DNA of 64,000 nucleotides from Desulfoscipio gibsoniae DSM 7213 (GTDB taxonomy: Bacteria; Bacillota; Desulfotomaculia; Desulfotomaculales; Desulfallaceae), in NCBI RefSeq assembly GCF_000233715.2, contig NC_021184.1, positions 4,150,001 to 4,214,000 of the forward strand. The letters run 5' to 3'. The translations under genes were made by a program, and so were the position numbers. Under the pieces are notes generated by a model, which saw only the letters and a list, made by a program, of their open reading frames with translations, was not told the DNA's origin and searched no databases. This document shows, one piece after another, positions 1 through 64,000 of the stretch. Every line of letters starts with the position of its first letter. Within the stretch, counting starts at the first letter, position 1.

Positions 1-1500
<1,500 letters not shown>

Positions 1501-1774
1501 AATTTATGCTTCGCGGGTTTGACTGCTTTTGGGTGTCCGGCTTGTTTAACTGGATTACCTTATTGCAGCTTGTGCCCGTTTGCTTTTTAAGTGAGTTTAA
1601 TCTTGCTCTTTTAATAAATTACTCGTTTATTCGTTTGCTAAAAGCTGCTACCATTGCTATTTGGCTTTGGCTCTGGCTCTTAGATTCGTTTGACGAGGTT
1701 TGGTTGGTCGCCGTCGCTTTGTTCGGTCATTGCTGACCAACCACGACTGGCGTCCGTTTTCCATCTCTTTGCAC

Positions 1775-1790
1775 TGTTTAGTTTTCAAGG
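1775..1790 (-). other. rRNA leader motif
   Basis: Read on the minus strand, 1775-1790 contains TTGAAAACTAAACA. Near-identical motifs precede 16S genes in many Firmicutes and belong to the leader that pairs during pre-16S processing. The rest of 1501-2076 is transcribed leader and promoter DNA; I see no gene in it. Confidence 0.6.
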
Positions 1791-1820
1791 ACCGTGCGGC
1801 CGTTATGCGACCGGAATTGT

Positions 1821-1850
1821 ATTGTATCACTTTGGGTCGGTCTGTGTCAA
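1821..1850 (-). promoter_or_regulatory. rRNA promoter, proximal (P2)
   Basis: Minus strand: -35 TTGACA (1845-1850), 18-nt spacer, -10 TACAAT (1821-1826). It lies about 320 bp before the 16S 5' end. The spacer ends in CCCAAAGTGA, nearly the same as in the distal promoter. Confidence 0.8.
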
Positions 1851-1950
1851 AGGCAATTTATGGTCGGCACTGCAGCTTTATTTGATGTGTACCTGCTATT
1901 ATTGCCCTGACTTGGTTTGTTGCGCCGCTGTAGTAGCGGCGACATTTGTT

Positions 1951-1979
1951 ATATTACCACTTTGGGGGCTTTTTTGCAA
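1951..1979 (-). promoter_or_regulatory. rRNA promoter, distal (P1)
   Basis: Minus strand: -35 TTGCAA (1974-1979), 17-nt spacer, -10 TAATAT (1951-1956). The spacer end CCCAAAGTGG resembles that of P2, which suggests duplication of one promoter. Tandem promoters are usual for rRNA operons. Confidence 0.65.
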
Positions 1980-2076
1980 TAGGTAATTTAGGCCAGTTAA
2001 CAATAAATATACATTAGTAAGATGGTAATACTGTATGATAATGATTTGTGGTATGTACTAGCGACTGAATTAAGAA

Positions 2077-3751
2077 TAATTAGGACTTGCTGAACCAAAC
2101 AAAAACCCAATAAAATCAAGGATTTAGGAGCATATTTGTCGAAATAAGATGCATGGAAAATGCGGTAAAGATTGCAAAAACCGTGCACCTGGAGGCAAAA
2201 AATATGTTCCGTAAAGTGGAAAACCAATATTATCTTGAAGAATTTATATTGCCTTTTGAAGGCAAATTAAGAGCTGATAACCGCTGGGTAAAACTAGCTA
2301 AAATTATCCCCTGGGAAAGCATCGAAGAACGCTATGCCAATCTTTTTCCCAGCAACCGTGGACAGTTGGCTAAACCCGTCAGAATGGCCCTTGGTGCCTT
2401 AATCATTAAAGAGAAATGTGGCTATAGTGACCGTGAAACAGTGGAGCAGATCACTGAGAATCCGTACTTACAATACTTCATCGGTCTAAGGGAATACCAT
2501 GATCGGCCACCATTTGATTCTTCACTAATGGTCCACTTTCGTAAGCGTTTTGGCTCTGAAACCCTAAAAGATATCAACGAAGAAATCTGTCGTGCCGCCA
2601 AGAAAGCGGAAGAGCAAAAGAAGGACGATGACAACAAGCCTAAACCACCTTCAGGTGGCAAAAAAACGCACGCGAAAGAACCAAATAGCCCAAAAAGCAA
2701 AGCCTCTTCTTTTGAGGTATATCCGGCAAACAAAGGCAAACTCATCTTGGATGCCACCTGCGCCCCGGCAGACATACGCTACCCCACTGACTTATCCTTG
2801 CTTAACGAAGCTAGGGAGAAGTTGGATAACATTATCGATCTCGTGCACAAGACTCTTGGTAAGCCAGGTAGAAGACCACGTACTTATCGTCAAATAGCTC
2901 GTAAAGCCTACCTTAACATTGTTCACAACAGAAAGCCTGGTAAAAAAGCTATCCGAAAAGCCATCGGCAAGCAGCTGCGCTATGTGAGGCGCAACCTAAG
3001 TGCTGTAGACCGCCTACTAGCTATGGCCGGTGATAGTCATGGTCTGAGTCAGAAACAACAGGATACATTGCGCACCATACGTATGGTCTATGAACAACAA
3101 CTCCATATGTATACCTACCGCAAACACAAGATAAATGATCGCATTGTAAGCATCAGCCAGCCGCATGTGCGTCCCATTGTCCGAGGTAAAGCCACAGCTG
3201 ATGTCGAGTTCGGCGCGAAAGTCGCTATCAGTATGGTAGATGGCTACGCCTTCGTGGAAACGCTGAGTTGGGATGCCTTCAATGAAGGAGTAACCTTGCA
3301 AGAATCGGTGGAATATTACCGCCAAAAGTACGGGTACTACCCTGAAGCCGTTCAGGCAGACAAAATATACCGGAATAGGGAAAACCTGCGCTTCTGCGAT
3401 AGATATAACATACGGCTCAGTGGACCACGGCTAGGAAGACCACTGATTGATAAAAGTACTACAGAGAGAACAGAGACGCATAGAACGGCAAGATGCCAGC
3501 GAACGCAATGCTGTAGAAGCGAAATTCGGAGAAGGCAAGCGTCGCTATGGATTGGCACGTATTATGGCACGTCTAAAAGAGACCGCCGAAAGCGTGATCT
3601 GCCTGCAGTTCCTAGTAATGAATTTGGAACGTAGGCTCCGTGTTCTTTTGTTCTTTTTTATGCGGCGTCTGTTTCGGTATAATCTGGGTTTTCAAGAACC
3701 GTTATTATACTGTTTTAATTAAAATAAGTTCGGTTCAGCAAGCCCTAATTA
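2077..3751 (+). mobile_element. IS5-type insertion sequence
   Basis: A 1675-bp element bounded by imperfect inverted repeats of about 24 bp: left 2077-2100 (core GGACTTGCTGAACC) and right 3728-3751 (core GGTTCAGCAAGCCC). The ends around the palindromic AATT make the exact boundary and any target duplication ambiguous. It encloses one transposase gene that is broken by a frameshift. It sits directly upstream of the rRNA promoters without interrupting them. Confidence 0.8.
2204..3722 (+). pseudogene. IS5/IS1182-type transposase, frameshifted
   Basis: DDE transposase of the long IS5/IS1182-like group. Translation most likely starts at ATG 2204, nine bases after GGAGG. The first frame holds two catalytic aspartates (LILDATCAP around residue 186; EAVQADKIY around 390). 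At about 3452-3456 an AAAA run shifts the frame: the first frame continues as nonsense to 3634, while the next frame resumes the family sequence (ASERNAVEAKFGEGKRRYG) and ends at 3722. The third acidic catalytic residue lies in that second frame, so the first product alone should be inactive. Removing one A restores RPLIDKVLQ and joins the halves. It is probably a decayed copy; programmed slippage or a base-call error at the A run cannot be excluded. Confidence 0.85.
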
Positions 3752-3835
3752 CAAACCCAACCCATAATCAAAATGAAGCATATTGTGCTCATATTTGGCG
3801 CTATTATTTTTATGAGTGGTCTTAGCGGTCAAAAA

Positions 3836-3866
3836 AAGACCGGTATACGCTCTACCGGTCTTTTAT
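3836..3866 (-). terminator. Intrinsic terminator after the Crp/Fnr gene
   Basis: Perfect stem AAAGACCGGTA / TACCGGTCTTT around a 6-nt loop, with A-rich sequence on the left giving a U tract on the minus strand. It overlaps the stop codon of the minus-strand gene by a few bases. Confidence 0.8.
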
Positions 3867-4534
3867 ACTACCCATTTAGCCAGTTTGTCAGGGTAAATAA
3901 CTCGTATCGCCCTGCCTTCATAAATTATGCTTTTCTCTTGTTTAAAAGTATTCAGCAGCGAAGTTACCGTCTGCCTTGACGTTCCTACCATATTGGCTAT
4001 TTCTTCGTGAGTAATGTTTAGATTTAAGCTGGTTCCGTTATTAGTCTGCTTCCCCATTTGTTCCCCCATCCGCATGAGCATCAGGGCTAATCTACCGGGA
4101 GCCTGCCTGCAAACCAGTTCATAATTGATGGCTTCTGCCTCACGCATCCTGGCACCCAGTAATTTGGCCACTTTAATAGATAAAAAGCTGTGCTGTTCCA
4201 TCAACTCCTCAAACTTTTTCTTGCTCATCATTACCATGGATACGTTACCTATGGTACAGGCAAAACATGTCCGGTTTATGCCCAATATTGTTTCTGACAG
4301 ACCCATTAATTCCCCTGGATTGCGAATACTGCCCACCGCAACTTTCCTGCCCTCGGCGGATAGCCTGTAAATGTTTACCCATCCGCTCTCAATTAAATAT
4401 ACCCGATCGGAAATATCACCAACGGCAAATACCGTATGCTTTCTGGGGTAATGTACAGTTGTGCCCGCCTTCCTGACAATCATCTTCTCCATGTCGTTTA
4501 ACACCAGATTTGACCTTGATATGCTGTCACTCAT
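3863..4534 (-). CDS. Crp/Fnr-family transcriptional regulator
   Basis: About 223 residues: an N-terminal cyclic-nucleotide-binding fold (HTVFAVGDISDRVYLIESGWVNIYR, then GRKVAVGSIRNPGELMG) followed by a C-terminal winged helix with the HTH_Crp signature (THEEIANMVGTSRQTVTSLL). ATG at 4534 is chosen because GGAGG sits seven bases upstream; a longer frame to 4564 lacks a ribosome site. I do not see the full N-terminal cysteine set of oxygen-sensing Fnr, so the effector could be a small molecule or heme. It is monocistronic, with its own terminator and a 440-bp AT-rich upstream region shared with the divergent gene at 4977. Confidence 0.9.
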   Translation of the reverse strand: MSDSISRSNLVLNDMEKMIVRKAGTTVHYPRKHTVFAVGDISDRVYLIESGWVNIYRLSAEGRKVAVGSIRNPGELMGLSETILGINRTCFACTIGNVSMVMMSKKKFEELMEQHSFLSIKVAKLLGARMREAEAINYELVCRQAPGRLALMLMRMGEQMGKQTNNGTSLNLNITHEEIANMVGTSRQTVTSLLNTFKQEKSIIYEGRAIRVIYPDKLAKWVV

Positions 4535-4976
4535 AGTTATTCCTCCATTATATAACTGCATCATAAGCTAAATGCACTTCGGATCGTTGAGATGCAATGC
4601 TTATTTCCCTTACAACAAATGCGTAATTGCAATTATTTTAAAGAATCTTTAAATTTATATTTTTTTGAAACAATGGAGACATTGACCCTTATTAATTGCT
4701 CAGATGGCAACGATCATTAATTTTTTAGCTATGTCTTTACTAATACAGCCAAAAGTAATTTACTTGACATAAAAATTATATAATGCATGATATTTTTTGG
4801 CCAATTTTAATTTATAATTTTATTCATAATCGCTGCTTATAAATAGTATACTCCCCTCACCGAATTGCTTTTCCCGCTTAAGTGAACCCTTTCATTACAT
4901 TATATGGTTATAATATAATAGACCTGATTATATAAAACTGAAAGGCTTCGGCCGCTAAAAATGAAGGGGGATGCTT
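4535..4976. other. Divergent AT-rich intergenic region
   Basis: No gene seen. It separates the minus-strand Crp/Fnr gene from the plus-strand gene at 4977 and holds a candidate plus-strand promoter. I could not identify a convincing Crp/Fnr box. Confidence 0.6.
4764..4792 (+). promoter_or_regulatory. Candidate sigma-A promoter
   Basis: TTGACA (4764-4769), 17-nt spacer, ATGATA (4787-4792), about 180 bp before the gene at 4977. A second AT-rich -10-like sequence (TATAAT near 4908) lies closer but has a poor -35. Confidence 0.35.
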
Positions 4977-5570
4977 ATGGAAGGCAAGATAGTCTACTTT
5001 GAAAGTATCAAAGATGAAAACACTGACACTACCTTTGAACTAGCATTGGAAAGAATCAAAGCCCTGGGCATTGATAAAATAGTGCTGGCATCTACAACCG
5101 GTGCTACAGCCCAGAAGGCACTGGATTTTTTCGGGGATAAGGGCGTCCAATTAGTGGTAGTCCCACATCAGTTTGGTTTTATCCGCAAAGAGAATCCTTT
5201 CCCCCAAACTTTAGTTAAAACACTTCGGGAATCCGGGCATGAGGTACATTTTGGCACTATGCTTTTCCATACCGATGGCTTGTACGGATCCACTACGCCT
5301 ACAGTGATGGCCAACCTACTGCGCTGTTTCAGCCAGGGGGTCAAGGTATGCTTTGAAATTGTGCTCATGGCTGCAGATGCGGGACTCGCGGCCAGCGGTG
5401 AAAAAGTGATTGCCATAGCGGGCACTGGCCGGGGATCAGATACCGCGCTGGTCATGCAAGCGGCCACCTCGCAGCAAATTAAAAAATTAAGGGTTAATGA
5501 AATTATCTGCAAACCACTGAATCCACTGAACATTGAGGAGTTGCGGGAGAAAGATGATAAAAAAAAATAG
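4977..5570 (+). CDS. Pyruvate kinase alpha/beta-domain (C-terminal-domain-like) protein
   Basis: About 197 residues resembling only the allosteric C-terminal domain of pyruvate kinase, without the catalytic barrel. Visible signatures are the ELALERIKALGIDKIVLASTTGATA start of the fold and the VIAIAGTGRGSDTALVMQAA segment. Free-standing proteins of this type occur in anaerobic Firmicutes and methanogens; their biochemical role is not established. The second ATG (4977) is preferred because GAAGGGGGA lies six bases upstream. The C-terminus is lysine/aspartate-rich. A terminator follows 75 bp downstream, so it is probably monocistronic. Divergent from the Crp/Fnr gene, which may regulate it. Confidence 0.75.
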   Translation: MEGKIVYFESIKDENTDTTFELALERIKALGIDKIVLASTTGATAQKALDFFGDKGVQLVVVPHQFGFIRKENPFPQTLVKTLRESGHEVHFGTMLFHTDGLYGSTTPTVMANLLRCFSQGVKVCFEIVLMAADAGLAASGEKVIAIAGTGRGSDTALVMQAATSQQIKKLRVNEIICKPLNPLNIEELREKDDKKK

Positions 5571-5644
5571 AGTTTTATGATTGCTAAACACGGGACCCCT
5601 TAACTTGCCCTTATATTTTCTAACATCCATGATCATTTAATCAT

Positions 5645-5676
5645 AAAAGCCTCCGGAACTAGCCCGGGGGCTTTTT
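5645..5676 (+). terminator. Intrinsic terminator
   Basis: Stem AAAGCCTCCGG / CCGGGGGCTTT with one mismatch, followed by TTTTTCTC. It ends the transcript from 4977. Confidence 0.8.
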
Positions 5677-5822
5677 CTCGCAGGGAATACTCCCTCTTGC
5701 CTTATTTTAGGCTATCGGAAGCTGCAGAACTGTCCCCCTGCTTCCACGGTGCCGATCAGGTCCCTCATTGCTGTATTACCGAGCGTATTTATTTTGCCCT
5801 CGAAAATTTGGTGAGCAGCATT

Positions 5823-5969
5823 TTAGCTGCGAGAACCTTTATACATGTTTTCCAAATCCTTGCTCGATATTTTACCCATCTCTTCAGCATTCAATGTTCT
5901 CAACTGCTCGGATTTTACCCGTCTCAAGTTCCCTGCTTTAACAGCGCGCATTTTACTTGCCTTAACCAT
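5823..5969 (-). CDS. Small basic protein, 48 residues, unknown
   Basis: Read on the minus strand, ATG at 5969 is preceded by AAGGAG at six bases and opens a 48-codon frame ending in TAA (5823-5825). The product is rich in Lys/Arg/Ser, with a predicted helical segment (RVKSEQLRTLNAEEMGKISS) and no cysteine or membrane segment. I recognise no family. The good ribosome site and the lack of a competing gene support it; the short length limits confidence. The stretch 5970-6273 upstream shows nothing else. Confidence 0.5.
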   Translation of the reverse strand: MVKASKMRAVKAGNLRRVKSEQLRTLNAEEMGKISSKDLENMYKGSRS

Positions 5970-6273
5970 GTATGTCTCCTTCCCGTATGATTTACAATTA
6001 TCATTCCCCAGGTTAATGTTTTTCTACAACATGCTGCAAGATGTACATGCGTTTCGTTGGCTAAATATTACGAGGTGTTTATATTAAAGTTCGATAAGCT
6101 TTTGACAAACCGAAAACATAAAAAAGCCAGAAAGCCATCACTATAACTAGATAACTCCCTGGTTGTAATTATATTGGGGAAATGCCTAAATATAACTTTT
6201 AATGGAATTTTAAAAGTTTTACAAAAGTCCGGTGGCAAAAAACAACGACTGTTTTTCCCTGATCCTTTACTAA

Positions 6274-6906
6274 CTACTTCAGATTAATTTTAAATTGTTC
6301 TATGCCTATTCTATTTATTACAGAAGCCAACCTTTCTTTGGGGTTAGCGTTATTTTTATATACTGTAATAATGTGTTCGGTATAATTGATTAATTCCTCC
6401 GAAGTTATATCTTTATCCAGCAGCTCCCCCAAAATTTGGTTACCACCTTTACCACCGATATATAGTTTATAGCCATTCTTAGTCCCTACAAAACCTATAT
6501 CGCTGCATCTAGCTTCCATACAGTTTCGAGGACAACCACTAAAAGCTATCTTAACTGCATTTGGCATATCCTGACCGGAAAATTTCTTATCTATAGATAA
6601 ACCATCATTCAAGGCTTCTTGTAGTGCAAACTCGCATAAACCACCGGGACATGTCTTTACATTGCGAACAACTGGTCCTACAGGGGCTATACCTAAACCG
6701 ACTGAAGCCAGTTCTTGTCTGACTTGATCCACTTTATCCTCGGCTGTTAAAATCACGATATGCTCACCAGTTGTAAATTTGGCCAGGCCAGCTCCTTCGT
6801 TTACTAATTGAGCAATTTTAAGTAACTGTTCCCCATTAACTAACCCGCCAGGTGTAGCAGGAATGACGGCAACTGCACCATTTGTTTGTTTTACAATACC
6901 TTCCAA
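6274..6906 (-). CDS. Small assimilatory-type (nitrite/)sulfite reductase
   Basis: A 210-residue protein with the ferredoxin-like half domain of siroheme reductases (residues 1-75) followed by the 4Fe-4S/siroheme region. Cysteines are at 86 and 91 (CPGGLC, a CX4C where CX5C is common) and at 125 and 129 (SGCPRNC, CX3C); the last normally bridges the cluster and siroheme iron. The length matches the single-domain low-spin sulfite reductases of sulfate reducers (about 220 residues), not the large dissimilatory enzymes. Start is TTG at 6906 after AAGGAGG. It would reduce sulfite (or nitrite) in the cytoplasm with an unknown electron donor. It stands alone. Confidence 0.85.
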   Translation of the reverse strand: MEGIVKQTNGAVAVIPATPGGLVNGEQLLKIAQLVNEGAGLAKFTTGEHIVILTAEDKVDQVRQELASVGLGIAPVGPVVRNVKTCPGGLCEFALQEALNDGLSIDKKFSGQDMPNAVKIAFSGCPRNCMEARCSDIGFVGTKNGYKLYIGGKGGNQILGELLDKDITSEELINYTEHIITVYKNNANPKERLASVINRIGIEQFKINLK

Positions 6907-7096
6907 CTATAATATCCTCCTTATTAATAACTTACTCAAGGCAGGATATAACAAAAAGATCATCATGACTATGATGTGCATCACACTTTGTCTATAATTT
7001 TGGGAAAAGCATTGGGGCATAAAGCTTTAGCACAGAAGGATCTTTCATTAATTCACATAAGAACCGTGTCACTAAAAAATAATCACAACCGCCTTT

Positions 7097-7185
7097 GAGT
7101 ACAATATATTGTTACATGGCACATCTATCAATTATTAGATGTTCAGGTATTTATGACTCACCCAAAAGGAGAGTACAATATATTG
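7097..7185. repeat. 15-bp direct repeat pair
   Basis: GAGTACAATATATTG occurs at 7097-7111 and again at 7171-7185, in the 336-bp gap between the sulfite reductase and the zincin gene. No gene is seen between the copies; they could be operator half-sites or remains of an insertion. Confidence 0.5.
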
Positions 7186-7242
7186 AATGCAATAAGTCCG
7201 CCCTACCCAATCAGTTAGTTTAAAAAAGTTTAAGCCTGACCC

Positions 7243-7698
7243 CTATTCTTCTTCAACGGTCCATTCTTCGTCCCAGTTCATAATCTTGCTAATCCTGCGT
7301 GAATTACGGTTGATAAAATTGGTGGCGAATTGATCTGCGTCCTTTTCGGCTTTTTCATCATTATTAGTTAAATAGTTTGTAGCTGCCTGAAACCGGTGTC
7401 TGAGCTCGTGCACCAGGGCATGCAAAGAATATAACTGCTTACTGTGCACATCATCCCCGTCATCTGTCTGCACAAATATAAAAATATAAACTGCATCTGA
7501 AGACTCGTCATAAATCCCTTCCAACTCGCCGCTAAACTCGTCCAGAGCAAAATTAAAGCATAGGGGATAGAATTTAATGATATCCAACCGCGTTTCATAC
7601 ACCACTACGGTGCGCGGTTTGTAATCTTTGCCTAATAACTTGATGACGGCCTCAATTTGTTTGTTGGTGAGTATGTTTTGATTGTTAATAATTTTCAT
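7243..7698 (-). CDS. Small zincin-like protein (HExxH)
   Basis: 151 residues. The centre contains LVHELRHRFQ, an HExxH zinc motif of the ImmA/IrrE-like type, followed 20-25 residues later by an acidic/alanine helix (EKAEKDADQFA) that supplies the usual third ligand in that superfamily. The preceding region is a beta-rich sheet (AVYIFIFVQTDD). There is no signal peptide, so it is cytoplasmic. ImmA-like peptidases cleave repressors or act as phage-related proteins; no partner helix-turn-helix gene is adjacent here. Start ATG 7698. The function is inferred from the motif only. Confidence 0.6.
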   Translation of the reverse strand: MKIINNQNILTNKQIEAVIKLLGKDYKPRTVVVYETRLDIIKFYPLCFNFALDEFSGELEGIYDESSDAVYIFIFVQTDDGDDVHSKQLYSLHALVHELRHRFQAATNYLTNNDEKAEKDADQFATNFINRNSRRISKIMNWDEEWTVEEE

Positions 7699-7798
7699 AT
7701 TATTTACCTATTTTTGTAAAGTTTGTAACATTTTTTATAAATATTGATTATTATAATTTAAGTAAGGTTCCGCTGTCCATATGGAAAGGGTGATCCTT

Positions 7799-7888
7799 AT
7801 GCCTGCAAACAGTCCCCCTGGAACGTTTAAATATCAGATCAAGGCAGAGGATACTTTGTATATTTTAGCACAAAAGTATCATGTTTAG
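7799..7888 (+). pseudogene. Truncated LysM peptide (29 codons)
   Basis: ATG at 7799, with GGAAAGG upstream, opens a 29-codon frame whose second half (YQIKAEDTLYILAQKYHV) is the first half of a LysM peptidoglycan-binding motif, stopping at TAG before the second half. It precedes the SPOCS-domain gene by 53 bp. Either the remnant of a LysM gene, or a very short peptide. Confidence 0.4.
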
Positions 7889-7941
7889 CATATATTTGAT
7901 TAGTATATAATTTTTTTTAAGGGAGGGGGAATCTGAAAAAT

Positions 7942-9201
7942 ATGCCCATCCAATATTTCTACAACGAGCCCGATAATGTTTTATGCGTTAAAATAAAGGT
8001 TCCAGTGGTCCTGGCAGAGACAGAGGTGCAAGTTATAGTAGACAACATCGCCACTTTGCCTGAATTTACGCAAAAAATTGATCACATTGACGCACGCCTG
8101 CAGGACTTTGAAACCAGGCCCATTTTCATTCATGAAAATGGTGACAGGTGGATTAGCGTGATAGAAGAGGAAGGTTGGGATAGGTTCGGCTGGCACTGGC
8201 ACAAACACCGCCAACCCTTGGTAAAAAAGGTGCTGCTGAGCGGCACACTGCATAAGCAAATTTATTACGTGGATAAAAACGACCATGTCAAACATGTGGG
8301 AGAAGACATACCGTTTACCAAGGATGTAACCCTGGATGTGGCTCAGCCCGTAGTTAACGAGAATGACGTCTTTGTCCAACTGCATCATAAAAAAATTGAC
8401 ATGCGCTGGGATTTAAGAAAAGGTTCCAGGCTGTCGCAAACCGGAGTAATGATTTTCCGTGTCAAGGTAGTTGAAGAAAGGCAAATTTTTGTGCAGGTTT
8501 GCCCGCAGTTAAACGAGAGGTGTCCCCACAGAGTGAACCTCCTCAGAGACAGCAACTTTGCAGCCTGGGGCACCAACACCGTCCCCATCTTTTGGAACGG
8601 TAACAATATACTGCACTTTGGCAGCGTGCTGCTGGGGGCTGATCCCAGCGAGCCGGCTGCTCTGTTTCAGACCATTGACCAGTTTTTCCCATATGCATCC
8701 CCCAACTGCCAGTACCGCCTGTGCTTTGACGCCAAAGAGATCCCGGGTTACAAGGAAGCGCAATCAGGTACGGCATCCTATACTCTAACAGCAGAACTTG
8801 TATTCCTGGACCAATTTGGCAATATTATAACCACTGAAACCCAAAGCTGGAATGCCAGCCAGATTTCGGACGAAACATTCACCAACTACTGTTTTAATGC
8901 TGTTTCACCCGAGGAAACAAGGGAAGCGTTGGTTCGCTTTAACTTTGAACCCATTAATTCAGGTAATTATAACAGAGGTTTTTTACCACCACCGTGCAAA
9001 CCATCACCACCATGTGTACCACCGCCGTGCGAACCACCACCATTTAAACCACCGCATCCGCCGTATGTACCACCGTGTCCACCAGCGCCACCACCATGTA
9101 TACCGCCACCGTGTCCACCACCCGTGCCGAGCGCGCCGGTCAACACCAGCGCAGTGGTCATAAATAATGTCAGCCTTATGTGCACGCGGGAATTAACCTG
9201 A
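7942..9201 (+). CDS. SPOCS-domain (DUF3794) protein with Pro/Cys-rich tail
   Basis: 419 residues. Residues about 92-180 match the SPOCS/DUF3794 fold found in spore coat and cortex-associated proteins (VKKVLLSGTLHKQIYYVD, then DIPFTKDV). Residues 200-345 look like a beta-sandwich (RDSNFAAWG..., LFQTIDQFFP). Residues 349-395 are a low-complexity run of PPC, PPP and HPP units with about nine cysteines, suited to disulfide cross-linking. No signal peptide is seen, in keeping with coat assembly from the mother cell. ATG 7942 follows GGGAGGGGG by 12 bases; an in-frame CTG at 7933 is closer. Coat role is inferred. Confidence 0.7.
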   Translation: MPIQYFYNEPDNVLCVKIKVPVVLAETEVQVIVDNIATLPEFTQKIDHIDARLQDFETRPIFIHENGDRWISVIEEEGWDRFGWHWHKHRQPLVKKVLLSGTLHKQIYYVDKNDHVKHVGEDIPFTKDVTLDVAQPVVNENDVFVQLHHKKIDMRWDLRKGSRLSQTGVMIFRVKVVEERQIFVQVCPQLNERCPHRVNLLRDSNFAAWGTNTVPIFWNGNNILHFGSVLLGADPSEPAALFQTIDQFFPYASPNCQYRLCFDAKEIPGYKEAQSGTASYTLTAELVFLDQFGNIITTETQSWNASQISDETFTNYCFNAVSPEETREALVRFNFEPINSGNYNRGFLPPPCKPSPPCVPPPCEPPPFKPPHPPYVPPCPPAPPPCIPPPCPPPVPSAPVNTSAVVINNVSLMCTRELT

Positions 9202-9289
9202 GCAGATTAACGACGTTTTTACCAGCATCAGAAAAGCAGCAGAACCGACCCCGTGCCCGCATGCCCATTTTTTAGCCCGCTTTAAAGCC

Positions 9290-9313
9290 ACTCCCGCCTA
9301 TTGAGGCGGGAGT
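9290..9313. terminator. Perfect hairpin between convergent genes
   Basis: ACTCCCGCCT / AGGCGGGAGT, 10-bp stem with a 4-nt loop, overlapping the last codons of the minus-strand transporter. There is no clear U tract on either strand, so it is a weak terminator candidate. Confidence 0.4.
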
Positions 9314-10524
9314 CCGCCGGGCGAGTTAATGATGGAATAACGTTTTCTGCATGACTCTTTCTTTCCGTGTACTAAATAGTATAACAAGACACACGCCAAT
9401 ACAATAAAGGCAAGTGTCATATACAACCCGCGCAAACCAACTACAGGGGTTACATAACCCTGCAGGAAAGGTCCAATCCCCACTCCTCCATCCAGGCAGA
9501 CAAAAAAAGTTGATGTTGCAAGCCCGATGCGGTGCCGGGGAGATTCCTTGATGGCAATGGCCTGGGAGCAAGATACAAGGGTACCGTATCCAAGGCCGAC
9601 CAACGCCCCTGCTGCCAGGAGAGTGAAACCATGATGGGTTTGACTGAGTAATGCCAGGCCTGAAGCAAAAATTATCAATGCCGGGTAAATAACCGGATTT
9701 GCACCTTGCACATCAAACAACCGGCCGGTGAACGGCCTTGAAATTAAGATGAACACAGCATATACAATGAAAAAGAAACTTGCCCCTTCAATTAAATCAA
9801 TTTCCCTGGTATATGAAGTAAGAAATGTCAGGATTCCTGAGTAAGCAAAACCCATGACAGTTATCATGATTGAAATGGGGATGGCTTTGACCTCAAAAAA
9901 GTTTTGCCATTTAAACCCTTGCATAGCTTTATACTCTTCCTTATTTATCCTGGCTTCGGGAATATATGCAAATAAAGATATTATAATATTAATTATTGAA
10001 AAAAAAGTGCAAACTTCAAATGCTACTATAAAATCTGTATACCGGCTGATAATAACACCCAGAAAGGGTCCAATGGCCATAGCCAGGGTCGCACTCATGG
10101 AAAAGTAACTTGTTCCTTCACCCAGGCGCTTTCTGGGAATAATATCCATTACAATTGTTGACATTGCCGTTGCGCTAATGCCAAAGGCCGCCCCGTGTAT
10201 AAAACGAACCAACAGAAGCAAGTTCAAATTCGCCACAGCAAAGTATAACAGCGTAGCGCATAAGAATAAAAATAATCCTCCAAAAAGCATTTTTTTACGG
10301 CCAATGCTTTCCATGTATTTTCCCGCAAAAAGCCGGAAAAGCAGCGCGCCTATGATAAATATGCTGGAAGCAAGACCTGCCTTGCTTTGTGAGGCATTAA
10401 ATTCCTCAATAGCATATACTGCTATGTTGGTCATTAATAAGAAAAAAGTTAAAGCCACAAAAAAGTTCGCCGCGGAAATTATCACAAAATCCTTCGTCCA
10501 TAATTTGGGTTTGGCCTGATTCAT
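9298..10524 (-). CDS. Major facilitator superfamily transporter
   Basis: 408 residues with about 12 hydrophobic segments. The MFS loop 2-3 signature is visible (GKYMESIGRKKMLFGG) and a similar but weaker loop follows segment 8 (GRLFDVQGANPVI). Start ATG 10524 has GGAGA upstream. The group resembles drug/metabolite exporters, but no substrate can be assigned from sequence. The C-terminus (SPGGLPPQ) lies inside the hairpin at 9290-9313. The 283 bp upstream hold no gene. Confidence 0.85.
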   Translation of the reverse strand: MNQAKPKLWTKDFVIISAANFFVALTFFLLMTNIAVYAIEEFNASQSKAGLASSIFIIGALLFRLFAGKYMESIGRKKMLFGGLFLFLCATLLYFAVANLNLLLLVRFIHGAAFGISATAMSTIVMDIIPRKRLGEGTSYFSMSATLAMAIGPFLGVIISRYTDFIVAFEVCTFFSIINIIISLFAYIPEARINKEEYKAMQGFKWQNFFEVKAIPISIMITVMGFAYSGILTFLTSYTREIDLIEGASFFFIVYAVFILISRPFTGRLFDVQGANPVIYPALIIFASGLALLSQTHHGFTLLAAGALVGLGYGTLVSCSQAIAIKESPRHRIGLATSTFFVCLDGGVGIGPFLQGYVTPVVGLRGLYMTLAFIVLACVLLYYLVHGKKESCRKRYSIINSPGGLPPQ

Positions 10525-10729
10525 TTCATCTGTCTCCTAAATTCATTGATGTTATTTCTTCCAGACTACTGTGATTTTTTAGTTTAGCAGATCTAGCATC
10601 TTAATGCCAGACAATATTTTAGAAACAGTAATTATTTTTCCCCTCATGAATTCACTACCGCCTTAATATAAATGTTAGAGAAATATTCACCGCTCTGCGA
10701 AGCGATACCCCCTACATCCACAGCCAGTG

Positions 10730-10763
10730 AAAATAAGCCGGAATTACCTTCCGGCTTATTTTC
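10730..10763 (-). terminator. Intrinsic terminator
   Basis: AAAATAAGCCGGAA / TTCCGGCTTATTTT, 14-bp perfect stem. It lies 45 bp after the minus-strand LysM gene, and its symmetry lets it act on both strands. Confidence 0.85.
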
Positions 10764-10807
10764 ATGGCAAATTTGAGCGGCATCAGTATACTGATCCCGG
10801 TAACCGG

Positions 10808-11893
10808 TTAACTGATACAGGTCAACTCCACATCGTCTATCCTTACCCTGGTTCTATTGCTTGACTGGGGCCGGAATACAAACCGCAGCTGGATGCCCCT
10901 TGTGCCCGCGGGCAGCGCTCCGGTTTCGAAGGAATACTGCCGGTAGGCATTGTCAGGCAGCCGGTCGGGCCTGAAAACCGGGTCCACCCTGCCAATTTGG
11001 CTGCTCTGCTGGTCAAGGGAGTGTACCGAAACCTCCAGAGTGTATTTACTATTTTGCCCCCGCACATTTTCCATAGCCCAAAAAGCAATCCGGTAAGAAC
11101 GCCCGGGCGCAGCGCCAACAATCTGGGCCAGCAACGCCTGGTTACCGGGTCTGGTGCCCATCTCCGCTGCATACCTGCCGGAACGCTCCAGGGTAGCTCT
11201 GTTGACGTTCTGGGCCGACCACCCTGCCGGAGTTGTGCTATCCACCCAGTTATCCAGGCCGGGGTTAATCAGCATATTTGATCTGGAACAGGTGTCGCCA
11301 TCCGCAATAATCGTATCGTTAGTTTTAAGCACCTCCAAACCGGTATCCACATAATGATCCCTTAACTCCCGGGACCGGTCGTAAGCCCTTAATATATACG
11401 GGCCATGCCGTACATGATCCCCTACCCGGTCGCATAAATCCCACTTGCCTCTATAGGTGCGGCATTCCCCCGGCTGGAGCAGCATGCTTCGCCTGCCGCG
11501 TTCATACCTATTTTTTTCAGACCAGCGCCAGATATCCCTTCCCCCACGCAAGCATTTAAAATCATATAAACATGCGTCATCGTAGCGGAGTCTTCTGGGC
11601 ACATCGGAAAGGTTGCAATAGCTGAATATAATGGACACCTTTTCACCGGGACGAAAACGTTTGCGCCCTGTCCGCAAATCAAAACGTATACCATCGTGAT
11701 ACTTGTAACGGCCCCATTGTTTAGGATAGTCATAGTAGTCATATTCATAATCGGGAATATAAATCCGCCGTCCCGGCCGCATATCGTCAAAATCATAGTA
11801 ATCATTGGCCTTATATAGCCATCGCTCCGGTATGCCGTAACGACCGGCTATCCGGCCCGGGGTATCACCGTCTCTGATTAAATGAACAGGCAT
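10808..11893 (-). CDS. LysM protein with BsuPI-like and carbohydrate-binding-like domains
   Basis: 361 residues. Residues 1-48 form a LysM (HLIRDGDTPGRIAGRYGI, ending RRIYIPDY). Residues 60-190 resemble a BsuPI-type immunoglobulin-like inhibitor domain (RPGEKVSIIFSYCNL, GECRTYRGKWD). Residues 205-361 look like a beta-sandwich sugar-binding module (MLINPGLDNWVDSTTPAGW ... RVRIDDVELTC). No signal peptide is visible, as in many spore coat LysM proteins. The start has a strong GGAGGGG site. It shares the N-x-G/L-x-W module with the proteins at 57030 and 59704. A spore-surface or wall-binding role is inferred. Confidence 0.65.
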   Translation of the reverse strand: MPVHLIRDGDTPGRIAGRYGIPERWLYKANDYYDFDDMRPGRRIYIPDYEYDYYDYPKQWGRYKYHDGIRFDLRTGRKRFRPGEKVSIIFSYCNLSDVPRRLRYDDACLYDFKCLRGGRDIWRWSEKNRYERGRRSMLLQPGECRTYRGKWDLCDRVGDHVRHGPYILRAYDRSRELRDHYVDTGLEVLKTNDTIIADGDTCSRSNMLINPGLDNWVDSTTPAGWSAQNVNRATLERSGRYAAEMGTRPGNQALLAQIVGAAPGRSYRIAFWAMENVRGQNSKYTLEVSVHSLDQQSSQIGRVDPVFRPDRLPDNAYRQYSFETGALPAGTRGIQLRFVFRPQSSNRTRVRIDDVELTCIS

Positions 11894-12282
11894 TGTCTAT
11901 CCCCTCCTTCATAAAATAAATTACCTTACACCTGCTCCCAACATCCACATTCCTTTAATCACAGGCCACTCACGAACAAGGATTAATAATCACAATGCTT
12001 ACCGGCTACCGGCAATTGGCAATCATATGCTTATATAAAAGCCGGTTAACTTATTTTATGTTTAACACCGTGAAAAGTGCCTATTGAAACGCCGGGGGCG
12101 GTGGACAATTAATTATTAGTTTGGGATTGCAACCGGTAAACAACGCTAATTAGCGTAACCTTATTGCTTGACGCACAGAATAAATATACGCCGCCCCTTC
12201 AGGTACTGTTGAAAAGAACGCCAAAAAAGAGTAATATCATGTAGGTAAATAAACATTCAAGGTGCCAGGAAGGGAATACTGT
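11894..12282. other. Divergent intergenic region
   Basis: No gene, tRNA or convincing promoter seen. It contains short GC-rich imperfect repeats (CCGGCTACCGGC near 12002) and separates the LysM gene from typA. Confidence 0.5.
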
Positions 12283-14061
12283 ATGAATAAAAATTTGATT
12301 CGCAATTTAGCCATTATTGCCCACGTAGACCACGGCAAAACCACCCTGGTGGATGGTATGCTCAAACAAAGCGGCATATTCCACGAAAAGCAGGTTGTGG
12401 AGGAACGGGTTATGGACCGCAACGACCTGGAGCGGGAACGGGGCATCACGATTATGGCCAAGAATACTGCGGTGCAGTACAGCCAATACAAGCTGAACAT
12501 CGTAGACACCCCCGGCCACGCCGACTTTGGCGGCGAAGTTGAGCGTATTGTCCAAATGGTGGACGGGGTACTTTTGTTGGTGGATGCCTTTGAGGGCCCC
12601 ATGCCCCAGACCCGCTTCGTACTGCGCAAAGCACTGGAGGCCGGGCTGGCCCCCATTGTTGTAATAAATAAAATAGACCGGCTGCACGCCCGTCCCAAAG
12701 AAGTAGTTGATGAAGTGTTGGATTTATTTATTGAGCTGGAGGCCAGCGATGCCCAGCTGGAGTTTCCAGTAATCTACACCAACGCCCGGACCGGCACGGC
12801 CACTTTGGAACCCGACACACCGGGGACGGATTTAAAACCGCTTTTTGACATGATTGTGGAAAATATACCCGCGCCCGCAGGGGATCCGCAGGCACCCCTG
12901 CAGCTGGGCGTCACCTTGATTGATTACGACCCGTACCTGGGCCGCCAGGCCATAGGACGCATCCATAACGGCATCATTCAAGTGAAAGAGGAGGTAGCTG
13001 TACTGAAAGCCGGTGGTGAAACGCAGCGCCAGCGGGTAACCGGGCTGTTTGTATTCAGCGGGCTGAAAAAAATACCCGTGGAGAAAGCCACCACCGGGGA
13101 CATTGTGGTGGTAACCGGCCTTTTGGATATTAATGTGGGCAACACTATAGCCGACCTGGAAAACCCGGTGCCCTTAAGTTTTGTAAGCATTGACGAACCC
13201 ACCATGGCGGTGGCCTTCCACGTCAATAAAAGCCCCTTTGCCGGGCAGGAGGGCACATACGTTACCTCCCGCAAACTGGGCGAAAGACTGTTTCGGGAAC
13301 TGGAGTCAGACGTCAGCCTGCGCGTAGCCGGCACGGACACCCCGGATACATTTCTGGTATCAGGTCGCGGCGAACTGCACCTCTCCATATTGATAGAAAA
13401 CTTGCGCCGAGAGGGTTATGAGTTTGAAATTTCCCGCCCGCAGGTGGTAGAGCGGGTTATCGACGGAGTAAGAAGTGAACCGGTGGAAGAACTGACCCTG
13501 GAGATACCTGAAGAATATGTAGGCATTGTTATGGAGCGCCTGGGGTCCCGCAAAAGCGAACTCATTAACATGCAACACAAGGGCGATGGCCTGGTGCGCC
13601 TGGTCTTCCATATACCCACCCGGGGCCTATTTGGCTATCGCTCAGAATTTATGACCGATACTAAAGGTCTGGGTATTATTCACCATGCTTTTCACCATTA
13701 CGCCCCCTATCAGGGCGACATCAATACCCGCTCCAGGGGCTCGCTGGTAGCCTTTGAAAACGGTGACAGTACAACCTACGGGCTGGAAAATGCCCAGGAG
13801 CGTGGCGAATTGTTTGTCGGCCCCGGGGTGCCGGTTTACCGGGGCATGGTGGTGGGTGAACATTCCCGGCCTGGGGATCTGGTCATCAACGTCTGCAAAA
13901 AGAAGCAATTATCCAATATGCGCAGTTCCACCTCCGAAATTTCAGCCAAACTGACACCTCCCCGGCCCATGAGCCTGGAACAGTGCATGGAATTTATCGC
14001 TGATGATGAGCTGCTGGAGGTAACTCCCAAATCATTGCGCATGCGTAAACAATCATTGTAA
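12283..14061 (+). CDS. typA: TypA/BipA ribosome-associated GTPase
   Basis: 592 residues, the usual length. Translation-factor GTPase motifs are all present: G1 AHVDHGKTT, G2 RGITI, G3 DTPGHADFG, G4 NKIDR. EF-G-like domains II, III and V follow, and the BipA-specific C-terminal domain ends the protein (SRGSLVAFENGDSTTYGL, LTPPRPMSLEQCMEFI). It binds the 70S ribosome in a GTP-dependent way and acts in stress adaptation and 50S assembly. ATG 12283 is preferred over the in-frame GTG at 12262 because AGGAAGGG lies eight bases upstream. Confidence 0.97.
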   Translation: MNKNLIRNLAIIAHVDHGKTTLVDGMLKQSGIFHEKQVVEERVMDRNDLERERGITIMAKNTAVQYSQYKLNIVDTPGHADFGGEVERIVQMVDGVLLLVDAFEGPMPQTRFVLRKALEAGLAPIVVINKIDRLHARPKEVVDEVLDLFIELEASDAQLEFPVIYTNARTGTATLEPDTPGTDLKPLFDMIVENIPAPAGDPQAPLQLGVTLIDYDPYLGRQAIGRIHNGIIQVKEEVAVLKAGGETQRQRVTGLFVFSGLKKIPVEKATTGDIVVVTGLLDINVGNTIADLENPVPLSFVSIDEPTMAVAFHVNKSPFAGQEGTYVTSRKLGERLFRELESDVSLRVAGTDTPDTFLVSGRGELHLSILIENLRREGYEFEISRPQVVERVIDGVRSEPVEELTLEIPEEYVGIVMERLGSRKSELINMQHKGDGLVRLVFHIPTRGLFGYRSEFMTDTKGLGIIHHAFHHYAPYQGDINTRSRGSLVAFENGDSTTYGLENAQERGELFVGPGVPVYRGMVVGEHSRPGDLVINVCKKKQLSNMRSSTSEISAKLTPPRPMSLEQCMEFIADDELLEVTPKSLRMRKQSL

Positions 14062-14103
14062 AACAAAACCGTGTAAAACGAAGCAGTACCACTGGCACTT
14101 TGC

Positions 14104-14175
14104 CGGTGCCAGGTGTTGAAAGGTTGAAAATTTGGAAGCTATAAATTGGAAGTTGAACGTTGAACGGTCGCAGTG
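14104..14175 (+). repeat. Dispersed repeat family B, copy 1
   Basis: Starts GGTGCCAGGTGTTGAAAG and ends AAGTTGAACGTTGAACGGTCGC, with an expanded middle. Other copies are at 36923-36953 and 48636-48695. Confidence 0.7.
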
Positions 14176-14259
14176 GAGATTGATAATGTTTGTTCAATGG
14201 CCTTAGTAAGTAATTTTCGCTGCAGTACTAGTTCAAATCACGATAAGCAAAGCGCGAAA

Positions 14260-14314
14260 AGGCAGCTGCCCATCGCCTCCTGGCCAACCAGGTGCCCGCA
14301 GCTGCCTGTTTTTT
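14260..14314 (+). terminator. Long hairpin followed by T6
   Basis: AGGCAGCTGC (14260-14269) pairs with GCAGCTGCCT (14298-14307), then GTTTTTT. Convergent between typA and the minus-strand RadC-like gene; probably the typA terminator despite the 200-bp gap. Confidence 0.6.
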
Positions 14315-14346
14315 CACATCTTTTACTTAGCCCACCCGCCGGTTTA

Positions 14347-15153
14347 TTACCTACAACAACTAATTTTATACTCACCTGATATAATACGCTTTTGGAACTC
14401 TTCACCATAAGGAATAACGCCCTCGGGGTGCAATCTTATTTTTTTGCCGTCCTCCAAGTTGGACAGTATATTAATTAAATAATCAAGCAAAATATCCCCG
14501 GAGCGCAGTTCATCCAGCCGGGCCGTAAAACCAGCGTCCACGGGTTTTAATAAAAACAACCGGGCCAAATAATGCTTATTATAATAATCGCTTAAAAACG
14601 CCAGATTTTTGGCCAATAAGTCATTTAGCACATTGATGGTGTCATCATATTCCAGCACCGCCGCTATTTGCGTTAAAAAGCAATACAAAAATCGTTTAAT
14701 CTCTAAGCCATTGATATGCAAACCTCTATTAACGCAAAGATCCATTTCCGACAACGACCGTTTTTTGTGACCCGTAATCACTACATGATCCAGCAACTTG
14801 ACGCCCAGTAACGCCAGCTGCCACTTTAACAGTTCGGTGGAGGCGACATCGTCTTCGGAAGGAATGACCTCACCATGCCAGGGCAGTGTGGGGTGGTTGT
14901 GCACAACCATCGCTTCTTTAAATAATATCTTATAAACGCTGATCATGTGGATGATGCTGCATATTGAAGGTGCCACCGCGCAGGTTTTACTGCAGCATGG
15001 CCCACACAACACCTGTATATTATCATTTTCATCATACAACACTAAAACCGCTTGTTCTAAAAACCTGGTGCTGATTCTCTTGACTTCCTCAATGCTAAAA
15101 ATATCCTCAGCTTTGCGCACCGGCTCGCAGGTAGCCTTTTTTACGGGAAGCAC
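14347..15153 (-). CDS. RadC-like JAB-domain protein with C-terminal extension
   Basis: 268 residues. Residues 20-145 resemble the JAB/MPN metal site of RadC: AMVVHNHPTLPWHGEVIPSEDD supplies the HxHP...SxxD motif, followed by LLGVKLLDHVVITG. The C-terminal 110 residues are helical and unfamiliar. The N-terminal helix-hairpin-helix of true RadC is absent, so this is a divergent relative, and the catalytic activity of the family is itself uncertain. Start GTG 15153 follows GAGGG by seven bases. A cluster of cysteines (CGPCCSKTC) sits inside the JAB fold, which is unusual. Confidence 0.65.
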   Translation of the reverse strand: MLPVKKATCEPVRKAEDIFSIEEVKRISTRFLEQAVLVLYDENDNIQVLCGPCCSKTCAVAPSICSIIHMISVYKILFKEAMVVHNHPTLPWHGEVIPSEDDVASTELLKWQLALLGVKLLDHVVITGHKKRSLSEMDLCVNRGLHINGLEIKRFLYCFLTQIAAVLEYDDTINVLNDLLAKNLAFLSDYYNKHYLARLFLLKPVDAGFTARLDELRSGDILLDYLINILSNLEDGKKIRLHPEGVIPYGEEFQKRIISGEYKISCCR

Positions 15154-15291
15154 TTTTATCCCTCGCTTCCTTAACCAGCATCCCTACTGCAGTATAAGTT
15201 CAATCAATGCTACTTTTTTACATCTATCATAACATGTGCAAAGCAACATAACAATATTTTTTTGAAAATATGTAAAGTAATCACTATTTTG

Positions 15292-16077
15292 CTATTTACC
15301 ATCTATTTGCACAGCGCCATCTTCTATACCCGCTTCAATACCGGCAATACCTGCAGTAATGGTATCATGACAATAGCGGGCCGCAGCGGCGCCCCTTTGC
15401 AGCAGCAACATTAACTGCTGCCCGGGCAACCCAACATCCGCCGGGCGTAAGCGCACGTCCTCCATTAACAGTGCCAGCGCCCGGGGATCCCTGGCCAGCT
15501 CAATAAAAATCGCCTCAGCCAGTTCCCGGTCAGCCAGGGCCCGGGGCATTTCCAATACCCGGTGATCCCCCCCGGGGCCACACAGGCAGCGCACCCAGGC
15601 CGCCCCAGCCGCACCACGGGCATCCTCCATAAGCGCCTCCAGCATGGCAGCGCTCTCTCGCAAAAGGTTACCGACAGGCGTGTGCATAACCACCCGGGCC
15701 TTTTTACCTGCCGACTGTTTTTGCACCTCCAGCAGCACGTCCAGCAGCCATTTTAAATCACTAAACTCGCCGACATCCGGCAGCCAACGGGCTAAATCAC
15801 TGTGCAGCAAATTTAACAGCGCTCCATACTCCTCCCAACCCAGCAGGTAATCCACCAGCTTGTCCCGCTGGAAACACCTGCTCATGGCTACTACCTGTTT
15901 TTTTAAAGGTAGCCGGGACAGCAACACCAGGATTTCAGCCCTTTCGGCCAAAACCCCGGGGGCCTCGGCCCGCCCGGCCCACTGCCCGGCCAACCAGGGC
16001 TGTTCGGCGAGCTGCCGATCATCAATCTGCCGCTCATCCTGGTTTTGCCCATTAGTAAATTCATCTTGTACACTCAA
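15292..16077 (-). CDS. Unknown protein, 261 residues
   Basis: I recognise no family. The sequence is helix-rich, leucine/alanine-rich and highly charged, with no signal peptide or membrane segment; the middle shows repeated LL-x2-L patterns and two cysteines (CLC). TTG start at 16077 follows GAGGGAG by seven bases. It is 138 bp upstream of the RadC-like gene on the same strand but separated by an AT-rich region, so co-transcription is uncertain. A small palindrome (ATGTCAG...CTGACAT, 16125-16148) lies upstream. Confidence 0.6.
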   Translation of the reverse strand: MSVQDEFTNGQNQDERQIDDRQLAEQPWLAGQWAGRAEAPGVLAERAEILVLLSRLPLKKQVVAMSRCFQRDKLVDYLLGWEEYGALLNLLHSDLARWLPDVGEFSDLKWLLDVLLEVQKQSAGKKARVVMHTPVGNLLRESAAMLEALMEDARGAAGAAWVRCLCGPGGDHRVLEMPRALADRELAEAIFIELARDPRALALLMEDVRLRPADVGLPGQQLMLLLQRGAAAARYCHDTITAGIAGIEAGIEDGAVQIDGK

Positions 16078-16305
16078 TTTATAACTCCCTCTCTCCAGCT
16101 GGTTATATGCCTCAGTAAACGTGGTTATGTCAGGGATTATCTGACATGCCTGCGATATAGCACGCTTAACTCAGCCCAACGCCGAGGTGGTGTCGGGGTT
16201 TCAGCCTGTCGTAATTATGCACCCATAACGACTAACCGGCTATTTAAGGGTTGGTAAATTACCTCTCCCTTCCCAAGCCCGGGACGGGGCTTCCCGATGG
16301 GGGAG

Positions 16306-16608
16306 CTAAAAAACCGCCCGGGCCAGATTGCCCAGCAGGTACAATACGGCCAGGATACAAACTCCATAACCGACAGCCCGTTCGGTCAAGGTTTCCTCTT
16401 TTTCCAGGGCGTACATCACTTTGTCCACCAAGTTAAATTGGAGTCTTTGCTGGCCGCAAGCATTGCTATTAACTGCTAAATCTGCTTTAATGTCCGTCCC
16501 AAGCTCATTTGCAAGGTCAATAACAAGCTCCGCTGCCAGCCCGGCTTTATGACCGGTTATAGCCACCGGCCGCCCATGTGTTTGCCCCAAAGCCGCATTT
16601 GTTTGCAT
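16306..16608 (-). CDS. Small protein with C-terminal membrane segment
   Basis: 100 residues. The N-terminal half is soluble and alanine-rich; residues about 78-98 form one hydrophobic helix (AVGYGVCILAVLYLLGNLA), suggesting a tail-anchored or single-pass protein. ATG 16608 has a GGGGGTG site. No family recognised. Confidence 0.5.
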   Translation of the reverse strand: MQTNAALGQTHGRPVAITGHKAGLAAELVIDLANELGTDIKADLAVNSNACGQQRLQFNLVDKVMYALEKEETLTERAVGYGVCILAVLYLLGNLARAVF

Positions 16609-16770
16609 AAATACACCCCCGGCCCAAATGGTTAGAACAACTGTTTGCTATTATTATATGCCCGGGGATGGGACACGTCAATAGTATCCAATTAAATAAG
16701 AACATATATTCCTCAAACTGCCCGCCGTTCATAAAATCAGGACCAGGGGCTCCCCCAAAGGACAGTTGGC

Positions 16771-17226
16771 TTACTTCAAATTCTTATAATTCTCCTCCGA
16801 GAACACGCGTATACCCTCCTTCACCAGCAAAGCTGCGGTACAGCCGCAGCCGGGAATCCTTCGACCGCTAAAAGTGCCATCGTAAATCATAGTACTGCCG
16901 CAGGAAGGACTGCGTTCTTTTAAAACAGCAACCCGGGCACCTTTTTTTTGGGCTATAGCCAGCACCTCAGCGGCCCCCTTTACAAAAGCGGCCGTTGTGT
17001 CCACACCCCGATTAGTCAGCACTTTAGCTTTACCATCAAGCACGTCAAAGCCATTACCGCCAATTATCTCATTGGGATCCCTGGGCACAGACAGCCCGCC
17101 CAGCACCTCCGGGCAGACTGGTATAGCCTTGCCCTCCTCCACCAGCTTGCGCAGGGCTGGGTAATCAAAACCATCACCTGTATAACGACACTTTTCCCCG
17201 GCCAGACAGGCACTGATAATTAACAT
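16771..17226 (-). CDS. DUF523 (YbbK-like) cysteine protein
   Basis: About 151 residues with the DUF523 signature: SACLAGEKCRYTG at the N-terminus, IPVCPEVLGGL in the middle, and a C-terminal LKERSPSCGS followed by a GCG motif. The conserved cysteines suggest metal or cluster binding, but the biochemical role is not established. ATG 17226 is chosen because AAGGTGGTG lies about nine bases upstream; the longer frame to 17256 adds only ribosome-site sequence. Same strand as the GIY-YIG gene, 46 bp downstream of it. Confidence 0.85.
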   Translation of the reverse strand: MLIISACLAGEKCRYTGDGFDYPALRKLVEEGKAIPVCPEVLGGLSVPRDPNEIIGGNGFDVLDGKAKVLTNRGVDTTAAFVKGAAEVLAIAQKKGARVAVLKERSPSCGSTMIYDGTFSGRRIPGCGCTAALLVKEGIRVFSEENYKNLK

Positions 17227-17272
17227 TGAGAACGTCACCACCTTTCTCACTTCCACTGCCGGAACCGCCGGG

Positions 17273-17521
17273 TCAAACCTGGTCCGCCAGCCTTATTTTT
17301 TCCAGCCTGGGCAACTTCTTGATAGCCATCTCCCTCTTCAGAGCACTGCTTTTGTCCGGCAACACCTCATAGTACGCCAATTCCACCGGCAACCGGGATC
17401 TTGTATATTTGCTGGCCTGACCCAGGTTGTGCTTCCGCAGCCGCCCGGCCAGGTCTGTTGTGTAGCCGGTGTAATAAGTACCATCGGCACAAATTAGTAT
17501 ATACACATAATACATTGGCAC
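17273..17521 (-). CDS. GIY-YIG domain endonuclease-like protein
   Basis: 82 residues covering one complete GIY-YIG fold: YYVYILICADGTYYTGYT supplies the YVY...GYT form, the conserved arginine is in LAGRLRKHN, and the glutamate is in ALKREMAIKKL. Single-domain proteins of this YhbQ type are common and of unknown physiological role. GTG start; no clear ribosome site. Confidence 0.85.
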   Translation of the reverse strand: MPMYYVYILICADGTYYTGYTTDLAGRLRKHNLGQASKYTRSRLPVELAYYEVLPDKSSALKREMAIKKLPRLEKIRLADQV

Positions 17522-17780
17522 ACCTTTTACCTTTTATGTTTTACCATTTATCATTTACCTTTCATAATTTATCTTTCATACTTATCATTTAAATATTTAT
17601 ACCTGCTGTTTATTGCCGCCTCGGAGAGCGAATATCCAGATCACAATATTTATTATAGTGCACATACAATAAACTTCACTATTTTAACCGCTGCCTTCAC
17701 AGCATGGCCACCGTCCTTTAATTTACCTGTTGTACTACCGCTGGCAACCGGCTTTGTTCCAAGCAAACCAGTCAACTATA

Positions 17781-17817
17781 ATACCCCCCCAAACTTCAAA
17801 CACAGTAGGGGGGGTAT
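17781..17817. repeat. 10-bp perfect inverted repeat (C7/G7 hairpin)
   Basis: ATACCCCCCC (17781-17790) and GGGGGGGTAT (17808-17817) flank a 17-nt loop, 74 bp before the gene at 17891. The rest of 17522-17890 is AT-rich with no gene. There is no U tract, so it is more likely an operator or mRNA leader structure than a terminator. Confidence 0.6.
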
Positions 17818-17890
17818 CTGGTAATTTATGCTAGAAATATATGGACATGTATGGTAATATATTACAAATACTACCATAGGAGATGGTTAA

Positions 17891-18232
17891 ATGATCGACA
17901 TGGTGGAAGAGTATATTAAATATGATGTAACACCACTTATACCAGCCTTAAATGAATTCACCGCCTATGTTCAGCAGGCACTGATCGGTATCAACCACAG
18001 CGAACTTAACGACCGCTTAATGCTGGAAGCCACCATATACGGCAACCTGGTACAAACTTTGGATAAATACGGGCTGCGCACATTCGGCCTGGCCACCGCC
18101 ATACGGAAATATTTAAACTATTTTGTGGTGGAGGTAATAATTAACGACCCCGAGCCCAGAATAATTCGAGAGATAAAAATACCCATTAGGTGGGCTGCGG
18201 AACAACAAAAGCCAGTGAAGACATTGTATTAA
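17891..18232 (+). CDS. Unknown protein, 113 residues
   Basis: A soluble helical N-terminal half with several Tyr/Leu heptad-like positions (YIKYDVTPLIPALNEF), then an amphipathic segment and a charged C-terminus (PEPRIIREIKIPIRW). No cysteine and no family recognised. ATG 17891 follows AGGAG by nine bases. It is flanked by two perfect inverted repeats (17781-17817, 18327-18362). Confidence 0.6.
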   Translation: MIDMVEEYIKYDVTPLIPALNEFTAYVQQALIGINHSELNDRLMLEATIYGNLVQTLDKYGLRTFGLATAIRKYLNYFVVEVIINDPEPRIIREIKIPIRWAAEQQKPVKTLY

Positions 18233-18326
18233 ACAGTAGCAGGTTATGTGGTTAATAAAGCCGGCGATACCTGCACAAGGCATCCCCTGCCTTGAATGTG
18301 AAAACAATCCGCCGGCCAACTTATCT

Positions 18327-18362
18327 GCTATATATAACTGTCTGATGGCGGTTATATATAGC
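18327..18362. repeat. 12-bp perfect inverted repeat
   Basis: GCTATATATAAC (18327-18338) and GTTATATATAGC (18351-18362) around a 12-nt loop, between convergent genes. No U tract follows. Possibly a bidirectional transcript end or a protein site. Confidence 0.6.
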
Positions 18363-18415
18363 GCTGTTTCACACAGCAAGGCAGCCGCCAATTGTACGAC
18401 ATAATCATTTGGCAC

Positions 18416-18769
18416 TTAGTTGTCAATTTGCATAGCTTTTACCACTATATAATCCGCATCTCCCGCACCCTTTACAGCAAGGGTATCCTCTTTTTCATCC
18501 CAGGCCAGCTGCACTTCAGCACCACCGGCACAATTGATACTTTTTAAATCCACCCTGGCCTGGCGCATCCAATCTTCGGTAAGATGCACAAAAACCAGCT
18601 CAAATAAATTGCTGCGGAAAAATTTAAAGCGCGACTCCCCTACCAGCTTGTAAAATATCGTTACATCTTTGACTTGCTCATTAAATACCTGCGGGTCAGT
18701 TAATTGAAAACTAATCTTACCTATCTTTTCCATTTCTTCAGTTAACAAGCCAGCTATGTCAGCGGACAT
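18416..18769 (-). CDS. Unknown protein, 117 residues
   Basis: A soluble acidic protein: a helical N-terminus (ADIAGLLTEEMEKIGKI), then beta-rich sequence with FRSNLFELVFVHL. No motif or family recognised. The GGAGGGAG site before ATG 18769 is strong. The next gene upstream on this strand is the TGS-uridine kinase, 135 bp away. Confidence 0.6.
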   Translation of the reverse strand: MSADIAGLLTEEMEKIGKISFQLTDPQVFNEQVKDVTIFYKLVGESRFKFFRSNLFELVFVHLTEDWMRQARVDLKSINCAGGAEVQLAWDEKEDTLAVKGAGDADYIVVKAMQIDN

Positions 18770-18904
18770 AAAGTCTCCCTCCTCCTAAATTTTACCTTAG
18801 ACATATTGCCCTAGAACTTAATATCCCTTGGCCAATACTTAACCTCTATACGCTTCAATTCCTGCCACCGCCGGCAAAAACAACAAAAAACTATTAAGCC
18901 GTTA

Positions 18905-20620
18905 CTAGTATTTAAAACAACTGCCCCCGATGAATTCCCTGACGATGGAATTTGAAGGCACCTCATCGGATGCCAGTGGCAAAAAATAGCCCAAAAAGCG
19001 CTTTAGGCGCCGCACCATGGCATATTCGCGGTTCTCCCGGCCAACCATGTTTAAAACCGGTTCCACATGCCCCTTGAGCACTGCCAGTTCGTAAATCAAT
19101 GATGAGTTAAACATGAGATCCGCGCTTTCCTGGAAAGGGAAAATGTGCCGTTCCTCACCGCGGCGCACTGACGGCCAGCGATGAATGGTCTCAGTGGCTG
19201 AATAGCCGCGATTGTAATAATCCCGCACTGTCCTGCGCAATATTCGAAGATAGGTAGTAGGAATCCAGTTATGATTATCCAGGTTCATTTGGGTAAGGGC
19301 ACTGACATATATTTTAAATTTCCGTCCCTTGGGAATAGAAGTAGTCAGCCGGTCATTCAATCCATGTATACCTTCTAGAATAAGCATGTCTCGGCTGCCC
19401 AGCTTTAAAGTTTTCACCCTGTCACTGCGCTTGCCGGTCAAAAAATCATATGTCGGCATCTGAACTTCTTCACCCTGAATTAAAGCAATTAAATGTTCAT
19501 TGAATAATTCCATATCGATAGCCTCAAGGCACTCAAAATCATAATCCCCATTTTCGTCACGGGGAGTCAGCTCCCGGTCCACAAAATAATCATCAAGGGA
19601 TATGGGCACCGGCCTGATACCGTGAATGCGCAGCTGCACTCCCAGGCGCTGAGAGAAAGTCGTTTTACCGGAGGACGAAGGCCCGGCAATAAGTACAATA
19701 CGAATTAAATCCAGGTTTTTAGCAATTTGATCGGCGATTTCCCCAATTTTCTTTTCATGGAAGGCCTCAGCCACCCGGATTAAATCGCCTCCCCCGCCCC
19801 TGGCCACCAACTCATTAAGCTCCACCAGGTTATGCACATCCAAAATACGGCTCCATTTTTCCGATTCATAATAGATATTAGCCAGTTTACCCTGCTCTAT
19901 ATATTCAGGTATCAAAGTAGGGTTTTCCTTGCGGGGTAGTTCCAAAATAAAACCAGGCATATAATACCGCAGCCTGAATACCTTAAGACGGCCGGTATTG
20001 ATCACCATGTTGCCATAGGTGAAATCATTAAACCAGCCACAATTATGCACCCAGATGGAGGAGGCCTTGCGGTAACGCAATAAATCCAATTTATCCTCCT
20101 GGTTAGAGCCTTCTAATAATGAAGCCAGCTGGTCCCTGGGCACCCGGTTAATTAACACAGGATCATCGGCCTGCACAATTGTCCGCATTCGTTCTTCAAT
20201 TTGTTCCACATCGGTTTTATGCAGGCGGCGCTGGTAATCAATCTCGCCATAGACACCATTACCAAGGGTATGCTCCATCCTAACCTTACACCCCGGCAAA
20301 ACTTCACTGGCGGCCCGCACCAGCAGCATTACCATACTGCGGGTATAAACGCGCATGCCATCAGTTGACTCCAAATCAACAAATTCAATGGTACTATCCT
20401 GCCGAATAACCCAATCAAGCCCCACCAGCACATTATTAACCATCACGGCAACCACGGGGGATCTGCGCTCAATCCGGTCATATTTTAGTAAATCAAGAGG
20501 TGAAGTGCCGCATGGTACTTCAAAGGACCCGGCACCGTACATATCAACCTTTACCAGGCCAACATCCCCGGCAACATCCTGGGCGACATCTTTGCATAAT
20601 GCATGATTATTTTCTTTCAC
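18905..20620 (-). CDS. TGS-domain nucleoside (uridine) kinase
   Basis: 571 residues. Residues about 20-90 form a TGS-like domain (VDMYGAGSFEVPCGTSPLDLL), 90-230 resemble the threonyl-tRNA-synthetase second additional domain, and 300-570 are a uridine-kinase/phosphoribulokinase P-loop domain with Walker A AGPSSSGKTTF and the SLDDYFVDRE substrate motif. This architecture is a known Firmicute fusion annotated as nucleoside kinase; it would phosphorylate uridine or a related nucleoside. GTG 20620 has AAAGGA upstream. The role of the synthetase-like half is unknown. Confidence 0.85.
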   Translation of the reverse strand: MKENNHALCKDVAQDVAGDVGLVKVDMYGAGSFEVPCGTSPLDLLKYDRIERRSPVVAVMVNNVLVGLDWVIRQDSTIEFVDLESTDGMRVYTRSMVMLLVRAASEVLPGCKVRMEHTLGNGVYGEIDYQRRLHKTDVEQIEERMRTIVQADDPVLINRVPRDQLASLLEGSNQEDKLDLLRYRKASSIWVHNCGWFNDFTYGNMVINTGRLKVFRLRYYMPGFILELPRKENPTLIPEYIEQGKLANIYYESEKWSRILDVHNLVELNELVARGGGGDLIRVAEAFHEKKIGEIADQIAKNLDLIRIVLIAGPSSSGKTTFSQRLGVQLRIHGIRPVPISLDDYFVDRELTPRDENGDYDFECLEAIDMELFNEHLIALIQGEEVQMPTYDFLTGKRSDRVKTLKLGSRDMLILEGIHGLNDRLTTSIPKGRKFKIYVSALTQMNLDNHNWIPTTYLRILRRTVRDYYNRGYSATETIHRWPSVRRGEERHIFPFQESADLMFNSSLIYELAVLKGHVEPVLNMVGRENREYAMVRRLKRFLGYFLPLASDEVPSNSIVREFIGGSCFKY

Positions 20621-20914
20621 ATCTACCCATTCCTTTCCTAAGGATGAAAATGTTATTAATAGTTGTGAATCATTTTTATAGCTGCGTTATTGAACCCATG
20701 TATAGATATTCACATACTATTCCTTGTGTGTACACGATATCATAGCACCATGGATAATTCAATAATCAGTTAACCAGTGAATCCATCCAGAAAGCCTTGT
20801 CCGCTACCATTCCCCCCAAATAATTACCATTCGGCGAAATCATCTTGCCAAATGAGTGACAAAGTAGTATAAATATTATAAATATTCTGTTAAATTGCCA
20901 AAGGAGTGAATCCT

Positions 20915-21211
20915 ATGTTAAATACATTAACCCCCAGCGACCTTGTGATGCATGTGCGCAAATTGGAGCGAGCCATTAATAAACATCCCCACGTGGCAGA
21001 CGCGGTGGTTATCTCATTTAATACAGCATCCGGAACCAGAATTAAAGCATTTGTCGAACCGGCTGATCCGGTGCCCACACCTGAGAGCATCAGACAGTTC
21101 TGCTATAACGACTTGGTTGGTGAATTGCCAGTTGACTTTGTTTTTAAAAGCATCCCCCGCACTCCATCGGGCAAAGTAATCAGACAGCAATTGTTAAACG
21201 GAAAGGCCTAA
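20915..21211 (+). CDS. Free-standing AMP-binding-enzyme C-terminal domain
   Basis: 98 residues that match only the mobile C-terminal domain of acyl-CoA synthetases: a V-x-D-A-V-V start (HPHVADAVVISF), the AFVEP strand, and the terminal PRTPSGKVIRQQLL carrying the lysine that completes the adenylation site. The 400-residue N-terminal adenylation domain is missing, and no fragment of it is seen upstream. ATG 20915 follows AAAGGAG by eight bases, better than the in-frame GTG at 20906. It may act in trans with a truncated synthetase or be a relic, although it looks intact. Confidence 0.75.
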   Translation: MLNTLTPSDLVMHVRKLERAINKHPHVADAVVISFNTASGTRIKAFVEPADPVPTPESIRQFCYNDLVGELPVDFVFKSIPRTPSGKVIRQQLLNGKA

Positions 21212-21214
21212 ACC

Positions 21215-21379
21215 ATGCCCCAACCGGGTAAGCACCTTGAGCCCAAATGCACAGACATGGTCCAGGCGCAGCCTAAACCGCGTGCCGGCACAACCGCCCG
21301 GCCGCCTATTCCAAGGCAGCCAAGAGTGCCAGTCAAGGACATGCGCCAATTCAGTAAAAAATATACCAAAAAGAAATAA
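21215..21379 (+). CDS. Small basic proline-rich protein, 54 residues
   Basis: ATG 21215 lies three bases after the stop of the preceding gene and has GGAAAGG at eight bases, indicating translational coupling. The product is rich in Pro, Arg, Lys and Gln (RPPIPRQPRVPVKD, then KKYTKKK) and appears disordered. No family recognised. The terminator follows directly. Confidence 0.55.
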   Translation: MPQPGKHLEPKCTDMVQAQPKPRAGTTARPPIPRQPRVPVKDMRQFSKKYTKKK

Positions 21380-21380
21380 G

Positions 21381-21412
21381 AAAAGCCCGCCTTGATTAAG
21401 GTGGGCTTTATT
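21381..21412 (+). terminator. Intrinsic terminator
   Basis: AAAAGCCCGCCTT / AAGGTGGGCTTT with a 4-nt loop (one G-T pair), then ATTATT. It ends the two-gene transcript from 20915. Confidence 0.85.
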
Positions 21413-21560
21413 ATTACAAGCCTTAGTATATTGGGGTAATTATTACGGGTTTTACTTTGAATGTTTTAACTTCATTGCCGACCAACCCGTAGTTTGTTTA
21501 TTATTTGCATCATTATTTTTAGCTGTTGACTTTGCAACTCCGCCTTGTGCTAATGACTTT

Positions 21561-22244
21561 TTACGAGGGTATAATCCTGGAATAGCCCAACAAATGATCT
21601 TTCCAATACGATCCGTAAACCGAAGCAATGGCAACCCCCTTGCCTGAGGTGGCACTGATAAACTTGTCATTGCCCAAATAAATGCCGACATGAGTTATGT
21701 AACTGCCGGTTTTGAAGGCCACTAAATCACCGGGCTTGGCTTCGCTTGCCGATAGGACTTGTCCCGCATTATACTGTTCACCGGCGGTACGGGGTAAATC
21801 AATGCCAAAGTGAGCAAATACATACTTTGTGTACCCCGAGCAATCAAAACCACTGGGCGACCCGCCGGCCGAAACATAGGGCACGCCGATGAAGGAGCGT
21901 GAATAATCTAGAATTTCATCAATACGATCGCCACTTCTGGATACCGGTTGAACCGTGTTTGCCTGGCTTGCCGTGCCTGCCTGGCTCGACTGGCTGGTTT
22001 GATTAACTGCGTTGTTACTGCCATCAGGCACAACCAGTAATTTTTGACCGGGATGGATGGTGCTGGAACCCAGGCCGTTAAGGGACATAATTTTTTCAAC
22101 CGTGGTACTGTACATGCGGGAAATTTTCCACAGGTTATCTCCCTGGTTGACTGTGTAATAAGTATTGGCCAGGGATGGAGCGGGTAAAATGAACAGGGAT
22201 GCCCCCAGTGCAAGTGAAGTAATAAACACTTTTGCCTTGGACAT
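21561..22244 (-). CDS. LysM-NlpC/P60 cell-wall endopeptidase
   Basis: 227 residues. A signal peptide (residues 1-26, cleavage near SLANTYY), one LysM (28-73), a Ser/Gln/Thr linker, and an NlpC/P60 peptidase domain (105-227). Catalytic Cys is in FDCSGYTKYVF and His in ITHVGIYLGND. It should be secreted, bind peptidoglycan and cleave stem peptides. The c-di-AMP riboswitch in its leader fits the known link between this second messenger and wall hydrolases. ATG 22244 is followed by a clear positively charged N-region. Confidence 0.92.
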   Translation of the reverse strand: MSKAKVFITSLALGASLFILPAPSLANTYYTVNQGDNLWKISRMYSTTVEKIMSLNGLGSSTIHPGQKLLVVPDGSNNAVNQTSQSSQAGTASQANTVQPVSRSGDRIDEILDYSRSFIGVPYVSAGGSPSGFDCSGYTKYVFAHFGIDLPRTAGEQYNAGQVLSASEAKPGDLVAFKTGSYITHVGIYLGNDKFISATSGKGVAIASVYGSYWKDHLLGYSRIIPS

Positions 22245-22255
22245 GATGCCTCACT

Positions 22256-22380
22256 TTCCACACCTACGAGGTTAGCTGACGGGTTAGGGCCGAAGTGATA
22301 GCCCCATGCTGATTGCATTTCACCCCAAAACTGGTTCCCCCGCTTCCCCAGAAGGGAACTCGGTGACAAATTTTTTATAC
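22256..22380 (-). promoter_or_regulatory. ydaO/yuaA (cyclic di-AMP) riboswitch
   Basis: On the minus strand the leader shows the conserved blocks of the ydaO motif in order: GGGGAACCA, GGGGTGAA, CGGCCCTAACCCGTCAGCTAACCTCGTAGG. The last block ends about 12 bases before the NlpC/P60 start codon. The family binds c-di-AMP and usually turns off downstream wall-hydrolase or potassium-transport genes. Recognition is by consensus; no folding was run. Confidence 0.88.
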
Positions 22381-22548
22381 GCCTCCCTTAATTAGGCTTA
22401 CTGCCTAATTTTATGTGTTTTATATTAACTAGTCAAACAATCAAACATTCATTTTGCCAAAATAACTCGATTTTATACATAACAGCTGCCTTTTTTAACC
22501 TATTTAGCAATTAATAATCGAAAGCTGTTACAGATCCTTAATGCTTGA

Positions 22549-23100
22549 CTACAGACCAAAATCCGCAGCGGTAAACACAGGCTCCACTTTAACCCCCATC
22601 TCTTCCAAGTTTTGAGTACCGCCTTCCTGTCTATCCACCAGCACAATGGCCTTGACCACTTCGCAGCCGAGTTCCCGCACGGCCTGCACTGCCTTAATCA
22701 CCGATCCCCCGGTGGTGATAACATCATCGACAATAACCACCCGCTGCCCGGGCTTAAGGGGCGGCCCTTCTATTTGCTGTTTGGTACCGTGCTTTTTAGC
22801 TTCCTTGCGTACAATAAATAAAGACAGGTCAAGACCCCGCCGGTAAGCCTCGGGCCCCAGAGCCCCCACAATGGGATCGGCTCCCATGGTCAGCCCGCCC
22901 ACTGCTTCCACATTTTCACCCTCAAGCATATCGCAGATAATCTGAGCAATTAAATAAGCCCCCCGGGGACTCAGGGAAACCTTCCGGCCATCAAAATAAT
23001 AATGGCTGGTTTTGCCCGAAGAAAGTACCACCGGCCGGCGTTCAAAAGCCTGACTGTCCAACAATTCTTTAAGCGCTTCACGATTATTTATTTCGCACAC
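22549..23100 (-). CDS. pyrE: Orotate phosphoribosyltransferase
   Basis: 183 residues with the PRPP-binding loop RVVIVDDVITTGGS and the OPRTase segments SSGKTSHYYFDGRKVSLSP and GGLTMGADPI. It transfers orotate to PRPP to give OMP in pyrimidine synthesis. The start is uncertain: GTG 23100 overlaps its own GGAGG. It lies six bases after the DUF763 stop, so the two are co-transcribed, although the functions are not obviously related. No other pyr gene is nearby. Confidence 0.93.
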   Translation of the reverse strand: MCEINNREALKELLDSQAFERRPVVLSSGKTSHYYFDGRKVSLSPRGAYLIAQIICDMLEGENVEAVGGLTMGADPIVGALGPEAYRRGLDLSLFIVRKEAKKHGTKQQIEGPPLKPGQRVVIVDDVITTGGSVIKAVQAVRELGCEVVKAIVLVDRQEGGTQNLEEMGVKVEPVFTAADFGL

Positions 23101-23106
23101 CTCCAG

Positions 23107-24207
23107 TTATGAGCTAAAACCCTTTTGCAGTTTCGCCAGGCGTCCCAGCGCGTCCAGCTTGTCCCTTTCACCAACCCGCACCCGCCGCAAGGCGGTTTCC
23201 AGCATATCTATGGTACGGTCATAATTTTGTCTATCCACCGGATAGGGATGACCATCTTTACCTCCATGGGCAAAAGAATAGCGCACAGGATCCCGAAAGC
23301 TGGCCCGCACACCGTACACCACTTCCCCCACCAGGGCAAAAGCTCGCACCGTAGCCGGCCCGACCCCCTGGGCGGCCAGCAGTTGCTCATAGTTCTCCGG
23401 TTGCAGATCATACAGACGGCGCAATGTCTTTTCGATCCGTCCAGCCTGGGGCACCGGGTGAGCAGCCGGCAAACTAAGACTTGCTATTTGCTCCTTGGGT
23501 AGGGCGGCAATTTTTTTCAATGCCGTGATAATTTTTTCCGGTTTCTCTTGGGTTTGAAAAACCGACGCACTGCGGGCCCGGTCACTTTCCCTGGATACCA
23601 TATTGAGTACATTTGACCCACTTTGCCCGCAAACAGCGACATGGGGTTCCTCGACATAGCTCAGCAAATTATCACTGAGCCAGTGATAACGCCTGGCCCA
23701 GCCATTTTGGCCATCCATACCCTGCTGGACCACCGCCCAGCTGCCATCAGCGGTAAACATAAAAAAATGCTGGTATATCTGGTAGCCGTCCTGCACTGCC
23801 GCCGAATCCACCTTGGCACACATCCGGCTGGCATACTGCAAATCAACCACATGGTCCGGCAGCGCATACCGGTCAGTGTAACTGGCTATTTCGTGGGGCG
23901 TTTTGCGAGAGACCATCGCCTTACCCCCGGCAAAGAAAATGCCGGCATCTTTTTGCCGGGGGGCCATGCCCTGCTTCAAAGCACCGCAAAGCACCGTGGT
24001 TAGCCCCGAAGAATGCCAGTCAAAACCCACTACGCAGCCAAAGGCCTGAAACCAGAAAGGATCGGACATGCGGCGCAGCACTTCACGGGGCCCGAACTCT
24101 TCCACCACCGCCTCCACAATGGCCGCACTAAGGCGCACCATCCGGTCAAAAAGCCACCGGGGACAATGATGCCCATGCAAAGGCAAATTTGCAATACCAG
24201 TGCGCAT
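23107..24207 (-). CDS. DUF763 family protein
   Basis: 366 residues matching DUF763: N-terminal MRTGIANLPLHGHHCPRWLF, the HEIASYTDRYALPDHVVDLQYASRMCAKVDSA-type central block, and a C-terminal helix-hairpin-helix-like AAQGVGPATVRAFALVGEVVYG. The family is widespread in archaea and anaerobes and has no established function; the hairpin motif suggests nucleic-acid binding. GGGAGGTG precedes ATG 24207. Confidence 0.88.
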   Translation of the reverse strand: MRTGIANLPLHGHHCPRWLFDRMVRLSAAIVEAVVEEFGPREVLRRMSDPFWFQAFGCVVGFDWHSSGLTTVLCGALKQGMAPRQKDAGIFFAGGKAMVSRKTPHEIASYTDRYALPDHVVDLQYASRMCAKVDSAAVQDGYQIYQHFFMFTADGSWAVVQQGMDGQNGWARRYHWLSDNLLSYVEEPHVAVCGQSGSNVLNMVSRESDRARSASVFQTQEKPEKIITALKKIAALPKEQIASLSLPAAHPVPQAGRIEKTLRRLYDLQPENYEQLLAAQGVGPATVRAFALVGEVVYGVRASFRDPVRYSFAHGGKDGHPYPVDRQNYDRTIDMLETALRRVRVGERDKLDALGRLAKLQKGFSS

Positions 24208-24277
24208 TTACTCACCTCCCCAAACAGGTGTTTCATTTATTGTAACCTGCCGGGGTTAACCTGTCAATCACAGGGCA

Positions 24278-24583
24278 TTATTGGGACATGTCCACAAAAA
24301 TAGCTTCTTCTTGAGGATCAAACCTGGCTTCATAATTCCCCTTTTTACCTTCCAAATCGAAAAATTTAAAGATACCCCGGGCTCCGATTTTATTCTTGTT
24401 GAGTAACAGCCCGCCTTCATTCACCGCTTTAATCCTTAACTCCTGGGTATCCCTGTCATAAGCCACTTCAACCCGATTACTGCTCAGCTTTGCGGCCAAT
24501 TTCACTCCCAGTCTGATATGATGTTTGGTAAAAGCAACTACATTTTCCCTGGATGACCTCGGTTTATAAACTTCAAACGCCAA
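24278..24583 (-). CDS. Unknown protein, 101 residues
   Basis: TTG start at 24583 with AGGAGG eight bases upstream. The product starts FEVYKPRSSRENVVAFTKHH, followed by a beta-rich charged domain (VEVAYDRDTQELRIKAV) and an aspartate-rich C-terminus. It looks like a small soluble beta protein; I recognise no family. 70 bp upstream of DUF763 on the same strand, so possibly the first gene of that operon. Confidence 0.65.
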   Translation of the reverse strand: MAFEVYKPRSSRENVVAFTKHHIRLGVKLAAKLSSNRVEVAYDRDTQELRIKAVNEGGLLLNKNKIGARGIFKFFDLEGKKGNYEARFDPQEEAIFVDMSQ

Positions 24584-25235
24584 AGCAAATACCTCCTACT
24601 ATATTACTATATTTAATTTATTGCCCTTTATGGTTATCTATAGTCGTATTATATATTAAAATAAATATTAACATAAAAACTACAATATATAAAACCCTTT
24701 TTAACTCCCTTTATCTGTGTCAATTAGCCATAAAAACACAAAGACCCTGCCTAACGCAGGATCTTGATGTTTAAATGAACTTATAATCTATACAAACATT
24801 AATTATTAATAACAGTTAAATGCACTTCGCAGATTAACAGATCATACTACATTAGCATACCTGTGGACAGTTTAACGTCATACCCGGGACTTAAACGGGC
24901 ATCCCCCTTTACAATGTACCACCGGACGGAGCATATATGGTTTCCTCATCATCAAAAATTTTCACCTCCCACTATATTAATTAGTACATTCGAAAAATCC
25001 CAAAGCCTTGCAAATACAGGCTTTATTTTTTTGCCTTTTGAGGCTTCACCTCAAAAAACAATTAATTTTATGTCCCATCGTAATTATTAGGTATGGCTAT
25101 TATTAAAAAGATATCTGGGTTTAAATGAATTAAATAGTGATTCACGGTCATTTTACCTGCTTGACAATTCTAAAATCGCTCCAAAATTGAATTGGAAGCT
25201 ATTTCCAATATATCGGTTTGAAAGGAGTAGATTTT
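24584..25235. other. Gene-poor region before the transposase
   Basis: AT-rich, with a weak palindrome around the AGACCCTGC/GCAGGATCT pair near 24741-24763 and the terminator at 25002-25032. No gene above 25 codons with a ribosome site is supported. Confidence 0.5.
25002..25032 (+). terminator. Orphan intrinsic terminator
   Basis: AAAGCCT / AGGCTTT with a 9-nt loop followed by ATTTTTTT. A second hairpin (TTTTGAGG / CCTCAAAA) follows at 25035-25058. No plus-strand gene precedes it within 3.5 kb, so it may end a small RNA or remain from a lost gene. Confidence 0.55.
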
Positions 25236-26771
25236 ATGTTAGTTGTCAAGTATTCTCATGAGCAGTATCAAGATTTCGTTTGTGATTTTTTAACTCGCTA
25301 TTATATTTCGACCGGCCAGCAGATTACTATCGTAACTAAAGCTTCTTTAGTTGTTAAACTTTGGGGTGCCGATCTTACCGGCATTGTTAAGCTTATTAAA
25401 AACCGGTATTCAAGGGCTAATCGGGGCATCCCACCCAAAGATGCGGTGGCCTTGCTTCGCTCGCTTATCCTTATGACTTTTACTGGTGAAACCAGCATCC
25501 CCAAGTGGGTGGATTCTTTAAGGTCTGATCCTTTTCTTGCTGTTTTATCTGGTTTTTTGCCCGCCTGCTTTTCTACTGTTAAAGTTGATGATGTTCCGGC
25601 AGATCCTATCCCGGGCGTGGGTACTTTTTATAATTATATGGATAGGCTGATTCGTAAGAATCGGATCCTTTACAAATCGAAGCTGCGCAAGCTCAAGCGT
25701 AAGCCTAAAAAGAAGCAGAAGAAAAATCAGAAACTGGATTCATCCAAGCCCGGCGTAGTGGAACGCCTGGTTAATAGGGTGCTAAAATACAATAATGCCA
25801 AGCTCCCTGGTAATCTGGAATCTACTTTAAACCAGATTCTAAAAGATGTTTTTGTTATGCCATCCTTAGCCAGGGGTATCCTTGGCGACCCTAATAAATT
25901 GAATGTCGCCGCTGATGGCACTTGCATGCCTACTCATGCCTCTTACTACGGCAAAAAGGTTTGCAATTGTAAGTTAAAGCCCGGCGAACGTTGCGATTGC
26001 CTCCGCTTATTCGCTGACCCCTCTGCCTCTTGGGGTTGGGATAGTTACAATGAGCGTTACTTTTATGGCCATACTTTTCATGGCTTCACTGCTTGTGACT
26101 CTTTCTACAGCTTACCTATCCATATAAAATGTGTTTCTGGTGAACGTCATGATTCGGTAACTAGTGTTTATGAACTTAAAGAGCTTGTGGATTTGTACCC
26201 AGGGATTAATTTTAATGCTGCTGTTTACGATTCGGCTTATGACGCTAATCCATTCTATCTTCTCAATATGCATTATGGCATCAAGCCCGTTATTGATCTT
26301 AACGCTCGGGCTTCTAAGCCTGATGCAGTGAGTGATTTTATTGAATTTGATAAAAAAGGGATCCCTCACTGCAAATGTTTAGGACACCAATTACGTAACT
26401 GGGGCCTAATGTCCAAGTCCTTCAGACGAAAGTGGCTTTTCCCTGTGCAATGTAATTCCTGTGATAAGTGCCATTTATATAGCGAAAAAACGTTTTATAC
26501 AAAAACAAGTGATAACCCCAGGTTCTTTACGCCTATTTTAAGGGGCTCGGATGAGTGGAAGCAGCTTTACAAAAGACGCTCTACCACCGAAAGGGCCTGG
26601 GACAGAATCAATAATGATTTTAACGCTGAATCTGCCGTTGTTTTTACCCGAGAACGTAGGATAGTTAGAGTATTTCTTGGTGCTTTCTGTTGTTATGTTG
26701 ATGCATGGGCTGGCGAGAGCACCATTTCAATCACTGATATATTTCCTGTCCTTTCAAGGTTCGCTGCCTAA
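25236..26771 (+). CDS. DDE transposase
   Basis: About 511 residues. A likely DDE triad: D in NVAADGTCMPTH, D in AAVYDSAYDANPFY, and E in STTERAWDRIN. A cysteine-rich insertion (CNCKLKPGERCDC) and a second one (CNSCDKCH) resemble zinc-binding inserts. A lysine-rich linker (KLRKLKRKPKKKQKKNQK) separates the N-terminal domain. ATG 25236 has AAAGGAG nine bases upstream. The frame is uninterrupted, so it may be active. I could not find convincing inverted repeats in the 150 bp on either side, so the ends of the element are unknown. Confidence 0.85.
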   Translation: MLVVKYSHEQYQDFVCDFLTRYYISTGQQITIVTKASLVVKLWGADLTGIVKLIKNRYSRANRGIPPKDAVALLRSLILMTFTGETSIPKWVDSLRSDPFLAVLSGFLPACFSTVKVDDVPADPIPGVGTFYNYMDRLIRKNRILYKSKLRKLKRKPKKKQKKNQKLDSSKPGVVERLVNRVLKYNNAKLPGNLESTLNQILKDVFVMPSLARGILGDPNKLNVAADGTCMPTHASYYGKKVCNCKLKPGERCDCLRLFADPSASWGWDSYNERYFYGHTFHGFTACDSFYSLPIHIKCVSGERHDSVTSVYELKELVDLYPGINFNAAVYDSAYDANPFYLLNMHYGIKPVIDLNARASKPDAVSDFIEFDKKGIPHCKCLGHQLRNWGLMSKSFRRKWLFPVQCNSCDKCHLYSEKTFYTKTSDNPRFFTPILRGSDEWKQLYKRRSTTERAWDRINNDFNAESAVVFTRERRIVRVFLGAFCCYVDAWAGESTISITDIFPVLSRFAA

Positions 26772-27105
26772 TCTGGGTTATGCTTTAAGTTATATTCAAA
26801 TTGTTTTTAGGCTTTTTTTAAATCAATTCAAAAAGGCCTATTTGGTATGCGCATTTTTATTCTCTTACTTACCCAGTTTGCTTATATTTTTCTAATCATC
26901 CTTTATATGGTATTTGGGATTTTATGTTTTTCGATTATACTCTATTAATATTTTTATTTCTGCAGTTTATGAATTTATTATTTGCCGGCCATGCATAAAA
27001 CTCAAGCTATTGAAGAAAATACTGCTAAGCTATTATTCTCCATATCAAACTTTTCAATTTGCCACCGGACAAGGGCAAAACAAAAGAACAAGGCTAAAAA
27101 GGGCA
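26772..27105. other. AT-rich flank of the transposase
   Basis: No gene supported. It probably includes the right end of the transposable element, but no matching terminal repeat was found. Confidence 0.4.
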
Positions 27106-27139
27106 GAAAAAGACCGGCCCTGTCAGGGTCGGCCTTTTT
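27106..27139. terminator. Bidirectional intrinsic terminator
   Basis: AAAAAGACCGGCCCT / AGGGTCGGCCTTTTT with a 3-nt loop and one mismatch. It serves the minus-strand spore-protein gene and blocks read-through from the transposase. Confidence 0.85.
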
Positions 27140-27214
27140 CCAAACTTGCTTAACTGAAATCCTATAACTAATCCTTTCTTACTAAGCTAAAACTATTAAT
27201 ATCCGTTTGTTATA

Positions 27215-27469
27215 CTAAGGAGTCGGCTGCTGATTGGTTACCTGCGGGGTGGCGGGCTGCTGCCCCTGGGCCAGGCTCTGCTCATAAGCGGCTATCATTT
27301 TCTTCACCATGTTGCCGCCGACCGCTCCGTTTACCCTGGAGGGCAGATCGCCAAGATAACCCTGGTAGTTTTGAATACCCAATTCGGCTGCAGTTTCATA
27401 TTTAAACTGGTCCATTGCATTGGCTGCCTGCGGTATTAATTTTCTGTTCCTGTTTTGTCCTTGTGCCAT
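27215..27469 (-). CDS. Alpha/beta-type small acid-soluble spore protein
   Basis: 84 residues with both family signatures: KYETAAELGI, containing the site cut by the GPR protease at germination, and SRVNGAVGGNMVKKMIAAYEQ. The protein coats spore DNA in the forespore and protects it from UV and heat. The C-terminus is a Gln/Pro tail (QQPATPQVTNQQPTP). AAGGAGG precedes ATG 27469. The sigma-G-like promoter upstream agrees with forespore expression. Confidence 0.96.
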   Translation of the reverse strand: MAQGQNRNRKLIPQAANAMDQFKYETAAELGIQNYQGYLGDLPSRVNGAVGGNMVKKMIAAYEQSLAQGQQPATPQVTNQQPTP

Positions 27470-27518
27470 AAAAAAACCTCCTTAATGATGATTGTTTTTT
27501 GGTTTCTGGTGATGTTTT

Positions 27519-27547
27519 TATAATGTCCTTTATAACCACAAGTATGT
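27519..27547 (-). promoter_or_regulatory. Candidate sigma-G promoter
   Basis: Minus strand: -35-like ACATA (27543-27547), 17-nt spacer, -10 CATTATA (27519-27525), close to the forespore consensus GHATR / CATWMTA. It is placed 50 bp before the spore-protein start. Confidence 0.6.
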
Positions 27548-27620
27548 GTGACACTATTTAGCGACCCAGGAACAAAAAAACCAAACTGCTATAATGCAAC
27601 TTAGTAATATTTTAAAAGCA

Positions 27621-27646
27621 AAGGGACGGTTCCCACATGCTTCCTT
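27621..27646 (+). repeat. Dispersed repeat family A fragment
   Basis: AAGGGACGGTTCCCACATGC followed by TTCC, a partial copy of the unit GGGGACGGTTCYCTTGCTTCC seen at 45683-45918 and 56904-56928. Confidence 0.6.
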
Positions 27647-27780
27647 CCTACTCCCTAGTTTAATAAATTAATGATCAATAGATGATCAAGAAATATCAAA
27701 TCTAATTATTATTAATATCAAATTTTCTTGACTTAAAACACGTAATGCTTAATGCGAGATATATACATTTTGCAATTTTA

Positions 27781-27935
27781 TGGGCGTCTGTCGAAGCTTA
27801 AGTGAAAAGGTGACGAAAGCTTTAAGAAACAGAGCTATACGGAAAATAAGTACATGCCCAAAGCCAGGCCAACACAGAAATTCGATATGAATCTCGTGCG
27901 GACTTTTCGTACAGGCTTTGTAATAAATAAAAATT
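27781..27935. other. Unexplained intergenic stretch
   Basis: About 155 bp between the family A fragment and the tRNA terminator. The minus strand is open for about 50 codons (including IEFLCWPGFGHVLIF) but has no start or ribosome site. It may be a decayed gene or part of a repeat. AAAGCC and GGCTTT at 27860 and 27914 could close a stem. Confidence 0.3.
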
Positions 27936-27966
27936 AAACCCCGTGGTGTTTAATACCACGGGGTTT
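27936..27966 (-). terminator. Intrinsic terminator of the tRNA cluster
   Basis: AAACCCCGTGGT / ACCACGGGGTTT, 12-bp perfect stem, followed on the minus strand by TTTAATTTTTATTTATT. It begins three bases beyond the encoded CCA of tRNA-Lys. Confidence 0.92.
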
Positions 27967-27969
27967 ATT

Positions 27970-28045
27970 TGGTGACCCATCCGCGACTCGAACGCGGGAC
28001 ACCCTGATTAAAAGTCAGGTGCTCTACCAACTGAGCTAATGGGTC
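27970..28045 (-). tRNA. tRNA-Lys (anticodon TTT)
   Basis: 76 nt including the encoded CCA. Acceptor GACCCAT/ATGGGTC, T stem CCGCG/CGCGG with TTCGAGT loop, anticodon loop CTTTTAA. Last gene of a three-tRNA transcript. Confidence 0.97.
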
Positions 28046-28073
28046 ATATGCGGCCACCTTAAAGCGGCCATTT

Positions 28074-28148
28074 TGGCTGGGGCGGCTGGATTCGAACCAA
28101 CGAATGACGAGTCCAAAGCCCGTTGCCTTACCACTTGGCTACGCCCCA
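28074..28148 (-). tRNA. tRNA-Gln (anticodon TTG)
   Basis: 75 nt including encoded CCA. Acceptor TGGGGCG/CGCCCCA, discriminator G, T loop TTCGAAT, anticodon loop with TTG. Middle gene of the cluster. Confidence 0.97.
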
Positions 28149-28154
28149 AAAAAC

Positions 28155-28232
28155 TGGGGTGGATGATGGGATTTGAACCCACGACCCCCAGAGCCACAAT
28201 CTGGTACTCTAACCATCTGAGCTACATCCACC
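28155..28232 (-). tRNA. tRNA-His (anticodon GTG)
   Basis: Acceptor GTGGATG/CATCCAC with an encoded extra G(-1) opposite discriminator C73, the identity feature of tRNA-His, and an encoded CCA. T loop TTCAAAT. First gene of the cluster. Confidence 0.97.
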
Positions 28233-28271
28233 ACGTTATTTGCTTTGCGCCGGTTCCCCAACGCAAGATTT

Positions 28272-28300
28272 ATCTTATCACATTCGCTTCGCCAAGTCAA
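28272..28300 (-). promoter_or_regulatory. Promoter of the tRNA cluster
   Basis: Minus strand: TTGACT (28295-28300), 17-nt spacer, TAAGAT (28272-28277), about 40 bp before tRNA-His. Confidence 0.75.
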
Positions 28301-28474
28301 GAAACGTTTTTTTGTAATATTAACCAATAACCTGTTTGCCGGCCCAACGCCTCAGGCGCTATTATACCTTTATCATGGCATAAATTCCTGCCCGGCGCAA
28401 GACCCAAGCATCACCCAGCTAATCCATACATATAACCTGTCTGTCAGGTATTTACATTTATTATTCACGCTTGA

Positions 28475-28969
28475 TTATTCCCGTTCCAGCGCCTGCTTTA
28501 GCTTGGTATAAGTTATTTCTAATGCCTCGGAAATTACTCGTACGTCGCCAAATACAGGCATGAAATTGGTGTCGCCACCCCAGCGGGCCACAATATGGAT
28601 ATGCAGATGACCGGGAATACCGGCCCCTGCTACTTTACCCAGGTTAATACCTATATTAAAGCCATCGGGGTTAAAAGCACTGCGCTGCACCCCGACCATG
28701 CGCCGGGTGACAGCAAACAATTCCTGCATTTCATCAAGGGTCAGTTCTTCAATATCACCCACGTGCCGTTTGGGAGCCACCAGCAAATGACCATTATTAT
28801 AGGGATAAATATTCAGTATCACAAAAACCTTGTCGCCCCGGTAAAGTACATAATTATCCCCGTCTTTATCGGTGCCGGCATTTAATTTCTCACAAAATAT
28901 ACATCCATCGCCACGTTCCTTACCAACATAAACACCACGCCACGGTGCCCAGAGCCTGTCCATATCCAT
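28475..28969 (-). CDS. HIT-family nucleotide hydrolase
   Basis: About 164 residues. The histidine triad HLHIHIV is near residue 128, the N-terminal CIFCEK pair can bind zinc, and NNGHLLVAPKRHV is the usual first strand-helix of the fold. The family cleaves nucleotide phosphoramidates or dinucleoside polyphosphates. ATG 28969 sits very close to GGGGG; the next in-frame ATG at 28963 has better spacing. Divergent length from GalT, so a plain HIT hydrolase. Confidence 0.9.
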   Translation of the reverse strand: MDMDRLWAPWRGVYVGKERGDGCIFCEKLNAGTDKDGDNYVLYRGDKVFVILNIYPYNNGHLLVAPKRHVGDIEELTLDEMQELFAVTRRMVGVQRSAFNPDGFNIGINLGKVAGAGIPGHLHIHIVARWGGDTNFMPVFGDVRVISEALEITYTKLKQALERE

Positions 28970-29042
28970 GCCCCCTGTTATTATTTTTGTGGAAATTGAT
29001 AATAGCATATATTTCTATATTTACAGGGCAAGTCCTGCCGGA

Positions 29043-29723
29043 CTAGGTTCTTTGCCATACCTCCAACTGCGGGTAATATTTATAAGATTGGCCGTTACCC
29101 CGGCCGAAGTAATTAAAGGCCATCAATCTTCCAATGCTGTCGAATTCCATTTCACCCGAAGCATCCCAGTGCGGACAGGTCAGCTCATTATAAAAGATAA
29201 TTTTCCGCAGATCATTACTATGTTCTAAAAAATCAATGAATTTATCTAAAACCCCTATGGCGCGCACCTGGTCCTCTGCATGGTTCCACAACCCGTACTT
29301 TTCTTTGCCCAGCAAACTGCGCAACAGTTGAGGGTGGAAAAGGACTATATGATTAAACAGCCCGGTGGGCTTTATTTTCAATCCACACCGCCAGCCCGAC
29401 AGATTCCAAAGCTTGATCCGCATTCTTTTCAACGTGGCCAGCAGGGGTCTTCTCACTACAAGCACCGACTGGCAATGCTCCCGCAAGACATCAATGCCAT
29501 ACTCGGCTTGCAGGCGCTGTGCTTTTTGGCCCACCAAATCGGCGGTCTTAAAATCGGGCTTGTCCCCAAAATAGGAAAACCTTTTGGCAGCCACCAGCTG
29601 GCCTATTGCCCTGGATGGAATCTCCATCAAAATATCATCCAGCACTATTCGCTCAATCATGTCAAAACCAAAATCACAGCCCATCTCCATACCCGTTTCA
29701 TTTACCCCCGCGATGTAATACAA
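29043..29723 (-). CDS. Unknown protein, about 226 residues
   Basis: No family recognised. Soluble, rich in Leu, Lys and aromatic residues, with DFKTADLVGQKAQRLQ and a segment NELTCPHWDASGEMEFD near the C-terminus. TTG 29723 (GGAGG seven bases upstream) is chosen over the TTG at 29738, which lies inside the ribosome site. It is the nearest upstream gene of the HIT protein on this strand but separated by 74 bp. Confidence 0.55.
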   Translation of the reverse strand: MYYIAGVNETGMEMGCDFGFDMIERIVLDDILMEIPSRAIGQLVAAKRFSYFGDKPDFKTADLVGQKAQRLQAEYGIDVLREHCQSVLVVRRPLLATLKRMRIKLWNLSGWRCGLKIKPTGLFNHIVLFHPQLLRSLLGKEKYGLWNHAEDQVRAIGVLDKFIDFLEHSNDLRKIIFYNELTCPHWDASGEMEFDSIGRLMAFNYFGRGNGQSYKYYPQLEVWQRT

Positions 29724-29877
29724 GCTGCTCACCTCCAATAATTATGATAAGGCTTTTTACTGCAGGCAACAACGATTTATAATGTCGCTTCCTGACTTCA
29801 TTTAAGATGGCTCAGGGACAAAATCTGCGCTTCCAGCAAATAATGCCGAACCAATGTTGTGTGACCTGCGGGCAAAA

Positions 29878-29915
29878 ATAATAAGCCCATATCCCTTCGG
29901 ATATGGGCTTATTAT
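29878..29915 (-). terminator. Intrinsic terminator after the ferredoxin gene
   Basis: ATAATAAGCCCATATCC / GGATATGGGCTTATTAT, 17-bp perfect stem with a CTTC loop, 22 bp after the ferredoxin stop. Confidence 0.9.
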
Positions 29916-29936
29916 GCAACCATTTTAATGTTTATA

Positions 29937-30125
29937 TTATGATTCGGTAATTGAAACAGCACCATTCGGACAAACGCTTACGCAGGTTTCGCAGCCCAGG
30001 CAGTCATTGGGATCACCGGCTACGGTAGCTTTATCGCCATCCATTTCCAAAATTTCAGCCGGGCAGGATGCAGTGCATTCGCCGCAACCTTCGCATTTAT
30101 CCGGGTCGATTTGTACCATGAACAT
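29937..30125 (-). CDS. 2[4Fe-4S] ferredoxin
   Basis: 62 residues with two CX2CX2CX3CP motifs (CEGCGECTASCP and CLGCETCVSVCP), the bacterial low-potential ferredoxin pattern. It carries single electrons between cytoplasmic redox enzymes. GGAGG precedes ATG 30125 by about seven bases; an in-frame ATG two codons later is possible. Monocistronic. Confidence 0.96.
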   Translation of the reverse strand: MFMVQIDPDKCEGCGECTASCPAEILEMDGDKATVAGDPNDCLGCETCVSVCPNGAVSITES

Positions 30126-30399
30126 ATTGTGGACCTCCCTCTCCCTTATAAATTTTCGGGGCTCGTACCCCTTATTTCCGATTAGTCAACCGGTTAATTT
30201 AATTGTACAAAACCCCAACCGTTACGTCTATAGTAATTTTTGCAAAGTTAGATAAAAATAATTGAAAGCTAATTATGTCGACACCGCTCACCGGCACGCC
30301 ATCATAACGACATATATCGCACATATAGATTGACAAATCGAGAATAGCCCGGGACATGATTACTACCATGAACAATTGAGTGTTACTTTCGTTAACATT

Positions 30400-30921
30400 T
30401 TACTCTTCCAATGTGAACTCCCACGCACAGTGGCAGCCATCTTGAAGTTCATCCGGCGGGCAACAGATGCACCGGATGCTGATACGCGGGTCAATGGCAC
30501 GGGCAAAGCCGCTGTATTCCACCAGCCCCACCGGTTTGCACGGGAAAAAGTCCATTTTTTTGCGCTCCCGCGCCGCCTGTACCCGGCAGGCATTCATCCG
30601 AAAAACCAGCTTGTTGGGCGCCTGGCGGATAATTTCCTGTTTGTTTAAAAAAGCATATAAGCGGAACCGCAAAGCCTGGTCCAGCGCGTCCAGACCGCCT
30701 TGTTCGGGCAGGCCGAGAAACTGTTTAATCCGGTTGGCTTCCAGGACAGTGAACTTATCCCAGGCATCAGAGTCAGCATCAATAGCGTTTTCCAGGCCGT
30801 ATTTTTTTTCTACAGCCTGAAACCACAGACCGTCATGGGCCAGCCAGCGTTTGCTCAAATCGGTTACAAAATCAATCAATTGCTCCTTGGTCAGATCCTG
30901 AATATTTTTCATTTGTGGCAC
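30400..30921 (-). CDS. DUF6125-like cysteine-rich protein
   Basis: About 173 residues. N-terminal helical part (LTKEQLIDFVTDLSKRWLAHDGLWF) and a C-terminal part with several cysteines (CRVQAARERK, FFPCKPVG, IRCICCPPD, DGCHC) that could ligate a metal cluster. I believe this matches the DUF6125 group of anaerobic Firmicutes; no function is established. GTG 30921 is preferred, with GGAGGG seven bases upstream; an in-frame ATG at 30912 is further. Confidence 0.7.
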   Translation of the reverse strand: MPQMKNIQDLTKEQLIDFVTDLSKRWLAHDGLWFQAVEKKYGLENAIDADSDAWDKFTVLEANRIKQFLGLPEQGGLDALDQALRFRLYAFLNKQEIIRQAPNKLVFRMNACRVQAARERKKMDFFPCKPVGLVEYSGFARAIDPRISIRCICCPPDELQDGCHCAWEFTLEE

Positions 30922-31053
30922 AATACATCCCTCCATAAGTACTTTATTTATTATTTAGCAAAATAAACAAGCAAAAAATATGCCAAACCCGAAGCATATA
31001 TGCTTAACACCACAACTCCGGCGGCATCCCCAAACCATAATACAGCAAATAAT

Positions 31054-31091
31054 AAAAATATCCCGGGCGGTTTATTCAACACCCGGGATAT
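31054..31091 (-). terminator. Intrinsic terminator
   Basis: TATCCCGGG / CCCGGGATA stem with ATTTTT on the minus strand, immediately after the YkgJ-like gene. Confidence 0.85.
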
Positions 31092-31096
31092 GCTTG

Positions 31097-31924
31097 TTAT
31101 GCTCCGGTAAGTATGACCTTTTTCACCCGGTCCATCAGGCTGCCGGCAAAGGCCTCCGCGCCAACATCGATCTGCGGCCCGTAGCCAAAACCCAAAGCCA
31201 TGTCGGTAAGAATTAATTTAACGGCTTGCATGCGGCGGCGGTGGAATTCCCGGTGGTCAATTTGCTCCTCGTCAATGCCCAGCTTACCACGCAGCATGTC
31301 CGGAGCGAATAAAAAGGGCATCAGCATTTGCATTATCTTAGGGTTCATCCACTCCCGGCACTGTAGTACCCGGGCCGCGTAATCAATTAGTTCGGTATAC
31401 TGGTCCGACATCTGGTAATACTCCTGGGCACCGGCATCTTCATACCATTCCTGCACCGTCCAAACCCGGTCTGCTGTATGGCCCAGGCAAAACTGCATGC
31501 GGTCAACCATGAAAACCCGCTCTTCTTTACTGCACTCATCACCATCGCGGTTGTAGCGCACCGCGCGGCCCAGGGGAAATGTGCGACAGTTCCGGGACCG
31601 GGCAGTGTAAATAGAACATTTACCATCTTCAAGCATAAAGGCGCAGCGGCCATTGGCGGCGTGGGCCAGCCACACCATAGGCCAGCCGGTATCCCGGTCG
31701 GGTTCCATCTCACAATAATTACTAAAAAACTGCTGGCCGGGCATATCAAGGTGCCGGGCCATAACTTCCACATCCCACGGGTCCAATAAAATAGTAATGT
31801 TTTGACAGCACCGGCCCATACACTCCGACCCACAAGCAAAGGTAAAACTGTCCTCCATGTTCAGCTGTTTCAAGGTGTCATTGGCCAGCTTGTCCATTAT
31901 CCCCCGCTGAAAGTCAAAAACCAT
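31097..31924 (-). CDS. YkgJ-family cysteine-cluster protein
   Basis: About 275 residues. The CxxxCxxxCC core (CGSECMGRCC) and downstream CAF, GKCSIYTARSRNCRTFPLG cysteines match the YkgJ/Fe-S-or-zinc-binding cluster family (UPF0153). A longer helical C-terminal domain follows. ATG 31924 has AGGAG eight bases upstream. It lies 31 bp after the putative selenoprotein gene, with no terminator between, so the two are probably co-transcribed. Role unknown. Confidence 0.85.
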   Translation of the reverse strand: MVFDFQRGIMDKLANDTLKQLNMEDSFTFACGSECMGRCCQNITILLDPWDVEVMARHLDMPGQQFFSNYCEMEPDRDTGWPMVWLAHAANGRCAFMLEDGKCSIYTARSRNCRTFPLGRAVRYNRDGDECSKEERVFMVDRMQFCLGHTADRVWTVQEWYEDAGAQEYYQMSDQYTELIDYAARVLQCREWMNPKIMQMLMPFLFAPDMLRGKLGIDEEQIDHREFHRRRMQAVKLILTDMALGFGYGPQIDVGAEAFAGSLMDRVKKVILTGA

Positions 31925-31955
31925 CAAGCGCTCTCCTCTCAATGTACTCCATATT

Positions 31956-32447
31956 TCATACCACAATCACATTATAACACAGAGGCTTTACACCGCTCCC
32001 GCCCGCTCCTGTTACGTCAAGCAAAGTGAGACCATTGCTTGAAACTACATCTGTCACGGCAAAATAACCATCCCAGTACCGGTGCTGGTCAAAGGGCTTT
32101 TCCGCCCCCAGCATAACTTTATCCCAGCTACTGCCAAAATGATGGTTAAACTCCTTTTTGAAGGTGTATTCATCATCCGCATCCGGCAGATCGGTCCACA
32201 CGGCCTTTAGCTTGCCCACGGCAACAACTTTACGGGGCCAGTCTCAGCCCGGCTCGTAAAAATAGACGGGCACGGCATTACTCATATCCCCGGTATTAAC
32301 TTTTTCCAACAGGCCGCCATCCATGGTACCAAATACAACTAGCCCCCGGGCTGCTCCAATGTGGCCGGCAGCGGCCAGCTGCGCCCGGTTGATGGCGGCC
32401 AGTATGATTTGCGCCGGTTGTTGTTCTCTTTCCTGTTCCCTGGCCAA
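31956..32447 (-). CDS. Putative selenoprotein of unknown family (in-frame UGA)
   Basis: Read on the minus strand, one frame runs from TTG 32447 (AAAGGAAG upstream) to TGA 31956-31958, 163 residues, interrupted once by TGA at 32244-32246 (codon 68). Both sides look like real protein: VPVYFYEPG before and DWPRKVVAVGKLKAVW after. The hairpin TTGCC-GTG-GGCAA starts 20 nt after the UGA; its loop begins at nt 25, the same position and core as in the peroxiredoxin at 42957. Selenocysteine insertion is thus the favoured reading; an ordinary nonsense mutation is the alternative. Residues 70-163 are hydrophilic with a HHFGSSWDKVMLGAEKPFD block. I recognise no homologue. Confidence 0.55.
32212..32224 (-). 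promoter_or_regulatory. Candidate bacterial SECIS hairpin (unknown protein)
   Basis: TTGCC / GGCAA with loop GTG; the loop G is 25 nt after the UGA at 32244-32246, within the 16-37 nt range described for bacterial SECIS elements with a G in the first loop positions. Confidence 0.5.
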
Positions 32448-32740
32448 GTCATCGCTTCCTTTGCTGATCTATTGCTCCAAATAGCAAGTATACCTCCGCC
32501 CTCACGAACATTAGGGGCATCCGGGCAACCCAGACGGCGAAAAAGTGGTGATAATATAAATAGCCCCGCTAAAGTGTAATGCATAAGGGTACCCCGGAGA
32601 TTTCCCCTCTCACTGCGACACATGCCGACAGGCATTCTTAATAATTAATTCACTTCTTAAGTTAAATATCCTGCCGGGTAGCATTGGATACTGTAATTGG
32701 ATACAACAATAAAAGTTGAGCAGACAGCGGACATGGACAG

Positions 32741-34435
32741 CTATTTATTGTTTTCCTCCAGTTTACTCCTTTCTTCTTCCACCAGGGCCCGGCGCAATAT
32801 TTTACCCACCATCGTCTTAGGCAGCTCGTAGCGAAACTCTACTTTCCTGGGGACTTTATATTTAACCAGTTGTTCAGTGCAGTAATTAATAATTTCCTGT
32901 TCAGTGGCCTTTTCACCCTCTTTAAGGACGATATATGCTTTGAGCGTCTCGCCACGGTAGGTGTCGGGCACGCCGGCCACCACCACTTCCTTAACCTTGG
33001 CATGCCCGTACAGCACTTCTTCCACTTCACGGGGATAAATATTGTAGCCGCCGGCAATAACTATATCCTTTTTCCGGTCCACCACGTATGTAAACCCCCG
33101 TTCATCCATCCTGGCAATATCCCCGGTATACAGCCAGCCATCCCGAATGGTCCTGGCCGTTTCCTCGGGCATATTCCAGTAACCTTTCATTACCTGAGGA
33201 CCTCGAATACAAAGTTCCCCAACCTCGCCCAGGGGCATTTCCTTTGTGCCCGTGCAATTATCCATAATCTTAACATCGGTATTGGGCAGGGGCTGCCCGA
33301 TGGACCCCGAAACCTGATCCCCATTTATAGGATTGCAGTGGGTTACCGGAGAGGATTCCGTCAACCCGTAGCCTTCCACCAGCTTACCGCCGGTCAGCCT
33401 TTCAAACTTTTCCTGCACTTCCACCGGCAGGGGCGCCGCACCGCTGATACATGCCTTAATGGAGGAAATATCGTATTTATTCAGCTCGGGATGGGATACA
33501 ACCGCCACGTACATGGTGGGAGCACCTGGAAACAAAGTTGGGTGGTATTTATTAATTTGTTTTAATACAGTGTCTATTTGGAAACGCGGCAGCAAAATCA
33601 TAGTGGAACAGCAATATATGGCAAAGTTCATCACTACTGTCATGCCAAACACGTGAAAGAACGGCAAAGCTCCCAGCATCCTCTCTCCCGCATCACGGCA
33701 GTCGGTTAACCATGCGTGAACCTGCTTCACATTGGCCACCAGGTTCTTATGAGTTAACATAACCCCTTTGGACAAACCTGTGGTGCCTCCCGTATACTGC
33801 AGCAAAGCCAGGTCATTTTCCGGATCCAACTGAACCCGAGGCGACCGGGGTGAATACTTTTGTAAAAATTTCTTAAAATGCAAAACACCGCGGTCACCGG
33901 GCGCATCAAGTACCTGGCCCTGCTTTTTAGCCTGGATGGGATATAAATAGTTGAGCGGAAAGGGAAGGTAATCCTGCACCCCGGTGACAATTAAATTTTT
34001 TACCCTGGTCCGGTGCACCATATTTAGTACCTTATGGCCCATGGCATCCAGGTAAATTAATGTTTCCGCTTCCGCGTCCCTCAGCTGGTGCAATAATTCC
34101 CTTTCCATATAAAGGGGATTGGTCATAACAACCACGCCACCTATGCTAACGATGGCATAGTAAGCAATCACTGTCTGGGGGCAATTGGGGAGCATCACGG
34201 CCACCCGGTCCCCTTTTTTGACACCCAGGTCATTCAGTGCTGTGGCCAACCGGTCCACCTGCTCTTTAAGCCGGCTGAAAGTAAGCTTGTGGCCCATGAA
34301 AATAGTGGCTGTGTGGGCCGGGTACTTTTGGGCAGCCTGTTCCAAGAAATAGTAAAGAGATACATTTGGTATTTCTATCCGGTGGGGCACGCCTTGGGGA
34401 TAGTGTTGGCACCAAAAGAAATCATCCTTAAACAT
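32741..34435 (-). CDS. Long-chain acyl-CoA ligase (FadD/LcfA type)
   Basis: 564 residues. Adenylate-forming signatures: LLQYTGGTTGLSKGVMLTH (P-loop), GYGLTESSPV, GWLYTGDIA, DRKKDIVIAGGYNIYPREVE and the C-terminal PKTMVGKILRR lysine. It activates fatty acids with ATP and CoA. The closest types are FadD/LcfA-like long-chain ligases. ATG 34435 is preceded by a weak AAAGG. The FadR-like operator 24 bp upstream implies derepression by acyl-CoA. Confidence 0.93.
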   Translation of the reverse strand: MFKDDFFWCQHYPQGVPHRIEIPNVSLYYFLEQAAQKYPAHTATIFMGHKLTFSRLKEQVDRLATALNDLGVKKGDRVAVMLPNCPQTVIAYYAIVSIGGVVVMTNPLYMERELLHQLRDAEAETLIYLDAMGHKVLNMVHRTRVKNLIVTGVQDYLPFPLNYLYPIQAKKQGQVLDAPGDRGVLHFKKFLQKYSPRSPRVQLDPENDLALLQYTGGTTGLSKGVMLTHKNLVANVKQVHAWLTDCRDAGERMLGALPFFHVFGMTVVMNFAIYCCSTMILLPRFQIDTVLKQINKYHPTLFPGAPTMYVAVVSHPELNKYDISSIKACISGAAPLPVEVQEKFERLTGGKLVEGYGLTESSPVTHCNPINGDQVSGSIGQPLPNTDVKIMDNCTGTKEMPLGEVGELCIRGPQVMKGYWNMPEETARTIRDGWLYTGDIARMDERGFTYVVDRKKDIVIAGGYNIYPREVEEVLYGHAKVKEVVVAGVPDTYRGETLKAYIVLKEGEKATEQEIINYCTEQLVKYKVPRKVEFRYELPKTMVGKILRRALVEEERSKLEENNK

Positions 34436-34458
34436 GCTTTTTACCCCTTTATTCTTAT

Positions 34459-34476
34459 TGAATGATTAATCATTCA
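34459..34476. promoter_or_regulatory. FadR-type operator
   Basis: The 18-bp palindrome TGAATGATTAATCATTCA fits the consensus TGAATGANTANTCATTCA of the TetR-family FadR of Bacillus. It overlaps the -10 of a candidate minus-strand promoter (TTGTCA 34485-34490, then TAATCA) and lies 24 bp before the acyl-CoA ligase. No fadR gene is in the window. Confidence 0.8.
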
Positions 34477-34666
34477 TATTAAAATGACAATTTATATATT
34501 TTTATTCCATTTATCTTAGCAATATCATAAAGTATTTTTTAAATTATTGTAATATTCAGATAGGTTTTGTGAAAACCTAAACAGCTTAAAATAACCGCTA
34601 AAGTGTTGGTTTTACCATTAAAGGGCATTCTTATTGCCTGCGATATTCAACTTGTTTAATATTTAA

Positions 34667-36269
34667 CTCAACTTTCGCAGTTCAAAAATCAGTCTAACCC
34701 CTTACAAAATAAGAATTTAGGCCAACTTTTTTAAGCAAAAACAAACAGAAAACACGCCTTTTTTGGTAAAATGTAGTCACCACAACAACACACCAAGAAA
34801 GGATGTTTTCTGTGGCTATAATTTTACCAAAAAATGATAACAATGAACAGGCTAAATCTTATTCTGATCGGTTTATAAAGCAGGCAAAAATAGGAACCTT
34901 TTTGCACCAGGCGAATATCCGAAAAGAATCCGGTCTATCGCCATTGTTCCTTTTCCAATTTATCTTTTCCCTTGTATTTCAAGGGAAAAATCTTTATCGA
35001 ACATTGGAGTCAGGTCGTATAGATAACGCTCCTTCCAAAGATGCGATATATCGTTTTCTAAACAGGCCTACATTCAATTGGCGGAAATTTCTTGTTACAA
35101 TCAGCTCATTTCTCATCAAAACAAGACTTTTACCCCTGACATCAGAGGGCCGGGCTCGTGTATTGATTTTAGACGACTCTACTTATTCCAGAAACCGTAG
35201 TAAATCGGTTGAATTATTGTCCCGGGTTCACGATCATTCAACAAATCGGTATCTGAAAGGGTTTCGGATGCTGACCTTGGGTTGGTCTGATGGTGGAACC
35301 TTTCTGCCCCTTGCGTTCTCTCTGCTTAGCTCTGATAAAGAGAAAAATCGTTACCAGGGGCTAAATCAAAGGATTGACAAACGGACAGTTGGATACCGCC
35401 GTCGCAAAGAAGCTATTCAAAAATCCACAGAAACTATGTTCTCGCTTCTCGACCAAGTGAACCCTTTTCAACTTTGTGCGAGTACCCTGCTTTTTGATAG
35501 CTGGTTTGCCTTTCCAGTCGTAATCAAGCGGGTGCTGACAGAATACCATTTGCATGTTGTTTGTATGCTCAAGAATATGCACCGCGTTTATTACACCTAT
35601 AATGGAAGCGAATATACATTGGGTCAACTTTACAAAGTTCTTCGCAAAAAACGCGGGCGGGCCAAGATTCTATCATCCGTCGTTGTCGGGCTTGGTAAGG
35701 CCCAAAACGGAAATGACGTTCTGGTAAAAATCATCTTCGTTCGAGACCGTAACCGCTCAAAAAAATGGTTGGCAATCTTAACAACAAACCTTGAGCTATC
35801 TGATGAAGAAGTTATCCGTATTTATGGCAAACGCTGGGAAATCGAGTGTTTCTTCAAAGTCACAAAGTCCCATTTGCATTTGGCAAAGGAATTCCAGTGC
35901 CGTAGTTATGATGCGCTTACTGCTCATACCACCATTGTCTTTGTGCGATATATCATGCTGGCTTTAAGTGCCAGAGAGGAGAAAGACCCCAAGACCCTTG
36001 GCGAGCTCTTTTATCTGTGTTGCGATGAAATTGAGGATATTCGCTTTACCGAAGCTGTTCTTTTAATCATAGATCTTTTCGCCTCATCATTTAGCAAGGA
36101 ATTTCTTCTTTCTGAAGAACAAATTCAACATTTTTTGGATACGTTTTTCGAGCAATTACCTGCCTTTCTGAAAAGTTCGCTTCAGAAAAGAGCAGTTGCT
36201 TGATATTAATAATTCCAAAACGCTTGCATATTAAGAGCTTGAGCTTATTTTTAAGGTGCGAAAGTTGAG
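34667..36269 (+). mobile_element. IS4-type insertion sequence, complete
   Basis: 1603 bp bounded by perfect 13-bp inverted repeats CTCAACTTTCGCA (34667-34679) and TGCGAAAGTTGAG (36257-36269). The 7-bp sequence TATTTAA flanks both ends (34660-34666 and 36270-36276), a target duplication showing clean transposition. The element encodes one intact transposase. The 7-bp duplication would suit the ISPepr1-like part of IS4. Confidence 0.95.
34812..36203 (+). CDS. IS4-family transposase
   Basis: 463 residues, uninterrupted. DDE residues: D in VLILDDSTYS, D in LLFDSWFAFP, and E in the YGKRWEIECFFKVTKSHL signature (YREK-type). GTG 34812 is preferred, nine bases after AAGAAAGG; the in-frame ATG at 34803 abuts the ribosome site. 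Probably functional. Confidence 0.9.
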   Translation: MAIILPKNDNNEQAKSYSDRFIKQAKIGTFLHQANIRKESGLSPLFLFQFIFSLVFQGKNLYRTLESGRIDNAPSKDAIYRFLNRPTFNWRKFLVTISSFLIKTRLLPLTSEGRARVLILDDSTYSRNRSKSVELLSRVHDHSTNRYLKGFRMLTLGWSDGGTFLPLAFSLLSSDKEKNRYQGLNQRIDKRTVGYRRRKEAIQKSTETMFSLLDQVNPFQLCASTLLFDSWFAFPVVIKRVLTEYHLHVVCMLKNMHRVYYTYNGSEYTLGQLYKVLRKKRGRAKILSSVVVGLGKAQNGNDVLVKIIFVRDRNRSKKWLAILTTNLELSDEEVIRIYGKRWEIECFFKVTKSHLHLAKEFQCRSYDALTAHTTIVFVRYIMLALSAREEKDPKTLGELFYLCCDEIEDIRFTEAVLLIIDLFASSFSKEFLLSEEQIQHFLDTFFEQLPAFLKSSLQKRAVA

Positions 36270-36314
36270 TATTTAATTAATACCGGACAACAAAAAATAC
36301 TGGAGGTGTTGTTG

Positions 36315-36821
36315 ATGCAGGAAAAACCGGAAACAATCAGTAAATTCATGGTTCCCTTTTCGGACTACCCCAGTATCAATCATAAATCCACCCTCGAACA
36401 GGCAGTAAACTTGATGTATCAAATGGCCGGGGAAAGGGGTTACCGCTGGCTTGTTGTGCTGGATGACAATGATAATATTAAAGGTTTTCTCACCCTGCGC
36501 AATGTGTTTGAAGCCATCAACAGTTTGGCCCCCAAGGCAGCCGGGTGGTTGGGCCTTTTTAACTATAGCCGCCCCGGCTTTTTCTACTGGGAAGGGGTGC
36601 AATTAATCAAGGATACCCCGCTGGATAAATGCATCCGCCCGCTGGTGGATGTAAAAGTAATGGAAACCGATCACCCCTCCAAGGCGGCGGAAATCATTTT
36701 AAACCGGCGCATCACCATTGTGCCGGTAGCCAACGAGCAAGGCCAGATAGTGGGCATTATCAGGCCAGTGGACCTGCTCCCGTTTATTCAAGGGCTGTTT
36801 GCCAATGCACCTTGGGTTTAG
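36315..36821 (+). CDS. CBS-domain protein
   Basis: 168 residues with a pair of CBS motifs separated by a linker: ISKFMVPFSDYPSINHKSTLEQAVNLM... RWLVVLDDNDNIKGFLTLRNVFEAI, and the second from DVKVMETDHPSKAAEIIL to RRITIVPVANEQGQIVGIIRPVDLL. CBS pairs bind adenosine nucleotides. ATG 36315 follows GGAGG by eight bases. The IS4 element lies just upstream and may have separated the gene from its original promoter. No partner domain is present. Confidence 0.88.
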   Translation: MQEKPETISKFMVPFSDYPSINHKSTLEQAVNLMYQMAGERGYRWLVVLDDNDNIKGFLTLRNVFEAINSLAPKAAGWLGLFNYSRPGFFYWEGVQLIKDTPLDKCIRPLVDVKVMETDHPSKAAEIILNRRITIVPVANEQGQIVGIIRPVDLLPFIQGLFANAPWV

Positions 36822-36863
36822 CAAAGAAAATTATATTCAGGCATCAAATTTAGGCATATTCAT

Positions 36864-36886
36864 CCGGGGATTACCCCGGTTTTTTG
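36864..36886 (+). terminator. Intrinsic terminator
   Basis: CCGGGG / CCCCGG with a short loop, followed by TTTTTTG, 42 bp after the CBS gene. Confidence 0.85.
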
Positions 36887-36922
36887 TGTGTGCCCAAAGC
36901 AGAAGTACGTTAACACATAGCT

Positions 36923-36953
36923 ATGCCAGGTGTTAAGTTGAACGGTCGTGGGA
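36923..36953 (+). repeat. Dispersed repeat family B, copy 2
   Basis: ATGCCAGGTGTTAAGTTGAA followed by CGGTCGTGGG, the shortest copy of the unit found at 14104-14175 and 48636-48695. Confidence 0.7.
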
Positions 36954-37102
36954 AAGATAGTTAATGTTTTCGGACAAGGAAGGTTTGACGAAGAATAATA
37001 AAGTATCTAAAATTTTCATATAAAGTGATTAATGGGCATTAATAAGGGCACTGATAAGGCTGGTGATTGTATTAAGGCTATATAAAGGTGGTGTTGGCCA
37101 GT

Positions 37103-38281
37103 ATGGTTCGAGCTTTGATCTTTTTATCAATTATTTTACTATACGGCCTGCTCAATTACTGGATTGGCATGCGCCTGTGGCAGTTGGCCGGAAAATTCAT
37201 ACCCCATGTGACCGCAAGCTTATATTGGTTGGTTTTCTGGCTTGTCGTACTGTCTTTTTTAGCAGGTCGTCTATGTGAAAGATATGTTAATTATAAAATA
37301 GGCCAGCCTTTAATTCTGCTGGGATCCTATTGGATGGCAGCTATGGTTTATTTGGCCATAATTCTTGGCTTACTGGAATTGGTTCGCCTTGCGGATAAGC
37401 GTCTCACGTTTTTGCCCCGGGGAGCTTACGAGCAATTCCCCACTGCGCCGTTGATTGGCTTTAGTGTATTAATAATTGTTATTGTCATTATAGGTTATGG
37501 TTGGTGGAATGCCAGGATCCCCCATATCATTCATTATGATATTAATATTCCCAAACAAGCGGGTAGTATTAAACAACTACACGTAGTGGCGGTCTCTGAT
37601 CTGCACCTGGGCAATACTGTGCACAATAAGCGTTTACAGGGATTGGTTGAAATGGTGAACGGTTTAAACCCGGATATCATACTGTTACCCGGTGATATAG
37701 TGGATGAAGACCCGATGCCATTTATCGAGCAAAATATGGGTCATACACTGCGCAAGCTGGCACCCCGGTACGGTATTTATGCTGTGCCGGGAAACCATGA
37801 GTACATAGGTGGTCGTTGGGTTGAAATCATTAACGGCCTGGAAAAGGCTGGGGTTAATGTACTGCAGGATGAAGTTATTAAGGTGGCGGACAGTTTTTAT
37901 GTGGTGGGTCGAGATGATTTATATAGTAGGTATTATACAAATAATAAACGAAGTGATTTACAAACAATTGTACAAGGCATCGATAAAGCACTGCCGGTTA
38001 TTGCAATTGACCATCAACCTGTCAACTTAAGCGAGCCCGAGGAGCAGGGAGTTGACCTGCAAATCTCGGGACACACGCACCGTGGCCAGTTCTTTCCCTT
38101 CAACATTGTTACAGCTCGCATATTTGAGATTGACCGGGGGTACTTGCGCAAAGAGAATCTGCAGGTCATTGTTTCCACCGGGTTTGGCACATGGGGTCCG
38201 CCCGTTAGAATTGGCAGCCAGTCTGAGATTTTAGATATCGTAATCAACTTTAACTCCCCTGCCGGCAAATCTCCGTCCTAA
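37103..38281 (+). CDS. Membrane-bound metallophosphoesterase (YkuE type)
   Basis: About 392 residues. Residues 1-150 hold four or five membrane helices, then a calcineurin-like phosphoesterase domain with all metal motifs: VVAVSDLHLGN, LLPGDIVDE, PGNHEY, VIAIDHQP and ISGHTHRGQFFP. Proteins of this type face the outside of the membrane and may act on lipid or phospho-substrates. ATG 37103, ten bases after AAAGGTGG, is preferred over the GTG at 37088. No operon partner. Confidence 0.88.
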   Translation: MVRALIFLSIILLYGLLNYWIGMRLWQLAGKFIPHVTASLYWLVFWLVVLSFLAGRLCERYVNYKIGQPLILLGSYWMAAMVYLAIILGLLELVRLADKRLTFLPRGAYEQFPTAPLIGFSVLIIVIVIIGYGWWNARIPHIIHYDINIPKQAGSIKQLHVVAVSDLHLGNTVHNKRLQGLVEMVNGLNPDIILLPGDIVDEDPMPFIEQNMGHTLRKLAPRYGIYAVPGNHEYIGGRWVEIINGLEKAGVNVLQDEVIKVADSFYVVGRDDLYSRYYTNNKRSDLQTIVQGIDKALPVIAIDHQPVNLSEPEEQGVDLQISGHTHRGQFFPFNIVTARIFEIDRGYLRKENLQVIVSTGFGTWGPPVRIGSQSEILDIVINFNSPAGKSPS

Positions 38282-38408
38282 ACTTGCAATGAACGGGGAT
38301 CAAGGTAGATTAATAATGTGCTATGCGAACATCCGGAAATTTAGAAGCATCCTTGGGGCGGCATTTTCAAGCCGCCGGGTTTAAAGAAGATCAGGTGGTA
38401 TTTTTCCA

Positions 38409-40199
38409 TTACCCGTCAACTAAATCCACAAATTTAAACTGCTGTGTATCAACCAGGCCACGGTTGGTCAGGCGCAGTGCCGGCAGCACAGGCAGAGAAA
38501 GCAGCGACATGGTCATAAAGGGAGACACTAAACGACAGCCCAGCTCTACCCAAGCTTGTTGCACGGCCTGGACTTGTTTGGCCACCTCTTCCACCGGCGC
38601 GTTGGACATCAGACCGGCTATGGGCAGGGGCAATAAAGCGAGTACCTGGCCGTCGCGAACCGCCACCATACCACCGCCACAGCCGGCCAGGGTGTTGCCC
38701 GCCAGAGCCATATCGGCGTCATTCATGCCCACTATGAGTAAGTTGTGGCTGTCGTGGGCCACAGTTGAAGCTACTGCTCCACCGCTGAAGCCAAAGCCCC
38801 GGACAAAGCCCAGGCCAATACCGCCACTGCCGCCGTGCCGCTCCACCACCGCCACTTTGGCCAGATCACCGGCGGCATCTGCCTTTAGCTGCCCATCGCT
38901 TATGGGTAAATGGATAGTTACATGCCGGTTTATGACACTGGCTTCAATGATTTCCATCACCCTGACGCGAACTGTACCGGACACAGCCGGTGCCGGTATG
39001 GCAAAATGCTCCGCCGCCAGCAGTTCCCGCAAATGCACCGAATTGCGCACAGCCTCAGGGTAGGTAACCGCGGGCAAGTCCACCAGCAATTGACCCGCTT
39101 CAGCGATTAGCCGGCCATCGGCCAGCACTTTATCCACCTGCACTCCGGCCAGGTCTTTGAGAAACAGAATATCAGCCAACCGCCCGGGGGCAATGGCTCC
39201 CAGATCACGGGCCACACCAAAACACTCGGCGGTGTTAATGGTTACCGCCTGGATGGCCCGTACGGGGTCAAGCCCGTTGCTTATGGCCCGGCGCACTACA
39301 TTGTTTAAATGTCCTACCGAAAGCAGAGTTTCAGGGTGGCAATCGTCACTTACCAGTATCGCCCGGCGACTGTCCACCCTGGTTTCAGTAAGGCTTTTTA
39401 CCGTGGCCTGCACATCGTGCCAGGCCGAGCCCTCCCGCATTTTGGCATACATACCCAACCGCATGCGGTTTAAGGCATCCTCGGTCAGAACAGACTCGTG
39501 GCAGGAAATGATACCGGCTGCCGCGTAGGCCGCCAGTCCCTGAAAGTCACCCGGCACGGAATAGTGCCCGGTGATTGGCTTACCAGCCTGCATGGTTGCT
39601 TGCAGTTCACCGTGCACCAGCGTATCACCGGCCAGCACACCCGGGAAATTCATCATTTCCCCCAGCCCGCAAATACCCGGCCACTGCATGGCGGTGGCGA
39701 TCTCCCGGGGGCCAAAGACGGCGCCGGCATCCTCAAAGCCTGGCGCAGCCGGAACACAGGAGGGCATGGTGGCAAATACTTTCAACGGTAAGTCAAACCC
39801 TTCCTCTACCATTAATTTCACACCGTCCAGCCCCAGCACGTTAGCAATTTCATGGGGGTCCATAAAAATGGTTGTGGTACCGCCGGCCAGAACAGCCCGG
39901 GCAAATTGAGTTACCGTCACCATGCTGCTTTCTACATGCACATGGCCATCCATAAAACCGGGGCTAAGATAATACCCGCCGGCATCGATAACCTCGGTTT
40001 GCGGACCCATGGTATGGCGGACATCGCCTACCGTGGCTATTCGCTGGCCCGTTATGGCAATATCCCAGTTCAAGATTTCGCCGGTAAAGACATTGATTAC
40101 CCGGCCGCCAAGGATCACCAGGTCCGCCGGTTTTTTACCCGTGGCCACCGCCACCAGCTCCAGAGTTACTTCCTCCAGGGGACGCCTGGATAATACCAT
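38409..40199 (-). CDS. ade: Adenine deaminase
   Basis: 596 residues, the usual Ade length. Amidohydrolase metal ligands are visible: GFMDGHVHVESSM (HxH), GLGEMMNFPGV (Glu), ITGHYSV (His), ISCHESV (His) and VSDDCHPE (Asp). The C-terminal Ade domain has GGSGGIGLGFVRGFGF and MALAGNTLAGCGGGM. It converts adenine to hypoxanthine in purine salvage. GAGGAGGG lies upstream of ATG 40199. A paralogue is at 50628-52373. Confidence 0.95.
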   Translation of the reverse strand: MVLSRRPLEEVTLELVAVATGKKPADLVILGGRVINVFTGEILNWDIAITGQRIATVGDVRHTMGPQTEVIDAGGYYLSPGFMDGHVHVESSMVTVTQFARAVLAGGTTTIFMDPHEIANVLGLDGVKLMVEEGFDLPLKVFATMPSCVPAAPGFEDAGAVFGPREIATAMQWPGICGLGEMMNFPGVLAGDTLVHGELQATMQAGKPITGHYSVPGDFQGLAAYAAAGIISCHESVLTEDALNRMRLGMYAKMREGSAWHDVQATVKSLTETRVDSRRAILVSDDCHPETLLSVGHLNNVVRRAISNGLDPVRAIQAVTINTAECFGVARDLGAIAPGRLADILFLKDLAGVQVDKVLADGRLIAEAGQLLVDLPAVTYPEAVRNSVHLRELLAAEHFAIPAPAVSGTVRVRVMEIIEASVINRHVTIHLPISDGQLKADAAGDLAKVAVVERHGGSGGIGLGFVRGFGFSGGAVASTVAHDSHNLLIVGMNDADMALAGNTLAGCGGGMVAVRDGQVLALLPLPIAGLMSNAPVEEVAKQVQAVQQAWVELGCRLVSPFMTMSLLSLPVLPALRLTNRGLVDTQQFKFVDLVDG

Positions 40200-40220
40200 A
40201 ATTTACCCTCCTCTGATTGT

Positions 40221-40247
40221 AAAAAATAACAGGGGCTTAAAGCCCCC
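40221..40247 (-). terminator. Intrinsic terminator
   Basis: Perfect palindrome GGGGCTTTAAGCCCC followed on the minus strand by TGTTATTTTTT. It separates the 78-residue gene from ade, so ade has its own promoter or is attenuated. Confidence 0.75.
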
Positions 40248-40288
40248 GGTTTTTGTCGTTTCTAACTATAACAGGCTATTACATTATA

Positions 40289-40525
40289 TTAACCTTTTTT
40301 ACGGGCATTGATAAAATATCTGCGGCCATCATTAGTACCCCTGGGCTGAAAATCAAAATCATGTTCTGCTAAAAGATTGATTATTGGGTCGGCCTGATGG
40401 GCATCGGCTGACTCCATGTTTATATTAATCTCTTCCCCCGGGGCCATTTTGTTAATGGCATTGCGCACATGCTCCACAGCTCGATCGTCAATTTCAGGCG
40501 GCAAGGTAATGGACATTTTACTCAT
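40289..40525 (-). CDS. Unknown protein, 78 residues
   Basis: Soluble acidic protein beginning KMSITLPPEIDDRAVEHV and ending in basic residues; an alternating beta-alpha-beta pattern (ITLPPE ... EININME ... FDFQPRGT) resembles a small ferredoxin-like or coat-associated fold, but no family is recognised. ATG 40525 follows GGAGG at 12 bases; the ATG three codons later is too distant. Confidence 0.6.
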   Translation of the reverse strand: MSKMSITLPPEIDDRAVEHVRNAINKMAPGEEININMESADAHQADPIINLLAEHDFDFQPRGTNDGRRYFINARKKG

Positions 40526-40618
40526 CGGCTGAAAAACCTCCAGTGATTTTGGATTATTTTATTAAGATAGTATTTATATTTTTTATTCTATTATACAAAT
40601 TCATAATAAACGGGCCTC

Positions 40619-41977
40619 TTATAGTTTGGTAATCCAGCCTTTACCAGAAAGCTTGACCCCGGTAGTAAGGACGTTAAGAAAAGTGGAGCGGAACAAATCC
40701 CCAACCAATGCCTTTTTAACCGGGGGCAGTTTTAGAATCCCCCCCAGGATACCTCGCATCACCCGGTGGGTGACAGCGCCGGGGTCATCAAATATATAGT
40801 TTGGCAGGGTTCCCTTCTCCAGGCAGGCCAGTATGTTCCGCTCAAAAGTGGTTTCCGGGGGCAGCACTCTTTGCCGGCGCTTTTTAAGCTGCAGTGCCCC
40901 GTGAACACATCGCGCAGCGCATACCCCACAGCCCAAGCAAATGCTCTCATCCACCAGGGCAAGCCTTTTCCCCCTTCCTGCACCTTCTTCAGAACCCGGT
41001 CCAGTTGCAAAACAGCTGGTTACCTCACCAACTTGTGCAGAAATCAAATGGATACCCTTTACCGGGCAGGCTGCGACACAACTACCGCAACCAGTGCATT
41101 TCTCAGCGTTCACAACAGCGATAAAACTGGAAGTTTTAATAAAACCGACATATCCAAACTTGTTGATACCCCGAAGCAGGTTACAGCAACAGGCACAGCA
41201 GCAGCAGATAAACGTAATATTATGTTGCACGTTATCAGCACTGAAGACAAGTCCCATCTCCTTACAGCGGGCTAAGTTGTCCAGCACCTGTTCGCGGCTG
41301 ACCTTTGTGGCCATTTGATGTCTGATTAAGTAATCTGCAGCATAACTAAAGGAGGTGCAAGTATCTAAAGGAATAGAACATTTTTTATAACCACTGTGCA
41401 GTTTCTCGTGCCGGCAGGCGCAGGTACCGATGGCATACCGGTTATGGCTGTCCACGATGGCTTCGGCTTTTTCGTAAGGCAAAATTTCCACCACATCTTC
41501 CGGCGCCACCGCATCTATATAGGGCACAGCCCTGGCCAGGGCTATTCGCTGCCCGTCACCAGCGTTAGCCCGGTAAAAATCGCCGCTGCCTGTCAGGTAG
41601 GCATGAAACAACCCCGCAGCAACTCCGGGATCAAAATTACCGCAGCTGCGCATCATGGTAAATTCAAATATGCCTACCATAATAGGCGAAGGCATGTAAT
41701 AATAACGGCCACCATGATAAAGATCCAGCACCAAACCCTTATCCGCCAAACCGGCCAGTCTACCCTGTAAAATACCCGGATCATCACCAGTTATGCGGGC
41801 AATCCTATCCACGGTGGAGAGCAAGTAGGGCATTTGCACTACTAAATCCGCTTCTTGTTCAGTGTACAATTCTCTGAGCAACCTGTGTAAGGCTTCGTTC
41901 CACGGGGATTTAACGGTAAGGTTATCTATTTTTTCACCCAGCTTGCGATATACGTCTTTGCCCGCCATATGCCCCAT
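40619..41977 (-). CDS. Multi-cluster ferredoxin-like protein with CCCC-A-CCC motif
   Basis: About 452 residues. Residues 10-90 resemble a winged helix. Two classic 4Fe-4S motifs sit at about 290-350 (CTGCGSCVAACP, CLGCGVCAARCV). Before them is ICCCCACCCNLLRG, seven cysteines in eight positions, and an upstream CACRHEKLHSGYKKC block, so several clusters are possible. The architecture is common in Desulfotomaculum-like genomes as unnamed electron-transfer or redox-sensing proteins. ATG 41977 is preferred (AAAGGA about 11 bases upstream); TTG 42001 is an alternative. No operon partner. Confidence 0.8.
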   Translation of the reverse strand: MGHMAGKDVYRKLGEKIDNLTVKSPWNEALHRLLRELYTEQEADLVVQMPYLLSTVDRIARITGDDPGILQGRLAGLADKGLVLDLYHGGRYYYMPSPIMVGIFEFTMMRSCGNFDPGVAAGLFHAYLTGSGDFYRANAGDGQRIALARAVPYIDAVAPEDVVEILPYEKAEAIVDSHNRYAIGTCACRHEKLHSGYKKCSIPLDTCTSFSYAADYLIRHQMATKVSREQVLDNLARCKEMGLVFSADNVQHNITFICCCCACCCNLLRGINKFGYVGFIKTSSFIAVVNAEKCTGCGSCVAACPVKGIHLISAQVGEVTSCFATGPGSEEGAGRGKRLALVDESICLGCGVCAARCVHGALQLKKRRQRVLPPETTFERNILACLEKGTLPNYIFDDPGAVTHRVMRGILGGILKLPPVKKALVGDLFRSTFLNVLTTGVKLSGKGWITKL

Positions 41978-42186
41978 ACCTTTTGCCGTCCTTTCATACA
42001 AATCAAGTATGGATATACACTATCTGCATTCACATACACCATAGTTCGCCAATTAAATATCTACTCCTGCAAAGCATCCAGTCTCAAACTATAGCACCAA
42101 AGTAAAAACTCCCTTAGTTTAAAAGGTAAAGGTTTTTTGGTGAAGATATGATAAACTATTACTACTTTAAAAATTGAGGGGTATTA

Positions 42187-42810
42187 ATGATTAAACATGT
42201 TATTTTCGATTTCGATGGTACCATTGTAGAGTCACGCTACCTGACTGTTGAATTATTAAATGAGCTGGCCCCCAAGTATAGGCTTAGAAAAATAAAGGAA
42301 AGCGAATATGAACACCTGCGTTCGTTATCCATCCCCCAGAGGTGTAAGGCCATCAATCTCCCTTTTTACAAGCTGCCCATGCTAAAGATGGAATTAACCC
42401 AAAAATACAGGCGGGCCGCCGCTTCTCTGGAAACTATCAGCGGCATCAAGGAAGTGCTTGGTAAGCTCAAGGCCGGGGGAATGGCACTCAGCATTATATC
42501 TTCTAACTCGGCGGAAAATATTAATACTTTTTTAACGCACAACAAGATCAACTTTTTCGACAATATCATTTCATCAAGCGGCCTGTTTGGTAAGGATAAA
42601 GCCATAAAGGTTTTTTTAACTAGACATACATTAAACAGTAAAGATGTAATTTACATAGGAGATGAATGCCGAGACATTATCGCCTGTCAAAAAAACAAGG
42701 TACGCATTATCGCCGTAACGTGGGGCTATGATACAGAGGAACTACTGGCCAGCTGTCATCCCGACGCACTTATACACAGCCCGCTGGAAATATGTAAAAT
42801 TATTCACTAA
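42187..42810 (+). CDS. HAD-family hydrolase (phosphatase-like)
   Basis: 207 residues with the three HAD motifs: FDFDGTIVES (nucleophile Asp), IISSNSAENI (motif II), and DKAIKVFL plus YIGDECRDIIAC (motifs III/IV). The helical cap between motifs I and II makes it a subfamily I phosphatase similar to phosphoglycolate phosphatases. GAGGGG lies before ATG 42187. Substrate unknown. Confidence 0.9.
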   Translation: MIKHVIFDFDGTIVESRYLTVELLNELAPKYRLRKIKESEYEHLRSLSIPQRCKAINLPFYKLPMLKMELTQKYRRAAASLETISGIKEVLGKLKAGGMALSIISSNSAENINTFLTHNKINFFDNIISSSGLFGKDKAIKVFLTRHTLNSKDVIYIGDECRDIIACQKNKVRIIAVTWGYDTEELLASCHPDALIHSPLEICKIIH

Positions 42811-42847
42811 CATGCAAGACTATTTAGCAGCTTAATTTTCTTGGTGT

Positions 42848-42878
42848 TAAAAAAAGCAACACGGGCTACAGCCCGTGC
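42848..42878 (-). terminator. Intrinsic terminator of the peroxiredoxin gene
   Basis: CACGGGCT / AGCCCGTG, perfect 8-bp stem, followed on the minus strand by TTGCTTTTTTT, 80 bp after the stop. Confidence 0.8.
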
Positions 42879-42956
42879 GCATAAAAGATTCATGAATATG
42901 ATACCCCTATGTTCCATAACCTTAAAATACATTATTACCAATACACCCACTAACAA

Positions 42957-43550
42957 TTACTCTTTAGGGGGCTGCCATACTTCCCAAACTTTGCCCGCCC
43001 GATCGGTTGACGGTTTTAAAGTTGGACTACCTTCAACCCAACCGGAAGGCATTACTTCACCGGTTTTTTGATGATGCTGATAAGCCTTGACTTGGCGAAT
43101 AAGCTCCTGCGGGTTTCTGCCTACGGGCGGGCTCAATATCTCTGCCGCCTGAATAACGCCTTCCGGATCAATTAAAAACCGGCCACGGATATTTACCCCT
43201 GCGTCTTCATCGTAAACACCGTATAGTTTGCCAATTGCTCCAGTTTGGTCTGATAGCATGGGGAAAGGAACACCGCCGTCGACCATTTTGGACAATTCGG
43301 TTTCATTCCAAATTTTATGGGAGAATACGCTGTCGGTGCTGCAGGATAAAACCTCCACATTCAGAGACTTGAGCTTATCATAGCCAACGGCTATGTGCGA
43401 AATCTCAGTGGGTCATACAAAGGTAAAATCTCCGGGGTAAAAGCAAAGCACAACCCATTTCCCTTTGAAATCTTCCAATGCTACCTGTTTAACCTGCCCC
43501 TGGTAAAATGCCTTGGCCTGAAAGGCAGGCGCTTTTTTGGTTACCAGCAC
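42957..43550 (-). CDS. Selenocysteine-containing peroxiredoxin (PrxU type)
   Basis: GTG 43550 (AAGGGGG upstream) opens a 197-residue peroxiredoxin frame interrupted only by TGA at 43413-43415 (codon 46). The TGA is exactly the peroxidatic position: YPGDFTFV-U-PTEIS, where AhpC/Prx1-type proteins have Cys. Downstream sequence (SCSTDSVFSHKIW, GRFLIDPEGVIQ, GRNPQELIRQVKA) is normal for the family. A hairpin 18 nt after the UGA supports Sec. The resolving Cys site reads GEVMPSGW instead of GEVCP, so the partner thiol is external or different. It would reduce peroxides with a selenol. Gene finders would call only the downstream 133 residues (42957-43358). Confidence 0.9.
43379..43395 (-). promoter_or_regulatory. 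Candidate bacterial SECIS hairpin (peroxiredoxin)
   Basis: CATAGCC / GGCTATG, 7-bp perfect stem with loop GTT. The loop G is 25 nt after the UGA at 43413-43415. Confidence 0.7.
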
Positions 43551-43702
43551 ATTAAAACCCCCTTAGTTGGCATTATAATATATATTTTAATTTAATAACT
43601 TATATTTATCAATATATATTATAAATAAATTTTAAATTTATTTTTCTGCATTAATCCAACATAAGAGAACGACCCTATAACGCTATTAGTATTATGTTTA
43701 TA

Positions 43703-44362
43703 CTAAAGGTCCCTGTTTTGATAAACCTTCAAAGATAGGACAAAAGACACTACCAGTGTAATTAATATCACAACCATAATTGTAGTGAATATTTGTATAT
43801 CAGTTTGAGAATTAAAAAAAACCGTGATACTTTGTACCCAACCGACTTCCCTATTCACATAAAGAAAATTTACCACACCTGTTAGTCCAAAAAATAACAA
43901 GAAGAATAAAATAAGATTCAAAAATTTAATTTTAATATAGCCAAATTTAAAGTAAAAGGGTAAAAAAACACCGTTTATTAAACCTATGGCAAACAAGCCT
44001 CCGGCTAAACCTTCTAAAGAAATCGGGTGAACTTTTACGGGTAGACCTATTAATGCTATCAGTGTTGTTATCAACCAATAAGCCACAGTCCCTATGACAA
44101 TATAAACAATAATAGATAAATATTTAGCCAATACAATATTGGCTCTTTTTAAAGGTAAGCTGTTCAGCATTACGTCAGCTTTGTTTTTTTCATCGTAAGC
44201 ACAGGAGGTTAGTACCAGCATATAAGTAATAGCGGTCAAAGCCGTTGGGTACATTACCATTCCGGCCCCTTGCATGGCAATGGCAAAGAAAACAATATAG
44301 GCGAAGCTTAAGAGGATAATCTTCTTTTGAATTAATATGTCTTTTAATATTAAATTATACAT
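43703..44362 (-). CDS. ABC-2-type transporter permease
   Basis: About 219 residues with six hydrophobic segments; the N-terminus (YNLILKDILIQKKIILLSFAY) matches small permeases of the ABC-2 group partnered with YtrB/BcrA-like ATPases. ATG 44362 overlaps the ATPase stop by eight bases, indicating translational coupling. Third gene of the GntR-ATPase-permease operon. Such operons often respond to cell-wall-active compounds; the substrate is unknown. Confidence 0.85.
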   Translation of the reverse strand: MYNLILKDILIQKKIILLSFAYIVFFAIAMQGAGMVMYPTALTAITYMLVLTSCAYDEKNKADVMLNSLPLKRANIVLAKYLSIIVYIVIGTVAYWLITTLIALIGLPVKVHPISLEGLAGGLFAIGLINGVFLPFYFKFGYIKIKFLNLILFFLLFFGLTGVVNFLYVNREVGWVQSITVFFNSQTDIQIFTTIMVVILITLVVSFVLSLKVYQNRDL

Positions 44363-45221
44363 TCTGCAGCCCCCTTGTGTAATGCAGCATAATATCTTCC
44401 AAAGCCGGTTTTTCGATAAGCACATGTTTATCAAAAAGTAATTGGGCCTGCCGCCGGTCTCTTACCAATCCTTCAAAGCCAAACTGGTTTTCCTTAATGC
44501 CGATAAATTCTTTCCTTATATCGTTATCCAATAGATCCCTGCCGCCTTTGACCAACCCGTGCCCATCCAGCAGTTCATCTTTAGCGGTACTGAAAATGAT
44601 CTGCCCGTCATTGATAAACGTGATATAATCAGCTATTTTATCCAAATCCGAAGTTATATGAGTGGATAGAAAAACACCTTTGTTCTCATCCTGTATGATA
44701 TAAGTTAATATTTCCAGCAATTCATTTCTAACCACGGGGTCAAGGCCTGCGGTGGGTTCATCCATAATCAGCAGATCGGGATGGTGAGCCAGGGCCATCG
44801 CCAAAGAATACTTCATCTTCATCCCCTTGGATAAATCCTTGATCTTCTTTTGGGGCGGTAAATGAAAATCCGCCAAATATTTTGCAAAGGTACGGTTATC
44901 CCAGTTCTTATACAGCGGGGCAATGATTTTAGTCATTTCCCGTACGGTCAATTCTTCATAAAAATGGTTTTCGTCAAATACAAAGCCGATCTTATTTTTA
45001 ATTTCTATCTCGTGCCTGAGGTTATCCAGCCCGAAAACGTTAATAACCCCACCGTCTTTTTTCAGCAAGTTCAAAATCAGTTTTATCGTTGTGCTTTTAC
45101 CTGCGCCGTTAGGGCCAATGAAGCCCATAATACAGCCCTTTTCCATGGTAAAGCTGATGTCTTGCAAACTAAACCCTTTGAAGTTTTTTCTGAGTTTTTT
45201 TACTTCCAAAATGGGCTTCAT
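44355..45221 (-). CDS. ABC transporter ATP-binding protein
   Basis: 288 residues. Walker A GPNGAGKSTT, Q-loop region FVFDENHFYEEL, signature DLSKGMKMKYSLA (variant of LSGGQ), Walker B LLIMDEPTAGLD and the H-loop STHI are all present. The C-terminal 80 residues are the extension typical of BcrA/YtrB-like ATPases. GAGGGGG precedes ATG 45221 and the GntR stop is three bases upstream, so the genes form one operon with the permease. Confidence 0.93.
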   Translation of the reverse strand: MKPILEVKKLRKNFKGFSLQDISFTMEKGCIMGFIGPNGAGKSTTIKLILNLLKKDGGVINVFGLDNLRHEIEIKNKIGFVFDENHFYEELTVREMTKIIAPLYKNWDNRTFAKYLADFHLPPQKKIKDLSKGMKMKYSLAMALAHHPDLLIMDEPTAGLDPVVRNELLEILTYIIQDENKGVFLSTHITSDLDKIADYITFINDGQIIFSTAKDELLDGHGLVKGGRDLLDNDIRKEFIGIKENQFGFEGLVRDRRQAQLLFDKHVLIEKPALEDIMLHYTRGLQNV

Positions 45222-45224
45222 TTA

Positions 45225-45599
45225 TCATTCCCCCTCATAAAACAGTTTGAGCATTTGTTGTAATTGCTCAAAGGATAGATGCACGGATTTAGCGGCCACC
45301 ACCGCTTCCAGCAGTTTTTCTTCCACTATCTTCAGCCTCTTTTCATGGAGCAGCTCCTTGTTTTCCGCTGCTACATAGGACCCTTTGCCCGGCACGGTAA
45401 CCACAAAACCTTCCTTTTCCAGCTCGTCATAAGCCCGCTTAGTGGTAATAACGCTGATTTGCAGTTCTTTGGCCAGATTTCTGATCGATGGCAAAGGGTC
45501 GGCCTCCAAAAGTTCACCCTGCATAATCATTTCTTTTATTTGAGAAACAATCTGCTCGTAAATTGGCAAACTAGAAGAGTTGGAAATAACAATATGCAT
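45225..45599 (-). CDS. GntR-family regulator (YtrA subfamily)
   Basis: 124 residues: a GntR winged helix (PIYEQIVSQIKEMIMQGEL, LPSIRNLAKELQISVITTKRAYDELEKEGF) followed by a short dimerisation tail of about 45 residues, the YtrA pattern. It should repress its own operon with the ABC genes. ATG 45599 (AAGGGATG upstream) is preferred over the extension to 45644, which is leader sequence with the promoter palindrome. Confidence 0.92.
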   Translation of the reverse strand: MHIVISNSSSLPIYEQIVSQIKEMIMQGELLEADPLPSIRNLAKELQISVITTKRAYDELEKEGFVVTVPGKGSYVAAENKELLHEKRLKIVEEKLLEAVVAAKSVHLSFEQLQQMLKLFYEGE

Positions 45600-45631
45600 A
45601 ACCAAACATCCCTTCAAATAGCTGACCATAC

Positions 45632-45671
45632 TGTATATATACAATATAAACAGCTATAACAGTTTTGTCAA
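45632..45671 (-). promoter_or_regulatory. Promoter and operator of the GntR-ABC operon
   Basis: Minus strand: TTGACA (45666-45671), 17-nt spacer, TATATT (45643-45648), overlapping the perfect palindrome TGTATATATACA (45632-45643). The position at +1 suits autorepression by the GntR protein. Confidence 0.75.
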
Positions 45672-45682
45672 TGACTATTGCA

Positions 45683-45918
45683 GAAGCACGGGGACGGTTC
45701 CCTTGCTTCCGCAACAAAAAAATGCTCAACTACCGTGTATTACCGGCAGTTGAGCATTTGTCCAATAGCTGCGCTATTAAAATCTATTTTTTTCTCTTTT
45801 AGGTTGGTTATAACCACGTTCTCCATATGGTTGCAAATTGTTACGATTTCCCAAAGAAACATGAGAATCGCCCACTGTTTCCCCTGCCTTGGAAGCAAGA
45901 GAACCGTCCTCGTGCTTC
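45683..45918. repeat. Dispersed repeat family A: inverted pair (REPIN-like)
   Basis: Left arm 45683-45711 (GAAGCACGGGGACGGTTCCC, then TTGCTTCCG) and right arm 45891-45918 in inverted orientation (GGAAGCAAGAGAACCGTCCT, then CGTGCTTC). They enclose about 180 bp that includes the pepF terminator. The right arm abuts the pepF stop codon. Confidence 0.75.
45715..45760 (-). terminator. Intrinsic terminator of pepF
   Basis: AAATGCTCAACT / AGTTGAGCATTT, with extra CCG pairing in the loop, followed by TTTTT on the minus strand. Confidence 0.85.
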
Positions 45919-47720
45919 TAGAGGGCCAGGTCCTCCAATTCCGCTACCAGGCGGGCAAATACGTCCAGGCATTCCTGCACGGGCTGCGGGATGGTCATAT
46001 CTACCCCGGCCGATTTTAACAGGTTCAGGGGGTAATCAGAGCCACCCTTATGCAAAAACTCAATATAGCGGGCAACTGCGGAGCCGCCTTCTTCGGTAAT
46101 GCGGCGCGTCAGAGCGGTGGCCGCTGAAAAGCCTGTGGCATATTTGTACACGTAAAACGCGGTGTAAAAGTGGGGTATCCGGGCCCATTCCATGTCCACT
46201 TCACTGTCCACCACCATCTCCGGTCCGTAATAATCCACATTCAGCCCGTGGTAAATCCGGCAAAGCAGTTCGGGGGTCAGCGCTTCCCCGGCTTCCACCC
46301 GCTCATGAATGATTTTTTCAAACTCGGCAAACATGGTTTGCCTGTAAACAGTACCCCGGAATTGTTCCAGGTAGTGATTGAGCAAATATATTTTCTTATC
46401 CCGGTCTTTAACAGTTTGGAGCAGATATTGCATCAGCAAAGATTCATTGACCGTGGAGGCTACTTCAGCGGTAAATATTTTATAATGAGCATAGACGTAA
46501 GGCTGCGTTTCAAAAGAATAGTAAGTATGCATGGCGTGGCCCATTTCGTGGGCCAGGGTAAACACATTATTCAAGTTATCCTGGTAGTTCAGCAGCACAT
46601 AGGGATGGGTGCCGTACGGGCCCCAAGAATAGGCGCCGCTGGTTTTACCCTTGTTTTCGTAGACATCCACCCAGCCACCGTTAATTCCCTGCACCATTGT
46701 TTCCACATAGGCATCACCCAGCGGGGCCAGGCCTTCCCGCACCATATTTACCCCTTCCGGGTAAAGGATTTTCCAGTCCACATCCTGGACCACAGGATTA
46801 TAAATATCGTACATGTGCAGTTCGTCAAGCCCCAGCAATTTTTTACGCAGGCGCATATAGCGGTAAAAAGGTTCCAGGCTGCCGCGCACCATGCTGATCA
46901 AATTGTCATATACCTCTTTAGACACATTATCGGCAAAAAGAGAGGCTTTAAGGGCTGAAGGATGCTTGCGTACCCGGGCATAAAACACATCTTTTTTGAC
47001 ACTGGCACCCAGGGTGGCGGCCAGGGTGTTTTGCAACCGGCGGTATGAGCCATACAGTGAAATAAAGGCATCCCTGCGCACCCGGCGGTCCCTGCTTTCC
47101 ATAAACTTTAGATAGCGGCCGTGGGTAAGTTCCACCTCACGGCCCTGTTCATCCTGCACCGGGGCAAAGGTCAGATCGGCGTTGTTGATCATTCTGAATA
47201 TGTTGGCTGAGGCCTGGGTTACTTCTTCTGCCCGGGCAATAATCTGCTCTTCCTCGGCGGACAGGATATGCGGCTTTTGCCTCACCAGTTCCTCCAGTAC
47301 AAACCGGTACAAACCAAGGCCCGGTTCTTCTTGCAAAAACTGTTTTATAGTCTCATCCGGCACCGCCAGTATTTCAGGCACATAAAAGGAAACTGCCGCC
47401 TGCACCTGGGCGCTCAAGCTTTCAGACCGGTCGGTCAGGGCCTGGTAAACCGGATTGGTGTTATCCTCATCGCGACGCATGCGGGCATAGGTGTATATTT
47501 TTTCATTGACCGCTTCCAGCTGCTCCTGCAGTTGAAAGGCTTCCAATAGTGTCCGGGCCGACGTACCCAGCTTACCTTTGAAGGACTCCACCCGGGCTGC
47601 CAGGTCCAGCGCCTTGCGGTAGTCCTGCTCCCAGGCTTCGTCACCGGGATAAATATCCTCCAGCCGCCATTTAAACTGATCATCGATTTCCCGGCGGGTG
47701 GGCAGATTACCTTTGCTCAC
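45918..47720 (-). CDS. pepF: Oligoendopeptidase F
   Basis: 600 residues, the usual length. The M3 zinc-peptidase motif HEMGHAMHTYY lies near residue 387, with the downstream Glu in FTAEVASTVNE. N-terminal sequence LPTRREIDDQFKWRLEDIYPGDEAW is typical of PepF. It degrades oligopeptides in the cytoplasm. GTG 47720 follows GAGGGGG by seven bases. Confidence 0.95.
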   Translation of the reverse strand: MSKGNLPTRREIDDQFKWRLEDIYPGDEAWEQDYRKALDLAARVESFKGKLGTSARTLLEAFQLQEQLEAVNEKIYTYARMRRDEDNTNPVYQALTDRSESLSAQVQAAVSFYVPEILAVPDETIKQFLQEEPGLGLYRFVLEELVRQKPHILSAEEEQIIARAEEVTQASANIFRMINNADLTFAPVQDEQGREVELTHGRYLKFMESRDRRVRRDAFISLYGSYRRLQNTLAATLGASVKKDVFYARVRKHPSALKASLFADNVSKEVYDNLISMVRGSLEPFYRYMRLRKKLLGLDELHMYDIYNPVVQDVDWKILYPEGVNMVREGLAPLGDAYVETMVQGINGGWVDVYENKGKTSGAYSWGPYGTHPYVLLNYQDNLNNVFTLAHEMGHAMHTYYSFETQPYVYAHYKIFTAEVASTVNESLLMQYLLQTVKDRDKKIYLLNHYLEQFRGTVYRQTMFAEFEKIIHERVEAGEALTPELLCRIYHGLNVDYYGPEMVVDSEVDMEWARIPHFYTAFYVYKYATGFSAATALTRRITEEGGSAVARYIEFLHKGGSDYPLNLLKSAGVDMTIPQPVQECLDVFARLVAELEDLAL

Positions 47721-47959
47721 AACAAATCCCCCTCGTGTAAATAATCTCCTGCTTAAGAAAAGTATTCAAATAGCTTTTAACTATACCCTTTACTATATTT
47801 TGCCTGCAAATACCTGTTTTTTTACATTTATTTTTAAAGCGGGGCAGATGTGCATCTTTTCTGTACCGAAGAACAGTTTCTTTGCAGAGTTGCGTTTTAG
47901 TGGTATATTTTTGATAGCAAGCTTTGGCTGTATTGCTTTTTGCCGAAAGGGTGGTATAA

Positions 47960-48589
47960 ATGTGCGGGCGCTTTACGCTGACTGTGGAGTTATCCACTGT
48001 TATAAGGATTTTTCAGGTTCATTGGGACTACAAAAGTTTCGATTATAGCAAGCGCTACAACATTGCCCCCACCCAGAATGTCCTGGTGATTACCCGCACG
48101 GAAGAAAGCAGGGAAATATCACTGATGCGCTGGGGTTTAATACCCCACTGGGCCAAGGATGCCTCAATCGCCAGTAAGCTCATTAACGCCCGGGCAGAAA
48201 CAGTCGATCAAAAGCCCTCTTTTAAACCTTCCTTTTTGCACCGCAGGTGCCTTATTCCCGCTGACGGCTTTTACGAGTGGAAAAAGAAAGCCGGCGAAAA
48301 AACCCCCTTGCGTATCACGCTGCCCGATCAAGAGGTTTTTGCTTTCGCCGGCATCTGGGCCAGGTGGCGTTCGCCCAAGGGCCAGGATATCCATTCCTGC
48401 AGCATCATCACAACTGAAGCCAATAATCAAATGCGTGATATACATAACCGCATGCCGGTTATATTATCCGGGTCAAGTGCCCATCACGCCTGGCTGGCAT
48501 CAAACGAGCCCGCCGTGCTCAAGGAACTGCTGCAACCCTACGGCGGGCCGATGGTGGTGTATCCGGTTGATGAGATTTCAAATAAATGA
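47960..48589 (+). CDS. SRAP-domain protein (YedK/HMCES type)
   Basis: 209 residues with all catalytic features of the SOS-response-associated peptidase family: Cys2 exposed after Met removal (MCGRFTL), NARAET (Asn), GFYEWKK (Glu) and HNRMPVIL (His). The family crosslinks to abasic sites in single-stranded DNA through Cys2 to protect them. AAAGGGTGG precedes ATG 47960. No SOS box was identified. Confidence 0.95.
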   Translation: MCGRFTLTVELSTVIRIFQVHWDYKSFDYSKRYNIAPTQNVLVITRTEESREISLMRWGLIPHWAKDASIASKLINARAETVDQKPSFKPSFLHRRCLIPADGFYEWKKKAGEKTPLRITLPDQEVFAFAGIWARWRSPKGQDIHSCSIITTEANNQMRDIHNRMPVILSGSSAHHAWLASNEPAVLKELLQPYGGPMVVYPVDEISNK

Positions 48590-48635
48590 AAGGTATACCC
48601 GGCCTTGTGATTTATTGGGCCACTACCCGAAGACA

Positions 48636-48695
48636 TTTCCCATTTCCCCTGCGACCGTTCAACTTTTAACTCAACTTTTAACACCTGGCACCAGT
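48636..48695 (-). repeat. Dispersed repeat family B, copy 3
   Basis: On the minus strand: ACTGGTGCCAGGTGTTAAAA, then GTTGAGTTAAAAGTTGAACG and GTCGCAGGGG. It lies between convergent genes. Confidence 0.7.
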
Positions 48696-48729
48696 GTTGT
48701 TAACAACCCCCTCGTACCCAACCGATTTT

Positions 48730-49584
48730 CTAGTACACCGCCGGATTATTGTATTCAATTTCATTGACCTCGAATTGATACCAATTAAAGTCTCCACTTT
48801 CTAATTTCCAAATTACTTCCCCTTTGGTGGGCACCCTGATACCGTCTAATTCCCGGTAATCCCGCATGATAATTGACCATGTTTCCAGGACATACCGCCC
48901 GTCGAAATCACCGTATCTTTCAGCAACAAAGCTGGCAACCTCACCCTGGTCGTTAAAAGTGAACACCCCCGAAGCAGTTACCCCTCCATAGCTCATGGTA
49001 GCCCTGGCGGAATGCTCATCGACAGCTTCCCACATAATATAATCGGCCAGTGCCGCAGTGGGTATCCATACCGTCTCGGCAAGATACCGCACCAGCGAAC
49101 CCTGGTCTATTTCTTTGCCCCTGCCATCCGCAACTGTTACCAGTGACATAAGTCTAATGAGCATGTTTCCCCGGCCTTGATAATACTTGTCCTTGCCGGC
49201 GATATGCACAAAGGGGGCCGCTTTAACTTTGGCTATCCAAATATATCCCGGTCTGTCCACCGTAAAATACTGTTCCGCTACCAGGGGCATCCACGGGTTT
49301 TCTTTTTTCATCCTCATTACCGCTGTCTGCTTTAAACGGGCAGAGGTGATTCTCTCTTGACCCACCACACCAGAGTTTACAAGCCAGTTTCGAACGCTTG
49401 GCGGCAGATCTTTTAAGTCGTCCTCCCGGATAATTTCACCTTTTGTTTTGACACCGGCAAAAAATTCTCCAACTTCAATTTTGGCTTTCCGGTAAAATCT
49501 GATATTTGCTATATGCGATATTATCAATATCGCTACAATAATTCCGGCCAGTATACCTATAATCAGAAGGGCTATCTTCGGCAT
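48730..49584 (-). CDS. DUF6544-like membrane-anchored protein
   Basis: 284 residues. Residues 4-24 form one membrane helix (IALLIIGILAGIIVAILII); the remainder is a soluble beta-rich domain with KDLPPSVRNWLVNSGVVG, LKQTAVMRMKKENPWMPLVAEQYF and TASGVFTFNDQGEVASFVAERY, which I associate with DUF6544/DUF6920. The anchored domain is probably extracytoplasmic. Function unknown; no operon partner. Confidence 0.7.
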   Translation of the reverse strand: MPKIALLIIGILAGIIVAILIISHIANIRFYRKAKIEVGEFFAGVKTKGEIIREDDLKDLPPSVRNWLVNSGVVGQERITSARLKQTAVMRMKKENPWMPLVAEQYFTVDRPGYIWIAKVKAAPFVHIAGKDKYYQGRGNMLIRLMSLVTVADGRGKEIDQGSLVRYLAETVWIPTAALADYIMWEAVDEHSARATMSYGGVTASGVFTFNDQGEVASFVAERYGDFDGRYVLETWSIIMRDYRELDGIRVPTKGEVIWKLESGDFNWYQFEVNEIEYNNPAVY

Positions 49585-49645
49585 AATTAAACAGTCCCCT
49601 TATATAAATAGTCAAAATACTAGGACGTTATAACTTCCGTTCTTT

Positions 49646-50590
49646 TTAACTGTTATTCACCGCCCCGCCTTGAGTTATGCCATGTAAGCTTTCAAAGCCC
49701 TGGGTTGTTTTGATATGTAACCGCGGATATGCCAGGGTAATACCTGCAGCCTGGAAGTACTCCAAAATTACCCGCCGGAATTCTCTTCCTAAAAACCAGT
49801 AGTGCGCGGGCTCAACCACAGCTACCAATGTGAACACCACTCCCCGCTCATCCTTGTTGATATCCGTAATGCCATAAATCTGGGGTGGTTCAACAAAAGA
49901 GCCGTTTTCCTGCTTGATCAGCTTATCGGCGTGGGTGCTGGTGATATTCTGACAAACTTTCTCCAGCGTCCTGATTACGCCTTGCAGATCTTCCTCAAAG
50001 GGTACCGAAACTGAGACTACGGTACGCAAATGGCCGCGGTTATAGTTTTTGACCGTTTTAATTTCCGAATTGGCAATATAAAATTTTTTACCGCTCCATT
50101 CCCTGATAGTGGTCATCCGCAAACCCAATTCCTCCACTGTTCCGGATACCTGGTCGTTGACTTCGATAAAATCGCCCACATGGAACTGGTCTTCAAACAT
50201 GATAAAAAACCCCGTAATAATGTCCTTGACCAGGTTTTGGGCGCCAAAACCAACAGCCAAACCCACTATACCGGCACTGGCCAGCATGGGCGTAATGTTG
50301 ATATCAAAAACGGCCAGCAAGGTAAGAACTGACACAATATAGATAACATAGCGGGTTCCTGAAAGCAGCAGCGTCTTTAATGTATTGGCTTTATTAAAAT
50401 CACTTGTGGGCCGCTCAAATATTTTATTAACCAGGGTGACCCGCAGCTTTAATAGCAAATAGGTAATGAATAAAATGACGCCGGCGTACAATAATTTCGC
50501 CAGTAAAAATTGAAAGTTAATATTAATGTACTCCAAGATCAACCGGTACTGCTCCTGCCAGAAATCAATAAAAATTTTCCTCACCTCCAC
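49646..50590 (-). CDS. Small-conductance mechanosensitive channel (MscS family)
   Basis: 314 residues: about three N-terminal membrane segments, the pore helix and upper-domain signature ASAGIVGLAVGFGAQNLVKDIITGFFIMFEDQFHVGDFIEV, then the beta domain (NSEIKTVKNYNRGHLRTVV). It releases solutes at hypo-osmotic shock. The start is uncertain: GTG 50590 lies inside the GGAGG region and no better ATG follows. Same strand as the amidohydrolase gene upstream (gap 37 bp), so possibly co-transcribed. Confidence 0.9.
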   Translation of the reverse strand: MEVRKIFIDFWQEQYRLILEYININFQFLLAKLLYAGVILFITYLLLKLRVTLVNKIFERPTSDFNKANTLKTLLLSGTRYVIYIVSVLTLLAVFDINITPMLASAGIVGLAVGFGAQNLVKDIITGFFIMFEDQFHVGDFIEVNDQVSGTVEELGLRMTTIREWSGKKFYIANSEIKTVKNYNRGHLRTVVSVSVPFEEDLQGVIRTLEKVCQNITSTHADKLIKQENGSFVEPPQIYGITDINKDERGVVFTLVAVVEPAHYWFLGREFRRVILEYFQAAGITLAYPRLHIKTTQGFESLHGITQGGAVNNS

Positions 50591-50627
50591 AACTCTATGG
50601 CAGCGATGCTTTTTCCAGGTGCCTCCT

Positions 50628-52373
50628 TTAAAGCGGCATGGGGGGATATAAAATTTGCCCGGTTTTCACATCAATTATCCCGCCGGCTGTAATCCGTGGT
50701 CCGGGTAGAAAATCGCATACTAAAAATAAAAGGGTATATATAATGTCGTGATATGGATAACCACATTCACGCACCTTCTCTTGCAAAGTATTAAGGGTCT
50801 CCATCGATACTTCATAGGGATCCGCGCTCATAATTCCGCCGTAAACCAGTGGCATTTTAAACATATCTTTATTACCATCAACCAGCGCAATACCACCTCC
50901 CATATCCACTACCGCTGCAGCTGCAGCCGCCATGGCTGTCCGGTTACGGCCCAGCACCAGTAGGTCATACGATGTTGTAAATGTGGCAGCCAAAGCTTCC
51001 ATATGCCCAAAACCCTCAACAAATCCGTTGGTCACCCATTTACCCCGGTGGTCAACTAAAGCGCAGTAAAGCATGTCTTCCTTACGTTCTAAAAACCCGC
51101 CCCGGGATTCCAGCGTTCTTTCTTTTAAACGGTTGATGGCTGCTGATATAACTTCAATGACGGGAAAGATGGCGGAACTGTCCGAGGGGACACCAAACAA
51201 ACCGGGATTGCTGACCAGTTCGCGGGGAGGCAGTTTGGCTTTAAGGCCCAAAGAAATCCAGTCGGGCTCAGGAATAGATACACAGCACTTCCCGTCTGCA
51301 GCAACTACATTTCCCCCGACGATAACCAGGCGGGGTTTAAAGTTTTGCAGATCCGGCAAAAGGAGGATATCGGCATGCATCCCGGGTGCGATAGCGCCGA
51401 TTTTCCTGTCCAGACCAAGATAGGTGGCCGCATTAATAGTGGCCATTTGAATGGCTGTGACGGGTTCCACACCGACTTTAACCGCCTTTCTAACCATCCC
51501 TTCAATCCAGCCCTCACGCGCTAAAAACCCCGGCGTGGAGCCATCGGTGGAAAAAAGAAGTCTATGCGTCTGCACCTTATAATCTGTTACCGCCCTCAAC
51601 AGCTCAGGCAAATCGCGCCTTAGCGAGCTGTGGCGAAGGATGGTCCAAAGGCCCAGGCGCAGTCTATTGATCGCTTCCTCCGCCGTAATGGCCTCATGAC
51701 AGGATTCCACCCCGACCGCAGCCACCGCATTTAGCTTATCGTAAGAGCACCCGGCCGCATGCCCTTCAAACCCCAGACCTCGCTCCTCCGCCAGTTTAAT
51801 TCTCCGCATGACGGACTCGTTCCCCTCAACCAGCTTTGGCCAGCGGGTAATTTCACCTACTTTAATAACGTGAGGATCCATGAAGACCTTGTCCAGGTTG
51901 GGAATGGAAAACAATTCTGGTTCCTCCGGGTCAATGGTTTGGTGCATTATCCGGGCCACCCAGTAGAGCCGGGCGGGAAGCTTGGCCAGGGCTTTCATTA
52001 TTCTTAAAAAGCCGTCAGCCCCCAGGTAAGCATAAAAAAATAAATTGTCGCATACAAAGGTAGTGGTTCCGAGGGCCAGATGGACTTCAACCATAGTAGC
52101 CGGCGTGTAAACCATCCAGGGATGAGTATGTACCTCGATAAAGCCCGGGCACAAATAACACCCTGACGCGTCTATAATTTCTGTTCGTGGACCCACCATT
52201 TTACGGCTGTTTCCAACATAGGCTATTTTGCCCTGAAAAACCGCTATATTGGCCGGGTAAATTTCACCGGTAAACACGTTAACCAGAGAACCGCCCTCAA
52301 TATATAAATCGGCTGCCCCTTTTCCAGCAGCCACCGCTACTATTTTCTGCATATCGGCAACTGTTTTACCCAA
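50628..52373 (-). CDS. Adenine-deaminase-like amidohydrolase (divergent paralogue)
   Basis: 581 residues with the amidohydrolase and C-terminal Ade-type domains. Metal ligands are retained (PGFIEVHTHPWM HxH, KVGEITRWPKL Glu, FEGHAAG His, VESCHEAI His, LFSTDGSTPG Asp), but the segments around them differ from Ade: ESSM becomes PWM and the DPHEIAN loop becomes CDNLFFYAY. It resembles the YerA-type group rather than the canonical enzyme at 38409, so the substrate may not be adenine. TTG 52373 with GGAG ten bases upstream. Confidence 0.85.
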   Translation of the reverse strand: MGKTVADMQKIVAVAAGKGAADLYIEGGSLVNVFTGEIYPANIAVFQGKIAYVGNSRKMVGPRTEIIDASGCYLCPGFIEVHTHPWMVYTPATMVEVHLALGTTTFVCDNLFFYAYLGADGFLRIMKALAKLPARLYWVARIMHQTIDPEEPELFSIPNLDKVFMDPHVIKVGEITRWPKLVEGNESVMRRIKLAEERGLGFEGHAAGCSYDKLNAVAAVGVESCHEAITAEEAINRLRLGLWTILRHSSLRRDLPELLRAVTDYKVQTHRLLFSTDGSTPGFLAREGWIEGMVRKAVKVGVEPVTAIQMATINAATYLGLDRKIGAIAPGMHADILLLPDLQNFKPRLVIVGGNVVAADGKCCVSIPEPDWISLGLKAKLPPRELVSNPGLFGVPSDSSAIFPVIEVISAAINRLKERTLESRGGFLERKEDMLYCALVDHRGKWVTNGFVEGFGHMEALAATFTTSYDLLVLGRNRTAMAAAAAAVVDMGGGIALVDGNKDMFKMPLVYGGIMSADPYEVSMETLNTLQEKVRECGYPYHDIIYTLLFLVCDFLPGPRITAGGIIDVKTGQILYPPMPL

Positions 52374-52469
52374 AAAATCATCACTCCAGTTAAGTCTTTA
52401 TTCCGTATCTGTCTTCCGCATTTCCCGAAGACTGCATCTTATGTTAATGCTACCTTAATATAATAACTA

Positions 52470-52498
52470 TTGCAACAACTCCCCGCCTGGTTTATAAT
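52470..52498 (+). promoter_or_regulatory. Promoter of the leader RNA and four-gene operon
   Basis: TTGCAA (52470-52475), 17-nt spacer, TATAAT (52493-52498). The predicted start is near 52505. Confidence 0.75.
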
Positions 52499-52504
52499 GA
52501 TATC

Positions 52505-52640
52505 GTAGTATGGCAGGATGGTAAATAGGGCAAATTGTAGTTTAATTCGGTAGTATTGTAGTATGGAACCGGTGATATTTTTACTCCGGTTATTCATACG
52601 TTGCCTTTGCACACCCCTGTGGGGGTGTTTTTTGTTTTTT
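52505..52640 (+). ncRNA. Orphan leader RNA or small RNA with terminator
   Basis: A 135-nt segment between a strong promoter and the terminator at 52611-52640. It contains GTAGTATGG twice (around 52507 and 52557) and a hairpin ACCGG...CCGGT (around 52568-52590). No known riboswitch core (T-box, purine, SAM, TPP, cobalamin) was recognised. Transcription that passes the terminator enters the operon at 52872. Either an attenuator-type cis element or a short RNA. Confidence 0.5.
52611..52640 (+). terminator. Intrinsic terminator in the leader
   Basis: ACACCCC / GGGGTGT with a 4-nt loop, followed by TTTTTTGTTTTTT. The 231 bp that follow up to 52871 hold no supported gene. Confidence 0.85.
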
Positions 52641-52871
52641 CGGCAGTTTTACCGCCCTATGCATTCAGGTCACGCTGCGTCTATCGCACGTGTTTTTATT
52701 TTTAGGGCAGTTTTATATGCTTAGGATGTTTATCGGCGGGGAGGTGAAAATTTCAGGAGCCAGGGGTTATGATCTGGCTATTTATCCAAAGTTCAATGTA
52801 AATGGCATTTGCAACAATGAAAAATCAAGTACAACATGCCAATTAATTAATTATTACGGGAGGACAGTAGA

Positions 52872-54092
52872 ATGGGAATGAACCAGGCAGTTTTAACGCC
52901 GCGCAAGCAGTCAATTGAAATCGGCATTTCCGGGGGACCGTTTGACCGCATTACCACGGTACTGGAGGAATTTGAGCCGGGGCAAAGGGATTTTATCGTT
53001 TACCCCCAGAGTTTTGACGTGGAACCCCGTACAGCAGCCAGTGTTGAAGAAAGCGAAGTGGAAGTTACCGTTCCGGCCCGCCTACACACCTCAGTGCTGG
53101 ATATGAACAGATTTAACACCACCCGTCCCGGCGGGGGCGGCATCGGCTTTGCCGTGGGCATTTACTTCCGGGCCCGGGTGCAGGCGACCAAAAGGCCCGA
53201 TATAGTGGTTAAAGGGCAGCGCACGCTGATTGTCAGGCACTTTGCCAGTGTTTTCAAAGAGATACTGGGCTACACCGGCGGTTTTGAAATTGAGCTGTAT
53301 GACCACGGTCGTCGTCATGTGGGCATGGGTTCCTCGACGGGTACCATGTGCGCGGCCTGTATCGGAATTAACGAAGTGCTGGGGCGCCCTTTTAAAAACT
53401 GGGAACTGCGCCGCATATTGGGTTTTAACGCCTGCGAAGAAAGCCCGCTGAATAATACCTGCCTGATTCGCGCCTTTGAGACCGGCCTGGGGGCAATGGC
53501 CGGTATCAATGGGGGCATGGTGCTGGGCACCGATGATATGGAACTGATTTATCGCATATCTTTACCCGAAACCCGGGCATTAATCGTTATTCCTGATGTG
53601 CCCAGCCTGGAAGATGAGTTTACCGGCAAAGATACCGCAGCCCAATCGGAAGTGGAGCTGCTGATGCGCCGGGCCAGGTACCTGGACTACTTGCAATGCG
53701 GCACCAAATCACAAATTATTTTGCTGGATCTGCTGCCGGCCATGGTCAGGAGCGATCTCAAAGGGATAGGAAACGCTATTTTCGAGCTGGCTTTTCTGGG
53801 CTCCAAGCGGGCCGAATGCGAGCAGCACGGGCTGAGCGGCGCGCCTATTTACCGGTATATCGGCAGCGTGAGGCAAATGGGTGCCGAGGTGGTGGGCATG
53901 AGCTCAGTAGGTCCTACTGTTTATGCGCTGACCCGCAATGATGAAGTTTACCGGCGCATGTTAAAGTTTTTAGAGTCGGAAAATGTGCCGGCCAACAGAA
54001 TTATCGAAACCCACGTAGATAATACCGGCGCCCGGGTGATGGAAAGCGGCAAAGAAAGGACTTACCAGCATGAAGGATGGTTGCGAAGTTAA
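52872..54092 (+). CDS. GHMP-fold protein, beta-RFAP-synthase-like
   Basis: 406 residues. The GHMP phosphate-binding loop is visible as RRHVGMGSSTGTMCA, after a PARLHTSVLDMNRFNTTRPGGGGIGF N-terminal block, and a C-terminal segment AEVVGMSSVGPTVYALT. The pattern resembles beta-ribofuranosylaminobenzene-5'-phosphate synthase, which couples PRPP to p-aminobenzoate in methanopterin synthesis; here no other methanopterin gene is present, so the acceptor is unknown. GGGAGGA precedes ATG 52872. Its end overlaps the next gene by 23 bases. Confidence 0.75.
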   Translation: MGMNQAVLTPRKQSIEIGISGGPFDRITTVLEEFEPGQRDFIVYPQSFDVEPRTAASVEESEVEVTVPARLHTSVLDMNRFNTTRPGGGGIGFAVGIYFRARVQATKRPDIVVKGQRTLIVRHFASVFKEILGYTGGFEIELYDHGRRHVGMGSSTGTMCAACIGINEVLGRPFKNWELRRILGFNACEESPLNNTCLIRAFETGLGAMAGINGGMVLGTDDMELIYRISLPETRALIVIPDVPSLEDEFTGKDTAAQSEVELLMRRARYLDYLQCGTKSQIILLDLLPAMVRSDLKGIGNAIFELAFLGSKRAECEQHGLSGAPIYRYIGSVRQMGAEVVGMSSVGPTVYALTRNDEVYRRMLKFLESENVPANRIIETHVDNTGARVMESGKERTYQHEGWLRS

Positions 54093-54777
54093 AATATGCG
54101 GCATTACCAATATTGAAGACGCGCTGTCAGCAGCCCGGGAGGGGGCGGATTATTTGGGGGTGGTGGTGGAGGTGTCCTACTCTCCCCGCTCCCTCACGGT
54201 GGAAGGGGCACGGGAAATATTTTCCCGCACCCCCCTGCCCGCAGTAGCGCTGGTGTATCAGATGTCGCCGGAGCGGATTAAATACCTGGTAAATTCACTG
54301 CACCCCCATGCCCTGCAATTTCTTAACCTAGCGCCAGAGACCATTACCTGGTGTAAAAAGGAGTTCACCGAGCTTGAGTGCTGGCAGTCCCTGCACCTGC
54401 CCCCGGCAGGCGAAGGTTTGGACCGGGAAAATGTATTGGCGCAAATAAAGGCCGGCTGCGAGGCGGGTGCCGACGTGATTGTGCTGGATACGGCAGCGGT
54501 GGTGGGCGGCACTCAAAGGTATGGCGGAACGGGCCGGACAAGTGACTGGCAGCTGGTGCGGGAACTGGGGGTGGCCTGTACGGTGCCCCTGTTTTTGGCG
54601 GGGGGAATTAACCCGGCCAATGTTCAGGCAGCTATCAAGGTGGTAAACCCGGAAGGCATCGACCTCTGCTCGGGGGTGGAGGCCCAGCCCGGCAAAAAAA
54701 GTCCCGATAAAATCCGGGCCTTGATGCAAGCAGTCAGAGAAACAATCAGGGAAGCAACTAGCGAAAGGAATGGATAA
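54070..54777 (+). CDS. TrpF-like phosphoribosyl isomerase-fold protein
   Basis: 235 residues, TIM-barrel. Phosphoribosylanthranilate-isomerase landmarks are present: EVKICGITNIEDALSA (catalytic Cys), VIVLDTAAVVGGTQRYGGTGRTSDW (Asp and phosphate-binding glycines) and LFLAGGINPANVQAA. No other trp gene is nearby, so this is not tryptophan synthesis. It probably acts on an N- or C-phosphoribosyl aromatic made by the preceding gene. AAAGGA lies nine bases before ATG 54070. Confidence 0.8.
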   Translation: MKDGCEVKICGITNIEDALSAAREGADYLGVVVEVSYSPRSLTVEGAREIFSRTPLPAVALVYQMSPERIKYLVNSLHPHALQFLNLAPETITWCKKEFTELECWQSLHLPPAGEGLDRENVLAQIKAGCEAGADVIVLDTAAVVGGTQRYGGTGRTSDWQLVRELGVACTVPLFLAGGINPANVQAAIKVVNPEGIDLCSGVEAQPGKKSPDKIRALMQAVRETIREATSERNG

Positions 54778-54779
54778 AG

Positions 54780-55814
54780 ATGAAAGCAGCCGTAGTACAC
54801 GGCATGAACGATATTCGCATTGAAGATGTGCCCCGCCCACAGCCCGCTCCCGGAGAAGTGGTAATCAAAGTGCGGGCTGCGGGGATTTGCGCCACTGATG
54901 TTAAAATGCTGCTGGGCCAGGGTTTGCCCAAAAACTTACCCACCATCCTGGGCCACGAAGTGGCGGGAGAGATTTATGAGGTGGGGCGGGGAGTAACGGG
55001 GCTCGCCCCGGGGCAGCGGGTGGCTGCTTACCCTATTGCGGTATGCGGCGATTGTTTTTATTGTCGCCGGAACAGGCATAACCTGTGCGAAAGGGAATTC
55101 GGTCTGGGGCATGGTGCGGACGGTGCTTTTGCAGAGTTTGTGCGCCTTCCGGGTCAAATAGTGGCCATTGGTGGAATCAGCGAGCTGGAGCCGCAGGTTT
55201 CATTTGAGCAGGCGGCAATGGCTGAGCCCCTTTCCTGCTGTTTGGCCGCAGCCAGGACGGCGGGTGTGACCACAGGGGATGTGGTACTGGTGATCGGTGC
55301 CGGGCCAATGGGTCTGTTTCACCTGAAAGCGGCACAGTGGGCAGGTGCGCAAGTGATTATGGCCGATGTACTGGAAGAGCGGTTGGCCACAGCCCGCCGC
55401 ATGGGGGCGGACTACTGCATCAACACCGGCAGCAGTGATTTGGTGTCCCTGGTTGGGGAAATTACCGGAGGACGTGGCGCCGACCTGGTGATTGCCGCTT
55501 TGGGCATCCCCGCGGTAATGGAAAAGTATCTGCCCGCCGTACGTAAAGGGGGCATATTCAATATCTTCGGCGGGCCCCCGGCGGGGCAGCCGCTTACCAT
55601 AGACCCGCGCTGGCTCCACTATGGAGAGATTACCATTACCGGCACCTTTGCCTCAACTCCGGCGGACTTTCACCGCGCCCTGGAGCTGATTACCAGCGGT
55701 GCGATTGAAGTTAAGGATATGATTTCCCACCGCTTCAGCCTGGATAACATGCTGGACGCCGTGGATCAAGTAAAACAGCAAAAAATGATTAAAGGCGTTG
55801 TGCTGTTCAGCTAG
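54780..55814 (+). CDS. Zinc-dependent medium-chain dehydrogenase
   Basis: 344 residues. Catalytic zinc site around GICATDVKMLLGQG and GHEVAGE; structural zinc loop CGDCFYCRRNRHNLC; Rossmann motif VLVIGAGPMGLFHLKAAQ. Sorbitol/threonine-dehydrogenase group. It would oxidise a sugar-like alcohol or reduce a keto group with NAD(P). Two bases after the TrpF-like stop, hence coupled. Confidence 0.92.
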   Translation: MKAAVVHGMNDIRIEDVPRPQPAPGEVVIKVRAAGICATDVKMLLGQGLPKNLPTILGHEVAGEIYEVGRGVTGLAPGQRVAAYPIAVCGDCFYCRRNRHNLCEREFGLGHGADGAFAEFVRLPGQIVAIGGISELEPQVSFEQAAMAEPLSCCLAAARTAGVTTGDVVLVIGAGPMGLFHLKAAQWAGAQVIMADVLEERLATARRMGADYCINTGSSDLVSLVGEITGGRGADLVIAALGIPAVMEKYLPAVRKGGIFNIFGGPPAGQPLTIDPRWLHYGEITITGTFASTPADFHRALELITSGAIEVKDMISHRFSLDNMLDAVDQVKQQKMIKGVVLFS

Positions 55815-55840
55815 CGCTTTTCAGGAAAGGGGATTTAAGC

Positions 55841-56644
55841 ATGGACGGCATACAAATGCGCTTGCGTAAAATATTTCGCCAGGAAACGGGACGCTCACTG
55901 ATAGTGGCCGTGGATCACGGAATGGCCCTGGGGCCCATGACGGGCCTCGTCGACATTAAAGAGACCATTGAACGGTTGGATGCCACGGGGCTGGTGGATA
56001 CCTGGCTGTTAACCAAAGGGGTTTTTAAATATGCCTTTAATCCCCGGGGATGCCCGGGCACGCTGCTGCGCATCAGCGGCGGGGCCACCATTGCAGGGCC
56101 CGAACTAACCAGAGAAGGGCTCACCGGTACCGTGGAAGAAGGCCTGGCGCTGGGGGTTGACGGCGTGGCGGTGTCGGCTTTTGTCGGCTCCCCCTATGAG
56201 CATGAAACGCTGATTAACCTGGCCGCTGTGGCGAGCCAGTGCCGGCGCTGGAATATGCCCCTGCTGGGTGTAGTTGGAGTTGGTAAAATTAATGAGGATA
56301 AAAAACAAGACCCCCGCTTTATCGCCCTGGGGGCCAGGGTGGCGGCAGAACACGGTGCCGACCTGGTGAAGACTTACTACACCGAAAAGGATTTCGACCG
56401 GGTGGTGGCGGGCTGCCCCGTACCGGTGCTGATTGCCGGCGGCCCCAAGTGTGAAACCGACCTGGACACCCTGAAAATGGTGCACGGGGCCATCCAGGGC
56501 GGAGCCCGGGGCATTGTCATGGGACGAAACATCTGGCAAAGCCCCCACCCCGAGGCGCTGCTAACCGCTGTGGACGGCATTATCCACCGGAACATGGATG
56601 TGCAGGAGGCCTTTGTGGAACTCCTCAGAGAAAAGCAAAATTAA
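55841..56644 (+). CDS. DhnA/LsrF-type class I aldolase
   Basis: 267 residues. Motifs of the DhnA-type fructose-bisphosphate aldolase group: IVAVDHGMALGP, catalytic-lysine strand ADLVKTYYTEKDF, PVLIAGGPKCETDL and the phosphate-binding GGARGIVMGRNIWQ. The family also contains ADH synthase (2-amino-3,7-dideoxyheptulosonate) and LsrF, so it may condense or cleave a sugar phosphate. AGGAAAGGGG precedes ATG 55841. Last gene of the operon; a terminator follows. Confidence 0.85.
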   Translation: MDGIQMRLRKIFRQETGRSLIVAVDHGMALGPMTGLVDIKETIERLDATGLVDTWLLTKGVFKYAFNPRGCPGTLLRISGGATIAGPELTREGLTGTVEEGLALGVDGVAVSAFVGSPYEHETLINLAAVASQCRRWNMPLLGVVGVGKINEDKKQDPRFIALGARVAAEHGADLVKTYYTEKDFDRVVAGCPVPVLIAGGPKCETDLDTLKMVHGAIQGGARGIVMGRNIWQSPHPEALLTAVDGIIHRNMDVQEAFVELLREKQN

Positions 56645-56798
56645 AAGCAGGGAATGGCATTTAAATAATTCAATGCACATAAGATTATGCTATGATGTAA
56701 AGTTTCACGGCCACATAAGCGATGTCAATATGCGACTTTATTCTTCTATGGCAATTGGAAATTTTGCGTAGCAGCTATTACGCGTTATTTATGATTAA

Positions 56799-56837
56799 GG
56801 CTCAAAATCAGGGGTTACCTGACATTGAGCCTTTTTT
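56799..56837 (+). terminator. Intrinsic terminator of the four-gene operon
   Basis: GGCTCAA ... TTGAGCC with inner CAGG/CCTG pairing, then TTTTTTC. About 155 bp after the aldolase stop. Confidence 0.8.
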
Positions 56838-56879
56838 CTCCCGCAAATCCCCCTATTAGACCCTTTAAGAACCTTCGCC

Positions 56880-56928
56880 GTGCTTCCCCCGCGTTTTCAA
56901 TAAGGAAGCAAGAAAACCGTCCCCGCGC
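56880..56928 (-). repeat. Dispersed repeat family A, copy at 56.9 kb
   Basis: GGAAGCAAGAAAACCGTCCC followed by CGCGC (56904-56928), with a partial GTGCTTCCCCCGCG arm at 56880-56893. Confidence 0.65.
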
Positions 56929-56972
56929 TCCCCAAAGGTAAATATTGGAGATCAAAAATTGAAGGATTTTGT

Positions 56973-57017
56973 AGGTAATTGTAGAAATGTACCTCCTTGA
57001 TGACATAAATAAGGAGG
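56973..57017 (+). promoter_or_regulatory. Possible ribosome-site-sequestering hairpin
   Basis: CCTCCTT (56992-56998) is the exact complement of the ribosome site AAGGAGG (57011-57017) of the secreted protein; an alternative pair AGGTA (56973-56977) / TACCT (56990-56994) would free it. A two-state leader is suggested, not shown. Confidence 0.4.
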
Positions 57018-57029
57018 GTATCCCAGTAA

Positions 57030-59615
57030 ATGATTAGTTTGAAAAAAATTTGTATCACGCTGGTTGTTGCACTATTGTTTTTAGTACCAGCACAGTATGC
57101 AGATGCCGCAATCGATGCAAGCACTTTAAAGAAATTATTTGATCAGGTAGACAACGAATCCAAATGGAGAACTAGTAGTAATAAGCCGGACGGTTATGAG
57201 ATAACCTATACCGATGGTTACGTTATGCGCGCCTATCTGTTGATGTATCAGTCCACGGGGGATAAGCAGTATCTGAATAAATTTATTAGTTTTGCCGATA
57301 GCGTCCTGGCGCGCCGGGATAATGTAGTAGGCAAGACTGATTTTCGTGGTTTAAGACTGCCGGGCTGGAGCAGTAACCATTTTGATCCAAAACAAAATAT
57401 GCATTATGCAATGGCTACAGGCATAATTGCCACGCCGCTGGCCCAGTTTGCCACAGTGGTGAAAAGTGATCCTGCTTTAGCTAACTATAAAACTAAAGCA
57501 AATATCTATGTGCAGGCAGCCAAGGATGCCATGGCCATCCACGATAAGCCAAGCAACTCTCAATACATTTATAGCGATAATAACTGGATTGAAGATAGCA
57601 ACACTTTATATCTAAGAAGACCTGTGAACATGAATGTAGCCTATGGCAGTGCCCTGCTGGCTATTTACGAGGCCACGGGGGACAAGGCATACTACGACAA
57701 GGGGAAAAAGATAGCCAATTACTTTAAACCGTTACTTACCGTAAACCCGTCCACCAGCGGCTATTACTGGAAGTATTTCCCCGGTCATTCTTCGTACGGT
57801 AATGTTATTGAAGATTTAAGTCACTCTACGCTAGGTGCCGAGTTTGCTTACCTGGCTTATAAAAACGGTATCTATAATAGTACAGACATGCAAAGACTAG
57901 CTAATACTGCCAATAAGACCCTGGCTAAAAGTAATGGTTCTGTCGCCAATCGCTTAGATGGCAGCGGTGTCAGCACCCAGCCCGGATTATATTTACACTG
58001 GTTGTGGTTTGAGCCCTGGGCGCCATCTATTTTAGATAAGGCCTATAATATCGTTAAAAGCAGGACTTCAACATATCCTATGGAACTTACCGGGATAGCC
58101 ATGTTAAACTATTTTAATTCCCACGGGGATGTCCCTGCTCCCGGTCCAGACCCTGAACCGGATCCGGATCCTGAACCGACACCACCAACAGATACCCAGC
58201 GGCCTGTGGTTAAAATAAACGCACCGGCCAGTGGCGGACAGTTAAATGGCACTGCAGTATTCCAAGTTTCTGCCAGCGATAACGTTGGTGTGGACAACCT
58301 GGTCCTGGGCTACGGACCAAGTGCAAACGGCCCGTGGACCGAGGTAAAAGGCGCTTCTGAATTGAAAAGCGGCACCGATGCCAGCGGTAATTGGCAGCTA
58401 AGCTGGGATGTCTCCGGCCTCAAAGACGGCACTTACTATGTGTTGGCCAGGGCCACAGATGCAGCCGGCAATATGGGCTTCTCAACCCCGTTCTCTTACG
58501 AAGTGAAGAACACTGTTCCCGATACCCAGCGGCCTGTAGTTAAGATTACCGCACCGGCCAGCGGCGCACAATTAAATGGTACTGCGGTGTTCCAGGTTAC
58601 TGCAAGCGATAACGTTGGTGTGGACAACCTGGTCCTGGGATACGGACCAAGTGCAAACGGCCCGTGGACCGAGGTAAAAGGCACTTCTGAGTTGAAAAGC
58701 GGCACCGATGCCAGCGGTAATTGGCAGCTAAGCTGGGATGTCTCCGGCCTCAAAGACGGCACTTACTATGTGTTGGCCAGGGCCACAGATGCAGCCGGCA
58801 ATATGGGCTTCTCAACCCCGTTCTCTTACGAAGTGAAGAACACTGTTCCCGATACCCAGCGGCCTGTGGTTAAGATTACCGCACCGGCCAGCGGCGCACA
58901 ATTAAATGGCACTGCGGTGTTCCAGGTTACTGCAAGCGATAACGTTGGTGTGGACAACCTGGTCCTGGGATACGGACCCAGCGCAAACGGCCCGTGGACC
59001 GAGGTAAAAGGCGCTTCTGAGTTGAAAAGCGGCACCGATGCCAGCGGTAACTGGCAGCTAAACTGGGATGTCTCCGGCCTCAAAGACGGCACTTACTATG
59101 TGTTGGCCAAGGCCATAGATGCAGCCGGGAATATGGGCTTCTCGGCACCGTTGACCTACGAAGTAAAGAATCAGGCCCAGGCCCCGGCACCAGCGGGTAA
59201 CCTGATTGAAAATGGTGACTTTAGCGCTGGTCTGCAGGGCTGGCTGAACAAGAATAACTCAGCCAAAATTAGCCGTGATTCCAGCGGTAATCCGGCATTA
59301 ACCAATACGTTCAACTACGATTTTTTCCAGGAAATCAACCTACAGCCCGGCAATTATAAACTAAATGCCCGGACCTATGCGGGTACTTCCCAAAAAGCAG
59401 CTATGATTGTAATTATGTTTTATCACCGTGACGGCAGCCATACAACAGATTACGTATTCAAGCACCAGCATACCGGCAAGGGCTGGCAATCCATAAATGA
59501 AATGAATATAAAAGTACCGGCCACAGTAGTTAAGGCCAGGATATTCCTGACCGTGGAGTCGGGTGATAACGGTTACCATCACTTTGATGATGTAACATTA
59601 ACAGCAGTTAAGTAA
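57030..59615 (+). CDS. Secreted toroid/Ig-repeat/carbohydrate-binding protein
   Basis: 861 residues. Signal peptide 1-27 (cleavage after QYADA); residues 30-370 an alpha/alpha-toroid-like domain (GYVMRAYLLMYQSTGDKQYL, ALLAIYEATGDKAYYDKG) of the six-hairpin glycosidase/lyase kind; linker PGPDPEPDPDPEPTPP (371-386); three 110-residue Ig-like repeats (388-717) each opening DTQRPVVKI; C-terminal beta-sandwich (about 725-861, ENGDFSAGLQGWL ... YHHFDDVTLTAV) similar to carbohydrate-binding modules. Probably an extracellular polysaccharide-active enzyme; no catalytic residues are identified with confidence. AAGGAGGG lies about 12 bases before ATG 57030. Confidence 0.75.
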   Translation: MISLKKICITLVVALLFLVPAQYADAAIDASTLKKLFDQVDNESKWRTSSNKPDGYEITYTDGYVMRAYLLMYQSTGDKQYLNKFISFADSVLARRDNVVGKTDFRGLRLPGWSSNHFDPKQNMHYAMATGIIATPLAQFATVVKSDPALANYKTKANIYVQAAKDAMAIHDKPSNSQYIYSDNNWIEDSNTLYLRRPVNMNVAYGSALLAIYEATGDKAYYDKGKKIANYFKPLLTVNPSTSGYYWKYFPGHSSYGNVIEDLSHSTLGAEFAYLAYKNGIYNSTDMQRLANTANKTLAKSNGSVANRLDGSGVSTQPGLYLHWLWFEPWAPSILDKAYNIVKSRTSTYPMELTGIAMLNYFNSHGDVPAPGPDPEPDPDPEPTPPTDTQRPVVKINAPASGGQLNGTAVFQVSASDNVGVDNLVLGYGPSANGPWTEVKGASELKSGTDASGNWQLSWDVSGLKDGTYYVLARATDAAGNMGFSTPFSYEVKNTVPDTQRPVVKITAPASGAQLNGTAVFQVTASDNVGVDNLVLGYGPSANGPWTEVKGTSELKSGTDASGNWQLSWDVSGLKDGTYYVLARATDAAGNMGFSTPFSYEVKNTVPDTQRPVVKITAPASGAQLNGTAVFQVTASDNVGVDNLVLGYGPSANGPWTEVKGASELKSGTDASGNWQLNWDVSGLKDGTYYVLAKAIDAAGNMGFSAPLTYEVKNQAQAPAPAGNLIENGDFSAGLQGWLNKNNSAKISRDSSGNPALTNTFNYDFFQEINLQPGNYKLNARTYAGTSQKAAMIVIMFYHRDGSHTTDYVFKHQHTGKGWQSINEMNIKVPATVVKARIFLTVESGDNGYHHFDDVTLTAVK
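58191..59180 (+). repeat. Three tandem 330-bp coding repeats
   Basis: Units begin GATACCCAGCGGCCTGT at 58191, 58521 and 58851. They are nearly identical over long stretches, pointing to recent duplication or gene conversion, and keep frame (110 codons). The last unit drifts near 59100-59180. Confidence 0.92.
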
Positions 59616-59672
59616 AGTATTACTAAAACGCGGGTGGCAAAATTATGCATGAAAATTGTTCATAAACATGTT

Positions 59673-59701
59673 AAAGGGGGCGTTTGCTTAACGCCCCCTT
59701 T
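59673..59701. terminator. Bidirectional intrinsic terminator
   Basis: AAAGGGGGCGTT / AACGCCCCCTTT, 12-bp perfect stem with 5-nt loop, between the convergent genes at 57030 and 59704. Confidence 0.88.
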
Positions 59702-59703
59702 AA

Positions 59704-60954
59704 TTAATTTACAGGGATATACAGTATTTGACCAACTTCAAGGCGATTGGGGTCTATAATATTGTTTTCATCGATTAAAGTATCCAGATTGACCCCAAAT
59801 TGTTCGGCTATTGCGGATGCTGTATCTCCGGCTTTTACTACATATTCGGTATGGTTATCCAGATATCCACGTGAATTTTCTGTTTGGGTCTGTGTTAAAT
59901 CTTTTAATTCCTCATCAGTGGCTAATTTCATAGATATGTCGTCGAAGTCACAGGCTACGGAACTGGAGTCATCATTGGCCAGCAGGTAGATTCTGGCCTG
60001 GTGAATACCGGCGGGTATCCTAATAACTTCGGTTACATCATTCCATTCATTGTTCGTGTGAAAGCGCACAATATTATAAAATTCCGGAATCCTTAGACCC
60101 TGGTCATCTAAAAAGATTACTTTTATGCGGGTAGGCACCTGATTATCCGGTGTTCTGGTTTTAGCCCTAATCACATAGGTCTTTTCAGGTTCCACCTCAA
60201 GCTGCTGGTAAAGGCTCCAGTTATATCCGTTCCTTAGAAATTTATTATTTTCTTCTTCGTTAATTAAAGAAGATTCTCCAATCCAACCAAATAACCCCAG
60301 TTCAAAATCACCGTTAGTTAATAATTCATTTTGGTCCACTTGCATGTTTTTACGATCACCTATGGCACTGTTTCTAATAATTACAATATTATCAAAGCAA
60401 TGATAGCCTTTAGGGTCATTGGTTAACAGGTGTATTTTAGTTATCGCGGCCTTATCGGGTATAGCAATATATTGTTGGGCAATATCTTCCCAACCGGTGC
60501 CAGCATGGGTATGCCTGATATCATAATATTGAAGCAGTTTATTTCCATTAATATCATGGAATGTAAAAACAATTCTGGCCGGCCCCTCCGCAGTTCCCTT
60601 CTTGGTTTGCGCATTTATTTGATAGGTCGTATGTGGAAGCAAGTTCATATCTTGCCTGATATCCCAACTGGCGTTGTTAATTATATAATGATTATTATTT
60701 TCATCCTGTTGTATTGCATATCTATTGTTCCAACCAACACCACCTTGTTCAAAATCACCATTAATAATAACAGGTTTTTCTAAGAAGATGCTATCAGGAT
60801 CCTCGATATTGTCCGGTGCATTCTCAACAACATCATTTGGATTGGTTACAGAATTGGCTGGAGACTGGGAATCAAGTTTGTTATAAATAAAATAGAGGAC
60901 TGCCAGAGCAAAAATTGCGGTTAAAACTATAACTATTAAACTTTTTCCTTTAAT
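59704..60954 (-). CDS. Membrane-anchored LysM protein with two sugar-binding-like modules
   Basis: The frame from ATG 60648 is clearly continued upstream: KGKSLIVIVLTAIFALAVLYFIYNK is an N-terminal membrane anchor, followed by an acidic linker and INGDFEQGGVGWNN, the start of the first module. The only start with a ribosome site is ATT 60952-60954, nine bases after AAAGGAGG, giving 416 residues. Two beta-sandwich modules (each with NGDFE-x-G-x2-GW) precede a C-terminal LysM (EYVVKAGDTASAIAEQFGV ... GQILYIPVN). Likely wall-associated. ATT initiation is rare, so sequencing error or another start remain possible. Confidence 0.7.
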   Translation of the reverse strand: MKGKSLIVIVLTAIFALAVLYFIYNKLDSQSPANSVTNPNDVVENAPDNIEDPDSIFLEKPVIINGDFEQGGVGWNNRYAIQQDENNNHYIINNASWDIRQDMNLLPHTTYQINAQTKKGTAEGPARIVFTFHDINGNKLLQYYDIRHTHAGTGWEDIAQQYIAIPDKAAITKIHLLTNDPKGYHCFDNIVIIRNSAIGDRKNMQVDQNELLTNGDFELGLFGWIGESSLINEEENNKFLRNGYNWSLYQQLEVEPEKTYVIRAKTRTPDNQVPTRIKVIFLDDQGLRIPEFYNIVRFHTNNEWNDVTEVIRIPAGIHQARIYLLANDDSSSVACDFDDISMKLATDEELKDLTQTQTENSRGYLDNHTEYVVKAGDTASAIAEQFGVNLDTLIDENNIIDPNRLEVGQILYIPVN

Positions 60955-61093
60955 CTTTTTTCTCCTCCTTTTAATTAAAATATAGAAAAACAGGAACGGA
61001 TAATTTACATTATGCTTTTATAGTCAGTTATGACATTAAACATCAACATGCAGTAAATGGAAAAACAATGTTACGATATGATCAGCTAATTAC

Positions 61094-62608
61094 TTAATCT
61101 TTAGGTTCCTGTTTTCGCAAGCGCCCGGCCACCGCAAGCAGGTTTTTCAGATCTTGGGGATAAAACATAGTATTAATAACCAGCGTAACAGTGACCGCAA
61201 TGAATGTGATTTCGCAAGCATAAATACACCATTTCACATAGTTGTCTATAACCATATCGGGTAGAAATTTTGCCAAAGTAACAGTGATTATAACTGCTAA
61301 AATATTTACTATGCATCTATTAGCGAACTGCCACATACTCCTGTGCAATATATGCTTTGAAAGATACATTACATACTGGATCGTTCTAAAAAGCATGGCG
61401 CACAGAGTTGCAATGGCAACTCCTATTAAGCCATAAAGTATTACTAAAGCAACAGATAATATAATATTGATAAATGCTTCAACAAAGGCGCCGTTTCTCG
61501 TTTGTTTAAAATGACCCGCAGCCAGTGTCACAACATGATATGGAAGTCTAATGCAATATATTGCCTCCGCTAATGTTAAAATATAGGCAAACGCCGGCCG
61601 GTAGTAATTAACATCAGATATACCGCTTATATATACCGATACAAAGGGCAGCACCAGTAAACCCACACTGGTGAACAAGATAGTGGTAACAACAAATGAA
61701 ATAAACTCATACAAGCGAAAATTTTTGTCCAATGCCACTGTTTCATTTTTGGCGATTATATTGCCAAAACCAGCTTCCAAACCAGATGAAAAAGTGGTCA
61801 TTATTTTTTCTATCCCAGAAACCACCATATAGTATACTGAATACACCGATACTTCTTTAATGTTTGTGAATAATGTCAGCACCACTACATCCGCGTGCGT
61901 ATGCAAAAAAAAAGCTAAATGATGCCCAAGCCCATCCCACCTTTGTTTAATCGCCATATTATCGGCGGCACAGTTGCTGATTATTTTGTATTTCCTCTTG
62001 ACATAAATATTTAGCATAACCGGTCTGATGATAAGTATAATTGCGCTGCCGAGCATTACAATGTGGATACCGGCTCCGATTTCAACAAGAATTATCACTA
62101 AAACCGTATTAATAATTGTCGTAAATATTTGCAACATTGAAGCTATATACCTTTTCTGATCCGCCTGCAGTAAAACTTGGTAGGTGATGCCAAAATAATA
62201 TTGTACAAATGTACTGGCACCGATAATTAACACCAGTATAAAAGTAAACAGCCATTCAAAATCATTCCCTACCAAAAACGGGAATAGTCCTGCGACAAGT
62301 AGGGAGTATCCAATAAATATTAACGCTATTATTTTAAAAAAATTTTCCGTCGCTTTAACGATAGCACTAACCGAATCTGAATTATTATTTGCCAATGGTT
62401 TATAAAGGGCTGCTCTCACAACACCGCCCACACCAAACTCAAGCAGAGTAATATACCCTAAAAACTGTTTTATGGAGTATACCAACCCATTAACACTTGA
62501 ACCAAATGATCCTATGATCAGTCTTGGGATGATAAAACCACAGATTATTGTCAGTATCTGTAATGCCAATGAGGCTACGGTATTATACAATGCTTTTCTG
62601 CTGCGCAT
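61094..62608 (-). CDS. Polysaccharide flippase (Wzx/MATE-like)
   Basis: About 504 residues with 12-14 hydrophobic segments and charged loops, of the MVF/oligosaccharide-flippase group (RSRKALYNTVASLALQI, PRLIIGSFGSSVNGLVYSI). It would move undecaprenyl-linked glycans across the membrane. ATG 62608 is preferred (GGAAGAG six bases upstream) over TTG 62626. It follows the glycosyltransferase by 14 bp on the same strand, forming a surface-polysaccharide operon. Confidence 0.85.
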   Translation of the reverse strand: MRSRKALYNTVASLALQILTIICGFIIPRLIIGSFGSSVNGLVYSIKQFLGYITLLEFGVGGVVRAALYKPLANNNSDSVSAIVKATENFFKIIALIFIGYSLLVAGLFPFLVGNDFEWLFTFILVLIIGASTFVQYYFGITYQVLLQADQKRYIASMLQIFTTIINTVLVIILVEIGAGIHIVMLGSAIILIIRPVMLNIYVKRKYKIISNCAADNMAIKQRWDGLGHHLAFFLHTHADVVVLTLFTNIKEVSVYSVYYMVVSGIEKIMTTFSSGLEAGFGNIIAKNETVALDKNFRLYEFISFVVTTILFTSVGLLVLPFVSVYISGISDVNYYRPAFAYILTLAEAIYCIRLPYHVVTLAAGHFKQTRNGAFVEAFINIILSVALVILYGLIGVAIATLCAMLFRTIQYVMYLSKHILHRSMWQFANRCIVNILAVIITVTLAKFLPDMVIDNYVKWCIYACEITFIAVTVTLVINTMFYPQDLKNLLAVAGRLRKQEPKD

Positions 62609-62622
62609 GTTAAACTCTTCCT

Positions 62623-63522
62623 TCAATGTTTTACGGAAAAGAAAAACTTGGCGATATACTTCAAGTAGGCAAGATTACGCTTAACCGCAAATGGGGCCAG
62701 CTTAACGGACTGCCAGTATATTGCTATTGTTTTTCTTCTATCACCCAGTAGAAGATAAAATGGAGTGAGCATCATCAGCCGTACACTTTTAGCCTTCCTG
62801 TGGGTATTTAAGTAGTCCTCATATTTTTTATTAATGGCCTGTATACCTTGAAGCTTACTTTCAGGATTTGTGCTAATTCTCTCTCCGTCATGAGCATAAT
62901 AAATAACCAGTGGCTCATCTACAAAATTAACCTGATACTTAAGCGATATTCTCAGCCACATATCGTGGTCTTGCGATGATCGCATAGCGGTATCAAACAG
63001 CCCGCATTCTTCAAAGCACTCCCGCCTGACCAAAACAAAAGAAGTTGAGCCGATAAAGTTGCTTAATATTAAATCGTCAAAAACGCTGCCAACCAAATTT
63101 TGCCCGGGAATCAACCTGGTGGTTTGAGTTGTGGCATCAAAAATTTTATATCCACAATATACAATACCAATACTTGGACCGGTCATCTTAGCCATTTGCT
63201 TGTGCAGTTTTTCCGGCAACCATTCATCGTCATCATCCAAAAAGGCAATAAATTTCCCCCTGGAAGCCTCAATGCCCGTGTTTCTTGCCGCACAGCCGCC
63301 CATGTTTTGCTCATGTTTAATATAGCTTACGCGACGATCATTCAAGCTTTTTATCGTTGCTTCAACCGCTCCCCGTTCAGCAAAATCAGCCGGACTATCA
63401 TCTACAACTATTATTTCTATATTTTTGTAGGATTGGTTTATCACACTCTCCAAAGCTCTCTTCACCATTGGCGGTGGACGTTTATATGTAGGAATTACCA
63501 CACTGATCAAAGATTCTTCCAT
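62623..63522 (-). CDS. Family 2 glycosyltransferase
   Basis: About 299 residues. GT-A fold: VVIPTYKRPPPM start, IVVDDSPAD, the GKFIAFLDDDDEWLPEKL DXD metal site, and a QDHDMWLRI acceptor motif. It adds a nucleotide-sugar-derived residue to a lipid-linked or surface glycan. ATG 63522 follows GGGAGAGG; TTG 63531 is too close. First gene of the pair with the flippase. Confidence 0.93.
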   Translation of the reverse strand: MEESLISVVIPTYKRPPPMVKRALESVINQSYKNIEIIVVDDSPADFAERGAVEATIKSLNDRRVSYIKHEQNMGGCAARNTGIEASRGKFIAFLDDDDEWLPEKLHKQMAKMTGPSIGIVYCGYKIFDATTQTTRLIPGQNLVGSVFDDLILSNFIGSTSFVLVRRECFEECGLFDTAMRSSQDHDMWLRISLKYQVNFVDEPLVIYYAHDGERISTNPESKLQGIQAINKKYEDYLNTHRKAKSVRLMMLTPFYLLLGDRRKTIAIYWQSVKLAPFAVKRNLAYLKYIAKFFFSVKH

Positions 63523-63599
63523 AATAAGCAAGCCTCTCCCGGGGATTCATTACCAGCCTGAGTTATAATACGTTAAAATGAACAAGGATGTTACAAAAC

Positions 63600-63870
63600 C
63601 GGGGGCAGGACAGGGGGACGTTTCGTTTGTCTCATCCAATGGTGAGACATAAGGGGACGAGACTGGGGGTTGTTTCATTTGTCTTAACAGATGGGGAACA
63701 GTGGTGGACGGGAAAGTTTCATTTGACTTGGGGGGAGGGAATTCAAAGGGACACAAAGACGAGATAATAGGAGTTTTCGTTTGTCTTTGAAATGAAATAA
63801 CGATTACGGAAAGGTGGTGGGGCGGAACAAGAACGTTTCCACCTAAGACACACGAAACGCCCCCCTGTCT
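63600..63870. repeat. Degenerate G-rich/CTTTGTCT repeats
   Basis: Repeated degraded units of the form GGGGGACGTTTCGTTTGTCT at about 63613, 63655, 63700, 63755 and, inverted, near 63820-63880 (GAACGTTTCC ... GAAACGCCCCCCTGTCTCC). A 345-bp minus-strand frame across it is not a gene. From 63880 to 64000 the sequence is AT-rich without a visible gene. Confidence 0.55.
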
Positions 63871-64000
63871 CCCCTTAACGTTAACCAGTATCAATAATTA
63901 GGTTTACATTTACTTTGTACTTTGGTAATATTTATTAAAGGCTTTTTATTATCAATTAATCGTCAACCTGAAAGACTAATACAGTTAACAATCCCATAAG

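Follow-up and report, generated by a model that had tools for sequence, protein, structure and literature searches.

A probable new family of selenoproteins encoded by an apparently interrupted gene of Desulfoscipio gibsoniae

Is a gene that appears to be broken by a stop codon in fact intact, with the stop encoding selenocysteine (Sec)? The question is raised by a locus in a 64,000-nucleotide stretch of the Desulfoscipio gibsoniae DSM 7213 genome (contig NC_021184.1, positions 4,150,001 to 4,214,000; hereafter the window), for which a reading made without database searches had proposed a new selenoprotein family. When the locus was translated from the TTG at 32447 to 31956 with TGA as U, it yielded 163 residues with a single internal TGA at 32246-32244 and a terminal TGA at 31958-31956, so the 163-codon frame interrupted solely at that codon is borne out. 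The sequence-only reading had been silent on the strand, which is the minus strand, and its observation otherwise stood. The ribosome site that it placed ahead of the TTG can be seen as an AGGA (Table 1), and its expectation that a gene finder would see fragments was met by a plain ORF list, in which the gene is split into ORFs of 67 and 87 amino acids. Based on the sequence and its homologues, and without data on selenium incorporation, we infer that the seemingly stop-broken gene is almost certainly intact and that its stop encodes Sec.

Table 1. Features of the locus, numbered from the first letter of the window
Feature	Position	Strand	Basis and remarks
Predicted selenoprotein gene	31956..32447	(-)	Translation, homologues, AlphaFold model; 163 residues, Sec at 68, TTG start
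In-frame UGA, predicted Sec codon	32244..32246	(-)	TGA kept in homologues of the class and of a second lineage
Putative SECIS hairpin, UUGCC-GUG-GGCAA	32212..32224	(-)	Covariation, base-pair counts, synonymous-shuffle test, published limits
Apical loop GUG of the SECIS hairpin	32219-32217	(-)	
Putative ribosome-binding site, AGGA	32457..32460	(-)	Sequence; 9 nt before the TTG start
CxxCxxCC (YkgJ-like) gene	31097..31924	(-)	PF03692, 4.3e-09; likely ATG 31924; mechanical ORF from TTG 31966

Conservation of the in-frame UGA

The joined window protein was searched against 200 relatives, and the family was found in 46 genomes. A profile built from 32 members (A1) was run over the 113 genomes of the window's class and gave 50 matches, again in 46 genomes. 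Two of these matches are fragments, one an N-terminal half (L092) and the other a decayed copy with two TGAs (L075b). Among the 48 full-length copies, 46 contain one in-frame TGA in the same column, no other stop occurs within them, and the TGA persists in A1 members as little as 34% identical to the window protein. The gene is absent from four of six congeners, and a search at the level of the phylum matched eight of 398 genomes, all within the window's own class. Members were also found in a second lineage, which the title of one record labels as deltaproteobacterial: a phylum-level search matched 3 of 395 genomes, and one class yielded 6 of 85. All six full-length members from this lineage (L160-L165) carry the TGA, and one of the six genomes additionally holds a C-terminal remnant (L166). 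Decayed copies (L092, L166 and a second L075 locus in genome G024) indicate that the gene decays repeatedly.

Homologues with either Cys or Sec at residue 68 had been anticipated. Sec is what the full-length copies of the class (46/48) and of the second lineage (6/6) predict, and the Cys form did not materialise: none of 49 aligned rows (the 48 class copies and L036, from the second lineage) has a Cys codon at the Sec site, where there are 47 TGA, one Ile and one Ala codon. The two exceptions, L086 (ATC, Ile) and L087 (GCG, Ala), each reside in a genome that also has a Sec copy, and in the tree they branch among Sec copies, with good support for L086 and weak support for L087. Compared with L088, a Sec-containing relative, both show dN/dS of about 0.18 to 0.25, indicating that purifying selection has been retained. 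Sec has thus apparently been lost twice to residues other than Cys while selection was retained. Because the two copies remain under purifying selection without Sec, part of the function is inferred to be independent of it.

The sequence around the UGA is also conserved. The motif EPG-U-DWPRK suggested for the window protein held in that its flanks are conserved, but the exact motif is not that of the family, for which the majority sequence is YFYExGUxxxRxVxAVG (A1); residues F100, F104 and W108 are invariant (A1). Thirteen pairs of copies, two of them involving a non-Sec copy, were compared over the part of the gene after the TGA: dN/dS was 0.087-0.315 in 12, and synonymous sites were saturated in the remaining pair. 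Both halves of the gene evolve under purifying selection.

The tree places the copies from host families f1, f3, f12, f13 and f18 each in a clade of their own, and scatters those from f7, f9 and f17 over several branches. L036 groups with a member from the Bacillota (support 99/90), and transfer of the gene between phyla is therefore likely, as judged from the sequences. That L036 might be a binning error was considered and dropped when further members were found in its lineage; the locus is probably real. A scan of contigs with six patterns returned nine loci, eight of them on contigs already known from the homologue searches, with the proviso that one pattern called for Cys codons at the Sec site and was blind to TGA copies. 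On viral contigs 22 stretches fitted a pattern and none was a relative, although this pattern likewise called for Cys codons at that site and would have missed TGA copies.

A covarying hairpin and the Sec insertion machinery

A hairpin, TTGCC-GTG-GGCAA, had been noted after the UGA; it is present, and its loop begins at the 25th nucleotide past the UGA. Covariation was analysed in 42 main members (L036 together with 41 of the 46 class copies that bear the TGA) over the 51 nt from the UGA, which align without gaps; the five divergent Sec copies were left aside, and the other five second-lineage members are not in this set. For a helix model of seven pairs with a 3-nt loop, 96.6% of cells were paired versus 88.1% after shuffling, 26 helix cells were double-changed versus 6.3, and helix covariation was 0.352 versus 0.172, none of these values being reached in any of 500 shuffles. 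The count of pairs showing a double change in at least one comparison was less distinctive (4 versus 2.8, reached by 49 of the 500), and registers slid along the alignment all scored lower, with covariation of at most 0.162. We note the caveat that kinship among sequences can by itself surpass such shuffles. Counted outward from the loop, contiguous pairs number seven in 33 of the 42 members, six in five, five in three (including the window) and three in one.

Because the stem lies within codons, a synonymous-shuffle test was added. The mean z was -2.8, with p<0.05 in 32 and p<0.01 in 23 of the 42 members; the window hairpin gave p = 0.063. Codon choice within the stem is skewed: Ala is encoded by GCC in all 42 members (40% elsewhere in family genes), and Gly by GGC in 40 (31% elsewhere). 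The covariation of the hairpin exceeds what the protein sequence requires.

Unconstrained folding of the 48 nt from the UGA produced the hairpin in 33 of the 42 main members, leaving nine without it, and the fold energy was -7.5 kcal/mol or below in all 42. The window element has a GUG loop 24 nt from the UGA, a stem of 5 bp and an energy of -11.9 kcal/mol over the 48 nt; the hairpin stretch alone accounts for only -4.6 kcal/mol. The limits for bacterial SECIS elements given in PMC13188914 are a loop of 3-9 nt with G in its first two positions, a stem of 4-16 bp, a distance of 16-37 nt from the UGA and an energy of -7.5 or lower. The window element falls inside these limits if the whole 48 nt are folded.

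Members outside the main group vary in their hairpins. In the second lineage GCG is found in two of six stems, leaving a 5-nt loop, GGUCG. In the divergent subfamily (L082-L085 and L088) a clean stem of 6 bp capped by a loop of 4 nt forms in four of five members, three of these loops reading GGUN, and the fifth member folds otherwise. In those four the loop starts 17 nt from the UGA versus 24 nt in the main group, that is, 7 nt closer; two SECIS placements thus exist inside one protein family. L087, the Ala copy, no longer folds the hairpin of the divergent subfamily.

The D. gibsoniae genome contains a candidate tRNA-Sec (67.9 bits, cut-off 47; C1:2125971-2126065) and, about 30 kb from it, SelB (390.6 bits, cut-off 242). 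The tRNA-Sec search was unspecific, with matches in 14 of 14 control genomes and above the cut-off in five; because every control matched, a single match is weak evidence. Across the class, all 46 family-bearing genomes have a candidate with an E value of 1.2e-9 or better, and the family is absent from each of the seven genomes in which every candidate is weaker (hypergeometric p = 0.023). This association is no more than supportive, since the threshold was set post hoc and five of the seven genomes are less than 90% complete.

From these elements we propose that the ribosome would read the UGA at codon 68 as Sec, with the stem-loop in the coding sequence, its loop starting from the 25th nucleotide past the UGA, recruiting SelB with Sec-tRNA(Sec). 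The element, tRNA-Sec and SelB are seen in the sequence, and their action is inferred. A SECIS element and its SelB can form a pair peculiar to one species. Although no selenium incorporation was measured, we have very little doubt that Sec is inserted at residue 68.

Two other accounts of the UGA were weighed and rejected on the conservation of the TGA, selection, the covarying hairpin and the machinery. That the halves are separate genes, or that the stop is a recent mutation in a pseudogene, is what the 67- and 87-residue ORFs of a standard list would suggest. The GTG in the loop, found in 29 of the 42 main members, could serve as an alternative start for the second half, and the decayed copies L092, L075b and L166 show that pseudogenes of the family exist. 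Such an origin is nevertheless very improbable, as the TGA persists to 34% identity with no other stop in full-length copies, selection acts on either side of it, one predicted domain covers both halves, and a simple stop would not need a covarying hairpin. Readthrough of the UGA with insertion of an ordinary amino acid such as Trp could draw on the two paralogues in which the site is Ile or Ala, and on the lack of Cys forms, without which nothing marks the position as a chalcogen site. We find this equally hard to credit, given that the hairpin covaries and has a G-U loop at SECIS distance, that the window's genome has SelB, and that all 46 family-bearing class genomes have tRNA-Sec candidates (under the post hoc threshold).

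Predicted fold and possible roles of the Sec residue

An AlphaFold model built on A1 had a pLDDT of 91.9; a second, for a divergent member that shares 26% identity with the window protein, had 95.0. In the first model one predicted domain spans residues on both sides of the TGA. Its best PDB matches were AF2351 (2kku; Z 7.3, rmsd 3.8, 117 residues aligned) and ZmASCH (5gus; Z 7.0), followed by YTH domains, THYN1 (EVE) and others, and the second model likewise matched AF2351, ZmASCH and YTH domains with Z up to 7.6. Among the matches listed, VIA-align Z ranged from 5.2 to 7.6, with none reaching 8. The 50 VIA-align rows listed for each model all appear to belong to the PUA/ASCH/EVE/YTH superfamily. 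Foldseek gave no match with an E value of 0.001 or below for either model, unrelated chains appeared from rank 9 on for the first, and the tool warns that possibly only a common arrangement is being detected. No thioredoxin-like structure was among the matches listed for either model. With all Z below 8 and no Foldseek E of 0.001 or below, the fold is likely and not proven; we consider there to be a good chance, on the strength of the models, that the product folds as one small domain, a PUA/ASCH/EVE/YTH-like beta-barrel.

Sequence comparisons did not support membership of this superfamily. The EVE (PF01878) and ASCH (PF04266) models matched none of the 32 members at E values up to 1, and a profile search of PDB sequences gave a sole match with E 0.6, which was disregarded. 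An hhalign comparison with EVE proteins from relatives (13 of 14, one having been dropped for unreadable residues) was not significant (probability 0.6%, E 0.1); its best local alignment, also non-significant, sets YFYEPGU on the EVE segment FIYHTGK. A search for EVE found no match in the window's genome, and a search for ASCH in 60 relatives found matches in nine genomes, the window's not among them. Membership of the EVE family was rejected on the hhalign result and the lack of a Pfam EVE match. The family resembles the superfamily (ZmASCH 5gus, AF2351 2kku, THYN1, YTHDF2) in predicted fold over most of the domain, at Z below 8, but is unlike it in failing the tests of sequence membership and in having Sec in a loop.

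In the model the predicted Sec occupies a loop after a strand ending in Tyr64, and a weak alignment suggests that this loop may lie beside the nucleic-acid cleft of ZmASCH and EVE proteins. According to PMC5615036, Tyr47, Thr49, Arg50 and Lys53 of ZmASCH touch RNA in simulation, in the case of Tyr47 by way of water; nucleic-acid binding is lowered when Tyr47 and Lys53 are mutated, and Tyr47 is reportedly conserved in EVE proteins. If Tyr64 corresponds to this Tyr47, Sec68 would by inference fall among those RNA contacts. Most likely the selenol would serve by itself, with no partner Cys being obligatory, as a nucleophile or redox centre for a ligand bound in the cleft, perhaps a modified nucleobase or nucleotide. 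Chemistry on a nucleobase or nucleotide ligand is a tentative suggestion that we consider unlikely as it stands. Slightly more doubtful still is the full proposal that the selenol sits in the base-binding cleft of a nucleic-acid-reader fold and acts on a modified nucleobase or nucleotide in a way that Cys cannot, removal or exchange of a thio, seleno or alkyl group being one example. Were it true, chemistry beyond the reach of Cys would account for the lack of Cys forms in either of the two bacterial lineages. The Ile and Ala copies may have kept binding without chemistry, both activities being inferred.

Beyond the Sec site, Cys is found in at most 19 of the 49 rows in any column (alignment column 21). 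It lies two residues past Sec (UxC) in eight rows, and replaces Tyr64, four residues before the site, in seven, namely L086, L087 and five divergent Sec copies. The five Sec copies are the divergent subfamily L082-L085 and L088, in which the Tyr before the Sec loop has become Cys (CxxxU). Because no Cys besides the Sec site is common to most members, an internal selenenyl-sulfide cycle is unlikely as a general mechanism.

The next gene had been placed 31 bp downstream, and this holds: it encodes a CxxCxxCC protein, with its likely ATG at 31924 and a match to PF03692. It adjoins the selenoprotein gene in 13 of 48 loci (after it in 11, before it in two), all in host families f1 and f13. This is the most widely shared neighbour, and there is no partner gene common to the whole family. 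An attempt to derive function from neighbours, including Pfam searches of five window genes, failed for want of any neighbour beyond 13/48 loci. Further downstream of both genes on the same strand are genes for a DUF6125 protein (window 30400-30936), second after the selenoprotein gene in three of 48 loci, and a small 4Fe-4S ferredoxin (29937-30125). Elsewhere the window contains a Lys-Gln-His tRNA cluster on the minus strand (27970-28231), where the overlying short ORFs are probably spurious, and two long ORFs (34803-36203 and 25218-26771) that look transposase-like from translation alone.

The data do not decide between nucleobase or nucleotide chemistry, a lone redox centre working with outside thiols, and metal binding together with the CxxCxxCC neighbour. 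The protein could be a selenoprotein of a general redox kind, peroxidase- or reductase-like, with an incidental PUA-like fold and no nucleic-acid ligand. In favour are the expectation that most uncharacterised selenoproteins will prove to be redox proteins (PMC13188914), a host that is an anaerobic sulfate reducer (PMC4148979) and the scattered Cys columns at +2, 21 and -4. We regard it as a serious possibility, at somewhat less than even chance, as no Cys besides the Sec site is common to even half of the members, no thioredoxin-like match was found among the structures listed, and no redox partner gene is common to the family. Sec as a ligand for a metal or metalloid (Fe, Zn, Hg, As), perhaps passed on to the CxxCxxCC protein, seems improbable. 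The neighbour in 13 of 48 loci does encode a putative Zn/Fe-chelating domain, and PMC13188914 puts families with predicted binding at the Sec site at about 20%, with about 70% of the interactions being with metals. However, that neighbour is confined to f1 and f13, and the alignment has no conserved His/Cys cluster near Sec.

Novelty and implications

In summary, we are confident that the whole is best explained by a selenoprotein of an undescribed family, in which the UGA at codon 68 would be read as Sec by way of the hairpin and SelB, and the product would adopt a PUA-like fold. The sequence-only proposal of a new family with Sec at residue 68 gains support from the conservation of Sec and its flanks and from the absence of a catalogue match. 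Pfam and NCBIfam searches at E values up to 1, run with C in place of U, gave no match common to more than one of the 32 members, and no selenoprotein model was among the families listed. None of the 119 prokaryotic selenoprotein families in the 2026 catalogue (PMC13188914, Table 1) could be matched by name or motif, and none of the nine new families of PMC12013277, all with Cys homologues there, fits, judging from their names. We found no prior description in the literature, within a coverage that leaves out most subscription journals, preprints, supplements and the groundwater-MAG candidates (PMC13188914 reference 66). The family is thus very probably new; its lack of Cys forms is unusual, and its fold may be so too.

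Like known bacterial selenoproteins, as described in PMC13188914, this family combines an in-frame UGA, an in-frame hairpin within limits and Sec machinery in the host. Nearly all of those described there have Cys homologues, whereas none was found here, and the characterised ones are mostly thioredoxin-like, whereas this one is predicted to be PUA-like. The nearest precedent is a Geobacter cytochrome candidate of 2007 (PMC1914089), which was likewise put forward as a family of selenoproteins lacking homologues of any non-Sec kind; that is a heme protein for which the authors found no SECIS, whereas here the protein is a different one and its SECIS covaries. Strategies that are independent of SECIS seek Cys/Sec pairs (PMC13188914); they would miss a family without Cys forms, which may explain why this one was overlooked.

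Annotation is affected at once, as standard ORF rules yield two fragments. Judging from their names, no PUA-like fold is known among the catalogued selenoprotein families. If the predicted fold holds, the PUA-like superfamily, set against the families tabulated in PMC13188914, may have its first selenoprotein here. More selenoprotein families without Cys forms may remain. Cys may be unable to stand in for Sec in this family, a case relevant to the question, taken up in PMC13188914, of why Sec is retained.
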